From: Microcaldota archaeon | Lineage (GTDB): Archaea; Micrarchaeota; Micrarchaeia; Micrarchaeales; Micrarchaeaceae | Assembly: GCA_021787495.1 (NCBI GenBank) | Contig: JAJYLX010000003.1 | Coordinates: 1-64,000, forward strand | Reading direction: 5' to 3' | DNA: 64,000 bases | In this document: positions 1 to 64,000 of the stretch, in pieces | Layout of the letters: each line of letters begins with the position of its first letter | Position numbering within the stretch: position 1 is the first letter of the stretch | Translations under genes and position numbers: made by a program | The notes under the pieces: model-generated | Told to the model about the DNA's origin: nothing | Database searches by the model: none | The model's input: only the letters and a program-made list of their open reading frames with translations

Positions 1-51
1 TGCCACTGAAGGAAAATCTATGAGAAGGCGTTTATCTGTTCCTTGACTGCA

Positions 52-109
52 TTGAAGGGTGCAATTCATCTCCGCCCTGAAGGGCGGTCAGGTTTCTTGC
101 ACCCTTCAA
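52..109. repeat. Nested perfect hairpins
   Basis: A 13-base arm (TTGAAGGGTGCAA, 52-64) is mirrored by TTGCACCCTTCAA at 97-109. The loop holds a second perfect hairpin, CCGCCC-TGAA-GGGCGG (72-87). The inner motif with its flank ATTCATCT resembles the right-end hairpin of IS200/IS605 elements and their guide RNAs, from memory only. No transposase or TnpB is visible nearby. It could also terminate a transcript that enters from outside the window. Confidence 0.7.
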
Positions 110-182
110 ACTACCCAGGCCCTAAACCCGTACTGAAGCCTTACACTTGTTGATGCAGCCTACTTAGCCGCTTGGTACAATA

Positions 183-668
183 TCAACTGTTCAGCGTCAC
201 ACTCAGTATTTTGTGACCCAAGAGCTTTCCTTCCCAGTATAGGTTTACACTCACGTTAGCTATTATGGTAGTATTAGCCGGTGGGGTCCCCATAACCTCA
301 AACTCCGCTTCATCGTATGAACCATGGGCACTCAGCGTCTTTGTCGTGCAGTTGTATCCGTGCGTACCGGAGCAGGTGCTTACAAAGGCTAGTGTAATCT
401 CCGGCACGGCTGGCTTGAGGCTTATCGTGAAGTTAGTCGGGGTGTTCTGGCTGTCTTGTTTTGTTACCGTCGCGATGATTATGCCTGAAGCCTGCCCGCT
501 CCTTACAGATACCGAGCTTTGACTCAGAGTGAACGAGACAGAGGGAACGTAGCTTTGGTTTAGGGGGTTATTCTGGGAGAAGTATATCACCACAGCGACG
601 ATTACTATTAGGGCGACTATAGCTCCGATTGCCCCTCCTGATCCAGATTTCGCCTTCAAGTTCTTCAT
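183..668 (-). CDS. Pilin-like, membrane-anchored surface protein
   Basis: This 161-residue protein has a short basic N-terminus, then a glycine-start hydrophobic stretch at about residues 11-29 (GGAIGAIVALIVIVAVVIYF), and an extracellular beta-rich domain with several NxT/NxS sequons and one cysteine pair. The layout resembles archaeal type IV pilin-like or single-anchor surface proteins. I cannot confirm a class III signal peptide. The ATG at 668 is preferred over the upstream GTG at 677 because a TATA-like box lies about 38 bases upstream and GGTG lies in the short leader. No family is recognised for the outer domain. Confidence 0.65.
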   Translation of the reverse strand: MKNLKAKSGSGGAIGAIVALIVIVAVVIYFSQNNPLNQSYVPSVSFTLSQSSVSVRSGQASGIIIATVTKQDSQNTPTNFTISLKPAVPEITLAFVSTCSGTHGYNCTTKTLSAHGSYDEAEFEVMGTPPANTTIIANVSVNLYWEGKLLGHKILSVTLNS

Positions 669-700
669 ACCGACCACACCATACCCTATCCTGGCCCACG

Positions 701-711
701 ACTATAAAAAG
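701..711 (-). promoter_or_regulatory. TATA-like box of the pilin-like gene
   Basis: The minus strand reads CTTTTTATAGT here. Its centre lies about 38 bases before the ATG at 668, so the predicted transcription start is near 680 with a leader of about 12 bases that contains GGTG. The rest of 712-966 shows no gene or RNA that I can recognise. Confidence 0.5.
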
Positions 712-966
712 GCACGAGGCACCTACGTCATTAGTCGTATGCCGTCATTTATGGCGTTTCCGCAACAGAGCTGAAAGTCACTTCCTATTTATAGATGCGG
801 CTAGCTTATTGAAGGTTTATTAATCACTATGCCGCCATCCTGCCTCCAGGGCTCTGCATTCAGCCCGCACCTACACTTCTCCCACCCCTCGCCGTGGTGT
901 TCAGCCTCCTGTGCGACGGCTTGCTTACGCTGATTTGAATCTGCTGATATAGGGCTCTCTACATCA

Positions 967-1116
967 TCAGAATCTTATGCGCCAAAAGATACTCAGGGCA
1001 CCCCCAGCGATGATAAGGACCCAGCCTATGCTCTGGCCAAGGATTACTAGTAATCCTCCGACCACAACAAAGGCTGCCGGACCAGTACCAGCACTTATGC
1101 CGATAATTCCTTTCAT
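967..1116 (-). CDS. Small two-segment membrane protein, 49 residues
   Basis: ATG to TGA encodes 49 residues: MKGIIGISAGTGPA, a hydrophobic run FVVVGGLLVILG, a short polar turn (QSIG), a second run WVLIIAGGALSIFW, and a basic end (RIRF). It would form a helical hairpin in the membrane. It lies between the 23S 3' end and the pilin-like gene on the same strand. A TATA-like ATATATAC sits roughly 35-45 bases upstream. No family is recognised. The clean hydrophobic pattern supports coding, but the short length keeps it uncertain. Confidence 0.55.
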   Translation of the reverse strand: MKGIIGISAGTGPAAFVVVGGLLVILGQSIGWVLIIAGGALSIFWRIRF

Positions 1117-1259
1117 TTGTCTTACTGTCCTTCTCTTCGAGAATTAGTAATTGTATATATCATCTGCATCTATAATGCATTTGGTTGTGATATATTTACC
1201 CTGCTAAATATAGACTGCCGATGCCTCCGGCTCGGCCTTCATCGGAACAAACAGAAATT

Positions 1260-1279
1260 GGAGAAGAGTCTAGTTTCAT
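1260..1279 (-). other. 3' arm of 23S processing stem
   Basis: This segment is complementary to 4117-4136. The minus strand reads ATGAAACTAGACTCTTCTCC and pairs with GGAGAAGAGTCTGGCTTCAT, with 18 Watson-Crick pairs, one G-U and one C-A mismatch. The two arms bracket the whole 23S gene, as archaeal pre-rRNA processing stems do, and they set the limits of the mature rRNA. Confidence 0.8.
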
Positions 1280-4116
1280 GTCAGGCTTTAGTAACGGAGT
1301 GCTCACAGGTCGCGTGAGCTCCCTGCTTACACACCCATCCTATCGAAGTCGTCTATTGCGACCGCCCTAATGCCTCGTTTCGGGTGCAGCTTCGTCCTTA
1401 GATGCTTTCAGGACTTATCCTCAAGGCGCGTGGCTACCCGGCAGTGCGTTCACAACCGGTACACTAGCGGCGCCGATCCTTCGTTCCTCTCGTATTAAAA
1501 GGATCTTACCCTCTGGCATTCACACTCCCAGTAGATACTACCGTACTGTCTCGCGACGTACTGAACTCAGCTCGTGTATCGTTTTAATGGACGAGCAGTC
1601 CAACCCTTGGTGGCTTGTGCACCACCAGGATACGATAAGCCCATATCGATGTATCAATCCGCCAGGTCGATGCGAACTCTCACCGGCGACGAATCGGTTA
1701 CCTCTAGAGTAACTTGTTTAACAGCTTGGGGCCCCATCAAAAAAGCCTCCAACGTTCATTAAGCCCGCGTTTCCGCTCTGCGTCCCTCGCTCTTCGGGAC
1801 ACAGTCAGCCCTGCATTTGCCTTTATGCTTACCGGCGGGTTCCCAACCCGCCTAAGCAGAGCGTTGGTTACTTTCGTTTCCTTATCGAAAGCAACCGTCC
1901 AGTCTAACTATCCACCTGCTGCTGTCCTCTTCCGAGTAAGCTGCGGATTGAACCAGGAGTGGTGTTACATTGTCGCTCCCCGGCTCCCGAAGGGGCCGGA
2001 TCGACGCTCCCACTTACGCTATGCGTGGAACAATACGCAACAACAACAGGCTATAGTCAAGTTTCATAGAGTCTTCGTTTCCCACTGGGAGATCGTGGCA
2101 TATTCACCACGCAGTGAGTTCACCGGACCCAAGGTTGGGACAGTGGGACAGTCGTTACGCCATTCATGCAAGTCATCTATTAAATGACGAGGTATTACGC
2201 TACCTCAAGAGAGTCAGAGTTACTCCCGCTCTTTGCCAGCGCTTCTTTCCCTTGTAAAGGACGTTCACATACTGGCGGTGAGCAGGCGTCACCCGCTGTA
2301 CTAAGCCTTTCGGCTTTGCGGCGAGTTGTGTTTTAGATAAACAGTCGCTGTCCCCTGGTAAGTGACATCTGCGCATACCGTGCGCAGACATGGCTTGTCG
2401 AAAACTTACGCCACCATTTTGCCGATTTCCCTAACCTTGGTTAACTCCGTCACACCTTGGCCTTTTCAGCCAGCAGCACTTGTACTAGTTCTAGGTACGG
2501 TGCAATGCGGTCGTTGCAGGTTCCTTTTTCACTGTCTCAGGAAATCAGTCCAACAGTTCATTTAGCCGCTTCTCCTCATAACGAGACTCCGCGGCCCTTT
2601 GCACTTTCTTGCGGACCTATCCCCAAGCGTCAGAAATCTGCCTTTTGTTGCCAAACCTACGCATTGCGGGCATGGATATTAACATGCTTCCCTTTCGTGG
2701 CATGGTGATTGGCCTGCCACTTAGGATCGCCTAACTCTCCGCTGACGAGCGTCGCGAAGAAACCCGTGTGCTTTCGGTGTATGGGATTCTCACCCATATT
2801 TGATGTTACTAACACCAGGATGTTCCCTACGACATGGTCCACGCTTGCTCTCGCAGGCGCTTCGTGCCATGCCGAATGCCCTCTTACCAATGCTTATCGC
2901 ATTCCAAGGTCTCGGCACCTAGTTTAGCCCCGTATATTTTCGGAAGGAAACGCCTCAATCGGTACGCTATTACGCGTTTTTTGAAGGATGGCTGCTTCTA
3001 AGCCTACCTCCCGACTGTCTATGGCGTCACCCGCCTTCGTCACACTCAACTAGGATTTGGGGGCCTTAACCTTGGTCTCCGTCTTTGCGGTCTCGCAGCG
3101 CTAGCTTACCCAACGCTGCCGACTCCATGGGTCTACGCAGCGCATGCATTCGGAGTTTGATAAGGTGGCGATGTCTTTCGACACCTCTCCACCTAGTCGG
3201 TCGCTCTACCGCATGCGCAAGCTCGCCATGAGCTATCCTAAAGATACTTCAGAGGGGACCCGCTATTGCCGCGTTCGAGTGGTATATCGCCGCTACCCGT
3301 GACTCACCCAACAGGACATGCCATGACAGGAGGCGGGCCTCCACCAGGCGTTAGCCTAGCTTCGCCCTGGTCACGCGTAGATCACAGCGGCTTCGGGTCG
3401 TAAAGGAGTGACTCGACGCATTTTCATACGCCATGCCTTGCAAAGCTACGCATTCTCGCTTTCGCTACGCGTTTCCGCTCGCCACTCCAATACACTCCCT
3501 GGCTCTTGCTTCAAGAAGAATGACAGGACACTGGTCCATGCATGTCGCTGTTTCCTTTCGGAACTTCGCTTCCACGCACTTCGTCCCTTTCATGCCCTGC
3601 CTTCATGTAACCACCTAGTTTCAGATCTTTTCAATCCCACGCGTGTGGGTGCTTTTCAGCTTTCGCTCACGCTACTTGTTCGCTATCGGTCTGCAGCCAA
3701 TATTTAGGGTTGGGGTTTAATGCCCCCGTGTTCGCACTGGATACTCAACCAGCGCTACTCTTCGCAGCTACCTCCATCGCACTTAACCTACGAGGCTGTC
3801 ACTCTCTTTGGCCGTTCTTTCCAGAACGTTCGGCTCATGCTTTGGAAAGCGTTGCTGCACCACATCTCCCACGCTTTTGCAAGCAGGGATTCGGTTCGCC
3901 CTGTGTGGGTTTCATTCGCATTACTCGCCACATCGCTTTCGCTTTCTTTTCCTGCAGGTACTAAGATATTTCAGTTCCCTGCGTGCGCTTGTCTCACGAC
4001 ATCATTCGGCAATCCCAGGTTCAACGCCCGACTTGCGGCTACCCTGGGCTTATCGCAGCTTGCCACGGCCTTCGTCGCTACTGCAGCCAAGCCATCCCCT
4101 AGGTGGCTTTAAATTT
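1280..4116 (-). rRNA. 23S ribosomal RNA
   Basis: The minus strand contains recognisable 23S landmarks in order: the 5' region with GCAAGCTGCGATAAGCC, the TGAATGGCGTAACGACTG helix-71 region, the peptidyl transferase loop, the A-loop, the GTCGCGAGACAG segment and the sarcin-ricin loop ACGAGAGGAAC. The length of about 2.84 kb fits an intron-free archaeal gene. The ends are inferred from the flanking processing stem and may be off by a few bases. Conserved loops carry several unusual bases (see findings). No 16S or 5S gene adjoins, so the operon is split, as in several archaeal lineages. Confidence 0.95.
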
Positions 4117-4136
4117 ATGAAGCCAGACTCTTCTCC
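4117..4136 (-). other. 5' arm of 23S processing stem
   Basis: The minus strand reads GGAGAAGAGTCTGGCTTCAT and pairs with the segment just after the 23S 3' end (1260-1279). The helix ends sharply at both outer edges. I could not place a full bulge-helix-bulge motif with confidence. Confidence 0.8.
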
Positions 4137-4284
4137 TCAAAATCCATCGCGAAAAACACGATTTCACTGGTTTATGGTGCCTAATGCTCCGGTTGTATTT
4201 TTCATAAAGCTCAAGCTCTCAAAATACGGGCCTTATTGAGCTTCGGTGACCATAACAGCACCAGCAGTAAGTTAGTGCGCCAAG

Positions 4285-4295
4285 GTATATATAAG
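4285..4295 (-). promoter_or_regulatory. TATA-like box of the 23S gene
   Basis: The minus strand reads CTTATATATAC, with a predicted start near 4263. That gives a leader of about 130 bases before the processing stem. A separate promoter here means the 23S is transcribed independently of any 16S gene. Confidence 0.6.
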
Positions 4296-4323
4296 TTTCT
4301 CTACGCGCGGGAAGAATATCGGC

Positions 4324-4342
4324 ATGCCGCCCCGCGCGGCAT
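4324..4342. terminator. Hairpin at the end of the gene before 23S
   Basis: A perfect 7-bp hairpin ATGCCGC-CCCGC-GCGGCAT overlaps the stop codon of the upstream minus-strand gene and lies just before the 23S promoter. It could end that transcript. No T-run follows, so its termination role is inferred from position. Confidence 0.4.
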
Positions 4343-4863
4343 CATCCGTCCCTCCTCGCGGGAATCGGCGCGGCGGCCGGGCCCGGCTCCGCGCGCCGCA
4401 CTTCCTCGGCGTCGCCGGGCGTGTCTATCTTCGCGACCCAGCCCTCCATGTCCGGGTGTCCCACCTCCAGTATCGCGAGGTTCTGCGGGTCGCCGCTCCT
4501 GGGATCGCAGATCACCATCGCTATCACGGGCAGCTCTGTTTTCGCGGGTATCTCCTGCTGCACGTACGCCCTCCTGTGCCAGGGGAGGCCGCCCGCCGCC
4601 TCTTTGGAATAGGCATGCCTGAGCTCCCCCGACATCTCGTTGAAGTAGACCCACCCCTTCTGGTAATGGATGCCCGCGGGGTCTGCGAACATCGTCGCCC
4701 TCTCCGGCCTGCCGTCCCTGAAGCCCCTCATCATCATCTCGGGGACGGTCGCCATCCTCGACGTCCCGTCGGACGCGGCCTCCTTCGCGACGCAGGCAGG
4801 GGCCGTGAGGTCCGAGCTGTACGCGCCCTCCGCGTTGGTCCGCGCGTCAATCGTCTTCGTCAT
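4342..4863 (-). CDS. Unknown protein, second gene of a duplicated cassette (copy 1)
   Basis: This 173-residue soluble protein starts MTKTIDART. The reading frame stays open further upstream, but that part is antisense to a better gene at 4887-5369, so the ATG at 4863 is used, 23 bases after the previous stop. The middle (GWVYFNEMSGEL, then PWHRRAY, then LPVIAMVICD) aligns by eye with the protein at 9093-9584 (GLYFVDRRHGRL, QWHEKL, YPVLYIDLSD). Each follows a related upstream partner, so both are copies of one two-gene module. No known family or catalytic motif is seen. Confidence 0.65.
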   Translation of the reverse strand: MTKTIDARTNAEGAYSSDLTAPACVAKEAASDGTSRMATVPEMMMRGFRDGRPERATMFADPAGIHYQKGWVYFNEMSGELRHAYSKEAAGGLPWHRRAYVQQEIPAKTELPVIAMVICDPRSGDPQNLAILEVGHPDMEGWVAKIDTPGDAEEVRRAEPGPAAAPIPARRDG

Positions 4864-4886
4864 GCAATCAACCGCCAACCGCCTTC

Positions 4887-5369
4887 CTATCCGCGCTGCG
4901 GCATGCCGCCGCCCGCGCCCCTCAGAAGCTCGCGCCTCGCCATGTCGCTGCTGCTGCTGGCGAGCACCCTGCCGACGACCTTGCCGAGGTCCGTGAGCCT
5001 GATCGAGCCGCCGTCCCGGTCCGCGTACTCCGCCATGCTTATCATGCGGATGTGGAGGACCGCCTCGTCCGCGGCGCCCTTCCTCCTCGGCCCCATCTTC
5101 GGCGCCACATCGAGGAGGGACGGGACGTCCCTCATACTCACCACGTCGGCGTCGCGCTCGTCCTGCCTGTGCAGGCCCTGGTTGAAGAGCGACGTGACCA
5201 GCCTGCGCTCGGTGGTGTCCTGCAGGAAGTGCGGCATCGAGAGTATCCTGTCGGCCACGGAGTGCATCTGCTCCTGGCGCTCCAGCATCGACCTGACGGC
5301 AGCCACATCGGGGTCGTGCTGGTTCCACCACAGCTTCGGTCCCGCGGGCTTCGTAGTCCCATTCGGCAT
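4887..5369 (-). CDS. Unknown protein, first gene of a duplicated cassette (copy 1)
   Basis: This 160-residue basic soluble protein has a well-placed start: GGTGA lies 4 bases before the ATG, and a TATA-like ATAAATAT lies 40-55 bases upstream. The segment DRILSMPHFLQDTTERRLVTS through VVSMRDV and a later RR-AA-DEAVLHIR pattern align by eye with the protein at 9572-10144 (KRIADTMP, KERLFSLI, YVSMNEL). The spacing suggests a helical, possibly winged-helix fold, but this is only a guess. It forms a cassette with the downstream gene. Confidence 0.65.
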   Translation of the reverse strand: MPNGTTKPAGPKLWWNQHDPDVAAVRSMLERQEQMHSVADRILSMPHFLQDTTERRLVTSLFNQGLHRQDERDADVVSMRDVPSLLDVAPKMGPRRKGAADEAVLHIRMISMAEYADRDGGSIRLTDLGKVVGRVLASSSSDMARRELLRGAGGGMPQRG

Positions 5370-5496
5370 TGATTCACCAATCGCGATCGGCCGCTTCCAC
5401 CATCCGCTCAGGCCATATTTATGCGTTGTGTGCTACGGCTCAGCAATCCGTAAATATCATGGCACCGCATCTGACTAAGCCCAGGCGGGGATTCCC

Positions 5497-5892
5497 ATGA
5501 AGGTGTACATAGCCGGAAAGTTCGGCGACAAGGCGCTCGTCCTGGAGGCCTTCGCCAGGATCAGGGAGCTCGGCCATTCCATCGCGTACGACTGGACCAC
5601 GCACAAGAACATACAGCCGTACGCCCAGAACCAGGGGACGGCAAGGGCCTACTCGGAGAACGAGCTTGCGGGCATCGCGGACTGCGACGTGTTCATCTAC
5701 CTCTCGAGCGACGGGGGGCACACCCTGCACATGGAGTTCGGCTCAGCCCTGATGCTGGCCAGGAAGGCCGGCAAGCCCATGGTGTATGCGGTGGGGGAGT
5801 TCAACGACAGGTCCCCATGGTTCTTCAACGGCCTCGTGAGGCGCAGGGACACGATCGACGAGGTCATCGCGGAGCTGCGCGGGGCTCAGTAA
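5497..5892 (+). CDS. Nucleoside 2-deoxyribosyltransferase-like protein
   Basis: This 131-residue protein starts MKVYIAGKF and has the compact Rossmann-like layout of the nucleoside 2-deoxyribosyltransferase/Rcl superfamily: an N-terminal YIAGKFGDK loop, IADCDVFIYL in the middle, and GGHTLHMEFGSALMLARKAGKPMVYAVG near the end. The glutamate in the MEFG segment matches the family's catalytic Glu position. Family members exchange bases on deoxynucleosides or hydrolyse deoxynucleoside monophosphates, and substrate choice cannot be read here. The end overlaps the convergent queuosine-salvage gene by 7 bases. Confidence 0.8.
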   Translation: MKVYIAGKFGDKALVLEAFARIRELGHSIAYDWTTHKNIQPYAQNQGTARAYSENELAGIADCDVFIYLSSDGGHTLHMEFGSALMLARKAGKPMVYAVGEFNDRSPWFFNGLVRRRDTIDEVIAELRGAQ

Positions 5893-6869
5893 GCGATCGT
5901 CCTTGACAGTATGTGGCGCTCGCCGTCGGGCCCGTTGTGGGCGTCGAGCCAGTGGAAGGCGTCCAGCACGGCCGATGTCACCCTTATGCCGTACCTCCCC
6001 AGCTCCCCCTTCTCCATCTCTATGGCCGCGAGCGGGACGAACCTGTTCTCTATCTCGGGGTCGCTGTTGTGCCTGACGGGCATGCCGCCGTCTATCCTGC
6101 TGGCCAGCCCGTCCGAATAGAATATCATCCCGTGCCTCCTCAGCGACATCGGGACCCTGTAGTCCGCGAACGAGGTGAGGTTCTCGGTGTCGGTCGCGCG
6201 GAGGGTCCAGGGGAAGTTGCGGCTCGCGTCCCACACGAACAGCTGCGCGCGCTTCATGAGATAGACCGGGTGGCGCTCGCGGCCGTACGGCGAGTAGTCT
6301 AGGAAGGAGGGGAAGTCGGTCGCGATGCGGTTCACCAGCCCTATGACGCTGTCTTCCCTCCTCAGCAGGTTGGAGACCCTGCCGCCGTACTCCCTCTTCA
6401 GGACCGCGCCGTCCTCCTTCAGTATCGCGAGCCTCTCCCTGAATAGGGGTATGCGACGGCCGTCGCCAAGCATCTCGGCGAACCGCTCCCCGGTCAGGTG
6501 CAGCAGGAAGTCCGCGTCGTACACCTCCATGCCTTTCTCTATCGCGGCCTTGAACGCCAGCGAGAGGCCTGAGGAGCCCTCGGCCCCCCTCTTCCCGTCC
6601 GAGAACTTCCAGTGGCCGTCCCTGAACCAGTAGCTGAAGTTAAGCGAGTTTATCAGGAAGGCGGCGTTGAGCATCTGGTCGCGGTTTATGCCGTTGAACC
6701 CATATCCGGGATAGCCGACCATGCCGCTGTCTGCGAACTCCTTTATGCGCTCGTGGTTGTCCCTTACGAAGCGCGAGATCGCCACCCTGTCTATGAGAAC
6801 GTGTTCGGAGCCGGATGCGGCGCAGCTCGCCACGTTCGCTATCGTGCCCCTGTCGATGTACGCCGGCAT
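5886..6869 (-). CDS. Queuosine salvage protein (DUF2419/Qng1-like)
   Basis: This 327-residue protein matches the queuosine 5'-phosphate N-glycosylase family (Qng1, DUF2419). It has NSLNFSYWFRDG, the GSSGLSLAFKAAIEKG helix, IPLFRERLAIL, FPSFLDYSPY, YLMKRAQLFVWD with its lysine, LTSFADYRVPMSLR with its aspartate, and a GLASRID segment. The family releases queuine from queuosine 5'-monophosphate for tRNA queuosine insertion. The start is fixed by GGGTGA five bases upstream, whose TGA is the stop of the preceding gene, so the two genes are translationally coupled. Finding it in an archaeon is unusual, because archaeal TGT normally serves archaeosine. Confidence 0.8.
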   Translation of the reverse strand: MPAYIDRGTIANVASCAASGSEHVLIDRVAISRFVRDNHERIKEFADSGMVGYPGYGFNGINRDQMLNAAFLINSLNFSYWFRDGHWKFSDGKRGAEGSSGLSLAFKAAIEKGMEVYDADFLLHLTGERFAEMLGDGRRIPLFRERLAILKEDGAVLKREYGGRVSNLLRREDSVIGLVNRIATDFPSFLDYSPYGRERHPVYLMKRAQLFVWDASRNFPWTLRATDTENLTSFADYRVPMSLRRHGMIFYSDGLASRIDGGMPVRHNSDPEIENRFVPLAAIEMEKGELGRYGIRVTSAVLDAFHWLDAHNGPDGERHILSRTIAY

Positions 6870-6873
6870 CGCC

Positions 6874-7347
6874 TCACCCGGTCCCGTCCCTCCTTATCGT
6901 CAGCGCGACCGGCGCCCTTATCTCATGGCTGCGGGGCTCAACCAGCCGCATGTGGTCAGGCTTCCCCTTCGCGCCGAGGACCACCTCCACCATGAGAAGG
7001 CCGTCACGCGCGGCCCGGATGCCGTCGGGCACCAGCAGGCTGTTGTTCCACCTGTAGAGCGAAGAGATGAAGCGCGGGAGGCGCTCCATGCCCCTGTCGT
7101 CCACGTCCGAGTACCAGCCTTCGGGCATGTCGCTCCCGGGGCGGCCCACGAAGAAGCGCGGGTTCTCGAGGTCTATGTCCTCGATGGCGAGGCGCGAGCG
7201 CAGCACGTCGTGCGGCATGGAGATTCCGTAGCCCACCCTGTACGTCGGGTATGTCAGGGCCCATCCCTCCGCCTCGCTGTGGCGCGGCTCGTACACGGAC
7301 AGGAAGACCCTTGGCCTGTCCCCAGGCTGCACCGTCGTTTCAGTCAT
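6874..7347 (-). CDS. Unknown protein coupled to queuosine salvage gene
   Basis: This 157-residue soluble protein has no signal or membrane segment. The sequence contains YPTYRVGYGISMPHDVL, a RFFVGRPGSDMPEGWYSD stretch and a C-terminal MVEVVLGAKGKPD strand. A TATA-like GTATATATTT lies about 30 bases before the ATG, giving a nearly leaderless transcript. Its stop codon forms part of the Shine-Dalgarno site of the downstream DUF2419 gene. That points to a linked role, but no family is recognised. Confidence 0.65.
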   Translation of the reverse strand: MTETTVQPGDRPRVFLSVYEPRHSEAEGWALTYPTYRVGYGISMPHDVLRSRLAIEDIDLENPRFFVGRPGSDMPEGWYSDVDDRGMERLPRFISSLYRWNNSLLVPDGIRAARDGLLMVEVVLGAKGKPDHMRLVEPRSHEIRAPVALTIRRDGTG

Positions 7348-7463
7348 CGCCCCACTGCAGCAGACTCTCTCCCCAAATATATACGCGTTGCTGCGGGGGC
7401 GCGGGTTTTTGGCATCGCATAAAAGGGCGGGGCCCGAGCCTTTTTAAGCTGGGGCCCGGAAGC

Positions 7464-7793
7464 ATGCGTATGGACCTTTCAAGGAAGAGGTGCGTGCCCT
7501 GCGAGGGCGGCGCCAAGCCCATGGCGGAGAGGGAGGCGCGGAAGTACCTCAGGATGACAGAGGGCTGGAGGCTGAAAAACAGCAGCATATACCGCGACAT
7601 GGAGTTCAAGGACTTCGCGGCGGCGATGAGGTTCGTCGACAAGGTAGCCGCGGCGGCCGAGAGGGAGGGCCACCACCCGGACATCTACCTGCACTCGTGG
7701 AACAGGCTGAGGCTCACGCTGAGCACGCACGCGATAGGGGGGCTGTCGATCAACGACTTCGTCCTGGCCTCGAAGATAAACAGGATACGGTGA
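7464..7793 (+). CDS. Pterin-4a-carbinolamine dehydratase-like protein
   Basis: About 109 residues, with the family signature AEREGHHPDIYLHSW, then LRLTLSTHAIGGLSINDFVLASKIN. The two histidines of the HHP motif and the later histidine are the known catalytic set for dehydrating 4a-hydroxytetrahydropterin. A TATA-like CTTTTTAAGC lies about 25 bases before the first ATG. Translation should begin at 7464 or at the ATG six bases later, leaderless. The N-terminal CVPCEGG pattern is common in archaeal and bacterial members. The family also occurs where no aromatic hydroxylase is present, so its role here is uncertain. Confidence 0.85.
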   Translation: MRMDLSRKRCVPCEGGAKPMAEREARKYLRMTEGWRLKNSSIYRDMEFKDFAAAMRFVDKVAAAAEREGHHPDIYLHSWNRLRLTLSTHAIGGLSINDFVLASKINRIR

Positions 7794-7797
7794 GCGC

Positions 7798-8283
7798 TCA
7801 GTTCATCAGCAGCACCGCGAGGTTGAGCGATGCCGCGACGACCGTCCAGAGCAGGTACGGCACCATGAGGTACGCCGCGGGCTTCGACACCCTCCAGAAC
7901 AGCGCTATGCATGAGGCTATCGCGATGGCGAGGAGCACGATCACCGCCATGCCGTACGCGGGGGAGCGCGCGCCGAAGAACGCCGCGGACCAGAGGAAGT
8001 TCAGGGCGAGCTGGACAAGGAAGGCGCAGAGCGCCGCCCTCGCCGCGCGGGACGCCTTTCTTCTCTTCCTTTCTGACCAGACGAGGTACACCGCCATGCC
8101 CATCAGCGCGTACAGCGCGGTCCACACCGGGGCGAAGAGCCAGCTGGGGGGTGTGAACGATGGCTTGCTGAGCGATGCGTACCACGTCGGTATCGCGGGT
8201 ATGGTGAAGGCAGACCCGGCAAGGCCGACGAGCTCGCACCCTATGACGAACGCGGCGGCGATGAGCACGCTTCTAGTCCGCAT
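7798..8283 (-). CDS. TspO/MBR family membrane protein
   Basis: This 161-residue protein has five membrane segments and the tryptophan-rich TspO signatures: WYASLSKPSFTPPSWLFAPVW in loop 1 and ALNFLWSAAFFG in a later helix. TspO proteins bind porphyrins and cholesterol-like ligands and act in tetrapyrrole or stress signalling. It is the last gene of a minus-strand operon of membrane proteins, 10 bases after the preceding stop. A basic stretch (SERKRRKASRAAR) lies between helices 2 and 3. Confidence 0.88.
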   Translation of the reverse strand: MRTRSVLIAAAFVIGCELVGLAGSAFTIPAIPTWYASLSKPSFTPPSWLFAPVWTALYALMGMAVYLVWSERKRRKASRAARAALCAFLVQLALNFLWSAAFFGARSPAYGMAVIVLLAIAIASCIALFWRVSKPAAYLMVPYLLWTVVAASLNLAVLLMN

Positions 8284-8293
8284 GCCATGCGCC

Positions 8294-8584
8294 TCACAGC
8301 AGGGACGCCACGGCGAGCGCCCATAGCACCGCTATGTAGAGTATCGTCCCGAGGAAGAACCACTCCGCCATGCTCGATACGTACCTGTCGTTCGAGCTCG
8401 TGATTATGTACGCGATGATAGGGCCCAGTATGGGCACCAGGAAGAGGAGGGTGAACCACCTGTTCCTCGCGTTCAGGTATGCCGTGTAGGCTATCGCGGA
8501 CACCGCGCCCGCGAGCGGCACCGCGGCTATCAGCACCCACAGCGGGCTGGACTTCCGGTTCACGATCTTGTCCACGGCCGTCAA
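8294..8584 (-). CDS. Small three-helix membrane protein
   Basis: This 96-residue protein has three hydrophobic segments (about residues 14-34, 43-61 and 74-94) and short polar loops. The start is a TTG with GGTGA four bases upstream, which overlaps the end of the PH-like gene, so the genes are probably co-translated. The loop FLVPILGPIIAYIIT is PLDc_N-like only in general character. No function can be assigned. Confidence 0.65.
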   Translation of the reverse strand: MTAVDKIVNRKSSPLWVLIAAVPLAGAVSAIAYTAYLNARNRWFTLLFLVPILGPIIAYIITSSNDRYVSSMAEWFFLGTILYIAVLWALAVASLL

Positions 8585-8588
8585 CCGC

Positions 8589-9053
8589 TCACCTGGAGCT
8601 CACCCTGTCGCCCAGGGCCTTCTGCAGCGCCTCGACGTAGGTCTCGTACACCCCTCCGTCCTTCCTGCGGGCGTCCGGGTTCACGAGGTTGTAGTGCGTC
8701 TTCCTGCCGTTGGCGAGTATCGTGACCGACTTCCTGTCGATGTCGACGCGCTCCACGCTCGCGTTGTCTATCGCGACGTTGTCGGGGTCGGACTGCATCA
8801 GCGTGTCTAGGTTCTCCTTCGACAGCGCGGCGGCTGCCTGCTCGAGCTCCTCCTTGTTGATCCTGTTGGAAGCGGCGCGGCCGAATATGCCGAAGGCGTA
8901 GGCGAAGCCCGCCGAGGAGGCGGTCGCCGAGGTGCTCTTCGTGCTCACCACGAGCAGCCGCTTGTTCGTCACTATCAGGCTCCGCTTCTGGGGCGCTATT
9001 ATCCCGAACGAGGTCATGCTGTCTATGTACCCGAGAACGCTCTCTCCGTCCAT
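8589..9053 (-). CDS. PH-like domain protein
   Basis: This protein of about 154 residues begins MDGESVLGYIDSMTSF. The pattern IIAPQKRSLIVTNKRLLVVS is typical of bacterial/archaeal PH-like domains (the bPH2 'TNKRLLV' strand pair). A short Ala/Gly-rich region and a charged helix follow, then a second beta stretch (VERVDIDRKSVTILANGRKTHYNLV). The upstream GTG/ATG-like starts add 11 residues without similarity, so the later ATG is used. It heads an operon with a three-helix protein and TspO. Confidence 0.6.
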   Translation of the reverse strand: MDGESVLGYIDSMTSFGIIAPQKRSLIVTNKRLLVVSTKSTSATASSAGFAYAFGIFGRAASNRINKEELEQAAAALSKENLDTLMQSDPDNVAIDNASVERVDIDRKSVTILANGRKTHYNLVNPDARRKDGGVYETYVEALQKALGDRVSSR

Positions 9054-9092
9054 CCATGCACCGGATGTGACTCGGATGCAACGCATTTAGCC

Positions 9093-9584
9093 TTATCTGC
9101 GCGCGTCAGGAATCCGGTCGGAGGAGTAGCGCACTGCCGCGAAGCCGTCCAGCCTCCCGGCGGCGGCGCCGAGGCTCATCTCCGAATGGTCGGACAGGTC
9201 GATGTAGAGCACAGGATAGGGCCGCATCGCCATGAAGAGCGGGTGGGTCATCGACCGGACGCGCAGCTTCTCGTGCCACTGGAGCACCCTGCCCTCGGCC
9301 TCATTTATCATGATCAGGCGCCCGTGCCTCCTGTCGACGAAATAGAGGCCCGTGTCGGTCGGCAGGTCGCGGCCGTCCACATAGATCCTCTCGGCCATCA
9401 TCGCCTTGGCGCTCTTGATCAGCCCCTCGTCCAGCACGGCCTCCTTTGCCGAAGACATGGTGCTGCCCGCCAGTATCGACGGGTGCAGCACGCCGAACTC
9501 CTCCGCGGCGGCGCTGATGCGCACGAGCGAGAGCGCCCTGGCGCGGCTGCCGGCGTTCCCGTGCTGCCTTGTCACTTCTGGCAT
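9093..9584 (-). CDS. Unknown protein, second gene of a duplicated cassette (copy 2)
   Basis: This 163-residue soluble protein overlaps the end of its upstream partner by 13 bases. Its core (GLYFVDRRHGRLIMINEAEG, QWHEKL, YPVLYIDLSD) parallels the protein at 4342-4863. The N-terminal third differs between the copies. The alternation of short beta strands suggests a small beta-rich domain. No family is recognised. The repeated pairing with a second conserved gene is the main clue to function. Confidence 0.65.
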   Translation of the reverse strand: MPEVTRQHGNAGSRARALSLVRISAAAEEFGVLHPSILAGSTMSSAKEAVLDEGLIKSAKAMMAERIYVDGRDLPTDTGLYFVDRRHGRLIMINEAEGRVLQWHEKLRVRSMTHPLFMAMRPYPVLYIDLSDHSEMSLGAAAGRLDGFAAVRYSSDRIPDARR

Positions 9585-10144
9585 TGGCTACCCTCTGCCA
9601 GGATGATATTTACGGGTTTTGTGCCATGGGCTTCGGCGACGTCATCCCTCCGCGCCATGGCGGCGAGGCCTGTGCTCGAGTTCCTCTCCCTGTTCTTCGA
9701 TATTATCTCCATCACCATGGGAGCCACCGGCAGCGGCTTCACCAGGACGTCGCCGTTGCTGGCGTCCTCGAGCAGGAACAGGAGGCGGTCCCTCTTCAGC
9801 CTGGCGAGTATGTCAGGCGCCGCGTCGAACAGGCGCCGGTTGCCGTTGGAGCCGCCGTAGGCCCCGCGGAGCTCGTTCATCGACACGTATCCCATCTCGT
9901 CCGGGCGCGTCGCGCCCTTGGACTCAGAGTATATCAGGCTGAACAGCCTCTCCTTCGGGCTGTTGAGCGGCATCGTGTCGGCGATCCTCTTGGCGAGCTG
10001 CTCGGTGTCAGACCTTATCTCCTTTCCCAGCCTCGCGGCCTGCCTCCTCTTGTAGTCTATGCCGTCGTGCAGCCTCCTTATCTCCTCCGACGCCCTTTCC
10101 TCCGCCGTGAACTGCCTGTCGGCAGCGGCCGCCTTCAGCGACAT
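9572..10144 (-). CDS. Unknown protein, first gene of a duplicated cassette (copy 2)
   Basis: This 190-residue basic helical protein is related by eye to the one at 4887-5369, sharing the patterns RI-D-MP, ERL-SLI, VSMNEL, RR-FDAAPDIL and a C-terminal V-P-helix. The start is ATG 10144 rather than the ATG at 10162: a TATA-like CTTTTATAAAG at 10174-10185 predicts transcription from about 10154, and GGGGTGA sits just before 10144. An N-terminal charged helix (about residues 10-45) may be a coiled coil. Confidence 0.65.
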   Translation of the reverse strand: MSLKAAAADRQFTAEERASEEIRRLHDGIDYKRRQAARLGKEIRSDTEQLAKRIADTMPLNSPKERLFSLIYSESKGATRPDEMGYVSMNELRGAYGGSNGNRRLFDAAPDILARLKRDRLLFLLEDASNGDVLVKPLPVAPMVMEIISKNRERNSSTGLAAMARRDDVAEAHGTKPVNIILAEGSQCQK

Positions 10145-10261
10145 GCTCACCCCTGCGCCCATCTCTTATCCAACCTTTATAAAAGATTGCGCCGGCGCCT
10201 TGTATCAGCGTCGTGGAGCGGGGCGGCGCCGCGGCTGCGGAGGAACAAACGCGGCGGCGCT

Positions 10262-10280
10262 GGCGGGCTCAGAGCCCGCC
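10262..10280. terminator. Hairpin at the eL41-like stop codon
   Basis: A perfect 8-bp inverted repeat with a 3-base loop spans the stop codon of the eL41-like gene. It is a plausible terminator, but no T-run follows on the minus strand. Confidence 0.4.
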
Positions 10281-10382
10281 TACCCTGCGCTTCTGGGCCC
10301 TGCGCAGCCTTTTCCTGCGCTTCTTGAGCCACTTCCAGCGCATCCTTCCCTTCTTCTTCCATTTCCTAGGTATGCTGCCCAA
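10269..10382 (-). CDS. eL41-like ribosomal protein, 37 residues
   Basis: This very basic peptide has the composition and pattern of ribosomal protein eL41: [20 protein letters not shown], followed by an arginine-rich [10 protein letters not shown] helix and a short tail. The classic eL41 is about 25 residues. The ATG at 10343 would give 24, while the TTG at 10382 has GGTG five bases upstream and is preferred. A perfect hairpin GGCGGGCT-CAG-AGCCCGCC (10262-10280) overlaps the stop codon and probably ends the transcript. Confidence 0.6.
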
Positions 10383-10488
10383 GTATACACCTTAGATTGA
10401 GCGTAGACTGGCTTGCCAGTTTACGTAAGAAGTTAGAACGCATAAAAATATATATCAATGCTGCAATTCCTCACTATCTGGTGCGGCA

Positions 10489-11517
10489 ATGCACAAGGGC
10501 ATAATCGCTTATGTGGTCGTCATAGCTGTTCTCATAATAGCGTGGTGGGTGTTCGCAAGCTTCGCGAACCCGCTCTCCCCGCACGGCACGACGACGATAG
10601 AGAACGGCAGCGCCGCGCAGCAGGGCGGCGGGTACGACTGCGTCGGCGCCTACCTTGCGACGCAGAAGGCCAATGCCGTGGTGGCCGAGACGTGCACGTG
10701 GGGAGGGGGCAGCATAGGGCTGTGGGTCGCAAGCGGCAACAACGCCTACGCGGGCGTGTCGATAAAGGCGGAGGGCAAGGACGGCAAGCTCTACGTCAAC
10801 AAGACGTTCAGCAACCCGTGCCTCAGCCAGTACGACGTCTACCAGCTGCCGAAGCAGAACTACACGGTCACGCTCACCACCGGGCCGCTCCTGGGATTGC
10901 AGAGCGGCCGCGCATGCAGCTCCGCGATAGTGCAGCTCAGCACGCCCTCGCAGAACTCCAGCAGCCCCAACACCAACATAGTCAACGGCAACTTCTCAAC
11001 AGGAACGTACTACGGGTGGGTGACCGACGGCCTGGCGTGGGGCGTGGTCCCGCTGAACGTCACGAAGGCCAATGCGCAGGGCTGCTACCCCGAGGCGCAG
11101 AAGTGGTCCGGGTACTCGGGCAACTTCTTCGCCAGCACGTACCAGTGCGGCTACGGGTCGCACGCCCTGGGGAACCTCACGTCGCTGCCGTTCATGACCA
11201 GCATGTCGTTCCTGAACTTCCAGGTGCTGGGCTCCGGCGGGGCGGCCTCGTACATCGAGATACTCTACAACAACACAGTCTACATCAGGGCGAGGTTCAG
11301 CACCGTCAACATGACGAACACCAGGCAGGGGCTGTTCACGTTCTACAACGCGACGCTGCCGCTCTACTCGGCGCGCAACAAGCTGATACAGGTAAGGGTG
11401 GTCGCGAACGAGACCGTGCCGACCGACTTCCTCGCCGTCGGCAACTTCCGGCTGGGCAGCAGGCCCATCCAGACCAAGTCCGGCATACTTGTCAACATAA
11501 CGCTGTCGAGCGGCTAG
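10489..11517 (+). CDS. N-terminally anchored, sequon-rich surface protein
   Basis: This 342-residue protein has one N-terminal hydrophobic segment (about residues 5-26) and a large outer domain rich in Asn, Ser, Thr and Gly. The domain carries more than ten NxS/NxT sequons, fitting the AglB gene in this window, and three cysteine pairs. The second half (NIVNGNFSTGTYYGWVTDG to a terminal beta strand) resembles a carbohydrate-binding jelly-roll in general layout. A TATA-like AAAAATATATA lies about 40 bases upstream and GGTG lies five bases before the ATG. Confidence 0.7.
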   Translation: MHKGIIAYVVVIAVLIIAWWVFASFANPLSPHGTTTIENGSAAQQGGGYDCVGAYLATQKANAVVAETCTWGGGSIGLWVASGNNAYAGVSIKAEGKDGKLYVNKTFSNPCLSQYDVYQLPKQNYTVTLTTGPLLGLQSGRACSSAIVQLSTPSQNSSSPNTNIVNGNFSTGTYYGWVTDGLAWGVVPLNVTKANAQGCYPEAQKWSGYSGNFFASTYQCGYGSHALGNLTSLPFMTSMSFLNFQVLGSGGAASYIEILYNNTVYIRARFSTVNMTNTRQGLFTFYNATLPLYSARNKLIQVRVVANETVPTDFLAVGNFRLGSRPIQTKSGILVNITLSSG

Positions 11518-11575
11518 CCTTCGGGGTCACGGCGGCAGCGGCAAGGGTTGTTAACCTGAGCGCAGAATATGCGCC

Positions 11576-12649
11576 ATGGCGGTCGGAAGGGTGAGCGTGC
11601 TCCCGCTGCACGGGGGCAGGGCTCCGAAGTGGCTGTTCGGCAGGATGGTCAGGCTCGGGGGCCTCATATCCGGCGCGGTGATGGACGAGTACGGCGTGGA
11701 CGACTTCATGTCCAGGCTGGCGAACCCTTACTGGCTGCAGGCCCTGTCGAACGCCATAGGCTACGACTGGCACAGCAGCGGCTCGACCACCGTGACGATG
11801 GGCGCGCTGAAGGAGGCGCTGAACTACAGGTCGGACGTCTTCATAGCCGGCGGCAAGGGCAGGGAGGGGACGGACACTCCCAACCAGATACCGAAGGGCA
11901 CGGACTACCTGTCGCTGCACGGACGCGACGACGACTTCAGGGAGAAGAGCAGGCTTGCGGCGAAGGTCGACTCCGCGCTGGTGTACGACGACATAGCGAT
12001 CTACCACCACACCTTCGCGATGGCGAGGACGGGGCACTGGTGCGTGGTGCAGCAGGCGATGGACGGCAGGACGGACAGCGCGATACGCTTCCAGATAGAC
12101 TCGGAGAGGGTGGACGCAAAGGACATGACGAACGAGACGAACAGCGCGGTGTCCTCGGACATAGTGCGCAGCAGCCTCGACCTGACCTTCCTGAGGAACG
12201 CGGAGCTCAAGGGGGCGTGCGTCGACGCGGTCAACGACGGCATGAACGACATCGCGAGGATCGCCGAGAGGCCGTACGTGCTCCCCAAGCACCACAGGAT
12301 ACTATCGCAGGACCTGACGGAGAGGGACGTGGAGCTGCTGAAGAGGCTCAACGACACCGACCCGAAGGATTACCAGGACATCCTCAGGGTGAGGGGCGTG
12401 GGCCGCAAGACGCTGCGCTCGCTCGCGTTCGTCTCGTCGCTCATATACGACAGGGAGGCGTACGAGCGCAATCCCACGGTGTACGCCTACAACCTGGGGG
12501 GCAAGGACCGGATCCCCTACCCGATAGACCTGAAGGACTACGACGACGTCGTGTCGGCGATGAGATCGATAGTCGAGGACCTGAACGTCGACAAGACCGA
12601 GAAGTACCACGCGCTGCGCAGGCTCAACGCCATGGCTGTGCGCGGCTGA
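11576..12649 (+). CDS. DUF763 family protein
   Basis: This 357-residue protein is a clear DUF763 member. It starts VSVLPLHGGRAPKWLFGRMV, then has EEYG-like DEYGVDDF, the YDWHSSGSTTVTMGALKEAL block, FIAGGKG, SRLAAKVDSA, IYHHTFAMAR and WCVVQQAMD. The C-terminal RVRGVGRKTLRSLAFVS segment is a helix-hairpin-helix-like GVG motif, which suggests nucleic-acid binding. The biochemical role of DUF763 is not known to me. The family is widespread in archaea and thermophilic bacteria. Two copies of basic HGG/HSSG loops may form an active site. Confidence 0.88.
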   Translation: MAVGRVSVLPLHGGRAPKWLFGRMVRLGGLISGAVMDEYGVDDFMSRLANPYWLQALSNAIGYDWHSSGSTTVTMGALKEALNYRSDVFIAGGKGREGTDTPNQIPKGTDYLSLHGRDDDFREKSRLAAKVDSALVYDDIAIYHHTFAMARTGHWCVVQQAMDGRTDSAIRFQIDSERVDAKDMTNETNSAVSSDIVRSSLDLTFLRNAELKGACVDAVNDGMNDIARIAERPYVLPKHHRILSQDLTERDVELLKRLNDTDPKDYQDILRVRGVGRKTLRSLAFVSSLIYDREAYERNPTVYAYNLGGKDRIPYPIDLKDYDDVVSAMRSIVEDLNVDKTEKYHALRRLNAMAVRG

Positions 12650-12654
12650 CGCGG

Positions 12655-13935
12655 TCACGTCGCCTGCACGATCAGCGTGGCGACGTCCTGGCCGTACCTG
12701 TGCCCTCCGATCCCATAGCTTACGTGGATGGACCCCTGCAGCACCGTGCCGGCCGCGCCGCCGGCGACGCTCGGCGGTATCTGTATCTGGACCCCGGGTA
12801 CCGTGCCGCCGCTGTACATCGTCCCCGTGAGGTTGAACGACGGGTCGCCCGCGGAATAGGAGGAGCCAGACGGCACGAAGGCTATCGTGACGTTGTCCCA
12901 GTTAGTGCCGGTCGCCTGCCCGAAGGTGAACGAGAGCTCTCCGTACTCGTACTTCGCGTTGGTGCAGAAGAACCCGCTTATGGCCACGCACTGCGGCGCG
13001 AGCTGCGGCTGCGGGCTGAAGGCGCCGATGCCGAACAGCCCGGTCAGCGGTATGACCGTGAGGTCGGAGAAGACAAGCGGCTGGTCGAGCGCGAGGACGT
13101 CCAGGTATGCGACCCACTTGTAGTTGTAGGGCAGCGAGGGCGCCGCCGTGACGTTCGCGAGGTCCGCGATCGCCGGTATCGGGGGGCCGTACGAGATCTG
13201 GCCTATCCGGTACTGCACGGGCGCCGTTGAGTTCGCGCTGGTGAGGGTGAGGTTCAGGGGGAGCATGCCGGCGGCGGCACTACATCCGCTGATGTTGAAC
13301 TGGCCGGCCGAGGCGTAGAAGCAGACCGAGTAGAGGCCGTTGCGGTACGTGGTCGACAGCGCGGCGCTCTCTGTGGAGTTGACCAGCGTGGCGAGCAGAT
13401 CGCCCGCCATCGCGGAGCTCGATATTATCGAAGAGGAGTTCGCGGACACGTTTGCCACGGCCGTGGTCGCGTTGAAGCATGACCTCCCGCCCGCTGTTGA
13501 CGCGCAGTCGTAGTAGAGGCCGCCGAACCTGTACATCTGCATCGAGCTGGTCCCGTTGACCACGAGTATCGCGACCGCATCAGTGCCGGAGCGGTTGAGC
13601 CCGAGCGTGAAAGGTATGGTGAGGCTGCCGTTCATCGTGCCGGCGTAGCCATCGTATGTCACGCTTATCCCTGTGCCCGAGCTTGGCTGGGACAGCAGGG
13701 TGCCGAGCGAGGCCGTCAGGGGCGTCCCGGCCGGCGGGCTGCGGATCGTCGCGGACCGCGACGGCCCGCGCTGCCCGAGCGTAAGGTATATCACTATCGC
13801 GGCCACTATCAGCACCGCCGAGACCGAGAGCCACACCTTCATCCGGCGCGCGTCCGGGGCGGGCTTGCCCTGACGCGGCTGCGGCTGCGCTGGACCAAGC
13901 GTGGCCTGATGCTGCGCGGTTCCTTCCCCGCCCAT
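12655..13935 (-). CDS. Single-anchor surface protein, tandem paralogue 2
   Basis: This 426-residue protein has a Pro/Gln-rich cytoplasmic head (about 30 residues), one membrane segment (about 32-50) and a large outer domain with many sequons. The head, the anchor and the ending (FGQATGTNWDNVTIAFVPSG to VPGVQIQIP to VSYGIG) parallel the upstream neighbour, so the two genes arose by tandem duplication. They are separated by four bases and share a transcript. Two cysteine pairs align with the paralogue. The C-terminus looks like a beta sandwich. No enzyme motif is visible. Confidence 0.7.
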   Translation of the reverse strand: MGGEGTAQHQATLGPAQPQPRQGKPAPDARRMKVWLSVSAVLIVAAIVIYLTLGQRGPSRSATIRSPPAGTPLTASLGTLLSQPSSGTGISVTYDGYAGTMNGSLTIPFTLGLNRSGTDAVAILVVNGTSSMQMYRFGGLYYDCASTAGGRSCFNATTAVANVSANSSSIISSSAMAGDLLATLVNSTESAALSTTYRNGLYSVCFYASAGQFNISGCSAAAGMLPLNLTLTSANSTAPVQYRIGQISYGPPIPAIADLANVTAAPSLPYNYKWVAYLDVLALDQPLVFSDLTVIPLTGLFGIGAFSPQPQLAPQCVAISGFFCTNAKYEYGELSFTFGQATGTNWDNVTIAFVPSGSSYSAGDPSFNLTGTMYSGGTVPGVQIQIPPSVAGGAAGTVLQGSIHVSYGIGGHRYGQDVATLIVQAT

Positions 13936-13939
13936 CCTA

Positions 13940-15247
13940 TCACGTGGTGTTCAGCGCCAGTATCGCGATCTCGGTGGCGTTCTGCGCCGCGCCGGATACG
14001 CTGTACGTGCCGTATATCGTGCCGACGAGCTGGTTGCCCGTCAGGGCGTTGCCCGGGACGCTCATCAGGACGGGTATCGACTGGCCGCTCAGCGCGTTGC
14101 CTATCGCGAACGACGGGCTGTCCGCTGTGAGGGAGGACCCTGCCGGCACGAAGTAGACTATCGTGTTGGACCACTGCGACCCGCTGGCCTGCCCGAAGGT
14201 GAACGTCAGGACGCCTTTGGTGTAGCCCGCACCGGCGCACTCGAACTCGGGCGAGGCCGGGGAGCATGCCTGCGGCGTCAGCGACAGCGTGCCGAACGTG
14301 CCGATCTGGATGAGGTTCACCACCTCGCCCGGCAGCACGAGGGTGTCGAGCACGCTTATCGGCGCGTCGAGCGCGTAGACCGTGTCGTAGGCGAGCTCCT
14401 GGCTCTGTATGCCGGCCTTGCTCGACGCCGCTATGCCGTTCTGGTCGAGCGCCGAGAGGTTCGACGAGGAACTCAGCCGCGACAGCGACACGGAGTACTC
14501 GGATGCGGCGTCAGCGATGCCGTTGTAATTGTAAATGGACAGGTTCATCAGTATCCCGAGGCTGCCCGACACGCACCCGTTTATCTGGCTCGTGGCGCCG
14601 CTCGCATTCAGCGCGTGGGTGAGGAACGTGCACGGCCTTCCGCTGTATGCCCTTTGTGATGTCGAGACCGAATATGTCGACGTATTGGCCAGCTGCGAGA
14701 GCAGGAGGGCCGCGGAGTAGAGGGCTGAGGTGCTGTAGTTGGCCACCACCGTGGTCTCGTTGTAGCACGTCCTTAGCCCGTTGGCATTGACCAGGCAGTC
14801 ATAGTACAGGCTGCCGAACCTGAACATCTCGAGTGTCGTGTTCTGCACCACCACCGAGATGCTGCTGGTCCGGCCCGAGCGCCCGATGGTCACGGCAAAC
14901 GGCATGGACGTCGAATTGGCGCCGACGGACAGGTGAGTGCTTCCTGAATACGATAGGCTGATGTCGTTGCTCGAGTTCGTGATGGTCAGCAGCGAACCCA
15001 GCGTCGGCCCTCCGGCATTCTGCTGGACCGTGGTCGTGGACGTCCCGCCTCCTCGCGTGCCCAGGTATGCGCCGGCTGCCGCGATGACCGCGATGACCGC
15101 GACCGCGGCGAATATCAGGCCCATCGGAAGCTTCTTCTTTTGGCCCTGCGGCGGCGCGTGCTGCGCGGCCTGGTGCTGCGGTTGCGGCTGTGGCTGGACC
15201 GCGGCGGGCTGCTGGCCGGCCGCTTGATTATCGTTATAGCTCTCCAT
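13940..15247 (-). CDS. Single-anchor surface protein, tandem paralogue 1
   Basis: This 435-residue protein has a Gln/Pro/Ala-rich cytoplasmic tail (about residues 7-36, including repeated PQPQPQ), a basic KKK stretch, one membrane helix (about 42-62) and a sequon-rich outer domain. The ending FTFGQASGSQWSNTIVYFVP matches the downstream paralogue. A TATA-like GCTATTTAAGAT lies about 26 bases before the ATG, so the transcript is leaderless. A cytoplasmic proline/glutamine tail on a surface protein is uncommon and may bind an internal partner. Confidence 0.7.
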   Translation of the reverse strand: MESYNDNQAAGQQPAAVQPQPQPQHQAAQHAPPQGQKKKLPMGLIFAAVAVIAVIAAAGAYLGTRGGGTSTTTVQQNAGGPTLGSLLTITNSSNDISLSYSGSTHLSVGANSTSMPFAVTIGRSGRTSSISVVVQNTTLEMFRFGSLYYDCLVNANGLRTCYNETTVVANYSTSALYSAALLLSQLANTSTYSVSTSQRAYSGRPCTFLTHALNASGATSQINGCVSGSLGILMNLSIYNYNGIADAASEYSVSLSRLSSSSNLSALDQNGIAASSKAGIQSQELAYDTVYALDAPISVLDTLVLPGEVVNLIQIGTFGTLSLTPQACSPASPEFECAGAGYTKGVLTFTFGQASGSQWSNTIVYFVPAGSSLTADSPSFAIGNALSGQSIPVLMSVPGNALTGNQLVGTIYGTYSVSGAAQNATEIAILALNTT

Positions 15248-15352
15248 TGAATCAAAGCATAATGCTTCTGGAAGCTATTTAAGATATTGCACGATGCGAC
15301 GGCTTCCGCGCTGACGGATCATAGACAACCAATGCGCTCATCGCACCGGCCC

Positions 15353-15868
15353 TTATTCCTTGCCTTCGCCCTTCTTCGAGTCCTCGATGACTTTCTTGCC
15401 TATCGCCGCCCTGTTCTCTATCTGCTTCCTGACCTGGTCGAGATCCTCCTTCTTCATTATGCGTTCGAGCATGTACCTGGAATAAGTGACGGAAACGCTC
15501 GACAGGTCGAGCAGCACGGACTGCAGCTCCGCAGTGTTCATGTGGAACTCCTTCTCCGGCTTGATGAGCTCTATCGCCATTGGAGCATAGTTAAACACAA
15601 CGTTGATTAGCGGATGCAGGCCGGTGAACAGCACAGTGACCGTCGCGCTGGTCACGTAGTAGTCATTGCTCTTCATCGGTTCCGCTATCTTGCCGAAGCA
15701 GTACACCACGCCCTTCTCCTTGAGCAAGCGGTTGTTAATCAGGTCGACGAGAAGAGGCTGCAGCCTCTCAGGCTCCTTGTCCTGCACATCGAAATACATC
15801 TTGACGAGCACGCCCCCGTTCGCCACATGCTCGTCCGTGACAGCATCAACCTCGTTCTTCTTTGCCAT
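15353..15868 (-). CDS. Conserved-looking soluble protein after hisS
   Basis: About 171 residues from the ATG marked by GGTGA, whose TGA is also the hisS stop codon, so the two are coupled. The protein contains a ferredoxin-like alternation (VLVKMYFDVQ, YCFGKI, TSATVTVLFTG) and a helical C-terminal half with VSVTYSRYMLERIMKKEDL, ending in a Lys/Glu-rich tail. Coupling to histidyl-tRNA synthetase hints at a translation-related role, but no family is recognised. Confidence 0.65.
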   Translation of the reverse strand: MAKKNEVDAVTDEHVANGGVLVKMYFDVQDKEPERLQPLLVDLINNRLLKEKGVVYCFGKIAEPMKSNDYYVTSATVTVLFTGLHPLINVVFNYAPMAIELIKPEKEFHMNTAELQSVLLDLSSVSVTYSRYMLERIMKKEDLDQVRKQIENRAAIGKKVIEDSKKGEGKE

Positions 15869-15872
15869 AGCA

Positions 15873-17138
15873 TCACCTGGAAAGCGTTCTGATGGCGTCA
15901 TTCAATGAGAGAGTCTCTTCCTCGCCCGTAACCAGGTCGCGCAGCTTCACCTTTGAGGTCCTCTCCTCCTCGTCGCCGACTATTATCGCGGCGGGCATCC
16001 TCGCCGAGTTGGCGAACGCCAGCTGGTTAGCGATGTTTCTTTGGGCGAGGTTGATGTCTGTGTTGATCCCTGCATCGCGCAGCGCGGATGCCACCTTCAG
16101 CGCGTACTTGTAGTTCTCGTCCCTTATGTAATTGACTATCACCTCGGCGTACGTGTACTTTGGCGAGTCCTGCGAATCGAGCACATTCATTATCCTGTCC
16201 AGCCCCATGGCCGCGCCAACTGCGGGGATGTCCTTCCCGGAGTAGAGCTTGACGAGGTTGTCGTACCTCCCGCCCCCGCCTATTACGCCTGGCATGTCTT
16301 CCCTCAGTGAGTGGAACTCGAAGACCGTCGAGGTGTAGTAGTCTAGACCGCGCACCACCGACAGGTCCACGATGACGTGCCCGTGCAGCACGTACTGGTC
16401 GAGCAGCGCGAGCAGCGACTCCATGTTCTGCGCTGGCTTGTCTCCCGCATCCTTCAGGTAGTCGATCTTCTTGTCGTTCGTGGCATCAAGGTCGAGCATG
16501 CCCGCTATGCCGTCTATCTGCTTGTCAGTCAGCTTCAGGTCGGTGAGCATCTTCTCCACGTCCTGAAGGCTCAGCTTGTCGAGCTTGTCAATCGCGTGGT
16601 AAACGGGGTTGTAGAGCTCGTTCGCTATCCCTAGCTTGGCGAGCACGAAATCCATCGCCTCGCGATCGTTGACGTGCAGCTCGTAGTCCACGCCCGCCGC
16701 CTCGAGCGCCCTCGCGGAGGCCGCAATCACCTCGGCGTCCGTGAGGACCGGCTTGCCTCCGAGGATGTCGATGTCCGCCTGTGTTATCTCCCTGTATCTG
16801 TTCCTCTGCGGCTCGTCCATCCGCCACACCTTGCCTATGGCGTAGCGCTTGAACGGCAGCGGGACGTCGGTGTGCATGGCGTAGTAGCGCGCGAGCGACA
16901 CCGTTTGGTCGTACCTCAACCCGAGGTTCTCGTTCTTCAGTTCGTATATGAGCTTGTTTTCCTCGCCTATCGCGTTCTTAGCTGTCAGCACTGACATCGA
17001 CTCGAAGGCGGGAGTGTCTATCGCGAGGAAGCCGAAGCGCTGGTAGACGGACTCTATCTTTCTCATCAGCTCGTTCCTGAATAGGGCCTCATTGGGCATG
17101 AGATCCCTTACGCCCCTCGGAAACGGAATATCGGACAT
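15873..17138 (-). CDS. hisS: Histidyl-tRNA synthetase
   Basis: This class II aminoacyl-tRNA synthetase of about 421 residues charges tRNA-His. It has FPRGVRDLMPNEA at the start, motif 1, the LGLRYDQTVSLARYYA loop, motif 2 (KRYAIGKVWRMDEPQRNRYREITQADIDILG), the histidine-specific RGLDYYTSTVFEF block, motif 3 (GAAMGLDRIM) and a C-terminal anticodon-binding domain. The usual RYD-LTVPLARY reads RYDQTVSLARY here, a mild deviation. The ATG three codons into the open frame is chosen because GTGA lies six bases upstream. Confidence 0.95.
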   Translation of the reverse strand: MSDIPFPRGVRDLMPNEALFRNELMRKIESVYQRFGFLAIDTPAFESMSVLTAKNAIGEENKLIYELKNENLGLRYDQTVSLARYYAMHTDVPLPFKRYAIGKVWRMDEPQRNRYREITQADIDILGGKPVLTDAEVIAASARALEAAGVDYELHVNDREAMDFVLAKLGIANELYNPVYHAIDKLDKLSLQDVEKMLTDLKLTDKQIDGIAGMLDLDATNDKKIDYLKDAGDKPAQNMESLLALLDQYVLHGHVIVDLSVVRGLDYYTSTVFEFHSLREDMPGVIGGGGRYDNLVKLYSGKDIPAVGAAMGLDRIMNVLDSQDSPKYTYAEVIVNYIRDENYKYALKVASALRDAGINTDINLAQRNIANQLAFANSARMPAAIIVGDEEERTSKVKLRDLVTGEEETLSLNDAIRTLSR

Positions 17139-17259
17139 GTATGTCACTTAGGATTAGCAGGACAAAAGCTAAAATGGGTGTGCTCCGGATTGCTTGACAC
17201 CCTTTCGTGCACAGCACGATAGCAGAACCTTTATATTATGGGATTCTGCATCACTATTG

Positions 17260-17634
17260 ATGGCACGGAAACGCGTGAGGCATTCGCAGATCAGCCTTCT
17301 GGTGTATGCGGTGGTAGAAGTCGCGTTCGCGTTCGCGCTGCTCATGTACTCGTCGTCATTCTACAGTGTTGGGTCGTTCGGCCTGTCCACCACCGGGTTT
17401 CCGCTCACATACCTAATCACCACTGGCATAGCATCTTACACCAACGGCGCCAACCTCGCGATAGACATCGGAATCTGGTTCGCCGTCTCAGTGGTGATCG
17501 TGTCTCTTTATATGATGTGGAAGAGGTCAATGGACAGGATGGCTAGGAACGTCGCGTTCGCGCTGTTCTGGACCATGCTGGTCGCTGTGCTGCTCGCGCC
17601 GTTCGTGGCCGCAACGCTGAGCGGCGGTCTGTGA
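17260..17634 (+). CDS. Small membrane protein with three segments
   Basis: This 124-residue protein has hydrophobic stretches at about residues 11-31, 60-85 and 98-120. A TATA-like CCTTTATATTA lies about 25-30 bases upstream, so the mRNA is leaderless from the ATG. The stop overlaps the next ATG (TGATG), which indicates coupled translation. The partner protein downstream has the same topology: a long outer loop with a YYSSG/YSSSFYS pattern, a middle helix and a basic turn before the last helix. The two are probably paralogues that act together. Confidence 0.65.
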   Translation: MARKRVRHSQISLLVYAVVEVAFAFALLMYSSSFYSVGSFGLSTTGFPLTYLITTGIASYTNGANLAIDIGIWFAVSVVIVSLYMMWKRSMDRMARNVAFALFWTMLVAVLLAPFVAATLSGGL

Positions 17635-18023
17635 TGCAGAGGGTGTATAATGCTGCGCTTGGTATCTTCAACATGGGCGTAGCAAATGAGCTGCTCAAGC
17701 AGCTGCCGCATGTCGGATGGATAATGGCCATATTCGCCGTCCTCTTCTGGGTCGCGTCCGTCAGGGTCGGCGTGGGCGTACCCAACATAACGATACTCGG
17801 TTCTCCGCTTGTATACTACAGCAGCGGCGCGTTCGGCAGCATCTGGGACGCCGCGAACGTGCTGCTCGACGCCGCGGCCTGGTTCGCCGTAGCGGTGGCG
17901 ATATGGACGGCGCACAGGGTCTCGCGACATGGCGGCAGCAGCAGGGAGAGGAGGGCGGCGCTCGCGCTGTTTTGGATGCTGAACGCCGTGGCAATAGTGC
18001 TCGTGCTGATACCTCCGACCTAG
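17634..18023 (+). CDS. Small membrane protein, partner of the preceding gene
   Basis: This 129-residue protein has three to four hydrophobic stretches and an Arg-rich turn (HRVSRHGGSSRERR) before the last helix (ALALFWMLNAVAIVLVLI). That ending matches the preceding protein's ALFWTMLVAVLLAPF. Translation overlaps by one base. The function is unknown. The paired layout suggests a hetero-oligomeric membrane complex. Confidence 0.65.
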   Translation: MQRVYNAALGIFNMGVANELLKQLPHVGWIMAIFAVLFWVASVRVGVGVPNITILGSPLVYYSSGAFGSIWDAANVLLDAAAWFAVAVAIWTAHRVSRHGGSSRERRAALALFWMLNAVAIVLVLIPPT

Positions 18024-18033
18024 CGCGACTGGA

Positions 18034-18354
18034 TCAGAGGTTGCCGTCTATCCATTTCTTCAGCGCTTCCTTCGGGACAGCGCCGACCGATGCCGCCTTG
18101 AGCTGGCCCTTCACAATGAGAAGCGTTGTTGGTATGCTCATTACGTTGTACTTTTCGTCTATCGCCTGGTTGTCGTCGGCATTGACCTTGACGAACTTGA
18201 CCTTCCCCTCGTAGTCCTTCGCTACCTCATCGACTATCGGAGAGTACATCCTGCAGGGGCCGCACCACTCCGCCCACACGTCAACGACTACGGGCTTGTT
18301 GGATTTCAGCACTTCGGCGTCAAAATTCTTGTCATCGACATTCATTACTGCCAT
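18034..18354 (-). CDS. Thioredoxin
   Basis: This 106-residue protein has the canonical active site WAEWCGPCRM, the buried VVVDVWAEW strand, the cis-proline segment MSIPTTLLIVKG and a terminal helix KEALKKWID. It reduces protein disulfides and may be recharged by a thioredoxin reductase elsewhere in the genome. GGTGA four bases before the ATG fixes the start over an upstream TTG. It may balance the VKOR homologue at 53784. Confidence 0.93.
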   Translation of the reverse strand: MAVMNVDDKNFDAEVLKSNKPVVVDVWAEWCGPCRMYSPIVDEVAKDYEGKVKFVKVNADDNQAIDEKYNVMSIPTTLLIVKGQLKAASVGAVPKEALKKWIDGNL

Positions 18355-18434
18355 GGTTTCACCTGCCAAAATAGCACTGGAGCTATGTGCTGGAAATTAT
18401 ATAAAGGATGCGCTGCAATCCGCGACTCGCTTGG

Positions 18435-18959
18435 TCATTCGGATTTCCCGGAAGCGCCTGAGGGTAGAATTGATCCCTTTACGGGCGTGACATCGTACTT
18501 CATGCCTGTAGCCTCGTCTAGGCGTTCCGAGATTACGATGTAGCCGTCGCGGTGCGAGATGACGTCCTGCCCCGCTTCCCCCCCTGCGCTCTTCCGCCTA
18601 ACAAGCAAGCATAGCGAGGGGTTTATCTTCTCCGCGGTGCGCCTGATCCTGTCGTTCCCGTACTGGTATGCGATCTCCAGCACCGTCTTGCCCGCATGGT
18701 TCCTGTCGTTGCGCAGTTGCTCGTCGCTGAGTACCGCAAGCTGGAACTCGGTTCCGCCGGAGATGACCAGGCCGTGGAGCGGGCTGTTCCCCTCAGGGTC
18801 CCTTGTCCTGAGGAGATCGTCTATGGCCTCGTCCCCCCTGTTCCATATGTCACGCCTTAGGGCCTCGATGCCGTTGTCCTTCAGCTGCTGGACCTTCCTT
18901 CCGAGCTCCTCCTGGCTTACGACTTTGGTTGTGGGTCTTGTTCCTGTTCCTCCTCCCAT
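18435..18959 (-). CDS. Ankyrin-repeat-like protein
   Basis: This protein of about 174 residues carries two ankyrin-like units: DPEGNSPLHGLVISG and NHAGKTVLEIAYQYGND, each with the N/GxTxLHxA-type core. The N-terminal helical region is charged, and the C-terminal third (GYIVISERLDEATG) may be a small beta domain. The ATG at 18959 is chosen over an upstream TTG because a TATA-like AATAAATATTT lies about 40 bases before it. Ankyrin repeats mediate protein contacts, and the partner is unknown. Confidence 0.65.
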   Translation of the reverse strand: MGGGTGTRPTTKVVSQEELGRKVQQLKDNGIEALRRDIWNRGDEAIDDLLRTRDPEGNSPLHGLVISGGTEFQLAVLSDEQLRNDRNHAGKTVLEIAYQYGNDRIRRTAEKINPSLCLLVRRKSAGGEAGQDVISHRDGYIVISERLDEATGMKYDVTPVKGSILPSGASGKSE

Positions 18960-19024
18960 GAATACCACATTGATTAGCAAGGCGATTTTGTATTTTCAAA
19001 TATTTATTAGTATCGGGAAGGCTG

Positions 19025-19196
19025 TAAGAGTTTAAGATTCCTACGGTCTCGTCGAGACCCCTGACTTCAGTATGTCTGTGAGGGTTTCGACGTAGGTAAG
19101 GGTTTAAGATTCCTATGGAAGGCTTCATGGCAGTGCGGAGTTTTCCGCAGTCCGTGCTGGCGTTCACCGCCATCCACGGCGGCCGGGCGGGTTTTT
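19025..19196 (+). ncRNA. Candidate structured RNA with a 22-base repeat
   Basis: This gene-free stretch holds two copies of TAAGRGTTTAAGATTCCTAYGG (19025-19046 and 19097-19118, two differences). It also holds a perfect hairpin GGTCTC-GTC-GAGACC (19045-19059), then TGCGGA-GTTT-TCCGCA (19134-19149) and CCGCC-ATCCAC-GGCGG (19167-19182), and a GGGCGGGTTTTT tract that looks like a terminator on the plus strand. The hairpins and tail suggest an RNA gene upstream of the histone, but the strand and ends are inferred and there is no clear family match. Confidence 0.35.
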
Positions 19197-19213
19197 GCGG
19201 AATTGTGGTGAAA

Positions 19214-19224
19214 GCTTTATAATC
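19214..19224 (+). promoter_or_regulatory. TATA-like box of the histone operon
   Basis: GCTTTATAATC predicts a start near 19243 and a leader of about 35 bases before the histone ATG. It serves the histone and probably the coupled zinc-ribbon and PRC-barrel genes. Confidence 0.5.
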
Positions 19225-19277
19225 ATGGGGCGCATAATATGGCATGTGATGATCAAGCGCCCTGAGCATTTGCCGTG

Positions 19278-19547
19278 ATGAGGATCTTGAGTACTGATTT
19301 TGATGGTGCTGCAATGGATGGGAACGGAGAGGGGGCGGCCAGGATATCGAAAGCGGCGATAAAGGAGCTTGTCCATGACGGCAGCGGCATAATCCTCAAT
19401 GACAGGGCAGCGGAGAAACTGGCCACGATACTCGAGGAGAGGGCACGCGACATGGCGGCGCATGCGGTCGCAAACGCCAGGAGGCGCAACCGCACCACGA
19501 TACTCGAGGAGGACGTCGAGGACTATACGATGAAGCGTGGCGATTGA
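19278..19547 (+). CDS. Archaeal histone with N-terminal extension
   Basis: This 89-residue protein has the histone fold RISKAAIKELVHDGSG, IILNDRAAEKLATILEERARDMAAHAVANARRRNRTTILEEDVEDYTM. Archaeal histones normally have about 66-70 residues and begin a few residues before the fold. This one has an acidic, Gly-rich extension of about 21 residues (MRILSTDFDGAAMDGNGEG). The extension may alter stacking or DNA affinity. The ATG after a GTG is taken as the start. The stop is followed directly by the next ATG. Confidence 0.88.
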   Translation: MRILSTDFDGAAMDGNGEGAARISKAAIKELVHDGSGIILNDRAAEKLATILEERARDMAAHAVANARRRNRTTILEEDVEDYTMKRGD

Positions 19548-20063
19548 ATGGCCGCGGTGCGCGTCGCGATGAAGGGCATGCGGGCGCGGGTCGACTATGA
19601 TCTCAAAGGGATGAGGCTTACCGAGCTTTTTGAGTCGGTGGGCGGAAAGGCGGTGGTCAAGACTTCATTCAACGGCGGCGGCGAGGTGCTCTCCCGCGAG
19701 CTGGTGGAATCCACCGCCAAGCCGGGAGACATGGCGGCGGAGTTCGCCGAACGGTTAGGTTGGGTGGAGGCGGCGGAGTTCGCGGAGATAGAGGTCCTGA
19801 AGCGCTGCCCCAAGTGCGGGGGCGCGCTGGCGTACGAGGCAGTGACGACGGCGGCCGTGCTTCCGGTCCTCATCTGCTCCTCGTGCAAAGCCAGGAGCTT
19901 CAGCCTGACGGACAGCTACCTGTTGGGACTGGTGAATGGGAACAGGGAGCTGTTCGACGACAACGAGCGCAGGATGCTCGATGAGAGGCCCAAGGAGTTC
20001 ATGGAGGAGCTCAGGGGGCACATAATAAGAATTTATGCGTCCAAACATGTATCGAGGATATAG
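19548..20063 (+). CDS. Zinc-ribbon protein in the histone operon
   Basis: This 171-residue protein has a basic N-terminal domain and a zinc ribbon CPKCGG-...-CSSCKAR at about residues 85-109, followed by a helical tail. The first 80 residues contain a FESVGGKAVVKTSFNGGGEVLS region. It begins immediately after the histone stop with no gap, and the next gene has GGTGA that overlaps its end. The family is not recognised. The zinc ribbon and the operon suggest a nucleic-acid or transcription role. Confidence 0.65.
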   Translation: MAAVRVAMKGMRARVDYDLKGMRLTELFESVGGKAVVKTSFNGGGEVLSRELVESTAKPGDMAAEFAERLGWVEAAEFAEIEVLKRCPKCGGALAYEAVTTAAVLPVLICSSCKARSFSLTDSYLLGLVNGNRELFDDNERRMLDERPKEFMEELRGHIIRIYASKHVSRI

Positions 20064-20071
20064 GTGAGAAA

Positions 20072-20329
20072 ATGGCCCAGGTAATGCTTTCGGAGCTGTA
20101 TGGCAAGCAGATAATAAGCAACAGCGGGAGGATCGTCGGAACGGTCGAGGATGTGATACTCGACTTCGAGGACGGGAAGGTCGCCAGCCTGCTGCTTACA
20201 AAGATCGACAGCCTCAACAGGGAGGAGCATGGTGCGCTCGCCCTCGCGAAGCACAGCGTCAAGTACGACCGCGTCAAGAACGTGTCCGAGACGATAATAG
20301 TCGGCGAGGAAATCCCGCAGTCAAGGTAA
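20072..20329 (+). CDS. PRC-barrel domain protein
   Basis: This 85-residue protein has the PRC-barrel pattern LSELYGKQIISNSGRIVGTVEDVILDFEDGKVASLLL, then YDRVKNVSETIIVGEE. PRC-barrels in archaea are short stand-alone proteins implicated in RNA metabolism, and recently in cell division (CdpB), so its role here cannot be fixed. GGTGA lies six bases before the ATG. A second PRC-barrel gene lies at 37934-38221. Confidence 0.8.
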   Translation: MAQVMLSELYGKQIISNSGRIVGTVEDVILDFEDGKVASLLLTKIDSLNREEHGALALAKHSVKYDRVKNVSETIIVGEEIPQSR

Positions 20330-20359
20330 CGCTGCCGTTTCGGGGCGTCTGATTCGGCG

Positions 20360-20986
20360 TCAGCCGCGGTCTTGCCCGTCCTTCCTTATCATGGCCGCGT
20401 AGTTGTCGAGCCTGCCTAGGGTCTGCCGGTGCACCTTGGTGGCGCGCAGGCTGGTGTTCATCTCCTCCATACAGGTGGCGACGTAGTTGTGGCACACTTC
20501 CCTCCCGTAGAATTCAGTGTCTGCGACCAGGCAGTACTGCGACATCAGCGCCGCGCGGGTCAGCCCGAACGCGAAGAGCGCAGCCCCGCCCATGCCGGCA
20601 TGCTTCATGAGCAGGGACCTGGTGGTGGAGCGGGCTACATCGGCGACCGCACTTCTGCCGGCCGCCAGCACAGCCTTGTCAAGCACCGATCTGATCGCTT
20701 CCGGGACCTCTGCTCCTGACATCTTCGTCTCACCCACCAGGATAACCAGTCCCGATTCCGAATCGATCCTGGAGAGGCTGGTCCCGTGTTCGACCAGATT
20801 GCTGAAGTGCAGGCGGAGCAACTGCTGTAGGTGATCCTTAAGCCCCGACAGCTCGGCATCCTGCTTTGCCGTCAGACCGAACTCCGCGAACTGGCTCACG
20901 CGCTCGGCGCCGCCATCGCCGGTGCGGGACCGTGGAGAATCGACTGGCGCTCGGGCGCCCCCGACAGCTTTTAATCCGGTTGCCAT
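20360..20986 (-). CDS. Unknown helical protein
   Basis: This 208-residue protein starts MATGLKAVGG. A TATA-like TTATTTATATTTT centred about 27 bases upstream makes it leaderless and rules out the longer frame. It is helix-rich, with a central VILVGETKMSGAEVPEAIRS segment, a hydrophobic GMGGAALFAFGLTRAALM stretch that may be a membrane helix, and three cysteines in the C-terminal third. It diverges from the regulator gene across a shared intergenic region of about 100 bases. No family is recognised. Confidence 0.6.
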   Translation of the reverse strand: MATGLKAVGGARAPVDSPRSRTGDGGAERVSQFAEFGLTAKQDAELSGLKDHLQQLLRLHFSNLVEHGTSLSRIDSESGLVILVGETKMSGAEVPEAIRSVLDKAVLAAGRSAVADVARSTTRSLLMKHAGMGGAALFAFGLTRAALMSQYCLVADTEFYGREVCHNYVATCMEEMNTSLRATKVHRQTLGRLDNYAAMIRKDGQDRG

Positions 20987-21086
20987 CGGGAATGTAAAGT
21001 TGCTGTCAAAATATAAATAAGTATACCTGCGCATGCACAAAACGAGCCGGCCTCTGTTTATATTTTTTCGCGTTGAAATACCGCTG

Positions 21087-22436
21087 ATGGCAATCAAGCT
21101 GCCCCCGGCTGTCGCAAAGGCCTTCAGGGAGATAAGGAGAAGACACAGGCATGCTAGCGTCTCGCGGATACGCAACGGCTACTATGTGGTGGAGAGCGCC
21201 TCGCGCTACTCCGAAAGGCGGAAGAGGCGGATGACCTTCACCCTCTATCTCGGAAGGATACTCGACGACGGCACGTTCATAGAGGCGAGGCACAGGAAGG
21301 CAAGGAACGAGGTCGATTCCGTGTACAAGCTCTCCGAGGGGGAGCGCATGGGGATGGAGCCAGACCGGGTGGATTATATGATCCTGGAGGAGCTGAGCGC
21401 GGACTCGAGGACACCGGCCGCCGAGATTGCGGCGAGGCTCGGCATCAGCCCGGGGAGCGCGAACTACAGGATAGGCAAGCTCGAGAGGATGTTCGGCATA
21501 AGGTACGTGCTAGAGCTGGCCGCAATCGAGTTCGGGTTCTCAAGGTTCGCGATCATGGTCAAGTTCGCGTCCGGCAAGCCGGGCAACGACGAGATAAAGG
21601 AGGCGCTCGAGCCGGACCCGCTGGTGCTCAACGCATTCGCCACGAAGGGCGCACACGATCTGTTCATAACCATCCTGGCCGAGAACACGGGCGCGCTCGA
21701 GAACTGGCTCTACAGGCTGAAGACGTCGAAGCTGTTCGCGAAGTACACCTCTGGGTGGACAATCAGCTACCTGTCGGTAGAACAGGGGTACATACCGATC
21801 AGGAGGGAGTTCACCAAGATGCTCAAGGAGAGAGTGTGGCGCAGGTCGAGAGAATCGCCCGTCAGGGAGAGGGGGCAGCTACTGGAGAGGGAGCAGGCCG
21901 TGCTCGAGGAGATGTGCGACAACGCCAACGCGGACTTCTCCGACATAGACAAGCGGCACGGATTCGGCAAGGGGGCGGCGCAGTACACGTACCACAAGCT
22001 GGTTGAGAGGGGGCTGATACTCAGGAGCACGATAGACATGCTCAGGCCACCCTCAAAGTACACGGCGATAATACACGCGGACCAGGACAACATGAGCGAT
22101 TTCATCGAGGGGAGGGAGCGCTTCTTCCGCATCACCATCACGGACATGGGGACGATATGTAACAGGTTCGCGCTGGTGTGCGGCTACGGCACCCCTTACG
22201 GAGAGCTTATCTTCGCCCAGATGCGTGGCGAGGGCGACCTGGAGAGATACGAGGCAGAGCTCAGATCGATAAAAGGGTTCAGGGTGTCGTCTGTGGTGAT
22301 AACGGCCGACATAATAGGCGGCGTCGCGTCGCGCAGGCTCATCCACATGGGAATCCCTCCGTACAGGACGCTGATAAAGCAGTTCGGCTACACGGAGGAA
22401 AGGGTCGCCGCGCTGGTGAGGGGCAGCCGCTCATGA
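21087..22436 (+). CDS. Lrp/AsnC-like transcription regulator with duplicated modules
   Basis: About 449 residues. A basic N-terminal part (RRRHRHASVSRIRNGYYVVES) resembles a DNA-associated SPOUT/zinc-free strand domain. A winged helix-turn-helix follows (VDYMILEELSADSRTPAAEIAARLGISPGSANYRIGKLE), then a ligand-like domain (FAIMVKFAS), then a second half with its own helix-turn-helix (AVLEEMCDNANADFSDIDKRHGFG) and RAM-like ending. Lrp proteins are normally about 150 residues, so this looks like a fused or duplicated member. A TATA-like TTTATATTTTTT about 25-30 bases upstream supports the ATG chosen. Confidence 0.75.
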   Translation: MAIKLPPAVAKAFREIRRRHRHASVSRIRNGYYVVESASRYSERRKRRMTFTLYLGRILDDGTFIEARHRKARNEVDSVYKLSEGERMGMEPDRVDYMILEELSADSRTPAAEIAARLGISPGSANYRIGKLERMFGIRYVLELAAIEFGFSRFAIMVKFASGKPGNDEIKEALEPDPLVLNAFATKGAHDLFITILAENTGALENWLYRLKTSKLFAKYTSGWTISYLSVEQGYIPIRREFTKMLKERVWRRSRESPVRERGQLLEREQAVLEEMCDNANADFSDIDKRHGFGKGAAQYTYHKLVERGLILRSTIDMLRPPSKYTAIIHADQDNMSDFIEGRERFFRITITDMGTICNRFALVCGYGTPYGELIFAQMRGEGDLERYEAELRSIKGFRVSSVVITADIIGGVASRRLIHMGIPPYRTLIKQFGYTEERVAALVRGSRS

Positions 22437-22598
22437 GATTGCGCCGCCGCTTCCATCTCCGCTCCCCTTCATACTCGCACCTGATTGCTTTTTGTTGATG
22501 AACCATTAAAAGGCTTGCCCAAACACTGCCTGGAATGCCTTACAAGGCATTGCCGGCAATTCAGATTCTATTTATTGCTTCCCTGACATATCTGTACC

Positions 22599-23738
22599 AT
22601 GAAGCTCGTGATGGCACAGTCCAGCCTGACCATAATGGGGGGAGACGCGCGCATACTGCTCAAGATCGCGCAGCACTACGACGCCAAGATATACACCGCG
22701 GAGTACGACCCGAAGTCCACGTTCCCGGAGTTCAGGGAGCTGGATGTGGAGGTGATAAGCAGGGGCGCGACGAGGAGGCTGCTGCCCTATGGCAGGGTCG
22801 CACAGGGCCTAGATTACGGACTCTCGTTCTATAACTTCCGCGTACGCGACGATTACGACGTCATAAATGCGCACATCTCGCCCAGCCACTGGGTGCGCAA
22901 CAGGAACGCGAGGGTGCTCTGGTACTGCCACACGCCCCCGAGGGACGTCTACGACCTCTACAGGTTCAGGATGTCGCTCAAGAAGGCGCACCAGCGGCCC
23001 ATACACGCGCTCGGCGCCGCGGGGGTGAGGATGCTCGACCGTAAGGTGGTGAGGAAGATAGAGGGCATAATAGCCAACAGCGAGAACACCAACGGCCGAA
23101 TAAGGCAGTACTATGGGAGAGAGGATGCGACGGTGCTGCCTGGGGGGATAGAGTACGAGAAGTTCAAGCCGGGGGACGACAGGAAGTATTTCATTTACCC
23201 GTCCAGGTTCTCGCCCAACAAGCGCCAGGAATACGCGATAGACGCGTTCCGCAGATTCAGGAGGGCGAAGAAGGGCTACAGGCTCGTGCTCTGTGGGCCT
23301 GTGTCGAGGGACATGGCGTACCACGACTACTACGACAGGGTGCGTGCGATGGCCGCGGGGGCGCACGACGTGATGATACTCAAGAACGTCGGCGAGGGCA
23401 GGCTGAGGCAGCTGATTGCGGACTCGACGGCGGTGCTCTACCCGCCGATGAACGAAGACTACGGCCTCGTCCCGCTGGAGGCGATGGCGAGCAGGAAGCC
23501 GGTCATCGCGGTGAACGAGGGAGGGCCAGCGATGACGATAAAGGACGAAAAGACTGGATTCCTCGTCGATTCCGAGGATGGGATGACAAAGCGGATGTTG
23601 TATGTCGCGGAGCATCCGAAGGTCGCCGAACGGATTGGAAGAAACGGGAGGATGGAGGTCGAAAGGAACTATTCTTGGAGGTCGTTCTTCAAGGTCTTTG
23701 ACAGGGAGGCCAGGAAGGTGGCTAGTGCCTACGCTTGA
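22599..23738 (+). CDS. Glycosyltransferase family 4 protein
   Basis: This 379-residue protein has the GT-B layout: an N-terminal domain with MKLVMAQSSLTIMGGDARIL, a hinge near PGGIEYEKFKPGD, and the nucleotide-sugar-binding C-terminal domain with YPSRFSPNKRQEYAIDAF, LVLCGPVS, LKNVGEGRLRQLIADSTAVLYPP and MNEDYGLVPLEAMASRKPVIAVNEGGPA. It probably adds a sugar to a glycolipid or glycan for the cell surface. A TATA-like box CTATTTATTG about 28 bases upstream gives a leaderless start. The gene overlaps the convergent cytidine deaminase gene by 17 bases. Confidence 0.88.
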   Translation: MKLVMAQSSLTIMGGDARILLKIAQHYDAKIYTAEYDPKSTFPEFRELDVEVISRGATRRLLPYGRVAQGLDYGLSFYNFRVRDDYDVINAHISPSHWVRNRNARVLWYCHTPPRDVYDLYRFRMSLKKAHQRPIHALGAAGVRMLDRKVVRKIEGIIANSENTNGRIRQYYGREDATVLPGGIEYEKFKPGDDRKYFIYPSRFSPNKRQEYAIDAFRRFRRAKKGYRLVLCGPVSRDMAYHDYYDRVRAMAAGAHDVMILKNVGEGRLRQLIADSTAVLYPPMNEDYGLVPLEAMASRKPVIAVNEGGPAMTIKDEKTGFLVDSEDGMTKRMLYVAEHPKVAERIGRNGRMEVERNYSWRSFFKVFDREARKVASAYA

Positions 23739-24129
23739 ACGCCTTCTCCTGCCACTGCTCGGGAAGCAGCTTGCCGAGGGGGACCTCCCTGCCCTCCGTG
23801 AGTATCACCTTCACAGATTTGTCGCTGGTCACCTGGTAAATGAATTCCCTGCACCTGCCGCATGGGGGCAGTATTGCGCCGTTGCGACTATTGACCGCGA
23901 CTATCTTCTTTATCCTGTGCTCGCCATTGGCGAGCATCGAGGATATGGCGGATGGTTCGGCGCAGAAGCCGAGCCCGCACCACGCGTCCACGCTCACCCC
24001 TGTATAAACGTTCCCTTTGTCTGTGAGCAGCGCCGCCCCGACGTGACCGAACGTGACCTCGTCCGTTGCCCTTCGGAATCTGGCGACCTTTTTCGCGGCG
24101 CGTATCAAATCGGCATTAGATTGCGGCAT
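23722..24129 (-). CDS. cdd: Cytidine deaminase
   Basis: This 135-residue protein has both zinc-binding motifs of the cytidine deaminase family: CAEPSA (Cys-Ala-Glu) and PCGRCREFIYQ. It also has the N-terminal substrate loop (FGHVGAALLTDKGNVYTGVSVD). It converts cytidine or deoxycytidine to uridine forms in pyrimidine salvage. The start ATG sits inside a longer open frame that overlaps the TBP-like gene. The length fits the tetrameric CDA class. Confidence 0.9.
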   Translation of the reverse strand: MPQSNADLIRAAKKVARFRRATDEVTFGHVGAALLTDKGNVYTGVSVDAWCGLGFCAEPSAISSMLANGEHRIKKIVAVNSRNGAILPPCGRCREFIYQVTSDKSVKVILTEGREVPLGKLLPEQWQEKAFKRRH

Positions 24130-24142
24130 CAGAAGCACGTTG

Positions 24143-24499
24143 TTACTTCGGCGTGACCTCCAGCACGTACTTCGAGACGACATCAGCCACGATGTCGAGC
24201 ACCTTCCTGACGTTCGCTATCGTGTTCGTGCCGGTGCAGATCATCTTGCCGTTCTTGAAGAGTATTATCGTGGCGCTGGGGCTGTTGACCTTGTATATGG
24301 CACCCGGGAACTGCTCGGGCTCGTAGTCGACGCCCTTGACGTTCTTCGACAGTGCGTAGAGGTCCACGACCGCGTGCAGCTCCGCCTTGACGACGATGCA
24401 GTTGATGCGTATGTTCGGCTTCAGCGTGTCGAAGTTAATCTTGGCTGGGGCCTTTGCTGCAGACGCGGATGCATTCCCCTTTGGAGTTTTTTGCGGCAT
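24143..24499 (-). CDS. TATA-binding-protein homologue with a single repeat
   Basis: This 118-residue protein contains one TBP repeat: KPNIRINCIVVKAELHAVVDL, GVDYEPEQFPGAIYKVN, ATIILFKNGKMICTGTNT and a final helix. Archaeal TBP has two such repeats in about 180-190 residues. Here there is only an Ala/Lys-rich head of about 24 residues and one repeat, and the neighbouring genes leave no room for another. It could act as a homodimer that mimics the two-repeat saddle, or be a paralogue beside a full TBP elsewhere. A TATA-like box GTTTATCG lies about 25 bases upstream. Confidence 0.88.
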   Translation of the reverse strand: MPQKTPKGNASASAAKAPAKINFDTLKPNIRINCIVVKAELHAVVDLYALSKNVKGVDYEPEQFPGAIYKVNSPSATIILFKNGKMICTGTNTIANVRKVLDIVADVVSKYVLEVTPK

Positions 24500-24583
24500 G
24501 TCATATCCCGTTGTCGATAAACCTTATTACTGTTTGGATACCAATGTTTATAAAGGGTATTACAAGGCTTATAGGTGACTTTC

Positions 24584-25684
24584 ATGGAGGCTGACGTCGG
24601 GATAGTTGGCGGGGGGGTGGTAGGGCTCTCGCTCGCCAGGGAACTTGGCGAACGTGGCATTTCTGCGACGGTCTATGAGGCGAGACAGCAAATAGGCGAG
24701 GGCGCTGACAGGGCATCTGGCATCCTTTCGAAGAGCGGCCTGGAGAAGCTGGGCCTCGATTACGGGAAGAGCGTAGTCAACGAGCTTTACGGCGCCCACT
24801 TCCATGCGGGGGGGAGGACGTTCACCGTCAGGGCGGGGGAGACGAAGGCGTACGTGCTTGACCGCATAAGTCTTGCGCAGTCCTGCGCAAGGAGGGCGAT
24901 TGAGGAAGGCGCGGAGATAAGGCTGGGAAAGAAGCTTGATGCCGCAGGCATACGGGCGCTATCCGCGGAGCACAGGGTCGTCGTCGGTGCGGACGGCGCC
25001 GTGTCGAACGTGGCCAGCACGTTCGGGTTCCCACAGGCGGCGAGGATGGTCCTGACTTACAAGGCGGTGTACGAAGGGGTGGATGTGGCTGACAGCGGCA
25101 TGGTCGGCCTGTATTTCGACAAGGCGATAACGCGCGGCTTCTTCGGCTGGACCGCGCCTTATTCCGGCAGCAAGCTCGAGGTGGCGGTCGGGATAGAGGA
25201 CAGGGCCAAGGCGAACTCCAAGAGGGCGTTCGATGCGTTCATAGAAAGGGCCGCAGGCGGCGAAATCGGTGGGGGGGCGGCCAGGAAGGAGGATGCCGGC
25301 CTGATACCTCTCGCCGCACGGGCGCGGACCGTGAAGGGCAGCGTGCTGCTCGTGGGCGACGCTGCCGGGCAGGTCAAGGCCACGACGGGAGGGGGCATAA
25401 TCTTCGGCGTGGGCTGCGCCAAGGTCGCCGCAGGGGCCATAGCAGAGCACCTGGCCAAGGGCAGGGGGCTTGGAAGGTACGAAGTGGCATGGAGGAGGAA
25501 GTATGGGACAGACCTCGCGCTGCACAGGCTGCTCCACGGGTACTACTCGAGCGTGGGCCAGACGGGGCTCAGCATGGCATTCGCCTTCATGAAGTCGCTC
25601 GGAGCTGAGCGGCTGCTGGGCTCCTTTGGCGACATGGACAGCCCGAGCAGGACGCTGAAGGGCGTCGTGTTCAGGCGCGCCTGA
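24584..25684 (+). CDS. Geranylgeranyl reductase family flavoprotein
   Basis: This 366-residue FAD-dependent protein has the dinucleotide motif VGIVGGGVVGLSLARELGE, a GADGAVSNV segment, the late FAD motif SVLLVGDAAGQVKATTGGGIIFGVGCA and a C-terminal helical domain. The last motif is typical of digeranylgeranylglycerophospholipid reductases, which saturate archaeal lipid chains. GGTGA five bases before the ATG and a TATA-like GTTTATAAAG fix the start. It diverges from the TBP-like gene. Confidence 0.88.
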   Translation: MEADVGIVGGGVVGLSLARELGERGISATVYEARQQIGEGADRASGILSKSGLEKLGLDYGKSVVNELYGAHFHAGGRTFTVRAGETKAYVLDRISLAQSCARRAIEEGAEIRLGKKLDAAGIRALSAEHRVVVGADGAVSNVASTFGFPQAARMVLTYKAVYEGVDVADSGMVGLYFDKAITRGFFGWTAPYSGSKLEVAVGIEDRAKANSKRAFDAFIERAAGGEIGGGAARKEDAGLIPLAARARTVKGSVLLVGDAAGQVKATTGGGIIFGVGCAKVAAGAIAEHLAKGRGLGRYEVAWRRKYGTDLALHRLLHGYYSSVGQTGLSMAFAFMKSLGAERLLGSFGDMDSPSRTLKGVVFRRA

Positions 25685-25687
25685 CTC

Positions 25688-25939
25688 TCACTGCCTGTGC
25701 TTCTCCCACTGCTTCGGGTCCATGTAACCGTACTTGCCGGCCCACGTCGTCCATGCTATCGCTATGATGGCCAGCGCCACGACCAGCGCGACCACGACCA
25801 CGATTATCTTCTGGAACAGGCTGTAGCCCTCGGCGTAGAACCCGACGTACAGCAGCGACCCCACGAGGAAGGCGGCGACGATGCCTATAGTCAGCGCGAC
25901 CCTCCACACCATGCCCTCGAATTCGTTTTTCTTCTGCAT
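25688..25939 (-). CDS. Small two-helix membrane protein
   Basis: This 83-residue protein has two hydrophobic stretches (about residues 13-33 and 43-66) and a charged C-terminus (KQWEKHRQ). It is convergent with the geranylgeranyl reductase. No family is recognised. Confidence 0.6.
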   Translation of the reverse strand: MQKKNEFEGMVWRVALTIGIVAAFLVGSLLYVGFYAEGYSLFQKIIVVVVALVVALAIIAIAWTTWAGKYGYMDPKQWEKHRQ

Positions 25940-25974
25940 GACAGCGACCCGCGAAGGCCTCGCACCGCGCGCTT

Positions 25975-26598
25975 TTATCCCTTTCTGAAGCCCGCGCGGC
26001 GGGCGAACGTCACCCTTATGAACCCGCCGCTGCGTAGGACGCCTTTCACGCGGAGCCCGGAGGGCGCCGCGAGGGCGCGCAGCTCCCCTTCCGCTAGGGA
26101 GTGCTGCGCCGCCACCATCCTCCTCAGGCCGGAGAGCCTCTCCCTGTCGACCTCATATATCCTTATCTCCCCTCCCGAGTTCAGGAACCCGGAAAGGTAC
26201 TTCAGGGCTCCTTCCCTGTCGGCCCAGTGGTGGAACGAGAGGGATGCCATTATGACATCGAATCCCTTATCGAAGGGAATGCGCCTGCTCGACCCGGCGG
26301 CGAACGTTATGCCGAGGCCCCTCGACCTCATTCTCGCGATCCGCAGCATGTCCGGCGACGGGTCTATCGCGAATATACCGGCGTTGTCCCAGTGCGGCAA
26401 TCTCGCCAAGGCTATCGGGACGTCGCCCGTACCTGTACCGACGTCGAGAATGCTGCCGAACCCCGCTCTGGAAAGGTCGTGGAGGACGAACCTGTACAGC
26501 TTCCTCATGTCGGGCGACTTCGCACCTAGCCAGTAGGCTAGCGACATGAAGGGCCCGAACCGTTCCTCGCCCTTCCTGTACCCGTTCACGCCGCACAT
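25975..26598 (-). CDS. Class I SAM-dependent methyltransferase
   Basis: This 207-residue protein has motif I (ILDVGTGTGDVPIALA), motif II region (GIFAIDPSPDMLRIA), an acidic motif with FDVIMASLSFHHW and a SGGEIRIYEVD segment, all typical of UbiE-like methyltransferases. The target cannot be read from sequence. The ATG overlaps the TGA of a 28-residue peptide gene (TGATG), so translation is probably coupled. Confidence 0.85.
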   Translation of the reverse strand: MCGVNGYRKGEERFGPFMSLAYWLGAKSPDMRKLYRFVLHDLSRAGFGSILDVGTGTGDVPIALARLPHWDNAGIFAIDPSPDMLRIARMRSRGLGITFAAGSSRRIPFDKGFDVIMASLSFHHWADREGALKYLSGFLNSGGEIRIYEVDRERLSGLRRMVAAQHSLAEGELRALAAPSGLRVKGVLRSGGFIRVTFARRAGFRKG

Positions 26599-26684
26599 CA
26601 CAGGTACACCAACCCGTCCAGCAACAGTATCCCTGTCCCTATCGCCGTCCCTAGAACACGCTTCGCTTTCCCTTTCGAGACCAT
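26598..26684 (-). CDS. Short hydrophobic leader-type peptide, 28 residues
   Basis: ATG to TGA encodes MVSKGKAKRV followed by one hydrophobic helix (LGTAIGTGILLLDGLVYL). GGGTGA lies four bases before the ATG. The stop overlaps the methyltransferase start (TGATG), so ribosomes could pass from this peptide to the enzyme. It might be a membrane peptide or a coupling leader. The short length leaves real doubt. Confidence 0.45.
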   Translation of the reverse strand: MVSKGKAKRVLGTAIGTGILLLDGLVYL

Positions 26685-26761
26685 GCCTTCACCCGGTATC
26701 ATGCTAAATCAAAGTAATAAAACGCTTGCCATGCTTGTCGGGTAGGCCGTTGCCCGGCGCG

Positions 26762-27193
26762 CTAGACCATGTTCCTGTCGCTCAGCAGCCAGTACGCTAT
26801 GAATATCCCGACGAAGCCCGAAACTATGCCGAGGAAGGCGAACGGCACGACCAGGCTCACCACCATGTCTATCGCGAGCGGCGCGCTGAATACGAGAGTG
26901 TAAGAGTAGGGGGTCGCCCTGCCGGCGGCCCTGACCTTCAGGTAGCTGGCGATGAACAGCGTGACGAACGCGGAGTACACCGCGATGAAGAGCAGTATCG
27001 AGAACAGCAGCAGGACCACGATAGCGGTAGCGAAGGCGATCCCCGCTATGGAGAGGACCATGAAAGCCGCTATACTCATCTTCGAGTAGTCGTAGCCGAT
27101 TGATGGGGCGCCACCGGTTGCAGAGCCGACGTACTCCTCGAATGTCTTGGGCCTGGTGCCCTCGTCCGGCTTCAGGGCAGACCATTCCGCCAT
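26762..27193 (-). CDS. Four-helix membrane protein
   Basis: This 143-residue protein has a polar head of about 40 residues (TFEEYVGSATGG) and four hydrophobic segments. The helices occupy about residues 42-66, 70-85, 102-120 and 122-138. No sequon or enzymatic motif is obvious. It lies between the peptide-methyltransferase pair and RdgB on the same strand. Confidence 0.6.
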   Translation of the reverse strand: MAEWSALKPDEGTRPKTFEEYVGSATGGAPSIGYDYSKMSIAAFMVLSIAGIAFATAIVVLLLFSILLFIAVYSAFVTLFIASYLKVRAAGRATPYSYTLVFSAPLAIDMVVSLVVPFAFLGIVSGFVGIFIAYWLLSDRNMV

Positions 27194-27272
27194 AGTGCCA
27201 TCGCATGCGCAGCGTGCGCATTGTGGATTGGGATGGCATGCATAAAAACAGGTGCCTCGTGCGCATAGGCGC

Positions 27273-27842
27273 TCATTGCTTTCCTGCCAGGTAGCGATTG
27301 AGCTTTTCGGCGGCCTTGCCGCGCGAGGACACCTTGTTCTTGGAGATCGTGCCCATCTGGCCGAACGTGAGGTCGTGGCCGCGAGGTATGAATACCGGGC
27401 CCCATCCGAAGTCGAGGCCGCCCTCCGGTGCCTTGCTTATCGTGCCGTATGTCCTCCCGGTGAAGACCTTGAGGCTGCCGCCGTCGCAGAACGCGATTGC
27501 GGTCTCCGAATATGCGCGCCTGTCGGCGTCTGGGACCATGCCGCATATGCGCCTGTTGCCCTTGTCGGCGCCGTCCGGCCTCAGTATCCATTTCACCAGT
27601 GCGCCTGGGAAACCGCCGAGGGCCTTTATGTACAGGCCGGTGTCCTCCACTATCAGGGGCATGCGCACGAGTTTGTATGCCTTCTCCGCCTTGTCCCTTG
27701 CGACCTCGGCCACGTCGAGCGACTGGATCTCCGGCACCTCAACGCTCTTCGCGTCGATCCGCACATCCCCCCTTATCAGCGCGCGCAGCTCGAAGAACTT
27801 GTTCATGTTCGAGCTGACAAAGTACAACTGCTTGGTTGACAT
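27273..27842 (-). CDS. rdgB: XTP/dITP diphosphatase (RdgB/HAM1)
   Basis: This 189-residue protein has the family signatures YFVSSNMNKFFELRAL, VPEIQSLDVAEVARDKAEKAY, LIVEDTGLYIKALGGFPGALVKW and GWGPVFIPRG. It hydrolyses non-canonical purine triphosphates such as dITP, dXTP and ITP to keep them out of DNA and RNA. A TATA-like ATTTATAT lies about 35 bases upstream. It marks the last GC-rich gene before the AT-rich island. Confidence 0.93.
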   Translation of the reverse strand: MSTKQLYFVSSNMNKFFELRALIRGDVRIDAKSVEVPEIQSLDVAEVARDKAEKAYKLVRMPLIVEDTGLYIKALGGFPGALVKWILRPDGADKGNRRICGMVPDADRRAYSETAIAFCDGGSLKVFTGRTYGTISKAPEGGLDFGWGPVFIPRGHDLTFGQMGTISKNKVSSRGKAAEKLNRYLAGKQ

Positions 27843-27920
27843 CCTATCGTTGTTTTCTGTAATCCAGGTGATATAAATACGTTTAGCGCGCCTATGCGGC
27901 CGCTGCGGCGTAGGAATAGC

Positions 27921-27969
27921 ATGCTCCCACCGGGAAGTGGCATTCCAGTTAAGTGTCCACTATATATTG
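27921..27969 (+). repeat. 49-bp repeat, copy 1, with tRNA-Glu-end remnant
   Basis: This copy aligns with 28513-28561, with five differences in 49 bases, all transitions. Both contain GCTCCCAYCGGGA, the 3' end of the tRNA-Glu gene at 36674 (13-14 bases, one transition in this copy). With its flanks it folds into a hairpin around CCC-ACC-GGG. The surrounding 27843-28024 has no gene. Confidence 0.6.
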
Positions 27970-28024
27970 TTATACGTACGGCAATATACGATACAAGGGG
28001 GCACACCAGATACATGTATTGTAC

Positions 28025-28429
28025 TCATGCGCGCTTTTTAGGACGGCTCCCTTCATCTTCCCTTAGCTTAAGGGATTCTATAATCTTTCGCGTGATATCG
28101 GATAGTCGAAAACTGCTGGTATCTTTACCAATCCATGCATATTCTGCAATCTCTGCGCTGGGCTGTCCAAGTTGCCCATCTATGTCTGCAAAATAAACAC
28201 GTGCTCTTAATTTATCACCCTTGTGAGGCGTTATGCCTTCAAAATCTCCACAGAATCTGAAGTTATTAAGTTCAGTTCCGGATAGCTCCTCTCTAACTTC
28301 CCTTCGTAGACATACTAAATCCTCCTCGCCCTCCTTAGGTTTACCTCCAGGTAGTATCCAGCTTTCTACCTTTCTAACCAAAAGAAGCCTACTGTCCTGT
28401 ATAATAGCTGCATTGATTGCTACTCGCAT
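28025..28429 (-). CDS. Nudix hydrolase
   Basis: This 134-residue protein has a canonical Nudix box, G-x5-E-x7-REUxEExGU, read as GGKPKEGEEDLVCLRREVREELSG. Nudix enzymes cleave nucleoside diphosphates linked to another group, and the substrate is not predictable here. The ATG is chosen because a TATA-like TTTATATATTT lies about 34 bases upstream. A longer open frame would begin in the neighbouring repeat. Its composition is clearly more AT-rich than the host genes, and it sits between two copies of a 49-bp repeat, so it is likely acquired. Confidence 0.85.
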   Translation of the reverse strand: MRVAINAAIIQDSRLLLVRKVESWILPGGKPKEGEEDLVCLRREVREELSGTELNNFRFCGDFEGITPHKGDKLRARVYFADIDGQLGQPSAEIAEYAWIGKDTSSFRLSDITRKIIESLKLREDEGSRPKKRA

Positions 28430-28512
28430 GTAGCCACAGAGATGCTTTATTGATCCAAATATATAAACTTTGAGGGACTGGGCCTCATTTTTGCCGTCGA
28501 TTTGTTGTTGGA

Positions 28513-28561
28513 ATGCTCCCATCGGGAAGTAGCATTCCAGTTAAATGCCCACTGTATATTA
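28513..28561 (+). repeat. 49-bp repeat, copy 2, with tRNA-Glu-end remnant
   Basis: This copy holds GCTCCCATCGGGA, identical to the 3' end of the tRNA-Glu gene. It forms a hairpin GGAATGCT / AGCATTCC around CCC-ATC-GGG. It lies directly upstream of the Nudix gene. Confidence 0.6.
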
Positions 28562-28580
28562 TCAATATATTTCAATCGCG

Positions 28581-29594
28581 CTAACTGACAATAAATATCC
28601 TGCCATCTCTCTTTTCTGAATATAATCGTTGCAATGCTTCTGCTCCGTCCTCTAGTTTAAATTTCTTCCATGTTTTTACGCGAAGTTTAGCGGACTGCCT
28701 AACCAAAGAGCTAAAATCCTTCAATGGCCCCCCCGTAGTGCCTATAATCTTTGCATGCCTGCCATAGATTGACTGCATATTGATAGGCACTACAAACCCT
28801 GTGCCCTTCCCATCGACATTTATCCAGCCACCGAAGGTTACCAACCTGCCTTTTTTACCCAATATATTTAGGCTGTCTTGCCACATGGCGGGCCCTAGAG
28901 AATTCAATACGACGTCCGCCATTCTCCCACTGGTTAGTCGCTTTATCGCATTTTGGTTTTTTTCCCTACCAATCAAATACTCGGCGCCAAGTTTCTTAAG
29001 CCAGCCTCTTGAGGATACCGCAATTACATTAGCTTTGCGCATCCTTCCAAATTGTACTGCAAACATTCCGGTATTGCCTGAAGCGCCATAAACAACTAGT
29101 GTCTCGTTCCGCTTTAAATCTGCCTCTTTTATGGCATGATATGGGGTTAATGCTGCTATGCCAAGGCTTGCACCAACCTCCCAACTTGTGTTATCGGGAA
29201 GTTTGAATACATTTTGTTCTGGCACAGCAGAATACTCGGCGTATCCACCATTACTATTTTCACCTATCATGCCGCCCCCATCACACATCATCTCATTCCC
29301 AGAGGTGCACATGTCGCATTTACTATCGAAAAGCCAACTGTATACAGATACCCTATCTCCCCTTTCGACCCGTTTAACATTAGGTCCTATCTTCTCCACT
29401 ACTCCAGCAAATTCCGACCCTGCAATATGTGGGGAAGGCGTAAGATTAGACTCGCCAATCACATAGTAGTCTACTGGATTTACTCCCGCCGCAACTACTC
29501 TTATAAGAACCTCATTTCTTTTTGGCTCTGGTGTTTTTATTTTGCGTACCTCTAGGTTCCTAATCCCGGGCTTATTAGAGACCATCGCTAGCAT
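28581..29594 (-). CDS. Zinc-type MDR alcohol dehydrogenase/quinone reductase-like protein
   Basis: This 337-residue protein of the medium-chain dehydrogenase/reductase superfamily has a GroES-like N-terminal domain (VLIRVVAAGVNPVDYYVI, AGSEFAGVVEKIGPNVK), a partial structural zinc lobe (KCDMC, then one Cys, so three cysteines instead of four) and the NAD(P)-binding motif VVYGASGNTGMFAVQFGRM. The substrate is unknown. A TATA-like TTATTTATAC about 38 bases upstream supports ATG 29594 (or the ATG three codons later). AT-rich composition marks it as part of the acquired island. Confidence 0.85.
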   Translation of the reverse strand: MLAMVSNKPGIRNLEVRKIKTPEPKRNEVLIRVVAAGVNPVDYYVIGESNLTPSPHIAGSEFAGVVEKIGPNVKRVERGDRVSVYSWLFDSKCDMCTSGNEMMCDGGGMIGENSNGGYAEYSAVPEQNVFKLPDNTSWEVGASLGIAALTPYHAIKEADLKRNETLVVYGASGNTGMFAVQFGRMRKANVIAVSSRGWLKKLGAEYLIGREKNQNAIKRLTSGRMADVVLNSLGPAMWQDSLNILGKKGRLVTFGGWINVDGKGTGFVVPINMQSIYGRHAKIIGTTGGPLKDFSSLVRQSAKLRVKTWKKFKLEDGAEALQRLYSEKRDGRIFIVS

Positions 29595-29603
29595 TTAAGA
29601 CAC

Positions 29604-29617
29604 CAACCTACTATTTT
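29604..29617 (+). repeat. 14-bp inverted repeat, left arm
   Basis: CAACCTACTATTTT is the exact reverse complement of 30095-30108. The pair brackets a 505-bp segment with the tRNA-Glu fragment, a palindrome and a small gene. The right arm contains the small gene's stop codon. Confidence 0.5.
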
Positions 29618-29642
29618 CTTGTCAATGTATAAATAAGGGACT

Positions 29643-29700
29643 GCTCCCATCGGGATTTGAACCTGAGTTTCAGGGTTGAAAGCCCCGCGTCCTTGGCCGG
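29643..29700 (-). repeat. Degenerate tRNA-Glu fragment (attachment site)
   Basis: These 58 bases match 36675-36732 with two differences. They cover the tRNA from the D-loop to the acceptor end, and the matching stops at the D-loop side. One change breaks a T-stem pair (a C-A mismatch), so the fragment is non-functional and decaying. This is the usual signature of integration into a tRNA gene. Confidence 0.9.
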
Positions 29701-29804
29701 CTTTGTCGTCGTTTTCTAGCTTCATTCTAGCACCGAATTTTGGATAAAGATTCGCAAGCAGTTTTAGCGGATTTGAACCCACCAAATATGGCATAGAGGG
29801 TATT

Positions 29805-29854
29805 TAACCTAGCACGGTTCAGATCGTTAAGCATCTGAACCCAAACCTAGGTTA
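29805..29854. repeat. Composite palindrome near the attachment site
   Basis: Outer arms TAACCTAG (29805-29812) and CTAGGTTA (29847-29854) enclose GGTTCAGAT (29816-29824) and ATCTGAACC (29833-29841) with an 8-base loop. All arms are perfect. It lies between the attachment fragment and the first small gene and may be a recombination-factor or origin site. Confidence 0.65.
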
Positions 29855-29927
29855 GATACCGCCGGTTTTGTCAAATGTTTCTTTTACTAAGGTAAATATT
29901 TATATATTTTAATATAATATTATAACT

Positions 29928-30101
29928 ATGGCTACTTCAATGAAAAAACTACCTTTTAGGAATGGTTACACTATAGACGTTAGATTGAAAGAATTTAGAA
30001 AAATCGTATTTGTTAGAGGAAAACCACACATAATCTTTATACGATTTGATTCTGCTAAAGGGCAACAACTTTTGCTTAAATTAAGAAATAACTCAAAATA
30101 G
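29928..30101 (+). CDS. Small basic protein, 57 residues
   Basis: ATG to TAG encodes 57 residues, strongly basic and beta-rich: MATSMKKLPFRNGYTIDV, RLKEFRKIVFVRGKPHIIFIR, FDSAKGQQLLLKLRNNSK. A TATA-like TTTATATATTTT about 25 bases upstream makes it leaderless. It is the first gene of the element next to the attachment fragment, where excisionase or copy-control genes often lie, so a DNA-binding role is likely but unproven. Confidence 0.6.
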   Translation: MATSMKKLPFRNGYTIDVRLKEFRKIVFVRGKPHIIFIRFDSAKGQQLLLKLRNNSK

Positions 30102-30122
30102 TAGGTTGTTCCAATATAAGTA

Positions 30123-32054
30123 TTATAGTCTTAATTTTGATTCGAAATATCTCTGTGTGTCTTTATCTACAAAATAGACATAACATCCTTTTAATCCTCT
30201 AGTCATTAAAACACGATAAATGTTCCGTATATATTCATCAAACTTTTCTTTGCTATTCTTCCTTCTTAGATAAGGATCTTTATTTCCTTCCTTATTGGAG
30301 ACTAGTTTATTCTTCTCTTTGTCCCATCTCAGATCAGGACCTACTATTACCCCTATATAATCAAATTCGAATCCTTGTGCTGTATAAATACAACCGACCT
30401 GTTTGATTCCCTCAGGTTTATATGCCCATTCATACCATTTGACGTAGCCTTCGGGAGCATTTATGTTCATATGTGTTTCCCATGGCATTTCAAAATCTCC
30501 AATCTTAACATCTTTTACTAGTTTATTATTAGAATCCAATCTTGTTGACCACGGCCAACAATAACCAGCCACGATCCTGGCAGTCATCCCTTTCATAGAA
30601 TTTTTTTGCTTTATTATCTCATAGAGCTCATTCGGAGAAGATACAATTCTAAAGTCAAAATTATCCTCCTTAGTTAAGATTTTCTCTTCGTTATTATGAC
30701 CCAATACAGATTCTACCCAATCCAAATAGTTTTCAGAACCATTGCACCTAAATTGGGATTTTAATTCAGGGACTTCTTCAGCATTTTTACCTAATTTTTT
30801 AGCGGCCTCCCTAATTAATTTTGTGCTACCTATCTCTGCACCACGTATTATTTGTTTATCATCTATAAAGAATATCGATGTTTTTGCACACCTGATTAGT
30901 TGTTCTATTTGTGGCATTTCTGTTCTGTCTTCCCTTTTTGTAAATCTTCTATTTGATGTTTCACCAATTCTATGTGCTTCATCAACGATAAGGATATCAA
31001 GTTCATCCTCTTTGATTCTTGTTGGAACAAATGGCTCTAAGCCAGTAAACAGTATTTTCGCATTTATTTTACCTGCCTTTTGTCTCCTCTCCATTCTATG
31101 TTTTATTGCTTCAATTAGTGGTTTTGATCTTGAAGAAAAAAATATTTTGTAATTTTTATCTTTATGTCCTGCAAATTCTGCCAAAATATGTAGTGCTATT
31201 ACTGTCTTACCGGTGCCAGGTCCTCCCTTTACAATTACTACGCTTTTCTCACCGTTTTCTTCTGCCTTTTTGATTTTATCTACAATTACATTTCTAGCAT
31301 ATATTTGATCGTCTAGTAAGCTAAAATCTGATTCTTTCTTTATAATTCTTGAAGCACTTTCTAGCAACTTTTTAGATGGTTTTAAAGGCGATTCCATGAA
31401 TTTATTAAAAATATCGAATCCATTCTCTTGACTCAATAATTCATTTAATCTGTCGGCCAGTTTTCTAATATCCTCTTTTGTATAAATTGGAAATTTCTTA
31501 ATCAACTCACTATATTTCGGTGCAAAGAGACCTTCACCATCATGTTTTTCATAATTGGGGCAATATGCGTAACCGAATAAGTCTGTGTTACCTTCCTCGA
31601 AAATTTCAACAAATCCGATTAGATAATTATGATAGCCCTGAACTTGTTGAGAAGGATGTGCAACTTTTCTTGTAGCGCCACCAGTATATGTTTCGATGAA
31701 ATTGCCTTCGGAGGCTAAAGCGTCCACTTTTTGCCATTGTTTCAATTCTATATGTATAATTATGCCCTTTTGGTTGTTTTTATTGCCTTTCCCAAATAAT
31801 AGACAGTCGATCCTTTTTTGAGTGTAAGGCACTTGATATTCAAATGCGACATAGAGATTTTTTAGCCCACTTAACTCTATAAGGTTCTTAACAACTTTTC
31901 CAGTATCTATCCATGAATTATATTCAGAAGCTTTTGGGCTTTTACCATACATAGTAGAAAAATTTTTCTTAACTACATCTGCAAATTTATTAATTAATAC
32001 ATCATCAAAGAATATTTGCTGCGTTGAATCATATATGATATCTCGCGTTCGCAT
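30123..32054 (-). CDS. Nuclease-helicase fusion (PD-(D/E)XK plus DUF2075-like)
   Basis: This 643-residue protein has two parts. The N-terminal domain carries a PD-(D/E)XK-like signature: QKRIDCLLFG (Asp about 84) and IIIHIELKQW (Glu-x-Lys about 102-104). The C-terminal ATPase has Walker A GGPGTGKTVIA (about 277), Walker B DILIVDEAHR (about 351), a QFRCNGSENY arginine segment, a YTAQGFEFD motif and a final VLMTRGLKGCYVY motif. These match the DUF2075/Schlafen-like helicase group. The gene starts three bases after the MazG-like stop. DUF2075 proteins are known from defence islands, so an anti-phage or anti-plasmid role is plausible. Confidence 0.82.
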   Translation of the reverse strand: MRTRDIIYDSTQQIFFDDVLINKFADVVKKNFSTMYGKSPKASEYNSWIDTGKVVKNLIELSGLKNLYVAFEYQVPYTQKRIDCLLFGKGNKNNQKGIIIHIELKQWQKVDALASEGNFIETYTGGATRKVAHPSQQVQGYHNYLIGFVEIFEEGNTDLFGYAYCPNYEKHDGEGLFAPKYSELIKKFPIYTKEDIRKLADRLNELLSQENGFDIFNKFMESPLKPSKKLLESASRIIKKESDFSLLDDQIYARNVIVDKIKKAEENGEKSVVIVKGGPGTGKTVIALHILAEFAGHKDKNYKIFFSSRSKPLIEAIKHRMERRQKAGKINAKILFTGLEPFVPTRIKEDELDILIVDEAHRIGETSNRRFTKREDRTEMPQIEQLIRCAKTSIFFIDDKQIIRGAEIGSTKLIREAAKKLGKNAEEVPELKSQFRCNGSENYLDWVESVLGHNNEEKILTKEDNFDFRIVSSPNELYEIIKQKNSMKGMTARIVAGYCWPWSTRLDSNNKLVKDVKIGDFEMPWETHMNINAPEGYVKWYEWAYKPEGIKQVGCIYTAQGFEFDYIGVIVGPDLRWDKEKNKLVSNKEGNKDPYLRRKNSKEKFDEYIRNIYRVLMTRGLKGCYVYFVDKDTQRYFESKLRL

Positions 32055-32056
32055 TG

Positions 32057-32422
32057 TTACAACTCATTATATTTTTTATTCGATCCCTTTGCCTTCGCTA
32101 TTGGATACTTTTCCCTGTTCTTCGCCATTTTCTTATCGAATGCGGTAACAAGGTCAATGTCATATTTTTGAGCTAATCTTATCAGAAAATATAGGGTATC
32201 CGCCATTTCCTCGCTTATTTCCTCTTTTCTCTTAGGATCCTTTAACATAGCTTCCATTTCGGCTTCCGATTTGAATCTGAACGGCTCTAGAAGCTCCGAG
32301 GCCTCAGTAATTACACCTATAGCCAATTCCTTTGGGCTGTGATACTGATCCCAGTTACGTTCATCGCAATGCTTTTTCACTATAGCTTTTAATTGGGCTA
32401 TATTGGTATCTGAATCGTTCAT
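32057..32422 (-). CDS. MazG-like nucleotide pyrophosphohydrolase
   Basis: This 121-residue protein has the all-alpha NTP pyrophosphatase signature: ITEASELLEPF (ExxE) and EEISEEMADTLYFLIRLA (ExxD), and RNWDQYHSPKELAIG before it. Members hydrolyse dCTP or other NTPs to monophosphates. It is separated by two or three bases from the downstream nuclease-helicase gene. A stand-alone MazG next to a helicase-nuclease could drain nucleotides during infection, which is inference. Confidence 0.85.
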   Translation of the reverse strand: MNDSDTNIAQLKAIVKKHCDERNWDQYHSPKELAIGVITEASELLEPFRFKSEAEMEAMLKDPKRKEEISEEMADTLYFLIRLAQKYDIDLVTAFDKKMAKNREKYPIAKAKGSNKKYNEL

Positions 32423-32453
32423 TCTCTCACAATTGTTATCTGATTATAGATTC

Positions 32454-32786
32454 TTAAAGTGCAAACATCTCTTTCAACGCGCTTTTTATTTTATTTGTTT
32501 GGTATTCCTCTATCTTACCTATCTGCGTTCCTGATATTCTGACCTTATCTATAGCTCTGAGTTGGAATACGAGCGCAACACTATTATCTCTTAAATTAGT
32601 TGAGCCAGTCTTATTTATTTGAATAGTGTATGGAAGATTAAGGTGTTCTAAATTGCTTGTTAACGGTATGACTATGTACATACCTAATTCGCTTATGGCT
32701 TTCAGTATTATCGCTGGCCTTGGATTACTCTGCTCGTGTCCTTTACCGGTCCCAAAATCAACATTGTGTATGCTGTACTCTTCCAT
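32454..32786 (-). CDS. MazF/PemK-type toxin
   Basis: About 110 residues from the ATG at 32786: DFGTGKGHEQSNPRPAIIL, YIVIPLTSNLEHLNLPYTIQI, STNLRDNSVALVFQLRAIDKVRI, and a C-terminal helix EEYQTNKIKSALKEMF. These match the MazF/PemK fold. In canonical MazF the motif reads GSEQGGxRPvlIl, and the QSNPRP here corresponds to it. MazF cleaves mRNA at specific sites. The upstream gene ends four bases before it, the usual antitoxin-toxin order. A longer start would overlap that gene. Confidence 0.85.
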   Translation of the reverse strand: MEEYSIHNVDFGTGKGHEQSNPRPAIILKAISELGMYIVIPLTSNLEHLNLPYTIQINKTGSTNLRDNSVALVFQLRAIDKVRISGTQIGKIEEYQTNKIKSALKEMFAL

Positions 32787-32790
32787 GTGA

Positions 32791-33345
32791 TCATTGCCCG
32801 TACCTTCCCAAACTCTCATTACTTATGTTGTCCCACTCTTCCATTTCGCTTTTTAGAGAGTTCATTATCGTTTCACGAAGCTTTTCCGTTAAGAAGAGTT
32901 TCTTTATCGTGTTTGTTCCTCTCCATATGTCCTCCATTTTCAAATGTGGTTTACGTGAATTAAGCTCGATTTCTGCCTTATTTTCATCAAAACCTCTGTC
33001 CCTTTCCAAAAAGAGTAGACTAGCGACTATCTCTAAATCTGTTTGATTCAGAGTCTCCAACAACGGTTTCACTCTTTCTATTTCCCCATATTCTTCCTTT
33101 GTCGGCTTATAATCGCTCTTGCCGTTCACAAAATCTTCTTTGTTACCAAAATAATCTCTTGCCAATTCACGAGAATATGGTCCTCTTATATAGAAATTAA
33201 AATCGCCATATAATTGCTTGCCAATAATCTTTTGAATAATATAAGTTAGCTTTTGTGCCTTTATTCTCGAGTCAAAGCGGTCGCTGTCTATCTTAACTCC
33301 TAATAGATTCAGATATCCTATCAATTTTCTAGTTTGTTCCTTCAT
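32791..33345 (-). CDS. Panacea/YwgA-like protein, candidate antitoxin of MazF
   Basis: This 184-residue protein has an N-terminal helical region with RIKAQKLTYIIQKIIGKQLYGDFNFYIRGPYSRELARDYF, the pattern of YwgA-type and Panacea (DUF4065) proteins (KLxYhxQ, then F-x-x-x-GPYS-x-E). The C-terminal half is charged and helical. It lies directly before a MazF-type toxin gene. Panacea proteins neutralise diverse toxins in known toxin-antitoxin pairs, so it may be the antitoxin. Assignment between YwgA and Panacea is uncertain. Confidence 0.65.
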   Translation of the reverse strand: MKEQTRKLIGYLNLLGVKIDSDRFDSRIKAQKLTYIIQKIIGKQLYGDFNFYIRGPYSRELARDYFGNKEDFVNGKSDYKPTKEEYGEIERVKPLLETLNQTDLEIVASLLFLERDRGFDENKAEIELNSRKPHLKMEDIWRGTNTIKKLFLTEKLRETIMNSLKSEMEEWDNISNESLGRYGQ

Positions 33346-33356
33346 AAAATCCCATA

Positions 33357-33707
33357 CTATTTTTCCTTTTTGTCTTGGTGTATAAATATACTATCAAGCC
33401 AATGCTTAACACTATCGCGGGTTTGCTTGCCAGATTCTGTTATATAATACACAACAACCGTTTTCTCATCTACCTTTTCCTCTTTTGATTCAACATATTT
33501 GTGATCTTTAAGCCAGGCTAAATTAGGTCCTAACGAACCGTCTTCGAGCATTAATGCATCCTTTATGTCTTGGTATGCCACTCCGTCTTCGCCATAATAG
33601 TCGAGCATCGCCAATACGCTTATCCTAGCATACAACAATACACGCCGTAACTTTCTGTCCAGAGAAGAGGGAAGGCTGTTGTACTTTCCATCTACAGTAG
33701 CCATCAT
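33357..33707 (-). CDS. Winged-helix DNA-binding protein
   Basis: This 116-residue protein has a winged-helix layout: LLYARISVLAMLDYYGEDGVAYQDIKDALMLEDGSLGPNLAWLKDHKYVESKEEKVDEKTVVVYYITESGKQTRDSV. The pattern matches PadR/ArsR-like 'transcriptional regulator' folds, including the wing with ITESG. A TATA-like GGTATTTATATCT about 25 bases upstream makes it leaderless. It heads the minus-strand cargo and is a likely regulator of the toxin and defence genes. Confidence 0.78.
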   Translation of the reverse strand: MMATVDGKYNSLPSSLDRKLRRVLLYARISVLAMLDYYGEDGVAYQDIKDALMLEDGSLGPNLAWLKDHKYVESKEEKVDEKTVVVYYITESGKQTRDSVKHWLDSIFIHQDKKEK

Positions 33708-33832
33708 AGTTTGTTATGAATGGTAAGATATAAATACCTTCTTGATGATATATTTCATGGTTACTTTAGCTTTTATAAAATTGCACAAAAGCTTTTTATA
33801 ATATATAGGTTATATAATTTATATGTGATAAT

Positions 33833-33997
33833 ATGTCAGACGAAAAGAAAGACGATAAAGTCGCTCAAGGAATGGCTGCAGGTATCGCGGGTGGAGCAGG
33901 CGTTGGCCTTGTGCTTGGACCCGCCGGTGTGATAGTAGGTGCTATAATAGGTGGCATTATAGGTGCTGCAGCTGGCAACGCGGCTAGAAATCAGTAG
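33833..33997 (+). CDS. Glycine-zipper peptide, 54 residues
   Basis: ATG to TAG encodes 54 residues. An acidic/basic head (MSDEKKDDKVAQG) is followed by one long hydrophobic run rich in Gly and Ala with repeated GxxxG spacing (GIAGGAGVGLVLGPAGVIVG, then AIIGGIIGAAAGN). Such glycine zippers occur in pore-forming class II bacteriocin-like peptides and in small phage or plasmid membrane proteins. The TATA-like TTTTTATAATATAT lies about 30 bases upstream. It begins a plus-strand operon with two membrane proteins. Confidence 0.65.
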   Translation: MSDEKKDDKVAQGMAAGIAGGAGVGLVLGPAGVIVGAIIGGIIGAAAGNAARNQ

Positions 33998-34009
33998 ATA
34001 GCGATCAAG

Positions 34010-34336
34010 ATGGCACTTTGGATTTCTGGACTTTCTGCGCCCGCTGTAGAGGCCCTCGGACCAATAAGCTTGCTGATAGTGGGTTTCTTAGTTGAACGGA
34101 AGTTCATAAGTAGAATGACGATCTTTACAAACACCATCGCACTTAACCTTATGGTCTTTAATCTTACCAGTCCACCAGTTTACCTGATATGGTATGCCAA
34201 CATAGGAATCTTGCTGGGTATAGTGGCACTCATATCGTATGCCTTGCAGACAAGCATGTCTAGAGTGTTTTATCTAATTGGGTGGCTGTATTGTTCTGTT
34301 GTTGTAGCTGCCTTAATCCTTATATTCGCATTCTAG
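34010..34336 (+). CDS. Small membrane protein with four segments
   Basis: This 108-residue protein is almost wholly hydrophobic, with likely helices at about residues 15-31, 39-58, 60-79 and 84-107. A single polar turn (ERKFISR) and TSMSR lie between them. It starts 12 bases after the glycine-zipper stop, so both are in one operon. It could be an immunity or transport partner of the peptide. No family is recognised. Confidence 0.6.
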   Translation: MALWISGLSAPAVEALGPISLLIVGFLVERKFISRMTIFTNTIALNLMVFNLTSPPVYLIWYANIGILLGIVALISYALQTSMSRVFYLIGWLYCSVVVAALILIFAF

Positions 34337-34360
34337 TGGATACTCTAGCAGGTTGATCGC

Positions 34361-35296
34361 GTGGCCAAACATAAATTAATGGCATTAATTAATACGAAGA
34401 GGAACTACTTCGTCCCATTTTTGCTGATCAGCCTTGCGATTATCATCACCAGTTTCTATTACGGCACATACTACTCGGCCTCGAAGTCACTACCATGTAG
34501 TACAACTATTGTGTGCATCACTTCATATACGACTTCTATGTTCAATGGCTATACCGAAACGCTGACAGGGTTAAGTTTTGGAAATGTATACGAAAACGTA
34601 TCATGGGCCATTATGATTTTATTGGCCGTACCGGCGATTGCGATATTTACTGGATATGAGCGATATCTTGGTCTGATGCTAGTCAGCATAATAATATCTC
34701 AGGCCATATTCGTTGTTATTTATCCGACGCTTATATTGCCACATCTGACAAGCACTCCGACCTTTGGCGGTGGCTTGTCGCTATCCTGTACATTTAGCCT
34801 GATAACAATTGTGGCTTTCTTGCTTTTGTATTTTTACAACGTAGAAAAAAATAATAGAACTATAGATAACTGGTCTAGTTTCCTTAAACTGGCTGGCCTT
34901 CCACTAGCAATATTCACGGAGACGCTATATCTCGTTTTGTCCATATCAAACATTCTTTCTTACAGTACCAATCAAACCGAGGCTCTTATATTATCAATAG
35001 CTTTAGAGATTGTTGCATTGCTTGTACTTCTTGGTTATGTTTTCTTCTTTATCTACCAACCACTGAAAAAGAACGCTAGAAAGTATAATATCAATCCAAA
35101 GATACTCACAAAGCGAATTGTGATATTCTGTCTCTTGATAGGGGTCGCCGCTTCTATACTCCTGGCTAGTTATCTGTTGCCCTTTGTTATCTTTTATAAG
35201 GGCCTGACGATAAAAGGACTGTTGAATCCGCACAATATTAGTCTGCCAATCTTTGCCTTAGTTACGTTTGTCCTGTTAAAGGTAAAACAGGCTTAA
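34361..35296 (+). CDS. Polytopic membrane protein with about eight segments
   Basis: This 311-residue protein has hydrophobic stretches throughout and a cysteine pair (LPCSTTIVC) in the first outer loop. A GTG start has a GGTTGAT-like site upstream, and an ATG lies six codons later. It ends the glycine-zipper operon. No transporter signature was seen. The composition is AT-rich, like the other cargo. Confidence 0.65.
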   Translation: MAKHKLMALINTKRNYFVPFLLISLAIIITSFYYGTYYSASKSLPCSTTIVCITSYTTSMFNGYTETLTGLSFGNVYENVSWAIMILLAVPAIAIFTGYERYLGLMLVSIIISQAIFVVIYPTLILPHLTSTPTFGGGLSLSCTFSLITIVAFLLLYFYNVEKNNRTIDNWSSFLKLAGLPLAIFTETLYLVLSISNILSYSTNQTEALILSIALEIVALLVLLGYVFFFIYQPLKKNARKYNINPKILTKRIVIFCLLIGVAASILLASYLLPFVIFYKGLTIKGLLNPHNISLPIFALVTFVLLKVKQA

Positions 35297-35422
35297 CATT
35301 TCTCTTAGACTTAATCGCCCTATCCTATTCTTTCCTTCGGGTCGGCCTGAAACCTGCGGTCTCACAGGCTTCGCCTGCTAGGGCCTCCCAAACTAGCAAC
35401 CTAGCAGTATAAGGCACCTCTC

Positions 35423-35514
35423 GGCGTTTTGAGGGGGGGCAAAACGCCTCATCTAGTAGTCGTAGCCACCGCCCGAAGCGATAGCTTCGGCGCACCCGAA
35501 GGGTGCGAGGTGGC
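35423..35514 (+). ncRNA. GC-rich structured RNA candidate with three-way junction
   Basis: Inside an AT-rich element this stretch is GC-rich and contains only perfect hairpins. First is GGCGTTTTG-(8)-CAAAACGCC (35423-35448). Then an outer stem GCCACC / GGTGGC (35465-35470, 35509-35514) encloses CCGAAGC-GATA-GCTTCGG (35473-35490) and CGCACCC-GAA-GGGTGCG (35491-35507). The last three stems form a three-way junction. It lies between the membrane-protein operon and the integrase. The strand is undecided, because both would fold. Confidence 0.6.
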
Positions 35515-35578
35515 GTAGGCTCGACTCTACTCGATTTTCAGAAAATCTCGTGAAATATGCGGTTTCGCGACTAGTGGT

Positions 35579-35770
35579 GAGTTTTACGAGGGAAAACCAC
35601 CCAAAATCATGCCAAAAGGGGTCAAAAAACTCCACTCGATTGAGTTTTTGCCTTTTCTCTACATGATTTTGCAAAACCGCCATGCTGGTAGCCAAAAATC
35701 GACTAAGGGGGAGTTTTACGAGGGAAAACGCCTATTTTTCTGCCCGAATGGGGTCAAATTTCTCTACATG
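35579..35770 (+). repeat. Paired direct repeats before the integrase 3' end
   Basis: GAGTTTTACGAGGGAAAAC occurs exactly at 35579-35597 and 35711-35729. TTTCTCTACATG occurs at 35654-35665 and 35759-35770, with GGGGTCAAA between them in both modules. So two modules of the same order differ in length (about 87 and 60 bases). They could be recombinase or replication binding sites. Confidence 0.7.
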
Positions 35771-35773
35771 GCC

Positions 35774-36682
35774 CTATTTTTGGCCTTCCATATCTATGAT
35801 ACGCCATTTTAGCCTCTCTGCTTGCTGGGAGAAGGTATTATCTATCTCTCGGTATAGCCCCTGCTTGGTCGTGCTGATGTATGTCTGGGTTACGCCGGTG
35901 CTTCTATGCCTGGCAAACTTGCTGGTAAGCACCACGTTGCCGTTAGTCTGCTTGGCGAAGCTGGTTATGGCGTAATGCCTAAGGCTGTGCGTAGTGAGCC
36001 TATGCAACCTTCTAGGCGTTCTGTTATAGTTGGTCTCATCGCTGGAATCGTAGACCTCATCCAGACCAGTCTTTTGGACGTAGTATCTGAAGCTGTTCCT
36101 CACATAGTCCGTACTTAGATACGGCTCATCCCTATGGCTGTATTTGCCCTCTTCCTTGAAGAAGAGGTATCCATCCTTTTGGATGTGCCTTTCGTACTGC
36201 CTGATGTACTCCAACGTCAACTTGAAGAGAGGTATCGGGATAATAAGTGTATTGAGCGTATGCACCTTTTCTGTCCTTATCTTCAACTCTCTGCTGTTGA
36301 AATCTATGTCCTTGATATTGACCTTTACTGCTTCGCCTATTCTGAGGCCAAGCTGCGCTTGATATTGGAATAACAGTCGAAGCTTCTCGTTGTCTATCAT
36401 TCGAAAGAATAACTGCACCTCCTGTTCGGTAAAGCCTTTGTTGAGGCTTCCGTATTTAGGAGGTTGGTTCTTCGCGAACTTCTTGATGAACTGTTTGTGT
36501 ACTATCTTCTTGATTTGTTTGAATTGTTGGTGTGTAAGCTTAGGTAGTATCGAATACAAGTCGTTTATAAATCTAGTGTATTCGGATTCTTTATTGGATT
36601 TGAACCCATCTTTCTCTCTGTTTTGCTTATTTTGCTTCTTTTTGAACCCGAGCTTGTCTTCGCAAATTGCATTTGCTCCCAT
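35774..36682 (-). CDS. Tyrosine recombinase (integrase) of the element
   Basis: This 302-residue phage-type integrase has a Lys-rich N-terminal arm-binding region, a SAM-like core and a catalytic domain: LGLRIGEAV (Arg about 113), THSLRHYAIT (His-x-x-Arg), KFARHRSTG (second His) and TQTYIS (Tyr about 269). The likely catalytic set R-H-R-H-Y is present. Its ATG lies inside the last nine bases of the tRNA-Glu gene, so it is transcribed with the host tRNA after integration. The gene is not split by the attachment site, unlike SSV-type integrases. Confidence 0.88.
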   Translation of the reverse strand: MGANAICEDKLGFKKKQNKQNREKDGFKSNKESEYTRFINDLYSILPKLTHQQFKQIKKIVHKQFIKKFAKNQPPKYGSLNKGFTEQEVQLFFRMIDNEKLRLLFQYQAQLGLRIGEAVKVNIKDIDFNSRELKIRTEKVHTLNTLIIPIPLFKLTLEYIRQYERHIQKDGYLFFKEEGKYSHRDEPYLSTDYVRNSFRYYVQKTGLDEVYDSSDETNYNRTPRRLHRLTTHSLRHYAITSFAKQTNGNVVLTSKFARHRSTGVTQTYISTTKQGLYREIDNTFSQQAERLKWRIIDMEGQK

Positions 36683-36748
36683 CGGGATTTGAACCCGAGT
36701 TGCAGGGTTGAAAGCCCCGCGTCCTTGGCCGGACTAGACGATAGGAGC
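36674..36748 (-). tRNA. tRNA-Glu (anticodon UUC)
   Basis: A 75-base cloverleaf: acceptor GCTCCTA / TGGGAGC, D-arm GTCTAGTCCGGCCAAGGAC, anticodon loop CTTTCAA with anticodon TTC (reads Glu), and T-loop GTTCAAATC. The 3' half is duplicated at 29643-29700. The gene is the insertion target of the 7.1-kb element and remains intact. It starts four bases after the thymidylate kinase stop. A weak TATA-like CAATAATAAGC lies about 28 bases upstream, within that gene. Confidence 0.96.
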
Positions 36749-36751
36749 GCG

Positions 36752-37411
36752 TCACTGCCGCTCGACCGCGCTTATTATTGCTTCGTGAACCTTTTCAATG
36801 CTTTGGCTTCCGTCAATCAGCACGCAATTCTCGTATTCCTTGGCCAGCTCGAGGTAAGTCTTCCTCACCCTCTTCATCAGGTCCAGCTGCCGCTCGAAGA
36901 GGTCCGGCTGCATGCCCTGCTCGAGGCGCTGCTGCCTCTTCCTCGACAATGCGACCTCGGGGTCCAGGTCTATGATCAGCGTCCTGTCCGGCAGCGGGAA
37001 CCTGCTGTTCATCAGCTTGAGCCACTCCCTGTCGACGCCCGTCGCCTCGCCGTACGCTATCGTCGAGAAGAAGTACCTGCTGGTTATGACCGTTCTCTTG
37101 CCGTCGAGCGCGGGCTTTATCGTGCCCGCGACGTGGCTCGCCCTGTCGGCGACATAGAGGAGCTGCAGCGCCGTCGGGTCGAACCTCTCCGGCCCGTGCA
37201 GCAGCATGTCTATCAGGTTGCCCAGGGGGCCCGAATCTGTGGGCTCGGCCGTGAGCAGGCACTCGCCCCTCTTTCTCATGTGGTTGTAGAGCATCTGCGA
37301 CTGGATGGTCTTGCCGCAACTGTCTATGCCTTCCAGAGCGATGAACAGAGGATCCCCCTCAATATTGGATGGAATCGAATAAAAAGAGTTCTGCCATGCG
37401 CCTACTGCCAC
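36752..37411 (-). CDS. tmk: Thymidylate kinase
   Basis: About 219 residues, with the dTMP kinase P-loop FIALEGIDSCGKT, the DRY-like YVADRASHV region, ITSRYFFSTIAYGEATG, and a LID region (EVALSRKRQQRL). It converts dTMP to dTDP. The start is uncertain. No ATG, GTG or TTG lies close to the P-loop. The nearest standard option is the GTG at 37411, which overlaps the previous gene and adds about 22 residues. ATT (37361) or CTG (37346) are possible non-standard starts. It is coupled to a DUF1599 gene. Confidence 0.87.
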   Translation of the reverse strand: MAVGAWQNSFYSIPSNIEGDPLFIALEGIDSCGKTIQSQMLYNHMRKRGECLLTAEPTDSGPLGNLIDMLLHGPERFDPTALQLLYVADRASHVAGTIKPALDGKRTVITSRYFFSTIAYGEATGVDREWLKLMNSRFPLPDRTLIIDLDPEVALSRKRQQRLEQGMQPDLFERQLDLMKRVRKTYLELAKEYENCVLIDGSQSIEKVHEAIISAVERQ

Positions 37412-37878
37412 GCGCCCCTGTAGAGCATCATGGCATACGTGGAGTAGTTTACCACATCTATCAGCGCACGCCGCAGCCTCTCCTCCCTCGCGTCGATGCG
37501 CGGGCCCCTCATGAGGCTGGCGACCTTCACGAGCTTGTCGTTCAGCCTCACCGTCACGCCGATGACGCCGTACTTTGGTATGTTGTCGATGCCGTAGTCG
37601 CCGTTCTTCGCGACGCCCATGTCGTACGCCATGACGAGAGACCTGTTCGCGTCCTGGTGCAGCCTCGCCGAAAGCAGGGCCAGCGCTCCGTTCTTCACCG
37701 CATAGAAGACCTTCGTGTCCTCGTCCGACGGCCCCTTCGCGCCGGACATGACCTTCGTGAAGTAGTCGTGCAGCAGCTCTATCGCCTGACCGACGCTGCA
37801 CCCGCGCTCCAGGTCGATGTCCTCCTGCAGCGCCAGCGCGAAATTCTTCTGCCAGACATCAGATTTGGACCTCGCCAT
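37402..37878 (-). CDS. DUF1599/Nmad1-like nucleotide-modification protein
   Basis: About 158 residues with DYGIDNIPKYGVIGVTVRLNDKLVKVASLM and ALIDVVNYSTYAMML, matching DUF1599 (nucleotide modification associated domain 1), a family linked to thymidylate-related enzymes. GGTGA four bases before the ATG supports this start over an upstream ATG. It precedes tmk and overlaps it, which suggests a shared role in thymidine nucleotide supply. Confidence 0.75.
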   Translation of the reverse strand: MARSKSDVWQKNFALALQEDIDLERGCSVGQAIELLHDYFTKVMSGAKGPSDEDTKVFYAVKNGALALLSARLHQDANRSLVMAYDMGVAKNGDYGIDNIPKYGVIGVTVRLNDKLVKVASLMRGPRIDAREERLRRALIDVVNYSTYAMMLYRGAWQ

Positions 37879-37933
37879 GGTCTCACCAATGCCGACGGCT
37901 CCCGTATGTGACACGCGATGCGACCGTGCGGCG

Positions 37934-38221
37934 CTACCTGCTGATCAGGTCCGCGGCTTCGGCGCTGCTCGGCTCCTGCCTCGTCGCCTGCGCGGATGTC
38001 GAGACGAGGACCACATCGCCTATGTTCTTTATGTTCTTAAAAAGCACGCTCTTGCCCTGCACGATGCGCTTGACCTCGTCCCTGCTCGGGTTCCTCCACT
38101 CCTCCATCAGAAGCCTGCTTACCTCCCCTTTCTCCAGGTCGATTATCGCGTCCCTGACTTCCCCAAGGTACTGCCCCGAATCGGTGTACACGTCCTTGTT
38201 GTAAATCTCGGATATCTCCAT
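37934..38221 (-). CDS. PRC-barrel domain protein (second copy)
   Basis: This 95-residue protein follows the PRC-barrel pattern: ISEIYNKDVYTDSGQYLGEVRDAIIDLEKGEVSRLLM, then VLFKNIKNIGDVVLVS, and a short disordered tail. GGTGA four bases before the ATG and a TATA-like GTATTTAAAG about 38 bases upstream fix the start. It is related to the protein at 20072-20329. It diverges from the TFB gene. Confidence 0.8.
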   Translation of the reverse strand: MEISEIYNKDVYTDSGQYLGEVRDAIIDLEKGEVSRLLMEEWRNPSRDEVKRIVQGKSVLFKNIKNIGDVVLVSTSAQATRQEPSSAEAADLISR

Positions 38222-38409
38222 CTAGTCACCTGGTGTAGAGTATGAAACTAGACTTTAAATACGTTAGCCTTTAGCGGAAGTGAGCTTTGTCTAATGTTGA
38301 TAGAAAGTTTTAAATATCTTTCCCCACATAAATGCATTAACTGATTTTAGAAAGGCTTAAAAACATTTCCCAGAATTTAGCACGCTTTACGTTTCAAACA
38401 GGTGAAAAG

Positions 38410-39519
38410 ATGGCTTCGAACAAGAAGGCAAAGAATGTTCCGCACCAAGGCGCGGAGCGCGCCCGCGCCGCTTCAGGCACGAGCAGGATAGTCGTCGATG
38501 GCAACCACAGGCTCAACGTAATCAGCGATGCCGACAAGAAGAAGGGGAGGCAGAGGGCAGCCCCGGAGGCAGAGGGAGCAAAGACGGGCCAGCAGCCTTC
38601 AGGAAGGGACGTCAGCGATAAGAACTGCCCTAGCTGCGGAAGCACGGACATAATCTTCGACACGGAGAAGGGAGAGCGTGTCTGCAACAACTGTGGCCTT
38701 ATAATTGAGGAGAACACGACAGACAGCGGTCCGGAGTGGAGGGCGTTCGATCCAGAGCAGAAGGCCGCGAGGGCCAGAACAGGCGCTCCCGTGCAGTTCA
38801 GGAAGCTCAACAGGGGCCTCGTCACCGAGATAGACCTCTACAACAAGGATATAAGGGGCGTGCGCATACCCTCGAAGAGGCAGGCACAGCTTTATAGGAT
38901 GAGGAAATGGCACAAGCGCGCGAGCATCGCGAGCTCGAGCGAGCGCAACTATCTCATAGCCCTGCCTGAACTGAACAGGGTTTCGAGCTACCTCGGATTG
39001 CCGGACAACATACGCGAGACCGCCGCGCTCCTCTACAGGAAGTGCGTCCAGAACAACCTGATAAGGGGAAGGCCCATCGAGATAATCGTGCAGGCTGCCA
39101 TTTATGCCGCCTGCAGGGAGTCAGGCATGCCAAGGACGCTCGATGAGATAGCGAGCATATCCGGCGTTGCGAAGAAGGATGTGGGGCGCGCGTACAGGAT
39201 CATAGCGCATGAGCTGGACCTCAAGATACCGCTCACCGACCCGATCGCATACGTGCCGAGGTACGTCAATGCGCTCAAGCTGAGCGGCGAGGCGCAGGAG
39301 AAGGCCATAGAGCTGCTCAAAATTGCCATGAAGAAAGGGCTGCTCTCTGGAAGGAGCCCGACTGGCGTCAGCGCAGCCGCGGTGTACATCGCGGGCGCGC
39401 TGGCCGGCGAGCGCAGGACCCAGAAGGAGGTGGCGGACGTTGCCGGGGTGACGGAGGTCACCATCAGGAACAGGTACAGGGAGCTGAAGGAGCAACTCAA
39501 CCTGGACGTCAACCTGTGA
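38410..39519 (+). CDS. Transcription factor TFB (TFIIB homologue)
   Basis: This 369-residue protein has a zinc ribbon CPSCGSTDIIFD...CNNCGLIIEE (about residues 73-98) followed by two cyclin-fold repeats. The B-reader region GPEWRAFDPEQ and the linker ARTGAPVQF are conserved. TFB joins TBP at the promoter and recruits RNA polymerase. It carries about 70 extra residues before the ribbon, rich in Lys, Ala and Gly, and is longer than most archaeal TFBs (about 300). GGTG lies before the ATG. It pairs functionally with the one-repeat TBP at 24143. Confidence 0.95.
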   Translation: MASNKKAKNVPHQGAERARAASGTSRIVVDGNHRLNVISDADKKKGRQRAAPEAEGAKTGQQPSGRDVSDKNCPSCGSTDIIFDTEKGERVCNNCGLIIEENTTDSGPEWRAFDPEQKAARARTGAPVQFRKLNRGLVTEIDLYNKDIRGVRIPSKRQAQLYRMRKWHKRASIASSSERNYLIALPELNRVSSYLGLPDNIRETAALLYRKCVQNNLIRGRPIEIIVQAAIYAACRESGMPRTLDEIASISGVAKKDVGRAYRIIAHELDLKIPLTDPIAYVPRYVNALKLSGEAQEKAIELLKIAMKKGLLSGRSPTGVSAAAVYIAGALAGERRTQKEVADVAGVTEVTIRNRYRELKEQLNLDVNL

Positions 39520-39526
39520 TGACGGC

Positions 39527-39913
39527 ATGGCATCCAGGGGGGCGGCGGTGATGGCTGCCGCCTTTGCCGTTCTTTACTTCGCGAGCCTCGCGGCAGCACA
39601 GCCGCAGCTGGGCATCGGTGCGGCGATAAACCGCACGGCCGCGATACTCGACACGGCAAACCAGAGCGGCTATCTGATATTCTACCCGAACCTGACGCAG
39701 GCCTATGCGGACTACTACAGGGCTGTGAACATCAGCGCAAACGCGTCTAACTACACTGAGACGTACGCGCTCCTCAACAGGTCGGCCTACATCGCGGGGT
39801 CGGAGGAGGCGAGGATATCCGCGTACTCAGGCTATTCTGTGGTCGTTCTGGCCGTACTGGGGGCTGCGACCGCGGTTGTCCTATACAGGTTCATGGCAAA
39901 GAGGGGCGGGTAG
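39527..39913 (+). CDS. Secreted or membrane protein rich in N-glycosylation sequons
   Basis: This 128-residue protein has a signal-like N-terminal hydrophobic stretch (VMAAAFAVLYFASLAAA) with a probable cut after AQA-type residues, an outer loop with at least seven NxS/NxT sites in about 75 residues, and a C-terminal membrane helix (VVVLAVLGAATAVVLYRF). It starts eight bases after the TFB stop. The sequon density fits glycosylation by AglB. The function is unknown. Confidence 0.65.
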   Translation: MASRGAAVMAAAFAVLYFASLAAAQPQLGIGAAINRTAAILDTANQSGYLIFYPNLTQAYADYYRAVNISANASNYTETYALLNRSAYIAGSEEARISAYSGYSVVVLAVLGAATAVVLYRFMAKRGG

Positions 39914-40073
39914 CGCCGCACTGCTATGCCGTCGTGGCTGCGTTTTCATGTAAATACCTTGCTGTCACGTTTGACATTTGTGCAACTTTTAGCGGAAGAG
40001 TTCGGTTTAGTAGAATAAGCTTAAAAAGCTGCTTTGCGGAAAGGTATTTGAGAATTGGGAAAAAGGTGGGAAA

Positions 40074-40313
40074 ATGATGGAAGACGAAGAGGAGATAGCG
40101 GAAGGGTTGGAGTATGACGTCAGGATAGACGCGAAGGATGCGCGCGGCGGAGGAATCGGCCGCGTGGGCAATTTCGTGGTCCTGATACGCAACGCGAAGA
40201 CCAGGATAGGCAACAGCTACAGGGTAAGGATCACCAAGGTCCACAGGACGTTCGCGTACGGCGAGCTGAAGGGCGCCATACAGCTGGTTGGAGGAAGCAG
40301 GGTAGTGCTCTGA
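40074..40313 (+). CDS. TRAM domain RNA-binding protein
   Basis: This 79-residue protein follows the TRAM beta-barrel pattern: EGLEYDVRIDAKDARGGGIGRVGNFVVLIRNAKTRIGNSYRVRITKVHRTFAYGEL. Archaeal TRAM proteins (such as TRAM0076 and related RNA chaperones) bind RNA and help at low temperature. GGTG five bases before the ATG supports the start. It stands alone, and a strong hairpin follows. Confidence 0.88.
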   Translation: MMEDEEEIAEGLEYDVRIDAKDARGGGIGRVGNFVVLIRNAKTRIGNSYRVRITKVHRTFAYGELKGAIQLVGGSRVVL

Positions 40314-40333
40314 ACGCTTCCCGGCGGCCCGCA

Positions 40334-40355
40334 CATGGCGCCGTGCGGCGCCATG
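40334..40355. terminator. Hairpin after the TRAM gene
   Basis: A perfect 9-bp palindrome CATGGCGCC-GTGC-GGCGCCATG lies about 20 bases after the TRAM stop. It may end the transcript. No T-run follows. Confidence 0.4.
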
Positions 40356-40385
40356 GCGACCGTGGGCGCCCTCGTCTTACTAAAG

Positions 40386-40397
40386 GTTTAAATAAAT
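40386..40397 (+). promoter_or_regulatory. TATA-like box of psmB
   Basis: GTTTAAATAAAT gives a predicted start near 40417 and an unusually long leader of about 70 bases for this window. The leader carries GGGTG seven bases before the ATG. Confidence 0.5.
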
Positions 40398-40485
40398 GAG
40401 TGGCTGAAAGATAGCTGGGTGGCATTCTTTCTCCAGACATCCGCTTCCTTGTCTGTTGAGGTTTCTACTTCCAAGGGTGTTATAG

Positions 40486-41130
40486 ATGAAGGTCGATTCA
40501 GAGATGTATGACAGGTTCATGAAGGGGACCACTACGATAGGCATAGTCTGCAGCGACGGCATAGTGCTGGGCGCGGATTCCAGGGCCACGATGGACACGT
40601 TCATAGCGAGCAGCGAGGCCAGAAAGATCTTCAAGGTCGACAGCAACCTTGCCATGACGATCGCGGGGGGTGTGGGCGACGCGCAGGAGCTCATAAGGAT
40701 ACTCAAGGCGCAGAACGAGATATACAAGATGAACGAGGGAAGGCCGCTCTCGCCGAAGTCGGCGGTCTCACTCCTTTCGATTATACTCCAAGAGAACAAG
40801 ATGATGCCTTTCTTCGTGCAGCTCATACTGGGAGGGCTGAACGACGGCGACGGGCAGCTGTACAACCTTGACTTCTTCGGCGGCTTCACTGAGGAGAGCA
40901 GGTTCACTGCAACCGGAAGCGGATCGCTCACGGCTCTCGGTTACATTGAGGACTCGTACAGGAAAGGGATGTCCACGAAGGATGGCGTGAAACTGGCGGC
41001 CAAGGCGCTCTCGATAGCGATGAAAAGGGACTCGGCCACGGGCGACCATATGACCATAGCAGTGATAACTAAGTCGGGCTACGCAGAGTACGATGACAAG
41101 GACTTGGATAAGTTAGTATCTGGCAAGTGA
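40486..41130 (+). CDS. psmB: Proteasome beta subunit
   Basis: This 214-residue precursor has an N-terminal propeptide ending in MKG before the catalytic Thr (KGTTTIGIVCSDGIVLGADSRATMDTF). The conserved Asp in GADSR and Lys in EARKIF support activity. Processing at Gly-Thr would release a mature subunit of about 200 residues. The 20S proteasome degrades unfolded proteins with an alpha ring and PAN-type ATPases encoded elsewhere. It is followed by aCPSF1, and the M1 aminopeptidase gene lies further downstream. Confidence 0.96.
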   Translation: MKVDSEMYDRFMKGTTTIGIVCSDGIVLGADSRATMDTFIASSEARKIFKVDSNLAMTIAGGVGDAQELIRILKAQNEIYKMNEGRPLSPKSAVSLLSIILQENKMMPFFVQLILGGLNDGDGQLYNLDFFGGFTEESRFTATGSGSLTALGYIEDSYRKGMSTKDGVKLAAKALSIAMKRDSATGDHMTIAVITKSGYAEYDDKDLDKLVSGK

Positions 41131-41188
41131 TTCGCGGCAGCACACAGACCGACCGGAGGCCGCATTGCATTCATAGCAGAGTGTATTT

Positions 41189-43141
41189 ATGGACATAAAA
41201 GCAGAAGGCACAGCGCAGGAACGTGCAAACGTCTTCAAGAGCATCGAGGAGATGCTCCCGCCCGAGGCGGGGTTCGTCAAGGCCGATTACGAGGGGCCGG
41301 ACATAGCCGTCTACCTCAAGAATCCCGGGGCGGCCTACGAGAACGAGAACATAATCCGCAACATAGCTAGCGCCATAAAGCGCAAGATAATACTCAGGGG
41401 GGACAGCCAGGCGCTGATGGACCCAAAGGAGGCCACGGAGGAGATTAGGAGGCTCGTGCCCGAGGAGGCCAAGATCAGCAACATAAGGTTCGTGCAGGAG
41501 TTCGGCGAGGTCTACATCGAGTCGCTCAAGCCCGGGCTGGTCATCGGCAAGAACGGCTCCGTGCTGAAGAGCATAGCGATAAAGACGGGCTGGCTCGCCA
41601 AGACGCTCCGCATGCCGACGATGGCCAGCGACACGATAAGCGGCATACGCAACCTCATGTTCACGGAGAGCGCCTTCAGAAAGAAGTTCATGCTCGGCAT
41701 AGGGAAGAAGATAAACAGCCCGATAATGAAGAGCGAGTGGCTCAAGGCCACGGCGCTCGGCGGGTTCCGTGAGATCGGCAGGAGCAGCCTGCTCCTCGAG
41801 ACCCCGCACTCCAAGATCATGATAGACTGCGGTATCAGCCCTGAGCCTGGCATAAAGGGCCTGGACGCCAACGCCGGTGACGGGGTCAACAAGGCGTTCC
41901 CGTACCTGGACAGCGCGAACCTCTCGATAAACGAGCTCGATGCCGTGGTGCTGACGCACGCGCACATGGACCACGCGGGATTCATACCGTACCTGTTCAA
42001 GTTCGGGTACGATGGCCCGGTTTACTGCACCCCGCCGACGAGGGACCTGATGGCGCTGCTGCTCAACGACTACACGAAGCTCGTCGCTAGGAGCGGCGGT
42101 ACTCCCCTGTACGAGGAGAAGGATGTCAAAAAGATGCTGATGCACACGATAACCAGAGACTACGGCGAGGTGACGAACATAACGAACGAGCTTAAGCTCA
42201 CGTACCACAACGCCGGGCACATACTCGGCAGCGCGACCGTGCACCTGCATGTCGGGGAGGGCATGTACAACGTCGTGCACAGCGGCGACATGAAGTACGG
42301 GTTCACGAGGCTGTTCGACCCTGCGAGGAACCGCTACCCAAGGATAGACTCGCTCTTCCTGGAGAGCACATACGGCGGCAGCGGCGACATAACGCCGAAC
42401 AGGCACGATGCGGAGAAGAGCCTCATGGACACGATACAGCGCACGATCCAGAACGGCGGAAAGGTCCTCATGCCGCTCTTCGCGGTGGGGAGGAGCCAGG
42501 AGGTGCAACTCGTGCTCGAGAATTACATGGCCAATACAGATCTGTACAAGATCGAGGCTCCGGTCTTCCTGGACGGCATGATACTAGAGGCAAGTGCCAT
42601 ACACACGGCCTATCCGGAGTACCTGAAGGAGAGCCTGAAGAACAGGATACTCAACAACCGCTCCCCGTTCGAGAGCGAGATCTTCGAGGTTGTGAAGGGC
42701 GAGCGTGAGGAGGTCTTCGAGGGAGGCCCTTCGATAATACTTGCGAGCGGCGGCATGATGAACGGCGGCGCGAGCGTCGACTACTTCAAGCATCTGGCGG
42801 AGGACCCGAGAAACCTCTTGGTCTTCGTAGGGTACAACAGCGCGAACTCGCTAGGACGGAGGATACAGAGCGGTACCAGGGAGGTGGCGCTGCCGGATGA
42901 GGACGGCCGCCTCAGGCCCCTCAAGATAAACATGGAGGTGAAGACGGTTGAGGGCTTCTCGGGCCACAGCGACCGGCGCCAGCTCATCAGCTTTTTGCAG
43001 GACATACGCCCGAGGCCGAAGAGCGTCTTCACGATGCACGGGGAGGAGCACAAGTGTGAGGACCTTGCGAGGGGCGCTGAGCGCCAGCTCCACATCGACG
43101 CAAGGGCGCCCAGGAACCTCGATTCGACGAGGCTGAAGTAG
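41189..43141 (+). CDS. aCPSF1, archaeal RNA 3'-end endonuclease
   Basis: This 650-residue protein has two N-terminal KH-type domains (GFVKADYEGPDIAVYLKNPG; YIESLKPGLVIGKNGSVLKSI), then a metallo-beta-lactamase core with LTHAHMDHAGF (HxHxDH, about residues 256-261) and a beta-CASP region (FLESTYGG; GGRSQEV-like GRSQEVQLVLENY; SGHSDRRQL near the end). aCPSF1/FttA cleaves nascent RNA to end transcription in archaea. The length and order match the family. Confidence 0.95.
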   Translation: MDIKAEGTAQERANVFKSIEEMLPPEAGFVKADYEGPDIAVYLKNPGAAYENENIIRNIASAIKRKIILRGDSQALMDPKEATEEIRRLVPEEAKISNIRFVQEFGEVYIESLKPGLVIGKNGSVLKSIAIKTGWLAKTLRMPTMASDTISGIRNLMFTESAFRKKFMLGIGKKINSPIMKSEWLKATALGGFREIGRSSLLLETPHSKIMIDCGISPEPGIKGLDANAGDGVNKAFPYLDSANLSINELDAVVLTHAHMDHAGFIPYLFKFGYDGPVYCTPPTRDLMALLLNDYTKLVARSGGTPLYEEKDVKKMLMHTITRDYGEVTNITNELKLTYHNAGHILGSATVHLHVGEGMYNVVHSGDMKYGFTRLFDPARNRYPRIDSLFLESTYGGSGDITPNRHDAEKSLMDTIQRTIQNGGKVLMPLFAVGRSQEVQLVLENYMANTDLYKIEAPVFLDGMILEASAIHTAYPEYLKESLKNRILNNRSPFESEIFEVVKGEREEVFEGGPSIILASGGMMNGGASVDYFKHLAEDPRNLLVFVGYNSANSLGRRIQSGTREVALPDEDGRLRPLKINMEVKTVEGFSGHSDRRQLISFLQDIRPRPKSVFTMHGEEHKCEDLARGAERQLHIDARAPRNLDSTRLK

Positions 43142-43148
43142 TGGTGCG

Positions 43149-45644
43149 ATGGGTCAGCGGCTGCGCACTGACATCGTGCCCGCAAGCTACAAAATAGAGA
43201 TAACCACGGATTTCAGCACCTTCACCTTCCTTGGAAAGGAGGACGTAGAGCTGCAGCTTGCCCGGCCTTCCAGGAAGATAACGCTCAATGCGAGCGAGAT
43301 ACGGGTAAGGAGCGCATACGTCGAATACGAGGGGAAGAGGCAGGCGGCGCGCGTCTCGCCCAACAGGGAGGGCGAGCAGGTCACATTCAGGTTTGCAGAC
43401 AGCGTGGGCAGCGGCAGCATCCTCCATGTCGAGTTCAAAGGGAGGAACGGCGATGGGATGTACGGCTTCTACAGGAGCAGGTTCGGCGCCGGGAAGGGCG
43501 ACAGGGGCTACCTCCTGTCATCGCACTTCGAGCCCGCGCACGCGAGGACCGTGTTCCCATGCTTCGACGAGCCCTCATTCAAGGCAACGTTCGAGCTCTC
43601 GATAGTGGCCGACCGCGACCTGGAAGCGATATCGAACATGCCGATAAGGTCCGTGGTCGGGCCTGGCGGCAGGAAGCGCGTCACCTTCATGCCGACGCCG
43701 AGGATGTCGAGCTACCTGCTCTACATGGGCGTGGGCAGGTTCGAGCACGTTTCCGCAAGGTACAGGGGCAAGCCGCTGCGCGCGCTCGGTGCGCCGGGGA
43801 AGGCCGCGCAGTGCTCCAAGGCGCTCGAGTTCGCGAAGAGGTTCCTCGCTTACTACGAGAGGTACTTCGGCATAGAGTACCCGCTGCCGAAGCTCGACCT
43901 GATCGCCGTGCCGGACTTCGCAGCCGGCGCTATGGAGAACTGGGGGGCGATAACATTCAGGGAGCAGGACATGCTCTACGGGAGGCACACATCCACCCGC
44001 ACCAGGACGAGGATAGCAGAGGTCATATCCCATGAGCTCGCACACCAGTGGTTCGGCGACCTCGTGACGATGGGGTGGTGGGATGACACCTGGCTCAACG
44101 AGGCGTTCGCGGAGTTCATGAGCTTCAAGGCGATGGAGGCCGCGTACCCAGCTTGGAAGCGCGCCCTCGATTTCTACGACGAGGAGGTTGACGTGGCCTT
44201 CCAGGCAGACGAGTTCAGGAACACACACCCGGTATACTCGCCGATAAAGTCGGTAGAGGAGATAGATAAGGTCTTTGACGACATAAGCTACAGGAAGGGG
44301 GCCTCTGTGCTCAGGATGCTCGAGGACTTCATAGGCGAGGACAACTTCAGGAGGGGGCTGCACAGCTACCTGCTCAAGCATGCGCTTTCGAACGCGGCGA
44401 AGGATGACTTCTGGGACGCGCTCTCTAAGGCATCGAAAGACGCAAAGGACGTCAGGGGCATGGCTACCGCCTGGGTGACAAAGGAGGGCTATCCGGCACT
44501 GCACGTCGACGGCGGCAGCGTGGCGCAGCGCAGGTTCTTCCTTCCGAAGGGCAACAGCTCACCTGCAACGTGGCCAGTGCCGGTGCACTACCTCTCCAGC
44601 GACGGGAGCACGGGGTTCGTGCTCATCGAAGGCAGGAAAGCAAGGCTTCCCCCTGGAAAGGGCGCATGGACTAAGCTCAACTCCGGCCAGACGGGCGTCT
44701 ATAGGACCTTCTATGACAGGAGATCGCTGGAGACGCTGACCAAGGCAGTGGCCGGTGGGGAACTCGGGGGCGTCGACGCGTGGGGGCTCATCACGGACAT
44801 CGGATCTCTCGCGCTTGCAGGCAGGATGCGGGTACGCGACTTCTTGCATTATGCGGGAAGGTTCGAGGGGTGCTCATATCCGGCCAACATAGCGCTGCTT
44901 AACACCCTCACCAGACTGCAGAGGATCCTTTACGGCACCGAGGCCGGGAGGGAGGTCGAGGAGGCGGCGGACAGGTACTCGACCGCAGTGCTGCACAGGC
45001 TGGGGTGGAAATCGCGCGAGATTGAGCTCGGCCACGTGAAGAGGTTGAGGAGCGGGGCGATACTCGCCTCTGGGATGTGCGGCAACAGCGACACCATCGC
45101 GCAGTGCGGCGCACTGTTCTCCAAGGCGATGGCTGGAAAGCCGATAGATAAGGAGATAAGGAGGGCGGTCTGTGAGGTTGTGTCATTCAGCGGCTCGGCG
45201 ACGCGCGGGAAGCTTGTCGGCCTCTACAAGAGGGCATCCAGCCAGGAGGAGAGGATGGACGTACTAGCGGGCCTTGGCATGTCGGGTAGCGCCGGCACGG
45301 CGAGGGCGGCCCTCGCCTTTGCGATGTCGAAGGATGTCAGGCTCCAAGACAAGTACGTCATACCTTACGTCATGTCGCTCAATCCGGTCGGCCCGGCGGT
45401 GCTCTGGAAGTGGACGCGCACAAACTGGAAGAGGCTGAAGAGGATGTACAGGCCCGGGACGCTGCTGCTCAGCGCATTCGTCGAGTCCCTGGAGTGCATG
45501 AGGACCGAACGGGAGCTGATCGAGATGCGCGCGTTCTTCTCGAAGAGGGAGAACGTGCGCGATGACATAAAGTTGGACGCTGGGAAAACGCTTGAGATGA
45601 TATCTGTAAATATCGGCTGCCTGCAGTCCAACACAGGTAGGTGA
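43149..45644 (+). CDS. M1 family aminopeptidase (tricorn-factor F2/F3-like)
   Basis: This 831-residue metallopeptidase has the exopeptidase motif GAMENWG (about residue 259), the zinc motif HELAHQWFGD (about 294) and the distal glutamate NEAFAEF. It removes N-terminal residues from short peptides. Near psmB and aCPSF1 it probably trims proteasome products. The start lies 7 bases after aCPSF1. The stop overlaps the GTG start of the next gene (GTGA). Confidence 0.93.
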   Translation: MGQRLRTDIVPASYKIEITTDFSTFTFLGKEDVELQLARPSRKITLNASEIRVRSAYVEYEGKRQAARVSPNREGEQVTFRFADSVGSGSILHVEFKGRNGDGMYGFYRSRFGAGKGDRGYLLSSHFEPAHARTVFPCFDEPSFKATFELSIVADRDLEAISNMPIRSVVGPGGRKRVTFMPTPRMSSYLLYMGVGRFEHVSARYRGKPLRALGAPGKAAQCSKALEFAKRFLAYYERYFGIEYPLPKLDLIAVPDFAAGAMENWGAITFREQDMLYGRHTSTRTRTRIAEVISHELAHQWFGDLVTMGWWDDTWLNEAFAEFMSFKAMEAAYPAWKRALDFYDEEVDVAFQADEFRNTHPVYSPIKSVEEIDKVFDDISYRKGASVLRMLEDFIGEDNFRRGLHSYLLKHALSNAAKDDFWDALSKASKDAKDVRGMATAWVTKEGYPALHVDGGSVAQRRFFLPKGNSSPATWPVPVHYLSSDGSTGFVLIEGRKARLPPGKGAWTKLNSGQTGVYRTFYDRRSLETLTKAVAGGELGGVDAWGLITDIGSLALAGRMRVRDFLHYAGRFEGCSYPANIALLNTLTRLQRILYGTEAGREVEEAADRYSTAVLHRLGWKSREIELGHVKRLRSGAILASGMCGNSDTIAQCGALFSKAMAGKPIDKEIRRAVCEVVSFSGSATRGKLVGLYKRASSQEERMDVLAGLGMSGSAGTARAALAFAMSKDVRLQDKYVIPYVMSLNPVGPAVLWKWTRTNWKRLKRMYRPGTLLLSAFVESLECMRTERELIEMRAFFSKRENVRDDIKLDAGKTLEMISVNIGCLQSNTGR

Positions 45645-46723
45645 ATTTGCCGCTGCCGATGGACGCGTTCCTTGCGTTCCTGTCTTTGATATGGGTAGGC
45701 CTCATAGCCATAGGCTTAGCCAAGAAAAGGGGCCGTGCAATCAAGGGGAAAGGGCATTACAGGCCGCGGACGCTCGTCATAGTGCCGTGCAGGGGCGCCG
45801 ACATGATGTTCGAGAAGGGACTCGAGTCGATAAAGCGGCAGAGCTATGGGAATTTCGGCTTGGTCGCGGTGCCGGATACGCTGGCAGACCCTTCTGTCGC
45901 GGTGCTGAGGAGGGCGGGCGTGAGGTACATCCCGAGGACCGACACGGGCAGGGGAAGCAACAAGGTGATGGCGCTTTCGACGGCGCTGAGGACCTTCAAG
46001 AGCTATGACGTCTACGCCATCGCGGATTCTGACATCATCTGCAGCAGGGACTGGTTATCGGAGCTTGTGAGACCGCTGGGCGACAAAAGCGTAGGCGTTT
46101 CAACCGCTTACCCGTATTTCCTGCCGGTGAAAGGCTCGGGCTTCTGGGCGAGGGTCAAGATGGTGTGGGGCTTCGTCGGCAACGGCCTCATGGAGAGCGA
46201 GAAAACGCGGTTCTCCTGGGGAGGGTCAATGGCCTTCAGGAAGGGGCTGCTGGATGGGAAGTCAATGGAATTCTTCAGCAATTCAATATCGGACGACATC
46301 GCAATAACGAAGATCGCAAAGGGGAAGGGGCTCCGCATACACTATGTGGACAAGGACATCGTCGAGGTTCCATCCGACGACAACTTCACGAAGTTCAGCG
46401 AGTGGGCGAACAGGCAGACCGCCCTTTCGATAAGGGGCTACAGGACTAACTTCAGGTACGGCCTGGTGTATTACTCGGCGAATGCGCTGCTGCTCTACTC
46501 CGCAATCGCACTCAGTGCCCTCTACAGCTATTTCTGCCTGATGTTTTTGGTGCCGTTCGCGATAAGGCTTTGGAAGACCTACAGGAGGGCGAAGGAGAAG
46601 AGCCTTGACATAGCACTAATCTGCCTCTTCATAGACCTGGTTTACGCGATAAACCTCATCTCAGCCAGGATGAAAAAGGAGATTGTGTGGCGCGGGATAC
46701 ATTACAGACTTGACAGCATTTAG
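45641..46723 (+). CDS. Family 2 glycosyltransferase with membrane anchors
   Basis: This 360-residue protein has an N-terminal hydrophobic segment, a GT-A domain with TLVIVPCRGADMMFEKGLESIKRQSY, a DxD-like ADSDI (about residue 127) and SWGGSMAFRKG, and two C-terminal membrane segments. The pattern resembles ceramide-glucosyltransferase-like (GT21-type) or glycolipid transferases. It probably adds a sugar to a lipid or dolichol carrier. Translation overlaps with the aminopeptidase by GTGA. Confidence 0.82.
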   Translation: MNLPLPMDAFLAFLSLIWVGLIAIGLAKKRGRAIKGKGHYRPRTLVIVPCRGADMMFEKGLESIKRQSYGNFGLVAVPDTLADPSVAVLRRAGVRYIPRTDTGRGSNKVMALSTALRTFKSYDVYAIADSDIICSRDWLSELVRPLGDKSVGVSTAYPYFLPVKGSGFWARVKMVWGFVGNGLMESEKTRFSWGGSMAFRKGLLDGKSMEFFSNSISDDIAITKIAKGKGLRIHYVDKDIVEVPSDDNFTKFSEWANRQTALSIRGYRTNFRYGLVYYSANALLLYSAIALSALYSYFCLMFLVPFAIRLWKTYRRAKEKSLDIALICLFIDLVYAINLISARMKKEIVWRGIHYRLDSI

Positions 46724-46727
46724 ATAT

Positions 46728-47054
46728 CTACGACCCTGCGCATGAGCTCGGAGTTTGGTGTGTTTCCCACTTCAGGGCGTTTTCCCGTTCCCTCACATCG
46801 CCAAGCAGCAATCCGGTAGCAAGTTGGAGCTTGTCAATTTCCCAAGCCATCGGAATTCCAAGCACAACAGGGTACTTCAGATATGGCTCATCCTGCGCGT
46901 TGAGGCTGAATCTGGCGCCGAATGCTGCAAGCATGTCGTCAGTGGCCAGGTCCAGGAATAGCGGTTTGCCGCCCGGCCACGATTGGACGCGCCTGTCGTA
47001 CAGCACGGATGCACCCCCAATCTTTACCAGTTCACCCGTGCCATCGACTGTCAT
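46728..47054 (-). CDS. Unknown protein, short relative of the next gene's product
   Basis: This 108-residue protein contains VLYDRRVQSWPGGKPLFL, a middle FGARFSLNAQDEPYL stretch and a final TGLLLGDVRERENALKW. By eye it matches part of the protein at 47400-48113 (WPGGARELL, ILPASSIP, YMGLLVD), so both may belong to one lineage-specific family, with this copy shortened. ATG overlaps the stop of a 58-residue frame (ATGA). Confidence 0.5.
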   Translation of the reverse strand: MTVDGTGELVKIGGASVLYDRRVQSWPGGKPLFLDLATDDMLAAFGARFSLNAQDEPYLKYPVVLGIPMAWEIDKLQLATGLLLGDVRERENALKWETHQTPSSCAGS

Positions 47055-47227
47055 ATATCATCCTCGCTGCCTACCAGCCCCGCTCCGCTAAGATAAAATG
47101 AATCCCCTTTCAGTTCGTTCAGCAGCGGCCCGTCGTCCATAAGGGTTGGGGGATCTCTTGGCGCGTGTACAGGCACGGGCCTGCCTTGCTCAGAAGCTCG
47201 ATTAACGGCTGAAGGTCGCCACACCAT
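47051..47227 (-). CDS. Possible small protein, 58 residues
   Basis: The frame MVWRPSAVNRASEQGRPV to a Gly/Asp-rich end overlaps the next ATG by ATGA, which suggests coupling. Another short frame (GTG at 47315, 37 residues) lies just upstream with a TATA-like TTTATCTATAT before it. No similarity is recognised. The 47055-47399 stretch could instead be a decayed copy of the WPGG family. Confidence 0.35.
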   Translation of the reverse strand: MVWRPSAVNRASEQGRPVPVHAPRDPPTLMDDGPLLNELKGDSFYLSGAGLVGSEDDI

Positions 47228-47399
47228 CCGGTCTCATCAGATATGTCGTTGCCCAGGTAGATTCGGTAATCGCCTTGAAGTCGCCATATCTGGATTTTGA
47301 CGCTAATGCACCCACATTACCACTATGTGTTAATCCCGCAAAGGTGATATAGATAAATATCCAAGCCGCCTACCCTTCAGCTGTTTCCGGCAGCCCGTG

Positions 47400-48113
47400 T
47401 CAAATCGTCCTTCTTAGCTCTATAGGTGTTGGTTGGGTTGGAGCCACCGTGGCAACGCCGAACGGCGTGCAGTGCTTTGCATACGCGCTGACCTGGCGCC
47501 TCAGTCCGAAAACCGGATCGTGGCTCCTGATGAGCGGGCGTATCCCGACCCCATCTATCCTCCATAGCCACCGCTTTGACTCCCCATGAAGCGCTTCCTT
47601 CTCCAGCTTATATGGCACTATGAGCGGGATTCCTGTGGCCCTGTCGACCTTCCCGAAGTCGCCTTTTGTTTGTAGGAACGGGCACAGTGGTGTTATAAGG
47701 TGCGGCTCTGCCAACACGACCACGCTCCTGCTGGTTATCTCCAGGCCTGAGGGGTCAACGAGAAGTCCCATGTACGGCTTATCCAGCGCCTCCTCCGGTA
47801 TCGAAGAAGCCGGGAGTATCCATGCCCTCCCCTTATCATCCCTGAAAGAGTCAACTACGTCATAGCCTTTCTTGAACACTCCGCCCATTTCCGGATAGGC
47901 GAGCAGCTCCCTGGCGCCGCCTGGCCAATAGCGCTCTGATTCGAGGCACTCTGCCTCTGGAGCTGTGCTCACCGTCACTTTATCTAGCAGAACGTGCCTC
48001 GGGAGGCCTCCAGCCCCCTTCGTATAATTTACGGCTTCCGCGTACTCGAGGCGGACGCCCGTATATAGTATCGTTCCCTTCGGTTCTGCATTCTTTGTGG
48101 CAGCTCTGGGCAT
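47400..48113 (-). CDS. Unknown WPGG-family protein
   Basis: This 237-residue soluble protein starts MPRAATKNAEPK, with GTGA five bases before the ATG and a TATA-like CTTATATCA about 35 bases further up. Its sequence has GTILYTGVRLEY, RYWPGGARELLAY, AWILPASSIPEEALDKPYMGLLVDPSG, and a hydrophobic VVVLAEPHLITPLCPF strand. A shorter relative lies downstream (46728-47054). The gene sits between gyrA and the surface glycosyltransferase. No family is recognised. Confidence 0.6.
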   Translation of the reverse strand: MPRAATKNAEPKGTILYTGVRLEYAEAVNYTKGAGGLPRHVLLDKVTVSTAPEAECLESERYWPGGARELLAYPEMGGVFKKGYDVVDSFRDDKGRAWILPASSIPEEALDKPYMGLLVDPSGLEITSRSVVVLAEPHLITPLCPFLQTKGDFGKVDRATGIPLIVPYKLEKEALHGESKRWLWRIDGVGIRPLIRSHDPVFGLRRQVSAYAKHCTPFGVATVAPTQPTPIELRRTI

Positions 48114-48166
48114 CAATTTCACGCTAGGAGAAGCGCGCTGCCTGATATAAGATAGTTGCAGGCAGG

Positions 48167-50623
48167 TTAGACGCTTGACGATTGGGGTTCGGCCGGTGGC
48201 TGGATGGGCTGCCCTGTTCCGCTTATGACCTGCGCATCGACGACGGTGCTGCTGGTCTCGAGGCGCATCATCCTGACGCCGCTGGCTGCCCTCCCGGTCT
48301 TCCTCACCGAAGACACAGGGAACTGTATCGATATGCCGGTAGAGCTTATCAGGAGAACGCTGTCGCTGTCCTTGACCTTGAGGGACTTGACGACCTTGCC
48401 GGTCTTGTCGTTCACCTTTATGTTGAGCACCCCTCCCCCTCCCCTGTGCTGGAGCCTGTACCTGTCGAGCTCGGTGACCTTTCCGAACCCCTTCTCCGTT
48501 ACGGACATTACCTGGTCGGCGCTCGCGAGCGGCACGACGTTGACGACCCTGTCCCCGTGGTGCACGCGTATGCCGCGCACGCCATGCGCCGCCCTGCTGG
48601 TGGGCCGAAGCTCCGTCTCGGAGAAGCGTATTGACTTGCCGGACATCGTCGATATGAACAGCTCTGACCTTCCGTTCGATATGCGGACATCGGCGAGGCT
48701 GTCGCCTTCGCGGATAGGTATGGCATTGATCCCGTTCGCCCTCGGATGGGAGAACTTCTCGGCCCTGACCCTCTTTATCAGCCCACTCTCGGTCACGAAA
48801 ACGATGAACGAGTTTGCGAACTCCCTGGTGTTTATGAGCGTGTCTATCTTCTCCCCTTCCTGCAGCTTGAAGAGGTTGATTGCGGCCTTGCCGACGCCGT
48901 ACCTGTCGCCCTCCGGTATCCTGTACGCCTTTATCCAGTATGCCCTACCCTTCGTCGAGACCGCGAGTAGCATGTCCTTGGTCCTGCAATCCAGCACCTG
49001 TTTTGCGAAGTCGCCCTCCTTGAGCTCTATGGCGCGGATGCCGCGGCCTCCCCTTTCCTGGAGCTTGTAGCTCTTGACCGGGAGGCGCTTGATGTAGTTG
49101 TTGCCCGTGAGTATGATCGTCGTGTCGGTGTCCTCTATGAGATCCTCCTGCTCTATCTCTACCGAGAGCTCTCCGCGCTCTATCCTCGTGCGCCTCGGCG
49201 CGGCGTAGTGCTGCTTGATGTAATCGGTCTCGTCCCTTATTATTGCGTAAATCATGTCAGGGTCGGCGAGCGTCTCTGTATACTGCTTCACCTTCGCATT
49301 CAGGTCGCCATGTTCCGTCTTGAGCGATGCCGCCTCGAGGCTCGTCAGCTTTGAGAGCTTCATGTCCAGTATCGCGTTCGCCTGCTTATCCGATAGCGAA
49401 TATGCAGACATGAGTGCGGACCTTGCGGCCTTCGTATCCTCGCTCCTCCTTATCAGCGCGACGACCTCGCTTATGTTGGCAGTGGCTATCAGCAGACCGT
49501 CGACTATGTGCAGCCTGTCCTGCGCTGCGCCGAGGTCGAACCTGGTCCTGTTAGTCACGACGTTGAAGCGGTAGTCGACGAATATCTTGGTGAACTGCCT
49601 GAGGTTGAGTGTGAGGAGTGAGTTGTCCATGACAGCTATGTTCATTACCGGAACGGTTATCTGCAGCTGCGTATGCGCGTATAGGAGGTTGAGTATGTAG
49701 TCGGCATTGGTGTCCTTCCGCATCTCTATAGCTATGCGGATACCCTCCTTGCCGCTCTCATCCCTTATGCTCGTGACGCCCTGCAGCTTCTTCGCCTTTG
49801 CGAGCTCGGCTATCTGCTCCATGAGCTGCGACTTGTTGACGTTGTACGGGATCTCTGTTATGATTATCGCGCTGCCGGACTTGCCGTCCTCTGTGGTAGA
49901 GGTGCCCCTTATCGTCGCTGAGCCCCTGCCCGTCAGGTATGCAGAGTATAACCCGCTGTTGTAGAAGACAGATCCCCCTGTCGGGAAGTCGGGCCCCTTG
50001 ATGTACTCGGTGAGCTGTTCGGATGTCATCTCTTTGTTGGTTATGAACGCCTTAATCGCATCGCACACCTCTCCCAGGTTGTGCGGCAGTATGTTCGTTG
50101 CTACTCCGACCGCTATGCCGGAGCTGCCATTGAGTAGCAGGTTTGGGACCTTTGATGGGAGCGTAAGCGGTTCGTCCTCTGTGTTGTCGAAATTGGGGAC
50201 CATCTTTACCGTGCTCTTATCTATGTCCTCGAGCATTTCTTCCGCCAGCTTCGTTAGCCGCGCCTCCGTGTAACGCGCTGCCGCCGGCGGGTCGCCGTCG
50301 ACTGAGCCTGTGTTTCCCTGGCCGTCGACGAGCGTATGGTTCATCGTGAATGATTGTGCCATCCTCATCAGGGCGTCGTAGATTGCGGCATCCCCATGCG
50401 GATGATACTTTCCCATGACCTCTCCGACGATTCTCGCGCTCTTCTTCGTCGGCTGGCTGTGGACGTTGTTGATCTTGTACATGCCGTAGAGTATCCTGCG
50501 CTGCACGGGCTTGAGCCCGTCCCTCGCATCCGGGAGCGCCCTTCCGACAATGACGCTCATGGCATAGTCTATGTAGCTCGTCTGCATCTCCTTTTCTATC
50601 GCGGACTCTATCACTTCTGCCAT
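48167..50623 (-). CDS. gyrA: DNA gyrase subunit A
   Basis: About 818 residues: [33 protein letters not shown], the active-site tyrosine in RYTEARL (about residue 117), [19 protein letters not shown] and a C-terminal beta-propeller. The GyrA-box motif is present as QERGGRG (typical QRRGGKG), which supports negative supercoiling activity. GyrA breaks and rejoins DNA with GyrB. The ATG at 50623 is preferred to one four codons upstream. Gyrase in archaea is generally viewed as bacterial in origin. No reverse gyrase is in the window. Confidence 0.95.
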
Positions 50624-50627
50624 GCCA

Positions 50628-52541
50628 TCACACATCCAGGAAGTTCACGTCCTTCGAGTGCTCCTCGAGGAACTTCCTCCTCTGCACGACGTCGAGCCCC
50701 ATTAGCACCGAGAATATCGAGTTCGCCAGCTCGGCGTCCTTTATCGTTATGCGCTTGAGCAGCCGCCTCTTCGGGTCCATCGTCGTCTCCCAGAGCTGCT
50801 CTGGGTTCATCTCTCCCAGGCCCTTGTAGCGCTGCACCGTCGCGCTGCCGTCGAACTGCTTCAGCCTCTGGTTCAGCTCATCGTCGTTGTAGGCGTAGTG
50901 CACCTCCTTGCCCTTCGACACCTTGTAAAGGGGGGGCTGCGCTATGTAGACGTATCCCTTGTCTATCAGCGGCCTCAGGTACCTGTAGAAGAACGTGAGA
51001 AGGAGCGTGCGGATGTGGCTGCCGTCGACGTCAGCATCGGTCAGGAATATGATCTTATGGTAGCGCGACTTGTTGGCGTCGAAGGACTCCTTTATGCCGG
51101 TGCCGAACGCCGTGACCATCAGGTGCAGTTCCTTGTTCGAGAAGATTTTCTCATCCGTCGCCTTCTCGACATTGAGCACCTTTCCCCTAAGCGGCAATAT
51201 GGCTTGGTAGAAGCGATCCCTGCCCGACTTGCTCGATCCGGCGGCGCTGTCCCCCTCGACGATGAAGATTTCGGTCTTCTCTGGGTCGTCCTCTGTGCAG
51301 TCGGCGAGCTTGCCCGAGAGCACGGAGCCCTCGAACATCCCCTTCTTCCTGGCGAGATCCCTCGCCCTCCTCGCTGACTCCCTCGCCTCGGCGGCATTCT
51401 GCACCTTCGCCAGCACTTTCGCTGCCTCCCCGGGATTCTCCTCGAGATACGTGGAGAGTTCCGAGTAGACCGTGCTGTCGACTATGCTTTTCACGCTCGC
51501 GTTGCCGAGCTTCTCCTTCGTCTGGCCCTCGAACTCGGGGTTCTGCATCAGTATAGAAATTATAGCGACCAATCCCTCACGGGTATCTTCCCCTTCCACG
51601 GAGGCGCTGCCGTTCCTTCCGTTCCTCTTGTTCGATTGGATGTAGCCGGTTATGGCGCGTGTCAGCGCAGAGTGAAATCCCGTCACGTGCGCTCCACCCT
51701 CTCCGGTCTTGATGCGGTTGACGAACGAGACTATCTCCTCCGAATAATCTTCGACGTACTGGAAGACGGCCTCGACCTTTACGTCACTGCTCACCTGCTT
51801 CTGTATCGTTATCGGCCTTGTCAGCTCGTTCTTCTTGCCGCGCACGAACTCCAGGAAGTCGACCAGCCCCTTCTCTGAAACGAAGTGCTTCAGGTTGTCC
51901 TGCCCTCCTCTAGTGTCGTGCAGCTCTATCACGAGCCCTGGATTGAGGAACGCGAGGTCGTGGACCCTCTCCTCTACAGCTATGCTGTCGAACTTGTTGA
52001 CCGAGAAGATCTCCTTGTCTGGCTTGAACCTTATTGTCGTGCCCGTCTGGTCCGTGTCTCCGATGACCAGCAGCTCGCCCGCGGGCACGCCCCTACTGAA
52101 GGTCTGTTTGTACTCCTTGCCGTCCTTCCTTATGGTAACGACGGTGTACTCGGAGAGCGAGTCAACGACCGTAAGGCCAACGCCGTGCAGCCCGCCCGAA
52201 ACCTTGTAAATCTTGTTGTTGAACTTCGCCCCGGAGTGCAACGAAGTCATTATCACCTCGAGGGCGGACTTGCCCACCTTGGGTATGATGTCAACCGGTA
52301 TGCCCCTGCCGTTGTCCGAGACCTCCGCGACATCGATGCCGTCCTCCTCCGAGAGCGTGACGGTTATCCTTGTGCAGAAGCCGGCTATCGCCTCGTCTAT
52401 CGAATTGTCGAGGACCTCATAGAGAAGGTGGTTGAAGCCCGCGCTGCTCGTGCTACCTATGTACATCGCGGGCCTTTTCCTGACCCCCTGCGGCCCCGAA
52501 AGCACGATTATGTCCTTTGCCGAATACCCATCCTCATCCAT
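50628..52541 (-). CDS. gyrB: DNA gyrase subunit B
   Basis: About 637 residues: GHKL ATPase motifs ([32 protein letters not shown]), a transducer domain, TOPRIM motif [10 protein letters not shown] with DADVDGSHI, and the C-terminal zinc-free end. It provides ATP-driven strand passage for GyrA. The two genes overlap slightly, with gyrB first, as in bacteria. The ATG beginning MDEDGYSAK is preferred to an upstream TTG. Confidence 0.95.
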
Positions 52542-52705
52542 CCAAAAAGGCCCTCCCAAGCAGGCGTTTTAACGTCGTTATTTGGTCGCTATCTTATTGG
52601 GATTTCAAGCTTAAAATACTTGCGGTAGGTGTGTTTTCCGGTGCGCTTTCTTGGCTTTGCGGAGCCCATAAAAATACATAAATATCGGCCTTGAGAAGAT
52701 TGACC

Positions 52706-53743
52706 ATGGAAAGGCTTGCGGCGCTGTGGAAGCCGATGGAAGGGGGGAAGGTGGAGTGCACGGCCTGCGCTAGGCGCTGCAGGATACCCGAGGGGTCTGC
52801 GGGGTTCTGCTTCGTCAGGCGGAACCGCAATGGCAAGCTTTATCTTGCCAACTACGGCATGCTGGAGGCCTTGCAGATCGACCCGATAGAGAAGAAACCG
52901 TTCAACCACTTCATGCCTGGGGCGCGGGTGCTCGGCATAGGCACTTCGTCGTGCAACTTCGGCTGCCTCTTCTGCCAGAACCACAACATCTCGAAGGAGC
53001 GGGACATAAGGGGCGAGGAGCATCCCCCAGAAGAGATTGTCAGGATTGCGCTCGATTACGGCGTTGGAGGCATCGCCTACACATACAACGAACCGACGAT
53101 ATTCATGGAATACGCCCTGGACGTGGCACGGCTGGCGAGGGGGAAGGGCCTCTTCAACGTGTTCGTCAGTAACGGTTATATGACCGTCGAGGCGGTCGAG
53201 GCCATGCGCGGCCTGATAGACGCAGTGGTCGTGGACTTCAAGGGCAACGGGGACGAGAAGTTCTCAAACAGGTTCGAAGCGGTCACCTCGAACGACCCGA
53301 TAAAGGAAGCGCTAATCGCCATGAAGAGGTGCGGCATGCATGTGGAGATAACCGATCTTGTCATACCGAGGGTCGGGGATTCTATTGAGGCATGCGACTC
53401 CCTTACGAAATGGGTCTCGAACGAGCTGGGAAGGGACGTTCCGATACACTTCACCCGCTTCTATCCTGACTACATGATGACAGACCTGCCGCCCACCCCG
53501 ATAGCCACGCTGGAGAGGCACCATGAGGTTGCAAGGAGGAACGGGCTCAGGTACGCTTACGTGGGCAATGTACCAGGGCACAGGCTGGAGAACACATACT
53601 GCCCCGAGTGCGGCAGCGTGGTTGTCGAGAGGCTCGGGTTCGACATAATAGGGATGAACATCAATGGTGGCAGATGTGGTTCGTGCGGGGTGGAGATACT
53701 GATGCGCAGCGCCGCCCTTGACGCCTATCCTATTAAAAACTAA
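52706..53743 (+). CDS. AmmeMemoRadiSam-type radical SAM enzyme
   Basis: This 345-residue protein has the radical SAM motif CNFGCLFCQNHNIS (CxxxCxxC), preceded by an N-terminal cysteine-rich zone (ECTACARRCRIPEGSAGFC) and followed by a C-terminal zinc-ribbon-like CPECGS...CGSCGVEIL. This layout fits the AmmeMemoRadiSam radical SAM proteins, whose partners are AMMECR1 and MEMO proteins. The substrate is unknown. A TATA-like AAAAATACATAAATA about 30 bases upstream makes the ATG leaderless. Confidence 0.87.
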   Translation: MERLAALWKPMEGGKVECTACARRCRIPEGSAGFCFVRRNRNGKLYLANYGMLEALQIDPIEKKPFNHFMPGARVLGIGTSSCNFGCLFCQNHNISKERDIRGEEHPPEEIVRIALDYGVGGIAYTYNEPTIFMEYALDVARLARGKGLFNVFVSNGYMTVEAVEAMRGLIDAVVVDFKGNGDEKFSNRFEAVTSNDPIKEALIAMKRCGMHVEITDLVIPRVGDSIEACDSLTKWVSNELGRDVPIHFTRFYPDYMMTDLPPTPIATLERHHEVARRNGLRYAYVGNVPGHRLENTYCPECGSVVVERLGFDIIGMNINGGRCGSCGVEILMRSAALDAYPIKN

Positions 53744-53783
53744 CAAGATGAATATTATCGTGCGCAGAGACTGCAGTGAATAC

Positions 53784-54182
53784 ATGGACCTAAGGGACAA
53801 GGCGCTGATTGCGCTTCTAATCATCGGGCTGGCTGATTCTGTATACCTCGCATCGGTATATGCTGGGGCGGCACCGCTGTACTGCAGCGTGTCGAACATC
53901 ATAAACTGCCAGAAGGTCGAGAGCAGCAGCTATTCGGTCGTGCTGGGCATACCGCTGGCCTACGGCGGCATAGCCTGGTTCACCATAGCGATCACCCTGT
54001 TCCTGTTCAGGAAGAACGGCATGGTGAGGAAGCTGGCAAGCATATGGTATGTGCTTGGCATAGGCGCCGCGGCATACTCGCTGCTCTCGATGTACAATGT
54101 GGGGGCGATATGCGAATACTGCCTCGTCTCGGACGCCATATTCGTCGCGATAGGCGTGCTGGAGTTGGGCAGGCGCGGCTGA
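53784..54182 (+). CDS. VKOR-like disulfide-bond enzyme
   Basis: This 132-residue protein with four membrane helices has the VKOR pattern: CSVSNIINCQKV in the first outer loop (paired Cys), Ser/Gly-rich helix 2, and the active CxxC as ICEYCLVSD. VKOR reoxidises thioredoxin-like partners that form disulfides in secreted proteins. The ATG is chosen because GTGA lies six bases upstream, and a TATA-like CTATTAAAAACT further upstream makes the longer starts unlikely. Confidence 0.87.
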   Translation: MDLRDKALIALLIIGLADSVYLASVYAGAAPLYCSVSNIINCQKVESSSYSVVLGIPLAYGGIAWFTIAITLFLFRKNGMVRKLASIWYVLGIGAAAYSLLSMYNVGAICEYCLVSDAIFVAIGVLELGRRG

Positions 54183-54236
54183 CTGTGCCGCAATCGTTAA
54201 ATATTTAGATAGTTTGAGTGTTATAGGTTGGGTCAT

Positions 54237-55199
54237 ATGCATATTCTGCGTCTTTCCGGCAGCTACTACGACGTAGGGTTCAGCTGCGGAAGGGAGCTAA
54301 GGGCCGTGGGCTTCACGGTGCCGCATGCCAACTCGGTGGACGTGAGGTTCGCGCGGGACAGCATGCACGAGGTCAGGCGCACGTTCCCAGAAGTGGTGGA
54401 CGAAATAGAGGGCCTTGGCCTCGGATTGAAGGCGAACTACAAGGATGTCATGGCAATGGTGCTCACGAACCATGTGATACACGATGACCATTCGATAGCG
54501 TTCGCGGTGGGGAGAGACAGCGCCTCGGGAAAGGGGTCGCTCCTCGCAAGGAACTACAACAGGCACTACAAGAGGGTAGGGCACGACATGGCGATAAAGG
54601 CCAGCCCGAAGGGGGCGCTTGCGAGCTTTGCGAGCACGGATGCTCCTGTGGTGAGGCAGGATGGAATGAACTCGGCTGGGCTGGCGGTCGCCGGCTCCAC
54701 GGTGCCGGGTGGCGGAGTCGGGCTGGGGATATCGCCCACACTGGCGATAAGGGCCGTCCTTGATACCTGCAGGGATGTCGACGGCGCGCTGCACCTGCTT
54801 TCCGAAATGAAGCATGCCAGGGAGTTCAGCTTCCTCCTGACCGACAGGTCTGGTGTGATTGCGCTCGCCGAGGTTGGACCGGGCCACTTCGACAAGAAGA
54901 CTTACGACAAGGGGATTGTCATTGCGACGAACCGCTTCCAGATAGGTAACATGTGGAAAGGTTCGGCCGATGCCGCTACGAGACACACAAGGTTGAAAGG
55001 GCTGGTTGGCGGTATCAGGTCAATGAGCCCAGAGGTGGCGATATCGGCATTGTCAGACCACAAGGGCATGCTCTGCGAGCATGGCAAGGGGTCCGAGTTC
55101 AACACAGCGTGGGCGAGCGTGTTCTCCACCAGGCGGGGAAGGATAGTGCGGTCTGACGGGCACCCTTGCGAAACAGAACGCAAGGAATACAGTGTCTGA
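54237..55199 (+). CDS. Ntn-hydrolase-like protein (peptidase C45/AAT-like)
   Basis: This 320-residue protein resembles the acyl-CoA:6-APA acyltransferase/C45 fold: YYDVGFSCGRELR, a mid-domain helix, FAVGRDSASGKGSLLARNYNRH, and a later beta/alpha half. The family normally begins its mature chain with a Cys (about GCTSFAV), but here that position reads HSIAFAV with Ser, so activity is doubtful or Ser-based. ATG 54237 or the TTG nine bases earlier could start it. A TATA-like TTAAATATTT precedes it. Confidence 0.7.
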   Translation: MHILRLSGSYYDVGFSCGRELRAVGFTVPHANSVDVRFARDSMHEVRRTFPEVVDEIEGLGLGLKANYKDVMAMVLTNHVIHDDHSIAFAVGRDSASGKGSLLARNYNRHYKRVGHDMAIKASPKGALASFASTDAPVVRQDGMNSAGLAVAGSTVPGGGVGLGISPTLAIRAVLDTCRDVDGALHLLSEMKHAREFSFLLTDRSGVIALAEVGPGHFDKKTYDKGIVIATNRFQIGNMWKGSADAATRHTRLKGLVGGIRSMSPEVAISALSDHKGMLCEHGKGSEFNTAWASVFSTRRGRIVRSDGHPCETERKEYSV

Positions 55200-55219
55200 C
55201 GGTCAGCTCTGGCGGGGGT

Positions 55220-55858
55220 ATGAAGTACGCGGTAATACTCGGGTACGGGCTTTTCGATGATTCCAAGAGTAGGTATGCGCGGTACCTGGACGCGTTTACC
55301 AGATTCGTAAACGCGAACGCCGTGGACGTCGCCGTCTTCTCCGGAGGCCACACGAGCCCGGAGCGTATTTCCATTTCCGAGGCGGCCACTATGGCCGACC
55401 ACGTCAGACCTCTGCTGAAACGCAACGTCAAGATTGTGTTGGAAGAGAGCTCGCTCTCAACGGCGCAGAATATAGAGTTCTCAGGCAGAGTGGTGGACAC
55501 CTGCAAGGGCAACACCATAATCGTGTTCTGCGACAACATAAGGCCGGCAAAGGTGCTTTGGTTCGTCATGCACTACTGGTTTGACCTCAGCAAGAGGGAG
55601 ATAGAGAGGTACTTCATCGGACTTTCGCTCGTATATTATAGGAAGAGGTACACCACCGAGCAGATCGGCAAGGAGATGAAGAGGGGCATGGCCTATAAGA
55701 ACGTCACAATCTTCCCATACCCGCTGCGCAGCGGCATAGACGACGCGATAAGCCAACAGATACCAACGGTGCTCGAGATAGGGGCGCTGTACGACAGAAG
55801 GCTCTATGGTGAGCTGATAAGGGCAGTGAAAGTGAGGCAGGGCCTCATCAGACCCTGA
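55220..55858 (+). CDS. YdcF/SanA/DUF218-like protein
   Basis: This 212-residue protein has the DUF218 pattern: YAVILGYGLFDD, then a VAVFSGGHTSPE strand and a ESSLSTAQNIEFS loop with the conserved Ser/Thr and Asn, and a later IIVFCDNIRPAKV. The family is linked to cell envelope work, with unclear reactions. The ATG lies 20 bases after the preceding stop, behind a GGCGGGGG purine tract. The gene ends convergent with a HAD gene remnant. Confidence 0.75.
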   Translation: MKYAVILGYGLFDDSKSRYARYLDAFTRFVNANAVDVAVFSGGHTSPERISISEAATMADHVRPLLKRNVKIVLEESSLSTAQNIEFSGRVVDTCKGNTIIVFCDNIRPAKVLWFVMHYWFDLSKREIERYFIGLSLVYYRKRYTTEQIGKEMKRGMAYKNVTIFPYPLRSGIDDAISQQIPTVLEIGALYDRRLYGELIRAVKVRQGLIRP

Positions 55859-55972
55859 CGCCGAGCTGTCTGGCCACCCTGGAATTCAGCCGCTTTATCA
55901 TGGATTCATAGTCGCGCCTTTCCCACCGATTACCAACACCCCACCTATGTCGAATATTACGGCCCTTATCAC
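55848..55972 (-). pseudogene. Remnant of a tandem HAD hydrolase copy
   Basis: The start (GTGATAAGGGCC, encoding V-I-R-A-VIFDIGGVLVIGGKG) matches the N-terminus of the intact HAD gene next to it. Its frame then stops after NP. Downstream, in another frame, the sequence ends QLGVRV-stop, matching the intact gene's end EELGVRV. So most of a second copy was deleted, with a frame shift. The stop overlaps the YdcF-like gene. Confidence 0.75.
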
Positions 55973-55974
55973 GA

Positions 55975-56601
55975 TTACACCCTGACGCCCAGCTCCTCCA
56001 ACATCGCTCTCGTTTCCCTTACATTCACATAGAGTATGGCATGGAAGCCGAGCTTCCGCGCGGCCTCGACGTTCGCAGGCATGTCGTCTATGAAGATGCA
56101 TTCCTGCGGCTTGAGGCGCAGCTTTCTCAGCATGAGCCTGTAGACCCCCACATGGGGCTTGAGCATATGCACCTTGTATGAGAGCACGACGGGATTGAAT
56201 GGCTTGTAGGCACCGAGGCGGCGGACAGGCGAAGCGGCGAGGCTGTCGACGTTGCTGAGCGCGGCGACCCTGTATCCGCTCCTCTTGAGGCGCCTGGCGA
56301 TGGAGAGCATTGGCGCGTTGACCCTGTTCGGCACCATGAATGCGGCGCGGTAAGCCCTCTTCATGGCCCTCCGACTCACGCCAGCCGCCCCGGACACCCT
56401 GCCGAGGAACTCGGCCTCCGATATGCTCCCGGCCGTGGCCGCATCAAACGACCCCATGTACGCCCTGGTAAACTTCTCCACGTCGGCGTTGCTGTCGGTG
56501 GCGGTCCTGGCAATCACCTCCTTCACCACCGCGCTGTACCTGCCCCCCTTCCTGCCGACGAGGACAACTCCACCTATGTCGAATATGGCCGCCTTTATCA
56601 A
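55975..56601 (-). CDS. HAD superfamily hydrolase
   Basis: About 208 residues from TTG 56601 (M-I-K-A, matching the neighbouring remnant's V-I-R-A). Motif I is AAIFDIGGVVLV (YihX-type, second position Gly rather than Asp), motif II RVAALSNVDSL, motif III with KPHVGVY and motif IV CIFIDDMPANV. These fit small phosphatases acting on sugar phosphates or nucleotides. A GTG nine bases further upstream is an alternative, only five bases from the tRNA-Ile end. Confidence 0.85.
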   Translation of the reverse strand: MIKAAIFDIGGVVLVGRKGGRYSAVVKEVIARTATDSNADVEKFTRAYMGSFDAATAGSISEAEFLGRVSGAAGVSRRAMKRAYRAAFMVPNRVNAPMLSIARRLKRSGYRVAALSNVDSLAASPVRRLGAYKPFNPVVLSYKVHMLKPHVGVYRLMLRKLRLKPQECIFIDDMPANVEAARKLGFHAILYVNVRETRAMLEELGVRV

Positions 56602-56614
56602 GAGAATCACATTA

Positions 56615-56726
56615 TGGGCCCGGAGAGATTTGGACTCTCGACATCCGGCTTTCTTCTCTTGACAAAACTCCTACTTGAGAAGTTCGCTATAAGACCGGCG
56701 CTCTAACCAGGCTGAGCTACGAGCCC
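56615..56726 (-). tRNA. tRNA-Ile (anticodon UAU) with an intron
   Basis: A tRNA with a GGGCTCG / CGGGCCC acceptor stem, D-arm GCTCAGCCTGGTTAGAGC, anticodon stem CCGGT / GCCGG and T-loop GTCCAAATC. The loop CTTATA|A places the anticodon as TAT, reading AUA. A 37-base intron interrupts the loop after position 37. It can form a CTTCTC / GAGAAG hairpin, as expected for a bulge-helix-bulge substrate of the tRNA endonuclease. Most archaea use CAU with agmatidine for AUA, so UAU is rare. Confidence 0.88.
56651..56687 (-). other. Intron of tRNA-Ile
   Basis: These 37 bases lie between anticodon-loop positions 37 and 38. The arms CTTCTC and GAGAAG enclose an 18-base loop, leaving short bulges next to the exons. 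The boundaries were chosen so that the exons give a standard 7-base anticodon loop. Confidence 0.75.
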
Positions 56727-56771
56727 ATCATTGCAATAGGGTTTTGACGTGAACGCTTTTATTTGTTTTGA

Positions 56772-59700
56772 CTAGGTCGTCGTGTAGTTGTTTACGACGT
56801 AGGCCGGCTTCTGCACGGGCTGCGGCACGTTCCCCGTGAAGTCGTTGAGCGCGTATATCCTGACTGCATAGCTGCCGTTGACGTAGTTGATGACGTTCGC
56901 CGAACCAGATGGATAGACCGCGGTCATGTTCGGCAGGTACCCGAGGAAGAAGCCCCTGTAGTAGTTGGAGTCGTAGAACCCGGTGGGCGCGTTCGTTATC
57001 GTGCCGTTGGGCGCATTAGGCGTGTAAACTATCAGGTATTGCAGGTAGATTGGGCCGTTCTGCGACAGCCTTACAGATCCGAGCGGCTGCTGGCCGAGCG
57101 ACACGTAGGCGTTCAGCGCGGTGCCGTTCGAATGGTAGAGCCTCGCCGCACCGTTCTTGTTCGGGCTGAGCGAGGTGCAGAACGTCTGGTTTGAGAGGCT
57201 CGACCCCACGACTACGTATGACAGCGCGTACTGGGACGAGTTGCTCGAGATGCTGCAGTACTCGTTGAGCGCCGGCTGCTGGAGCGAGGGTGCCAGCGTC
57301 GGCAGGGGCACGAGCAGGAACTCTGGGTCGTGCGCCAGCTCGCACGCGGAAGTGCCGAGCGCGAACGGCTGCTGTGGGCTCTGCTGCTGGCCCTGCGATA
57401 TGGCGAATGCGCGCGATGTCGCGTTTATGTTTATGCATGCGAGGAAGTCGAGCGCGCCCCACTTGCCTATCAGGTCCTGGTCGAAGAGCACGTACTTGGT
57501 CTGGTTGGCATTCATGAAGTTGACGAGCGTTTGCGGGCCATAGCTGTCGTTGGATCCCAGTACGTAGTGTGCGGCTGTGGCGAAATCCTCCTTTGGCACA
57601 GAGTTGTCTCCCCTAAGCACGGCTCTGCTCTGACCGAACCAGTTTATCCAATCGCCGTAGTCCCACCAGGAAAGGATGCGCGGGCCACCAGGACCGACGG
57701 TCTCGTTTATGAATGCCATCGCATTGAGCCAGTATTGTGGTATCTGATTGCAGAACAGGTTCACGCCTATGTTGTTGCTCTGGTTCGAGAGCGCGGTGCA
57801 CGCCGCGTTGGCATTCGATGCTGAGGAATACGTAGCCGCGGCTGAGAAGGCCTGGGTTATCGATGATGCCTCGCCGGTTATAATCTGCCCTGTTGCGAAG
57901 CTCGCTATCTCTATTACCACAAATATCCCGAAGAGCGCCCACATCGCGTTCCTGCTCTTGGGCTTGCCCGCGAATATCGCTATGACGAGAAATGCCAGCG
58001 CCAGGAACGGCGACACGAAGAAGAGCGCGACAGAGAAGACGCCATACATCAGGTCCTTGTGCGTCTCGTACGAGTTCTTCAGATGTGCGAATGTGTCATG
58101 GTGCTCGAACTTGAGCTTGAAGTTGTTGCTCGCCAGCACGCCAATCTCGCCTATGATTATCCCGAAGAGCATGACGTACGCCGCAGAGAAGTGTGGGATG
58201 TAAGCCACCTCTGAGAATGCGGCAACGGCGAGCGGCAGCGCAATGAGGAGGTAGAAGACCCCTGTGTCGCTCCTCCTATAGAGTATGCTTATGATGAGCA
58301 GTATTATAGCCACGCCCATGACCAGGTAGACCATGAACGGGAAGCCGAAGAAGCTGGCGGCAATCTCTCCCATGCCGGATGCGCCGTAGTCGTAGAACAA
58401 GCCGGTCGGCGCGTACTCCTGCACGGTCATGAAGAGGGGCGTTGATGGTGTGGTGAACTTGGCGCTGAGCGCCGCAAGGCTGCGTATCGGGTCGCCGAGC
58501 GGCGTAACGAACACCGCAATGATTACTATGACCAGCAGCAACAGCATCCAGGCGGCCCTCGTCCTCATGTTGACCTCCTTGAAGAGGATGTGCCTGCTGT
58601 GCAGGAACTTTGGCAGCAGGTCTATTATCGCGACGAGCAGCAGCGAGAGCACCGGCAGCGCTATGGTGATTGGTATGCCGGCTATGGAAGGCAGCCCCGA
58701 CCCGTAGACGGCGCCGTACGGCTCGTATATCCCGAGGAATATCGCTATGACTATGAACATGATGACGTTCATCTTGTAGAAGTCCTTGCTCGCCCCTCCC
58801 CTGAGCGAGCTTATGATGCCCTGCACGACTATGTAGATCGAGAGCACCCCTGCATCCACCGTGTAGTAGTGCGCGCCGAGGAACGTCGACGCGAACGCTA
58901 CGCCTGCAAGGACGGCGAGCCTCTTGCTCTTCATGTCCTTGATGGCGAGCATGTAAGCCATGAAGAAGAAGAAGAGTGTAAAGATCCCCCACGGCTGCAG
59001 CAGCTGCTGGCCGCCTATGAACGTAGTGAAGAGTATTGGAACGGATGCCGCGAAGGCCGCGCCTACCAGGCCCACGTACTCATCGTACTCCCTGAAGAGC
59101 AGGACGAATATCACGAAGACGAGCAAAGCGGCGGTTATCGGCGGATACAGGCTGCTCAGCTGGCTCATCAGCGTAGTGTTGAACGATGACGCCATTCCGT
59201 TGAACCCGGCGGTCAGCTCGTACCAGTATGCCTCGAGGTACGGTATTATCGGTTGCACCCTTGTCACAGTGCCAGCAGCGACGACCGGCCAGGCGGAGTT
59301 GGAGAGGAGCGGTTGGTATCCGAGCACTACCAGCCTCTGCGTATCGAGCATGTCGTAGTATGAGTCGAACTGGAAGAACGTCTGGCTCACCCCGATGTTC
59401 TCCATCCTGGTGTAGAGCGTGACGAGTATGAGTACGACGAGCAGCGCCCAGACCCATACCGGTACCTTGTGCGACTGCCTGGCATCGCGGTGCTCCTGCT
59501 CCTGCTGCGCCTCGCGCTTCTTCCCGGTTATGTATGGGGCGAGATGGCCGAAAACGCCCTCGCGGTAGCAGACGACTGCCCCTATCACTGTAAGTATGAG
59601 CGCGTTCAGCTCGAACAGCGTGGCCGAGAACGCGAAGAAGTGGATCGCATCCATGAAGTAGCCCTCGATCCACGTCAAGGCGGCTGGGGCGATGAGGCCG

Positions 59701-59828
59701 AAGATCAGCCCTATCCCTATTATCTCAAAAAGGTGTAGCTTGGTGCCCTTCAACAGCGCGAGCGCGAGCAGCACCCCCGGCACAGCTATCGAGAGGAACG
59801 CGATAAGTGCCGGTAGAAAGACATCCAT
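56772..59828 (-). CDS. aglB: Oligosaccharyltransferase AglB (STT3 homologue)
   Basis: This 1018-residue protein has about 13 membrane segments in its N-terminal two thirds and a soluble C-terminal domain. The catalytic WWDYGDW motif lies at about residue 720. The N-terminal DSYY acceptor-binding motif appears as FDSYYDML. It transfers a lipid-linked glycan to Asn in sequons of secreted proteins. Several sequon-rich surface proteins in the window are likely substrates. It lies downstream of uS3 with a five-base gap. A tail of sequons is on the protein itself. Confidence 0.94.
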   Translation of the reverse strand: MDVFLPALIAFLSIAVPGVLLALALLKGTKLHLFEIIGIGLIFGLIAPAALTWIEGYFMDAIHFFAFSATLFELNALILTVIGAVVCYREGVFGHLAPYITGKKREAQQEQEHRDARQSHKVPVWVWALLVVLILVTLYTRMENIGVSQTFFQFDSYYDMLDTQRLVVLGYQPLLSNSAWPVVAAGTVTRVQPIIPYLEAYWYELTAGFNGMASSFNTTLMSQLSSLYPPITAALLVFVIFVLLFREYDEYVGLVGAAFAASVPILFTTFIGGQQLLQPWGIFTLFFFFMAYMLAIKDMKSKRLAVLAGVAFASTFLGAHYYTVDAGVLSIYIVVQGIISSLRGGASKDFYKMNVIMFIVIAIFLGIYEPYGAVYGSGLPSIAGIPITIALPVLSLLLVAIIDLLPKFLHSRHILFKEVNMRTRAAWMLLLLVIVIIAVFVTPLGDPIRSLAALSAKFTTPSTPLFMTVQEYAPTGLFYDYGASGMGEIAASFFGFPFMVYLVMGVAIILLIISILYRRSDTGVFYLLIALPLAVAAFSEVAYIPHFSAAYVMLFGIIIGEIGVLASNNFKLKFEHHDTFAHLKNSYETHKDLMYGVFSVALFFVSPFLALAFLVIAIFAGKPKSRNAMWALFGIFVVIEIASFATGQIITGEASSITQAFSAAATYSSASNANAACTALSNQSNNIGVNLFCNQIPQYWLNAMAFINETVGPGGPRILSWWDYGDWINWFGQSRAVLRGDNSVPKEDFATAAHYVLGSNDSYGPQTLVNFMNANQTKYVLFDQDLIGKWGALDFLACININATSRAFAISQGQQQSPQQPFALGTSACELAHDPEFLLVPLPTLAPSLQQPALNEYCSISSNSSQYALSYVVVGSSLSNQTFCTSLSPNKNGAARLYHSNGTALNAYVSLGQQPLGSVRLSQNGPIYLQYLIVYTPNAPNGTITNAPTGFYDSNYYRGFFLGYLPNMTAVYPSGSANVINYVNGSYAVRIYALNDFTGNVPQPVQKPAYVVNNYTTT

Positions 59829-59832
59829 CGTA

Positions 59833-60456
59833 TCAGCTGTGCAGTATGAGCTTCGGAAGTTCTATTTGCTTTATCTCCCTGTCCGGGAACTTAGTTCCTG
59901 GCGGGACAATCCTGACCTTTATGCCTATGGCGCCGTACTTCGGCAATGCCGTCGCGACGCCCTCATGGACGAGGTTCGTGACGTCACCCGCCTTCGGTAT
60001 GTAGCCGACGCTCTTCCTTAGGCTCTTGTGCCTGGCGTTCTTAGGCACCAGCTTACCCTTCATTATTATCTCAGCGCCGAGGGCGCCGTTCTCCATTATC
60101 TGCCTCAGAGTGCCCTGCAGTATCTTCCTGAAGTTTATGCCGCGCTCCAGCTTCTGCGCTATGTCTCTAGCGACGAGCAGCGGCTCGAGCATCTTGTTCT
60201 CCACCTCTACTATGCTGATCTGCGGATTCTTCATCTTGAAGCGCTCCTTCGTGGCCTCAGTGAGGGCATCTATTGTCTTGCCTCCCTTGCCTATAACCCT
60301 CCCTGGGTTTAGGACATACACAGTTATGCGTGTTATCACAGGGGTTTTCTGTATCTCTACCCTTGAGAAGCCGGCCTTCGCTATCTCTGTACTAAGGAAC
60401 TTCGAAATCTCATACTTGACCATCGCGTCGTCGATGAATGTTCTCTCTATCGCCAT
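59833..60456 (-). CDS. Ribosomal protein uS3
   Basis: About 207 residues with a KH type II domain: PGRVIGKGGKTIDALTEATKERF, and EPLLVARDIAQKLERGINFRK. Archaeal uS3 has 200-240 residues. The ATG three codons after the ATGA overlap is used because archaeal members start MAIER-like. It binds 16S rRNA at the mRNA entry. In most archaea uL29 follows, but here aglB comes next. Confidence 0.95.
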   Translation of the reverse strand: MAIERTFIDDAMVKYEISKFLSTEIAKAGFSRVEIQKTPVITRITVYVLNPGRVIGKGGKTIDALTEATKERFKMKNPQISIVEVENKMLEPLLVARDIAQKLERGINFRKILQGTLRQIMENGALGAEIIMKGKLVPKNARHKSLRKSVGYIPKAGDVTNLVHEGVATALPKYGAIGIKVRIVPPGTKFPDREIKQIELPKLILHS

Positions 60457-60461
60457 GCTAA

Positions 60462-61151
60462 TCATTCTTTCTTGTCTTCATTGCGATTGCTTTCCAGCTT
60501 GGGCTGGATCTCTTCCTTCTCCTGCTCTGGTTTCTCAACCTTCGGCCTCTGCTGCGCCTGCTGGGGCTTCGCATCCTTGCCCTTTAACGCTTTGCCTTGC
60601 TGGGGCTTTGCGGTTACTGGCTTGAACGCCTTCGAGGAGTGCTTGAGGCTGCGCTTCATGCGTTCGCTCAGTCCCTTCTCGGTGCCTTTCGCTATCCCGA
60701 GCTCGAGCTTCGCCCATTCTATGTCTGTGTGCCTCGATGCCGAATATCCGTAGCTGCCGCCTATGAAGAGCTTGCCCTTCGGGGGGGACATGCGCATTAT
60801 GTTGGTCTTGTTCGCCGATGCGTGCACCACGAACATGACATCGGGCTCGAAGCCCTTGTTGCGCGAGTTGGCCATCGCGTTGAGCAGCGCCTTGCGCACT
60901 ATAGCGGCGCACTTCATGGGGTACCTGCCCTGCCTGCCTCCAAGCTCGTGCCGCGTGCCCATGTGCTTGTTGTGGCGCTTATACAGCACGGCCGCACCCG
61001 CCACCTCCTCATCGAGCGTAGATAGCGCTGCCGGAACCGGCTTGTATCTTATCGAGTCGCAAACCGCGCAGAGGTCCTTGAAACTCGCGTTGATGTCCTT
61101 CATGTGCGCGAATATTATGCCTTCGCGGTCGCGGTTGAACGAGTATTCCAT
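60462..61151 (-). CDS. Ribosomal protein uL22 with long basic-acidic tail
   Basis: This 229-residue uL22 has the beta-loop region (MKDINASFKDLCAVCDSIRYK) and the RYPMKCAAIVRKALLNAMANS and RRHTDIEWAKLELGI-like segments. The tail, about 75 residues rich in Lys, Gln, Pro and Glu, extends past the usual uL22 end. GTGA five bases before the ATG supports this start. uL22 lines the polypeptide exit tunnel. Confidence 0.9.
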   Translation of the reverse strand: MEYSFNRDREGIIFAHMKDINASFKDLCAVCDSIRYKPVPAALSTLDEEVAGAAVLYKRHNKHMGTRHELGGRQGRYPMKCAAIVRKALLNAMANSRNKGFEPDVMFVVHASANKTNIMRMSPPKGKLFIGGSYGYSASRHTDIEWAKLELGIAKGTEKGLSERMKRSLKHSSKAFKPVTAKPQQGKALKGKDAKPQQAQQRPKVEKPEQEKEEIQPKLESNRNEDKKE

Positions 61152-61156
61152 CGTCA

Positions 61157-61549
61157 TCACTTCTCGCCGAGGGCCTTGCTTCCCTTTGTGGCGCGTATTC
61201 CCGGGGCAGAATGCTGCACGCGCTTCGTGCTGAATGCAAAATCGCCCAGCCTCCCGCCGACCATGTTGGCCGTTATAGCCATTGTCTGGAACTCCTTGCC
61301 ATTGTGGACGGCGAACTTCATGCCTATCCAAGACGGCAGTATGACGGCCTCGCGGACGTGGGTCCTTATCGGCTTGTCGCTCTTCGACGCCCTGCGCTTC
61401 CCGACTTCGGCAAGCAGCGCTTTGTACTTCATCGCGTTGCGTTTTACCGTGCGCCTCGCCCTAGAGGTTACGAGCCCAAGGAACTCATCGCCGCTGAGCT
61501 TCGAGACCTGGTCGGCCGTCATGCCCTTGAACACTATGCGCTCTACCAT
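61157..61549 (-). CDS. Ribosomal protein uS19
   Basis: This 130-residue protein has THVREAVILPSWIGMKFAVHNGKEFQTMAITANMVGGRLGDFAFSTK, the typical uS19 block, preceded by a RRTVKRNAM basic region common in archaea. It sits in the small subunit head. It has the usual archaeal length. Confidence 0.95.
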   Translation of the reverse strand: MVERIVFKGMTADQVSKLSGDEFLGLVTSRARRTVKRNAMKYKALLAEVGKRRASKSDKPIRTHVREAVILPSWIGMKFAVHNGKEFQTMAITANMVGGRLGDFAFSTKRVQHSAPGIRATKGSKALGEK

Positions 61550-61553
61550 GCAA

Positions 61554-62261
61554 TCACTTCTTCCTCCCTACGCGCCTCGCGGCTATATGGCCGACCTTCC
61601 TTCCAGGGGGGGCATTCCTCGATGTCATGCTGCTCTTGCCCTTGTGGTGCTGCTTGCCCCCGAAGGGGTGGTCCACAGGACTCATCTTCACGCCCCTGTT
61701 GGTCGGCCATGTCCTGTTGAGCGCGTGGTAAATGTAATAGCTCTTGCCTGCCTTGACGAGCGGCTGCTCCAGAAAGCCGCCACCGGAAACGATGCCGAGC
61801 TGCGCCCTGCAGCTGCCATCGAGCGGGATCGTCGCCTTGCTCGGCAGCTTGACGAGGACGCCGCGATCGTTGTGCGCCGTTATGAACGCGGATGACCCTG
61901 CCGCCCTGACCAGCCTGCCTCCGTCACCTGGCCTGAATTCTATGTTGTAGATTGGTATTCCCTTTGGTATGTCGGAAAGGCGCAGCACGCTCCCGAGCGT
62001 GTATGACCTGTATCCCAGGTATATCTTGTCACCTACGCTTATTCCCTCTGGCGCGAGGAGCGTCGACTCTGTCATGTCATCGTAAATCACCGACATTATA
62101 GGTGCAGTGTGACCTGTGCTGTTGACGAATCCGGTCACCTCGCCGATGGTCTTTGAGCCCTGGTCCGTAGAGTACTTGACGTTCGCGTCGAATGTGTGCG
62201 GCAGCTTCCTGTACACGTTGCTTCCCTTTCCGCGCCTCTGCTGCCTCAGTTTCCTCGGCAT
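61554..62261 (-). CDS. Ribosomal protein uL2
   Basis: This 235-residue protein begins PRKLRQQRRGKGS and has a C-terminal segment VKMSPVDHPFGGKQHHKGKS. The usual reading is AMNPVDHPHGGG. The first His of that motif, known to matter for the peptidyl transferase centre, is kept, but the second His is Phe. The protein anchors the two subunits and supports peptidyl transfer. The substitution may match the unusual 23S. Confidence 0.94.
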   Translation of the reverse strand: MPRKLRQQRRGKGSNVYRKLPHTFDANVKYSTDQGSKTIGEVTGFVNSTGHTAPIMSVIYDDMTESTLLAPEGISVGDKIYLGYRSYTLGSVLRLSDIPKGIPIYNIEFRPGDGGRLVRAAGSSAFITAHNDRGVLVKLPSKATIPLDGSCRAQLGIVSGGGFLEQPLVKAGKSYYIYHALNRTWPTNRGVKMSPVDHPFGGKQHHKGKSSMTSRNAPPGRKVGHIAARRVGRKK

Positions 62262-62264
62262 TTG

Positions 62265-62516
62265 TCACACCAGTTTGAGCTTAATCGCGATGTCGCTAGC
62301 CTTGTACGGCTGCTTCAGCTTTATCAGCGCCTTCTTTGTATTGGAAGGCATGTTTACCGTGTTTATCCTCTCGACCTTAACATTGAACGTGCTCTCGAAC
62401 TCCTTCCTTATGTCCTGCTTGCTCGCCCTGAAGTCGACGACATACATTATGGTGTTGAGCTTGTCCACCATGCTTACGGCCTTTTCCGTCGCGACGGGAT
62501 ACATGAGCGCTCTCAT
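62265..62516 (-). CDS. Ribosomal protein uL23
   Basis: This 83-residue protein has YPVATEKAVSMVDKLNTIMYVVDFRASKQDIRKEFESTFNVKVERINTVNMPS, the standard archaeal uL23. The ATG overlaps the uL4 stop (TAATG). uL23 lies at the tunnel exit and binds SRP and nascent chains. Confidence 0.95.
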   Translation of the reverse strand: MRALMYPVATEKAVSMVDKLNTIMYVVDFRASKQDIRKEFESTFNVKVERINTVNMPSNTKKALIKLKQPYKASDIAIKLKLV

Positions 62517-63301
62517 TATCTCAACTCTTTCACGTACTTCGCCTGGCTGTCGAGCGACATCGCCCTGACTGCCTCTTCGATGCCCCGCACTGCAGATTCG
62601 CTCCAGATGACATGGCGGCCTGCATTGCCTCCGGGCGCAAGCGCATTGACGGTCAGCCCGCTCAGGGCGCATGCGTCGACGCCGGGGATGTTGCGCGCGG
62701 CCCTCAACGCACCCTTGTCATCCTTCACGACAACGAGCAGCGAGCGCTTGTAGTGCCTCATGCGGGTGCCTCTCCTGACCCCCTTGGCTATCTTCTTCTT
62801 CCTGCCCTCCTCGAGCTGCTTCCCGAGCTTCAGGGACTCTATGACCCTTACCATATCCTTCGTCTTCGTTACCTTCTCTATAGAGTCGTCAACGATCATG
62901 CTGTTCTTAGAGCATGCGGATATCGAGCTCATGACCGCGCCCTGATACTCGCGCCTGTTCATGCCCTCCTTGACTATCTTCTCGACCATGTGCGGGTGGG
63001 CACGCTTCCCCTTAACTGCCGACGGTATACGCTTGACCTTCCCCTGGCGGCCGCCGCCGAGTTTCTCCCTTGGCCTTATCGCGATTCCCATGTGCCTGCC
63101 CGATCTGTACTCATTCATAGCGCCGTAGTATGTGGCCGTGGTCTGCATTCCGGCTAGGATGAAGTGTCCTTGAGGCTGAAGGTTCGCCGAGTTCTCGGCG
63201 ATTGCCGCCCTCCTTATCAGTTCAGGCTTCTCCTCGTATGAGAATGCTTTGGGCTGGCCGATGTCCTTCTTCCCGGAACCATCAATCTCGTACACTTCCA
63301 T
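62516..63301 (-). CDS. Ribosomal protein uL4
   Basis: This 261-residue protein has RSGRHMGIAIRPREKLGGGRQGKVKRIPSAVKGKRAHPH and a VVVKDDKGALRAARNIPGVD block, matching archaeal uL4 (L1e type). The extended basic loop lies in the exit tunnel. It is co-transcribed with uL3, with a one-base gap. Confidence 0.94.
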   Translation of the reverse strand: MEVYEIDGSGKKDIGQPKAFSYEEKPELIRRAAIAENSANLQPQGHFILAGMQTTATYYGAMNEYRSGRHMGIAIRPREKLGGGRQGKVKRIPSAVKGKRAHPHMVEKIVKEGMNRREYQGAVMSSISACSKNSMIVDDSIEKVTKTKDMVRVIESLKLGKQLEEGRKKKIAKGVRRGTRMRHYKRSLLVVVKDDKGALRAARNIPGVDACALSGLTVNALAPGGNAGRHVIWSESAVRGIEEAVRAMSLDSQAKYVKELR

Positions 63302-63302
63302 G

Positions 63303-64000
63303 TCAACCAGCCAGTTTCACTATCTTCGGCTCCTTGACGCCCTTCGCGTTCAGATTGCCCAGGCTTTCCCTTATACGCACGAGCCTCCTCGCCGGGCCGG
63401 GTATCGAACCCTCTATGACCATGAAAGAGTTCCTTGCTGTTCCGTAATGCTTGAACCCGGAGGAAGGATTGATCTGCTGCACTGCATCCTTCGCCCCCAG
63501 CTTGAGTATGCGCTTGTTCCTCTCTGTGCGGTAGTTGTAGCCCGTCTGACCAGGCTGCGGCACAGTGTACATGACCTTCGCGGTACCCATGTCACCGTGC
63601 GTTCCGATGTGCCTTACCTTCTGTGTGGATTTGTGCGGCAGCCTCGCCGCCCCGTACCTCTTGATTATTCCCTGCCACCCCTTGCCCTTCGTCACAGACG
63701 AGACGTCGACGTACTCGCCCTGCTTGAATACCGCATCGGGGCGCACCTCCTTACCCAGGTTGGCCGACACGAAGTCGAACTTCTCCTCGATGCTCTTGCC
63801 GTCAACATGCGACTCGAACCTCTCTGGCTTGTTCTGCTCCACATTCGTCGTCTTAGGGTATGCGACGAGCAGTGCCGTCACATCCGAGTATTCCGAGAGC
63901 TTTGACTTGAAGTCCTGGAGCTTGCCCTCGTTGGTCTTGGCGTTGATCTTGAGCTTCTGCGCTGTGGACTTGCTGTAAAGCTCCGCTGCTACGGCCCTGT
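63303..64000 (-). CDS. Ribosomal protein uL3 (5' end outside the window)
   Basis: At least 232 residues of archaeal uL3: ERFESHVDGKSIEEKFDFV, KGKGWQGIIKRYGAARLPHKSTQKVRHIGTHGDMGTAKVMYTVPQPGQTGYNYRTERNKRIL and a basic C-terminus. The frame stays open to the window edge, so the start lies beyond it. uL3 helps form the peptidyl transferase centre. Confidence 0.95.
   Translation of the reverse strand, partial: RAVAAELYSKSTAQKLKINAKTNEGKLQDFKSKLSEYSDVTALLVAYPKTTNVEQNKPERFESHVDGKSIEEKFDFVSANLGKEVRPDAVFKQGEYVDVSSVTKGKGWQGIIKRYGAARLPHKSTQKVRHIGTHGDMGTAKVMYTVPQPGQTGYNYRTERNKRILKLGAKDAVQQINPSSGFKHYGTARNSFMVIEGSIPGPARRLVRIRESLGNLNAKGVKEPKIVKLAG

Follow-up and report, generated by a model that had tools for sequence, protein, structure and literature searches.

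Single-repeat TATA-binding proteins in Micrarchaeota and their possible pairing as a saddle

The TATA-binding protein (TBP) encoded in the 64,000-nucleotide stretch of DNA analyzed here, which we refer to as the window, consists of a single repeat, a state found clade-wide in Micrarchaeota and not the product of a damaged gene. In archaea and eukaryotes, TBP is regarded as a covalent two-lobe saddle derived from a duplicated single-lobe ancestor. The reading that we favor, with moderate confidence, is that 2 paralogous half-size proteins act as general TBPs by pairing non-covalently into a saddle, and that the half is the ancestral form in Micrarchaeota, in which two-repeat forms arose again by duplication. 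Micrarchaeota with separate lobes, which include a member held in co-culture, make the proposed single-lobe stage directly testable using living proteins. The lineages that have apparently re-fused the halves would repeat, as natural replicates, the event from which TBP arose, one of them possibly in mid-process, and the half-size TBPs would test how a symmetric TBP gains directionality from TFB and BRE alone.

A single-repeat gene and its paralogue in one genome

The gene is located at positions 24143 to 24499 on the reverse strand, starts with ATG and encodes a protein of 118 amino acids, in which a short low-complexity head precedes the sole TBP repeat (24167 to 24412, reverse strand). A Pfam search of this ORF matched PF00352 once, at residues 30 to 111 and profile positions 2 to 85 of 85 (E-value 1.3e-19), with a score of 70 bits compared with the curated cut-off of 22.9, in agreement with a previous sequence-only reading of the gene as one complete repeat with a short head. 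TBPs were the only matches when the window protein was searched against PDB sequences, and both repeats of the Sulfolobus acidocaldarius TBP aligned in turn to it. The protein contains a single lobe, not the 2 tandem lobes in one chain of TBP. Both neighbors are ordinary genes, encoding a cytidine deaminase (PF00383) downstream and a divergent FAD oxidoreductase upstream. It had been claimed that no second repeat fits between these neighbors, and none was identified when the roughly 3 kb surrounding the gene were scanned with the profile in all six frames; a frameshift or reading error hiding a second repeat at this locus was therefore excluded.

A six-frame search of the whole source genome, an assembly of 10 contigs totaling 852 kb with a completeness of 86.5%, yielded exactly 2 TBP matches, each of which was single-repeat. 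The sequence-only reading had allowed for a full-length TBP elsewhere in the genome, but no two-repeat TBP was found in this 86.5% complete assembly, only a second half. The second match was located on another contig (C6:58723-58971), in an ORF of 116 amino acids (L001:1438-1788), and had a profile score of 87 bits, compared with 70 bits for the window protein. We refer to the window gene as the A-type half and to the paralogue on the other contig as the B-type half. It had also been argued that a single-repeat protein would have to dimerize to make the saddle, or have another role. Homodimerization is not the sole route to a saddle, since B is available as a partner and an A/B heterodimer is therefore as possible as a homodimer. 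Only 2 single-repeat TBPs were likewise found in 4 relatives with single-contig genomes (G010, G011, G026, and G032). In the complete chromosome (NZ_CP060530.1) of the relative Ca. Micrarchaeum sp. A_DKE, which is co-cultured with a host belonging to the Thermoplasmatales (PMC8975820), there were only 2 TBPs, both of which were single-repeat.

Predicted fold, contact residues, and promoters

The AF2 models of the window protein and of the B-type protein of A_DKE, which were built with the related sequences gathered in this analysis, had mean pLDDT values of 86 and 88, respectively, with values mostly above 90 in the repeat blocks. In Foldseek comparisons, both halves superposed on one half of the TBP crystal structures, mostly at 0.8 to 1.3 Å over 77 to 88 residues, and in most matches the model of the window protein was within 1.0 to 1.3 Å of half of a solved TBP. 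The window protein is predicted to adopt the TBP lobe fold. The canonical TBP of archaea and eukaryotes (PF00352; PDB 1mp9, 2z8u, 1pcz, 1ais, and 1cdw) has the same lobe fold, TATA-contacting Phe pair and EPEQFPG stirrup, and is likewise partnered by TFB with BRE and TATA promoters, but it is a covalent pseudo-dimer, whereas the lobes in Micrarchaeota are separate polypeptides, here in the form of 2 paralogues. One TBP-type lobe per polypeptide is also found in the nucleic-acid binding TBP-like domain of the bacterial RNase HIII (PMC8131849, PMC7289017). That lobe is part of an RNase H enzyme and not a transcription factor, whereas the window protein is a lobe alone, TBP being the only family above the cut-off in the 118-amino acid ORF.

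The stirrup YEPEQFPG, the 2 Phe residues and the S1 Asn were essentially invariant among about 150 distinct halves, the stirrup motif being present in 3 of 3 A-type sequences from the genus of the window and in nearly all halves. The 2 stirrup glutamates, which are the contacts of the C lobe to TFB/TFIIB according to Ravarani et al. (PMC7221094), are retained in the window protein. Among the DNA contacts, the kinking Phe pair and the Thr are also retained; the S1 Asn is present in the B-type and most A-type proteins, whereas Cys replaces it in the A-type proteins of all 3 species of the window's genus, and an A homodimer is therefore unlikely as the main TBP there. The residue preceding the S1 Asn was mostly Gln in the A-type proteins (27 of 37) and Glu in the B-type and other halves (91 of 116). 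In canonical TBPs, this residue was Gln in 8 of 8 C lobes and Glu in 5 of 8 N lobes. The parallel suggests that A and B may have C-like and N-like roles, respectively, in a heterodimer.

A single TFB gene was identified in the genome, at positions 38410 to 39519 on the forward strand of the window. The encoded TFB contained the N-terminal extension that had been noted previously, of about 70 amino acids, followed by a zinc ribbon (residues 73 to 113) and 2 cyclin repeats that matched the Pyrococcus TFB, and is otherwise canonical. The extension may be common to the relatives, where the open frames were 338 to 403 amino acids long. Two genomes from the sister family, G037 and G044, had 5 and 4 TFIIB-repeat matches, respectively, and one half-size TBP each, which suggests that they contain additional TFB paralogues.

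A palindromic TATA-like box, TTTATAAA, was read directly at positions 24547 to 24554, in the stretch that separates the TBP gene from the divergent oxidoreductase gene. The ATG at 24584 is 37 bases away, a spacing typical of the motif in the relatives, and the box is a candidate promoter element. For motif discovery, 165 to 182 upstream regions were taken per genome from A_DKE, which has A and B, G039, which has only B, and G215, which has a two-repeat TBP; the search was seeded with a TATA consensus but not with the upstream AA. All 3 genomes yielded the same motif, a BRE containing AA and, downstream of it, an 8-bp T/A box in which both half-sites were informative. The log-likelihood gain was 195 to 241, compared with at most 77 in shuffled sequences, in which only the base composition was preserved; in A_DKE, the positional peak was only slightly higher than in these shuffles. 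The remark in the sequence-only reading about ordinary TATA-like promoters was thereby supported, both by TATA-like boxes in the window and by the BRE-TATA motif in the relatives. The normal BRE and the full 8-bp TATA box favor a two-lobed dimeric saddle, for which a box of full length is needed.

We also considered whether the TATA box is more palindromic in organisms with half-size TBPs, but the dyad asymmetry was 0.14 to 0.19 compared with 0.14 in the two-repeat relative. Since these values are about equal or slightly larger, symmetry fails to separate organisms with half-size TBPs from those with two-repeat TBPs.

Distribution and phylogeny of the halves

The reduction to a single repeat had been presented as a feature of one protein, but it is not a one-off event, being common to the whole order and to many other families of Micrarchaeota. 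In the family of the window (f1), 65 of 85 genomes contained exactly 2 TBP matches according to a hand count from the table, and the inspected matches were single-repeat ORFs at separate loci, including those in single-contig genomes. One TBP match was identified in 41 of the 79 genomes in the sister family (f2), so that roughly half of this family contained the B-type only, as exemplified by G039 (a single contig of 771,545 bases) and G037 (97% completeness). Across the class, one or more single-repeat ORFs of about 90 to 180 amino acids were also found in families f8 to f11, f13 to f15, f17, f19, f21, f22, f24, and f25, while two-repeat TBPs of about 185 to 265 amino acids were found in families f3 to f7, f12, f16, f18, f20, f23, and f26. 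The Diapherotrites mostly contained two-repeat TBPs, with at least 2 single-repeat exceptions among the records so named.

The only intact two-repeat TBP seen in the order was a protein of 185 amino acids (L093) encoded on an 8.4-kb contig, G012:C43, in a genome that also contained the A and B halves. Its lobes grouped with the N and C lobes of non-DPANN archaea, the GC content was 0.41 compared with 0.43 to 0.44, and it was set aside as a probable contaminating contig or recent transfer.

Phylogenies of the lobes were inferred with iqtree from 88 columns and had low backbone supports; a second tree excluded 4 odd two-repeat proteins (L118, L179, L230, and L234). The lobes from Micrarchaeota and Diapherotrites were placed apart from those of Sulfolobus, Methanocaldococcus, Pyrococcus, the haloarchaea, and human (SH-aLRT 99.8), and both the N and C lobes of the two-repeat TBPs in Micrarchaeota fell among the halves. 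A topology with every N lobe in one clade and every C lobe in another was rejected (AU test, p = 0.009 and 0.005), as was one in which only the lobes from Micrarchaeota were constrained to the outgroup N and C lobes (p = 0.033 and 0.02), and on these alignments the two-repeat TBPs of Micrarchaeota would not be N- and C-lobe orthologs of the canonical TBPs. A separation of all halves from the two-repeat lobes was borderline (p = 0.051), and a single re-duplication was not rejected (p = 0.37). Within a given protein, the N lobe was 56% to 79% identical to the C lobe in Micrarchaeota, with one protein from family f12 at 50%, compared with 39% to 62% in the proteins grouped as Diapherotrites and 28% to 54% in the other archaea and human.

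In an rpoB tree rooted with Diapherotrites, which had a weak backbone and in which G241 (f22) was ignored because of its unreliable rpoB sequence, the lineages with half-size TBPs were basal within Micrarchaeota and those with two-repeat TBPs were found in 4 separate derived groups. The TBP state required 6 parsimony steps on this tree, compared with a mean of 20.5 for shuffled labels. The half-size TBP looks ancestral within Micrarchaeota, with the two-repeat form as derived, and the half was probably duplicated again several times within the group. The suggestion in the sequence-only reading that the single-repeat state is ancestral thus gains support from the lobe and rpoB trees for Micrarchaeota; that support does not extend to the time before the universal duplication, for which placements of the halves beside the N lobes, beside the C lobes, or outside both had equal likelihood. 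It is improbable, in our opinion, that Micrarchaeota never fused TBP, such that the half descended straight from a pre-duplication homodimeric TBP, with a stem possibly shared with Diapherotrites, and every two-repeat TBP in these phyla represents a later and independent fusion.

Two other histories would lead from a canonical TBP to the halves. The two-repeat TBPs of Micrarchaeota might be canonical proteins whose lobes were homogenized by gene conversion, in which case no re-duplication took place and the halves arose by repeated lobe losses. Gene conversion can make the N and C lobes highly identical, and the alignment of the lobes is short, but we find this history doubtful in view of the rejected tree constraints on canonical lobe orthology and the about 7 lobe losses that are needed on the rpoB tree by our count, compared with about 4 gains. 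The canonical TBP might instead have broken in two, with A corresponding to the old C lobe and B to the old N lobe, as the Gln and Glu residues preceding the S1 Asn would mirror. However, the split-gene constraint was weakly disfavored (AU test, p = 0.044 and 0.059), and other families contain halves that resemble B without any A-type protein, which makes such a split unlikely.

Proposed pairing of the halves

According to the reading that we favor, each half would represent one TBP lobe with the DNA-bending Phe pair and the TFB-binding stirrup, and 2 halves would pair across the S1 strands to form the usual saddle on the 8-bp TATA box. TFB would dock on one stirrup of the saddle and the upstream BRE would set the direction, the directionality of archaeal transcription being dependent on TFB and BRE (PMC7289017). 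Genomes with the B-type only would form the saddle from 2 copies of B. In the family of the window, where A usually co-occurs with B, we take the A/B heterodimer to be the commonest form, and B homodimers may also be formed; the heterodimer is our best guess from the co-occurrence and one residue pattern. The halves would serve as general TBPs, and the two-repeat TBPs of other Micrarchaeota would have arisen anew by tandem duplication of a half.

It is possible, though less probable, that B alone is the general TBP and acts as a homodimer, while A is a specialized paralogue, involved in promoter choice, regulation or dominant interference, that is diverging in the genus of the window. The B-type is nearly universal in the order whereas the A-type is absent from many f2 genomes, and the A-type proteins in the genus of the window have lost the S1 Asn and have the lower profile score. 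On the other hand, almost every f1 genome of sufficient completeness has kept the A-type, in which the stirrup, the Phe pair and the Thr are unaltered, suggestive of a constant role. That each half is instead a monomer on half of the TATA box, with TFB providing the remaining promoter recognition, seems very unlikely to us: stable binding of TBP to DNA requires TFB in many archaea (PMC7289017), but the motif spanned all 8 bp of the box and each of its half-sites was informative, just as in the relative with a two-repeat TBP. Haloarchaea also have multiple paralogous TBPs per genome, possibly in different factor combinations (PMC7289017), but the haloarchaeal TBPs retrieved for comparison were complete two-repeat proteins, unlike the halves in Micrarchaeota.

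Single-lobe archaeal TBPs are mentioned in one sentence in the Methods of Ravarani et al. 2020 (PMC7221094), which cites Brindefalk et al. 2013, and they are very probably the same kind of protein as in the window. That sentence gives no taxonomic range, A/B pair, absence of a full TBP, re-duplication, or promoters. In a survey of DPANN, TBP was counted as conserved and its size was not remarked on (PMC8407392). Within the literature covered by our search, nothing was found on the range, the paralogues, the absence of the full protein, or re-duplication. The existence of single-lobe archaeal TBPs was thus already known, while their distribution, the pair of paralogues and the re-duplication appear to be new.

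Two arrangements of single-repeat genes were also noted. At a contig end in the f2 genome G059 (L020, 1486-1896, reverse strand), the B-type repeat follows, in frame, a linker and the tail of another repeat identical to it, possibly a fresh tandem fusion yielding a two-repeat TBP. Since the terminal repeat is exact over 99 nucleotides, a typical k-mer length, an assembly artifact is also possible. At L187, 2 single-repeat TBP genes (1459-1788 and 2737-3063) are located on the same strand about 950 bases apart, a possible precursor arrangement for a fusion. Elsewhere in the window, an Rfam match identified a tRNA at positions 56615 to 56726 that was missed by ARAGORN and that, being 112 bases long, probably bears an intron.

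Follow-up and report, generated by a model that had tools for sequence, protein, structure and literature searches.

The window analysed here, a stretch of 64,000 nucleotides, contains an AT-rich segment adjoining a tRNA-Glu gene, which raises the question of whether this segment is an integrated element and, if so, by what mode it integrated and what keeps it in place. Repeat comparison of the region revealed one direct repeat that was the longest by a wide margin, with one copy inside the tRNA gene, and the following boundaries were assigned:

29,642-36,732: integrated element, its ends being two 59-bp att copies in tRNA-Glu(TTC) context
36,674-36,748, minus strand: tRNA-Glu(TTC), called concordantly by ARAGORN and Rfam, with the att core at 36,674-36,732
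29642-29700, minus strand: att copy at the far, left end, 59 bp long and matching the tRNA-Glu copy at 57/59 positions (97% identity)

In the whole genome, matches of that closeness to the att core occurred at two places, and two further tRNA genes matched at 80-84%. The GC content was 39% inside the element versus about 54% in the 3-kb flanks, the right flank having about 60% and the left flank (27.9-29.6 kb) a lower value of about 44%. The earlier note had described an AT-rich element with a tyrosine recombinase at this tRNA gene, and the att repeat, the tRNA gene, the recombinase (PF00589, E=1.1e-12) and the GC contrast together bear this out; the degenerate 58-bp repeat that it gave was indeed a repeat, but one of 59 bp and 97% identity. 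It was also noticed that the low-GC left flank (27,900-29,640) carried NUDIX and zinc oxidoreductase genes, the oxidoreductase having few close relatives; this flank may represent an earlier insertion at the same tRNA that has since decayed. Elsewhere in the window, Rfam identified a tRNA of 112 nt at 56,615-56,726 that ARAGORN missed, apparently containing an intron and probably with the anticodon TAT.

A search of genome contigs identified the relatives of the source as Candidatus Micrarchaeota MAGs, a few of them labelled Marsarchaeota, in agreement with the DPANN host guessed earlier from the letters. The tmk-tRNA-Glu neighbourhood was kept in 15/15 relatives inspected, and no integrase was found there within the fetched flank in these 15, several of the contigs ending close by. 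Scars were nevertheless present at tRNA-Glu in relatives, L094 retaining the first ~20 int(C) codons and L083 and L088 shorter traces. Since the relatives mostly keep tmk-tRNA-Glu without an insertion, the empty sites that the earlier note had proposed to look for do exist, and the gene block is not fixed in all relatives, the situation that it had named as speaking against an element.

Careful examination of the two ends revealed that the integrase gene was divided between them, with the following features:

35774-36682, minus strand: int(C), the tyrosine recombinase body of 302 aa, starting at the tRNA 3′ end and pointing inward
29588-29725, minus strand: int(N), 45 aa, with ATG at 29725, MKLENDDK, the att core in frame, flanking sequence and a stop
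29731-29734, minus strand: Shine-Dalgarno-like GGTG 5′ of the int(N) ATG, read from the sequence and conserved in sister elements
29799-29841, minus strand: putative int promoter, a TATA-like box and an inverted repeat at positions conserved in sister elements
29799-29809, minus strand: TATA-like GGTTAAATACC, part of the putative promoter
29816-29841, minus strand: inverted repeat GGTTCAGAT..ATCTGAACC, part of the putative promoter
29763-29781, no strand assigned: GGATTTGAACCC repeat, 63 bp inward of the left att, a candidate arm site for the integrase
36590-36608, no strand assigned: partner GGATTTGAACCC repeat, candidate arm site, within the int(C) coding sequence

The left att copy lies in a minus-strand open reading frame in phase with the integrase, and joining the element ends gave a single open frame of about 326 codons, in which MKLENDDK, probably starting at the ATG at 29,725, precedes the codons supplied by the tRNA-Glu 3′ segment (GQGRGAFNP..QIPMGA) and, after them, the integrase body. 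The only in-frame ATG of int(C) itself (36682) sits inside the tRNA 3′ end. Catalytic residues R114, K139, H232-x-x-R235, H259 and Y268 were intact, the R-K-HxxR-H-Y set being invariant in 23 sequences. An AlphaFold run on int(C) with 23 relatives reached a pLDDT of 40, and the model was discarded. GGTTCA(A/G)AT motifs, which resemble the tRNA T-arm, were observed at fixed distances on either side of the att core in the L028 junction and others, and some of them fell inside the integrase coding sequence.

Complete sister elements were identified through their second att copy. An ATG-started, in-frame far-end peptide was found in 12 of the 14 complete elements, which lie at tRNA-Glu, tRNA-Leu and tRNA-Gln genes and include the one studied here. 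A chance open frame at the junction was rejected. Of the start peptides, the six from tRNA-Glu elements all had the form M[KE]LE[NK]D[DA]K, and five from tRNA-Leu elements were of the MARNIGVKQLGN type; two of the seven tRNA-Leu elements (L056 and L059) had a junction that was out of frame and an att copy containing indels. The Glu start peptide, searched as a degenerate DNA pattern, was matched in 16/99 genomes and its reversed control in 0; 12 of these 16 matches were in frame across the whole core, the remainder being broken relics or having another core. Alignment of the far ends of sister elements revealed the inverted repeat, the TATA-like box and GGTG directly before the ATG, and in the integrases of the family a single reading frame crosses the tRNA 3′ end. 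Because promoter, ribosome site and start codon all lie in the conserved far end, they stay there after integration. A natural joining of int(N), core and int(C) was seen in L118/L119, as a relic only (L119 = G042 C2, reverse-complement position 8178); the L119 relic suggests that a more recent element inserted at the scar of an earlier one and that the tRNA-Glu site has been used at least twice.

From the recurrence in sister elements, together with the pattern matches and their empty control, we infer a suicidal (SSV-like) mode of integration. The attP was located within the integrase gene, as in the suicidal class, and the intact integrase gene of the pNOB8 type was not found. An alternative is a conventional (pNOB8/lambda-like) element, in which int is intact, starts at the tRNA ATG and is expressed by read-through from the tRNA, the far-end peptide being accidental. 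The 302-aa int(C) with its complete catalytic residues, its in-frame ATG at 36682 and the two tRNA-Leu elements whose junction breaks the frame agree with such an arrangement, and because only ~25 N-terminal residues are lost and the tRNA supplies an in-frame ATG, some residual int(C) activity by read-through is possible. However, in independent tRNA lineages the far ends repeatedly show the conserved TATA-like box, the GGTG, the ATG and the in-frame peptide, with the core frame preserved; no ribosome site is evident for the open reading frame of the integrase body itself, and no methionine codon occurs in the core segments shown for the Leu and Gln members. We therefore regard a conventional element as unlikely.

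The integrase itself differs from those already known to act in this way. It matched PF00589 and, weakly, XerA; its sole PDB sequence match was XerA of P. abyssi (4a8e, E=0.0027, residues 74-185). No match to PF16795 was obtained at E<=1, nor in any of the relatives (0/99), in a search whose control was positive in Sulfolobus acidocaldarius among others. Neither the R...KxxR...Y active site of SSV nor the R...YxxR...Y site of pNOB8 was matched, HxxR being present instead. With its PF00589/XerA-like domain, no PF16795 and an R-K-HxxR-H-Y site, the integrase thus appears to work like the SSV type without being one. XerA is a chromosome-dimer resolvase acting at dif, which does not target tRNA genes and whose gene is unsplit; the element integrase, while matching that of P. 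abyssi in sequence, is tRNA-targeting and split. Compared with the integrases of SSV1, pTN3 and pT26-2, it is alike in being a tyrosine recombinase with attP within int, a split into int(N) and int(C), att sites of 40-60 bp matching a tRNA gene, and widespread relatives that could act in trans, but it differs in 1) being PF00589/XerA-like rather than PF16795, 2) having HxxR rather than KxxR, 3) having ~25 residues removed, and 4) residing in a DPANN host. According to a review of archaeal recombinases published in 2021, PF16795 is the domain of all three suicidal integrase families described; suicidal integration is treated there as a single event within that family, found mainly among hyperthermophiles, and DPANN is never mentioned (PMC8371274). 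The literature searched linked suicidal integrases to other archaeal lineages only, for the most part hyperthermophiles, and not to DPANN or Micrarchaeota, an absence that is no proof of novelty.

Taken together, the sequence evidence favors, with a probability of roughly 0.78, a small integrative element of Micrarchaeota with SSV-like suicidal integration, a reading that includes rescue in trans, persistence through cargo and a role for a structured module. Sequence comparison places attP of the predicted excised circle within the 5′-terminal part of the integrase gene, so that the promoter, the ribosome site, the ATG and the MKLENDDK codons would lead into the tRNA-Glu 3′ segment and then into the catalytic body. 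By the same comparison, integration into the 3′ part of the tRNA would strand int(N), with its promoter and start, at the left end and would place int(C) after an intact tRNA-Glu. Integrase expression would thereby be silenced and the element locked in place, and re-excision would need an integrase supplied in trans by a co-resident relative or a new arrival, as the copy number of the family and the precedents of SSV2 and pTN3 (PMC8371274) suggest. The same genome carries at least two more family integrases, C1 (in a 5.2-kb element at tRNA-Leu, L026) and C6, which could be such a source. The GGTTCA-type repeats may be arm sites, by which the family could make use of the T-arm in many different tRNAs.

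The family to which the element belongs is common. Of 99 related genomes, 68 had integrase relatives, with as many as a dozen in one genome; the tRNA genes occupied were those for Glu, Leu, Gln, Val, Pro, Ala and Arg. Among sister elements of 1.9-7.4 kb, the only fixed parts were the split integrase, the far-end promoter and the structured non-coding module, the cargo being varied. These shared parts bear on whether the element is the decayed remnant of a provirus or satellite, stripped of replication and structural genes. Pfam and PHROGs scans recognised no replication or virion genes, just as the earlier note had stated, and IMG/VR yielded a single, very distant integrase match, both of which would suit a remnant; yet many sister elements are complete, with att repeats and the same minimal plan, and because random decay is not expected to leave a shared plan, we consider a remnant highly improbable. 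The satellite carrier suggested earlier found no backing either, these scans having revealed no credible capsid, packaging or helper-hijack gene. Cryptic integrated elements of thaumarchaea are likewise small (the smallest 2.6 kb) and integrase-bearing, in many of them no replication gene is identifiable, and their varied cargo includes restriction-modification; the study describing them found no signature genes specific to these elements (PMC6563490). The present elements are similar in size and cargo plan, whereas the split integrase, the far-end promoter and the structured module are their shared signatures.

The module, whose core folds strongly (z = -5.0) in a non-coding region, was located downstream of int:

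35302-35770, minus strand: structured non-coding module, with a branched core at 35423-35535 and two CATGTAGAG words

As the R1 model of sub-type A modules scored the window copy weakly (11 bits, E=0.19), this copy was tested with a profile from which it had been left out, and its homology to the sister modules was recovered (E=5e-8). The model from 13 sub-type A copies was found in 34/99 genomes, and by our own count 39 of 52 module places had a family integrase no more than about 6 kb away, several others being beside an integrase fragment or a tRNA. In an alignment of 44 distinct module sequences, itself fitted to the model, 95.2% of cells were paired versus 80.1% after shuffling, double changes occurred in 36 of 43 pairs, and sliding the partner destroyed the signal; an unfitted alignment of 13 sequences gave 93.0% paired and 22 double-change cells versus 7.3 shuffled. 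Rfam returned neither a gathering hit nor a hit of credible E-value. Covariation and homology thus substantiate the structured RNA of the earlier note as a conserved, structured, non-coding module.

Most likely, judged from its sequences, the module is a non-coding RNA from the int strand. It is rather less probable, though a serious alternative, that it acts as DNA, either as an origin or as hairpins for single-strand transfer or recombination, which would be compatible with a suicidal integrase. The CATGTAGAG words are repeated both directly and inverted, one module copy is inverted relative to int (L041), the C-rich hairpin loop is reverse-complemented, and hence G-rich, in L033, L036 and L059, and an origin recognised by the host would fit because no replication gene is shared among the elements. 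Against a DNA element, besides the strong RNA folding of the core, c(UNCG)g loops show a strand asymmetry of 66 versus 7 and GU wobbles exceed AC by 68 to 34, counts that favor an int-strand RNA but are biased by the model; owing to this bias in the GU/AC excess, RNA is not proven over single-stranded DNA. In alignment A1, the G-rich loops of L033, L036 and L059 look like an inverted hairpin. As RNA or as an origin, the module may work in the cycle of the element itself.

The remainder of the element is occupied by cargo:

29928-30101, plus strand: 57-aa open reading frame, whose homologue (46%) adjoins the MazG-helicase pair in L173
30123-32054, minus strand: 643-aa fusion of a PD-(D/E)XK-like nuclease (RID...ELKQW) with a Schlafen group 3 helicase (PF09848; SLFN-g3 E=1.4e-94)
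32057-32422, minus strand: MazG-like pyrophosphohydrolase (PF12643, 2e-13)
32454-32819, minus strand: MazF/PemK toxin (PF02452 E=8e-20; PDB MazF matches)
32791-33345, minus strand: candidate antitoxin, 184 aa, weakly like the DarG C-terminal part/YwgA, overlapping mazF by 29 bp
33357-33707, minus strand: winged-helix regulator (PF13601, 1e-9), leading a conserved trio
33833-33997, plus strand: glycine-zipper membrane peptide, 54 aa (ORF scan and Pfam)
34010-34336, plus strand: small membrane protein, 108 aa, no family
34361-35296, plus strand: membrane protein, 311 aa

The nuclease-helicase, the MazG-like enzyme, the MazF toxin and the winged-helix regulator had all been named in the earlier note, and the matches listed above confirm them. 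The order of regulator, candidate antitoxin and mazF was fixed in nine further loci at identities of about 40 to 91%, the candidate antitoxin always lying between the other two; a tenth locus, at a contig edge, had the last two genes only, and in L161 the trio adjoins tRNA-Glu. The family assignment of the Panacea/YwgA-like partner proposed earlier is weak, the PADLOC match to DarG (2.4e-4) being the sole support; the candidate antitoxin had no Pfam family, and ten homologues gave nothing consistent. No MazE-type antitoxin was found beside mazF. Compared with MazEF and DarTG, the cassette thus pairs a MazF-family toxin with a partner weakly like part of DarG, with neither MazE nor DarT. The pair of MazG and PD-(D/E)XK-helicase was kept in all three other loci, the RID-like..ELKQW motif was kept in 4/4 nuclease domains, and the pair gave partial PADLOC matches to PDC-S41 (3.5e-25), Nhi (1e-13) and AbiO (1e-12). 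The membrane operon had no clear relative in the 163 genomes searched with its largest protein (311 aa).

Protein families and gene order make it likely that the MazF cassette and the MazG-helicase pair have defence or toxin-antitoxin functions. An element locked in by its own integration would persist by such cargo, the winged-helix-regulated MazF and its DarG/YwgA-like partner serving in maintenance or abortive defence, and the MazG and nuclease-helicase pair, by its families, in nucleic-acid-directed defence. Sister elements at tRNA-Glu carry Type II/IIG restriction-modification genes and an OLD-family nuclease, with an Eco57I-like methyltransferase in L028 and a Type IIG enzyme together with the nuclease in L030. 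Some other sisters have metal-resistance or metabolic genes; those read from the sequence were for a copper ATPase, cation efflux, and arsenate-reductase-like and mercuric-reductase-like proteins. For the tRNA-Glu branch, then, defence is probably a cargo theme, but it does not define the family. It was also noticed that small open reading frames beside int in L053, L054 and L059 resemble, on reading, a DUF4258/DUF2283 toxin-antitoxin pair, and that, judged by eye, the C-terminal part of the HTH protein (2734-3435) next to the Eco57I-like methyltransferase of L028 resembles Panacea/YwgA.

The most informative features of this locus are the split integrase, the promoter and start that stay at its far end, and the element family, and the earlier note missed all three. 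A wider proposal, to which we give somewhat less than even odds, is that a DPANN lineage evolved suicidal integration anew, separately from the PF16795 integrases, that this mode drives a family of cassette-like minimal elements whose excised form would be run by a new structured RNA without a replication protein, and that recognition of GGTTCA in the T-arm would permit switching between tRNAs. If a PF00589/XerA-like integrase does act in this way in Micrarchaeota, the suicidal mode would have evolved more than once, and its selective advantage would become testable by comparison. The module, absent from Rfam and common to dozens of sister elements, adds an RNA or DNA element. Being compact, present in 68/99 genomes and loaded with defence, toxin-antitoxin or metal-resistance genes, the family may be a main vehicle of gene transfer in these tiny genomes.

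Follow-up and report, generated by a model that had tools for sequence, protein, structure and literature searches.

A dCTP pyrophosphatase 1-like MazG gene paired with a nuclease-helicase gene in an integrative element of a Microcaldota archaeon: a candidate antiviral module

Among the described systems closest to the gene pair analyzed here, which consists of a MazG gene followed by a nuclease-helicase gene, is the PADLOC candidate PDC-S41. Its model is matched by all 23 nuclease-helicase sequences aligned in this study (best E 3.5e-25), the length is similar (657), and certain relatives match it over both the nuclease and the helicase. The protein encoded in the window, that is, the whole 64,000-nucleotide stretch of contig JAJYLX010000003.1 of a Microcaldota archaeon that was analyzed, matches it in separate stretches, the best of which covers only residues 197-329, so that its membership in PDC-S41 is not established. 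PDC-S41 also differs from the pair in being an unvalidated candidate with a single-gene definition and without a MazG partner. Several such unvalidated PADLOC candidates are enriched in DPANN according to a survey of archaeal immunity (PMC12988326), and PDC-S41 was named nowhere in the literature searched.

A related helicase half is also found in Nhi and AbiO (E 1e-13 and 1e-12, respectively), SF1 helicases with an N-terminal nuclease; however, the match is confined to about residues 194-486, on the helicase side, and leaves the nuclease domain unmatched. To our knowledge, neither of them has a MazG partner. Human group III Schlafens (SLFN5, SLFN11, and SLFN14) belong to the same helicase family according to the Pfam name of PF09848, and the model of the window protein aligns with the SLFN11 helicase with Z 10.3-10.4 (4.9 Å, 266-268 residues). 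In contrast to Schlafens proper, which carry an N-terminal AlbA_2/Schlafen core, the window protein has no PF04326 match and carries an intact predicted PD-(D/E)XK domain instead. SLFN14 residues 402-555, the linker region before the helicase, weakly match the model of the window nuclease (Z 5.8), which raises the question of whether the Schlafen linker could be a decayed PD-(D/E)XK domain. The GIY-YIG-SLFN-g3 helicases of Bacteroidota share both the helicase family and the same MazG directly upstream, but they carry a GIY-YIG nuclease and often a C-terminal S24 peptidase domain.

The smaller protein of the pair resembles dCTP pyrophosphatase 1 (dCTPP1, RS21-C6) and other dimeric MazGs. dCTP pyrophosphatase 1 hydrolyzes dCTP and 5-modified dCTPs, and dCTPP1-type MazGs are sanitation enzymes. 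These proteins stand alone, whereas the window MazG lies in a tight operon with the helicase. A MazG NTP-pyrophosphohydrolase domain has also been predicted by DefensePredictor to act in defense, as an unvalidated system (PMC13092281); the available text of that study leaves the partner genes unnamed, so that the system may or may not be the pair described here. The literature search returned nothing that joins MazG with DUF2075, the former name of PF09848, although an earlier prediction may exist in older comparative-genomics papers; judged from their titles, the publications naming DUF2075 or COG3410 appear to be genome or expression reports. A preliminary description, made from the window sequence, had not recognized the pair as a described system, which holds for the combination of MazG with a nuclease-helicase but not for the helicase family itself, which already has a relative among the PADLOC candidates. 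The pair represents a kind of nuclease-helicase defense candidate to which a dedicated pyrophosphohydrolase has been added.

Domains and motifs of the two proteins

Both genes lie on the minus strand, with MazG (32057..32422) upstream of the nuclease-helicase (30123..32054), and exactly 2 bp separate the MazG stop from the nuclease-helicase start, in agreement with the nearly abutting reading frames noted earlier. MazG, a protein of 121 aa, is a predicted all-alpha NTP pyrophosphohydrolase: Pfam places it among MazG-like proteins (PF12643, E 2e-13), its nearest PDB match is RS21-C6/dCTP pyrophosphatase 1 (E 5e-20), and the alignment of the family with dCTPP1 (2a3q/6sqw) extends over the whole length, including RDWxQFH and the terminal KKYxEL. 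The ExxE...ExxD metal-binding motif (residues 40-43 and 72-75) is intact, as are K98 and N102, and the putative metal ligands E40, E43, E72, and D75 are, together with K98 and N102, invariant among the 23 copies aligned. This motif and the full-length match identify the protein as a dCTPP1-type MazG.

The nuclease-helicase comprises 643 aa, of which residues 242-643 (about 30126-31331) form the SF1 SLFN-g3/DUF2075 helicase half. The Pfam family SLFN-g3_helicase (PF09848) is matched at residues 270-630 with E 1.4e-94 and from end to end (profile positions 1-354 of 354). Walker A (GGPGTGKT, residues 277-284, 31203..31226) and Walker B/motif II (DEAH, residues 358-361, 30972..30983) are conserved; neither G280-T-G-K283 nor the D358EAH361 box varies in the alignment of 23 sequences, in which the relatives share 48-75% identity with the window protein. 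Against solved structures, the nuclease-helicase sequence gave weak ATPase matches only, and in a structural comparison the modeled helicase half aligned with the SF1 helicases DSH9 (Z 13.0), Dda (12.5), Rep (12.3), and UvrD (12.1).

In the N-terminal 240 aa (residues 1-240, about 31335-32054), Pfam matched nothing. Alignment of the same 23 sequences revealed there a set of invariant residues typical of a PD-(D/E)XK core (31740..31808), namely D83 (31806-31808) and E103-x-K105 (E103 at 31746-31748, K105 at 31740-31742), accompanied by E44 (31923-31925) and by Q137-xxx-Y141, which reads QVxGY in residues 137-141 (31632-31646). In the AlphaFold2 model of this domain (mean pLDDT 91), D83 lies on strand 81-90, E103 ends strand 97-104 with K105 just after it, and the two strands are adjacent, as in a PD-(D/E)XK sheet; Q137-VxG-Y141 is located in helix 134-148, after the core, in the position of the RecB-type QxxxY motif. 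Plain Foldseek with the model returned zero matches below E 0.001. The best VIA-align matches were Cdn1 (Z 8.9, 144 residues aligned), Can2 (8.3), and VC1899 (8.1), followed at lower ranks by further PD-(D/E)XK enzymes, among them Card1, EndoMS, McrBC, and BsoBI; taken one by one, the Z values are moderate, and the fold call is based on the consistency of this list together with the motifs. Motifs and model support the assignment of the N-terminal domain as a putative RecB-type PD-(D/E)XK nuclease. The original reading of the two genes, as a MazG-like enzyme and a PD-(D/E)XK-like nuclease joined to a DUF2075 ATPase with intact Walker motifs, is borne out by these data, and the nuclease structure, named in advance as a point on which that reading could fail, agrees with PD-(D/E)XK folds in the model.

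The integrative element

The pair resides in an AT-rich integrative element of about 7 kb (29642-36748), inserted at a tRNA-Glu(TTC) gene of a small archaeal genome. The intact tRNA gene (36674..36748, minus strand, ARAGORN) is the integration target, and its 3' 59 bp (36674-36732) constitute one attachment repeat; the second, a 59-bp copy with 97% identity, lies at 29642..29700 on the same strand, in direct orientation and at a distance of 7032 bp. A tyrosine integrase gene (35774..36682, minus strand; Phage_integrase E 1e-12, PHROG integrase E 8e-20) starts inside the tRNA-Glu repeat. The G+C content is 33-47% in the element against mostly 55-64% in the flanks. In a congener (G080), a single intact tRNA-Glu gene is flanked by orthologs of two window genes, that at 37402, which lies next to it, and that at 24575, on the opposite side, and a profile search of the genomes of the phylum found no nuclease-helicase in either of the two congeners. 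The tRNA-end repeats, the integrase at the tRNA gene, the shift in composition, and the unoccupied site in a relative characterize the region as a tRNA-integrated element. Methyltransferase-like, Ham1, NUDIX, and zinc-dependent alcohol dehydrogenase genes at 25700-29600, which in the window occupy the interval from the gene at 24575 to the tRNA copy, are also missing at the corresponding position in G080, and a single event therefore does not account for the difference between the window and this congener; the G+C content is already low from 28 kb onward.

Inside the element, the pair terminates a same-strand run that begins with a winged-helix regulator (33357..33707, minus strand; HTH_34 E 1e-9) and continues with a 184-aa ORF (32791..33345, minus strand), a PemK/MazF-type toxin of 121 aa (32454..32819, minus strand; PF02452 E 8e-20), which lies 31 bp from MazG, then MazG and, last, the nuclease-helicase. 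The 184-aa ORF is weakly similar to part of DarG (residues 22-83; PADLOC DarG E 2e-4, NCBIfam 0.03) and is a possible antitoxin partner of MazF; its relatives were absent from the plasmid search. The regulator, the 184-aa ORF, and MazF/PemK (32454-33707) likely form a toxin-antitoxin operon, in which the antitoxin lacks a clear family assignment. Two further ORFs (34010..35296, plus strand; 108 and 311 aa) are hydrophobic-looking and have no confident family match. The neighboring toxin genes had been taken as support for a defense role of the pair. This argument did not survive comparison: in none of the other copies of the pair was a relative of MazF, of the 184-aa ORF, or of the HTH protein found as a neighbor. 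The toxin genes therefore say little about the function of the pair, their operon can be ruled out as part of the system, and they appear simply to travel with the pair on the same element.

Recurrence, variants, and neighbors of the pair

When one genome per species was scanned, relatives with 45-76% identity were recovered at 26 loci, in MAGs of Nano-, Woese-, Pace-, and Aenigmarchaeota, in Bacteroidota, Fibrobacter, and others, and nearly all of these loci have MazG immediately upstream. Among full-length copies with enough upstream DNA to judge, 33 of 44 have MazG directly upstream on the same strand within 120 bp, with gaps mostly between -4 and +15 bp, in a set that spans DPANN archaea, a halophile, Bacteroidota, Priestia, and a cyanophage; the same holds for 7/8 helicase-only homologs. 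In four further full-length copies, MazG is broken or extra genes intervene, and about a quarter of the full-length relatives have no adjacent MazG. The pair also occurs on plasmids, in a Microcystis phage, and in viral contigs. Co-occurrence in other genomes was the second point on which the preliminary description had staked its reading, and recurrence of this extent rules out chance adjacency.

Whole-genome profile searches, which are less biased than the scan for relatives, showed a patchy distribution. In the phylum of the window organism, the nuclease-helicase is present in 6/146 genomes and MazG in 28, with an adjacent pair in five, that is, MazG is adjacent in 5/6 genomes with the nuclease-helicase (Fisher p = 0.001 for co-presence). 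In a sample of Bacteroidota, helicase matches occur in 14/247 genomes, with MazG adjacent to 6/8 full-length and 6/7 helicase-only forms. The reverse does not hold: 23/28 MazG genomes of the phylum have no nuclease-helicase, and none of the 58 MazG loci of viral contigs has a helicase directly downstream. MazG is far more common without the helicase than with it and can therefore be regarded as a general accessory; the link runs one way, the helicase mostly coming with MazG, and dependence in both directions is ruled out. dCTPP1-like MazG without a helicase is common in IMG/VR viral contigs (L120-L183). Evolutionary distances of the two proteins correlate across 34 full-length pairs (r 0.31, reached in 0/5000 permutations), and the correlation falls to r 0.14 once helicase-only forms are added.

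The nuclease module varies within this conserved gene order. The four helicase-only homologs scanned all contain GIY-YIG in place of PD-(D/E)XK, and three of the four (L102, L103, and L105) have a C-terminal LexA-like S24 peptidase domain and MazG directly upstream. The retention of the same MazG when the nuclease type changes points to coupling with the helicase. In nine bacterial or phage copies, the same-strand run upstream of MazG includes, mostly directly upstream, a TPR protein of about 600-670 aa (for example, L012 1982-3943, L017 2735-4660, L024 2838-4643, and L033 1626-3641). Its C-terminal half, in which Pfam found no match, contains an H-E-[LM]-x-H motif in 9/9 proteins, which suggests a zinc peptidase; one viral contig also carries this HEXXH protein, split in two pieces. 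Further arrangements include a Parabacteroides gordonii nuclease-helicase (L027 4739-7230) split between codons 394/395 by a group II intron with a reverse transcriptase/maturase (Rfam RF00029), tandem nuclease-helicases behind one MazG, comprising a divergent copy with a helicase-only match and one of the PD-(D/E)XK type (L028 2952-7013), and two full-length nuclease-helicases in tandem without MazG (L030 2898-6884).

Restriction and other defense-type genes are found near some copies. In L010 and on the Priestia plasmid, the pair is directly adjoined by MrcB_N/DUF3578 proteins, and a relative is present in the neighborhood of L026; type I RM and DUF3578 genes are next to some copies; and both L026 and L099 have GmrSD type IV restriction genes beside the pair, a relative being present in L107. 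Other neighbors are DUF2779 proteins (L003, L004, and L026), Fic (L019), and an endonuclease/exonuclease/phosphatase family protein (L012). PADLOC matches near the pair (IetS, RdrB, PD-Lambda-2_B, HEC-05/06, and SoFic) are modestly more frequent than in shifted control regions, which also give matches, several of them to helicase-type models.

Possible functions of the pair

Taking these observations together, we see an even chance that the two genes form an antiviral module that moves horizontally. The nuclease-helicase would probably act as an ATP-driven SF1 helicase with a RecB-type nuclease, engaging free or replicating nucleic acid of the invader, which we suppose to be DNA rather than RNA, and probably unwinding and then cutting it. 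MazG would probably act on (d)CTP or on modified dCTPs, hydrolyzing them to the monophosphate, and the resulting loss of (d)CTP would leave the invader unable to repair or replicate nucleic acid under degradation, so that the two proteins may be coupled physically or functionally. Against such a module speak the occurrence of MazG mostly without the helicase, the modest enrichment of defense genes, the roughly one quarter of full-length copies without an adjacent MazG, and the weakening of the distance correlation by the helicase-only forms.

A specific form of the antiviral explanation, which we consider unlikely, is surveillance of modified cytosine, in which MazG would remove the 5-modified dCTP of a phage, and the nuclease-helicase, together with modification-dependent restriction factors, would act on modified DNA. 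The grouping of MazG with an enzyme that accepts 5-modified dCTPs fits this idea, as do the MrcB_N/DUF3578 and GmrSD genes near the pair, but such neighbors are present at a minority of loci and absent from the window, and substrate preference is not something that a sequence can reveal. Similarly improbable in our view is a toxin-like abortive module, in which the nuclease-helicase would attack host nucleic acid on infection, and MazG would license or restrain it, e.g., by destroying an activating nucleotide. A helicase that is mostly accompanied by MazG, and not the reverse, would be expected if MazG were needed for tolerance or control, and the S24 peptidase domain or the upstream HEXXH TPR protein of certain homologs may indicate regulated activation; in addition, a phage MazG-like protein, Atd1, has been reported to degrade (p)ppGpp and thereby block a suicide response (PMC10419184). 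Against it is the quarter of full-length copies without an adjacent MazG.

A role in house-cleaning or DNA repair, with a nucleotide-pool sanitizer serving a repair nuclease-helicase and no antiviral function, would suit a MazG of the sanitation type and an architecture, RecB-type nuclease with SF1 helicase, that is also found in repair, Dna2 being among the matches. Still, the patchy presence in 6/146 and 14/247 genomes, carriage on an integrative element, plasmids, and phage, the swapping of nucleases, and the restriction-gene neighbors are atypical of repair genes and make this role quite improbable. Highly doubtful is a function for the integrative element itself (replication, competitor exclusion, or counter-defense), as might be read from the presence of the pair in a small integrase-bearing element, phage, and viral contigs, since tRNA genes are hardly ever near the other copies checked, and most of these copies also lack a relative of the window integrase.

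Returning to the antiviral module, a wider interpretation can be proposed, although tentatively, as it is somewhat unlikely in its full extent: the pair may represent a widespread undescribed defense family that combines a dCTP-type pyrophosphohydrolase with a Schlafen-type helicase to which an exchangeable nuclease is fused, the two forming one system against modified or rapidly replicating invader DNA. In some bacteria, the TPR HEXXH protease would control this system, and its helicase half would be a prokaryotic counterpart of the antiviral human Schlafens.

If a defense role is confirmed, a single small mobile operon, distributed from archaea with tiny genomes to Bacteroidota, would unite nucleotide depletion with nucleic-acid degradation, and the MazG enzymes of mobile elements would gain a function. 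Such an operon would also allow the helicase half of antiviral Schlafens to be studied experimentally in bacteria or archaea, and, as MazG stays constant while the nuclease modules are swapped, simple mutants would suffice for a direct test of the coupling.
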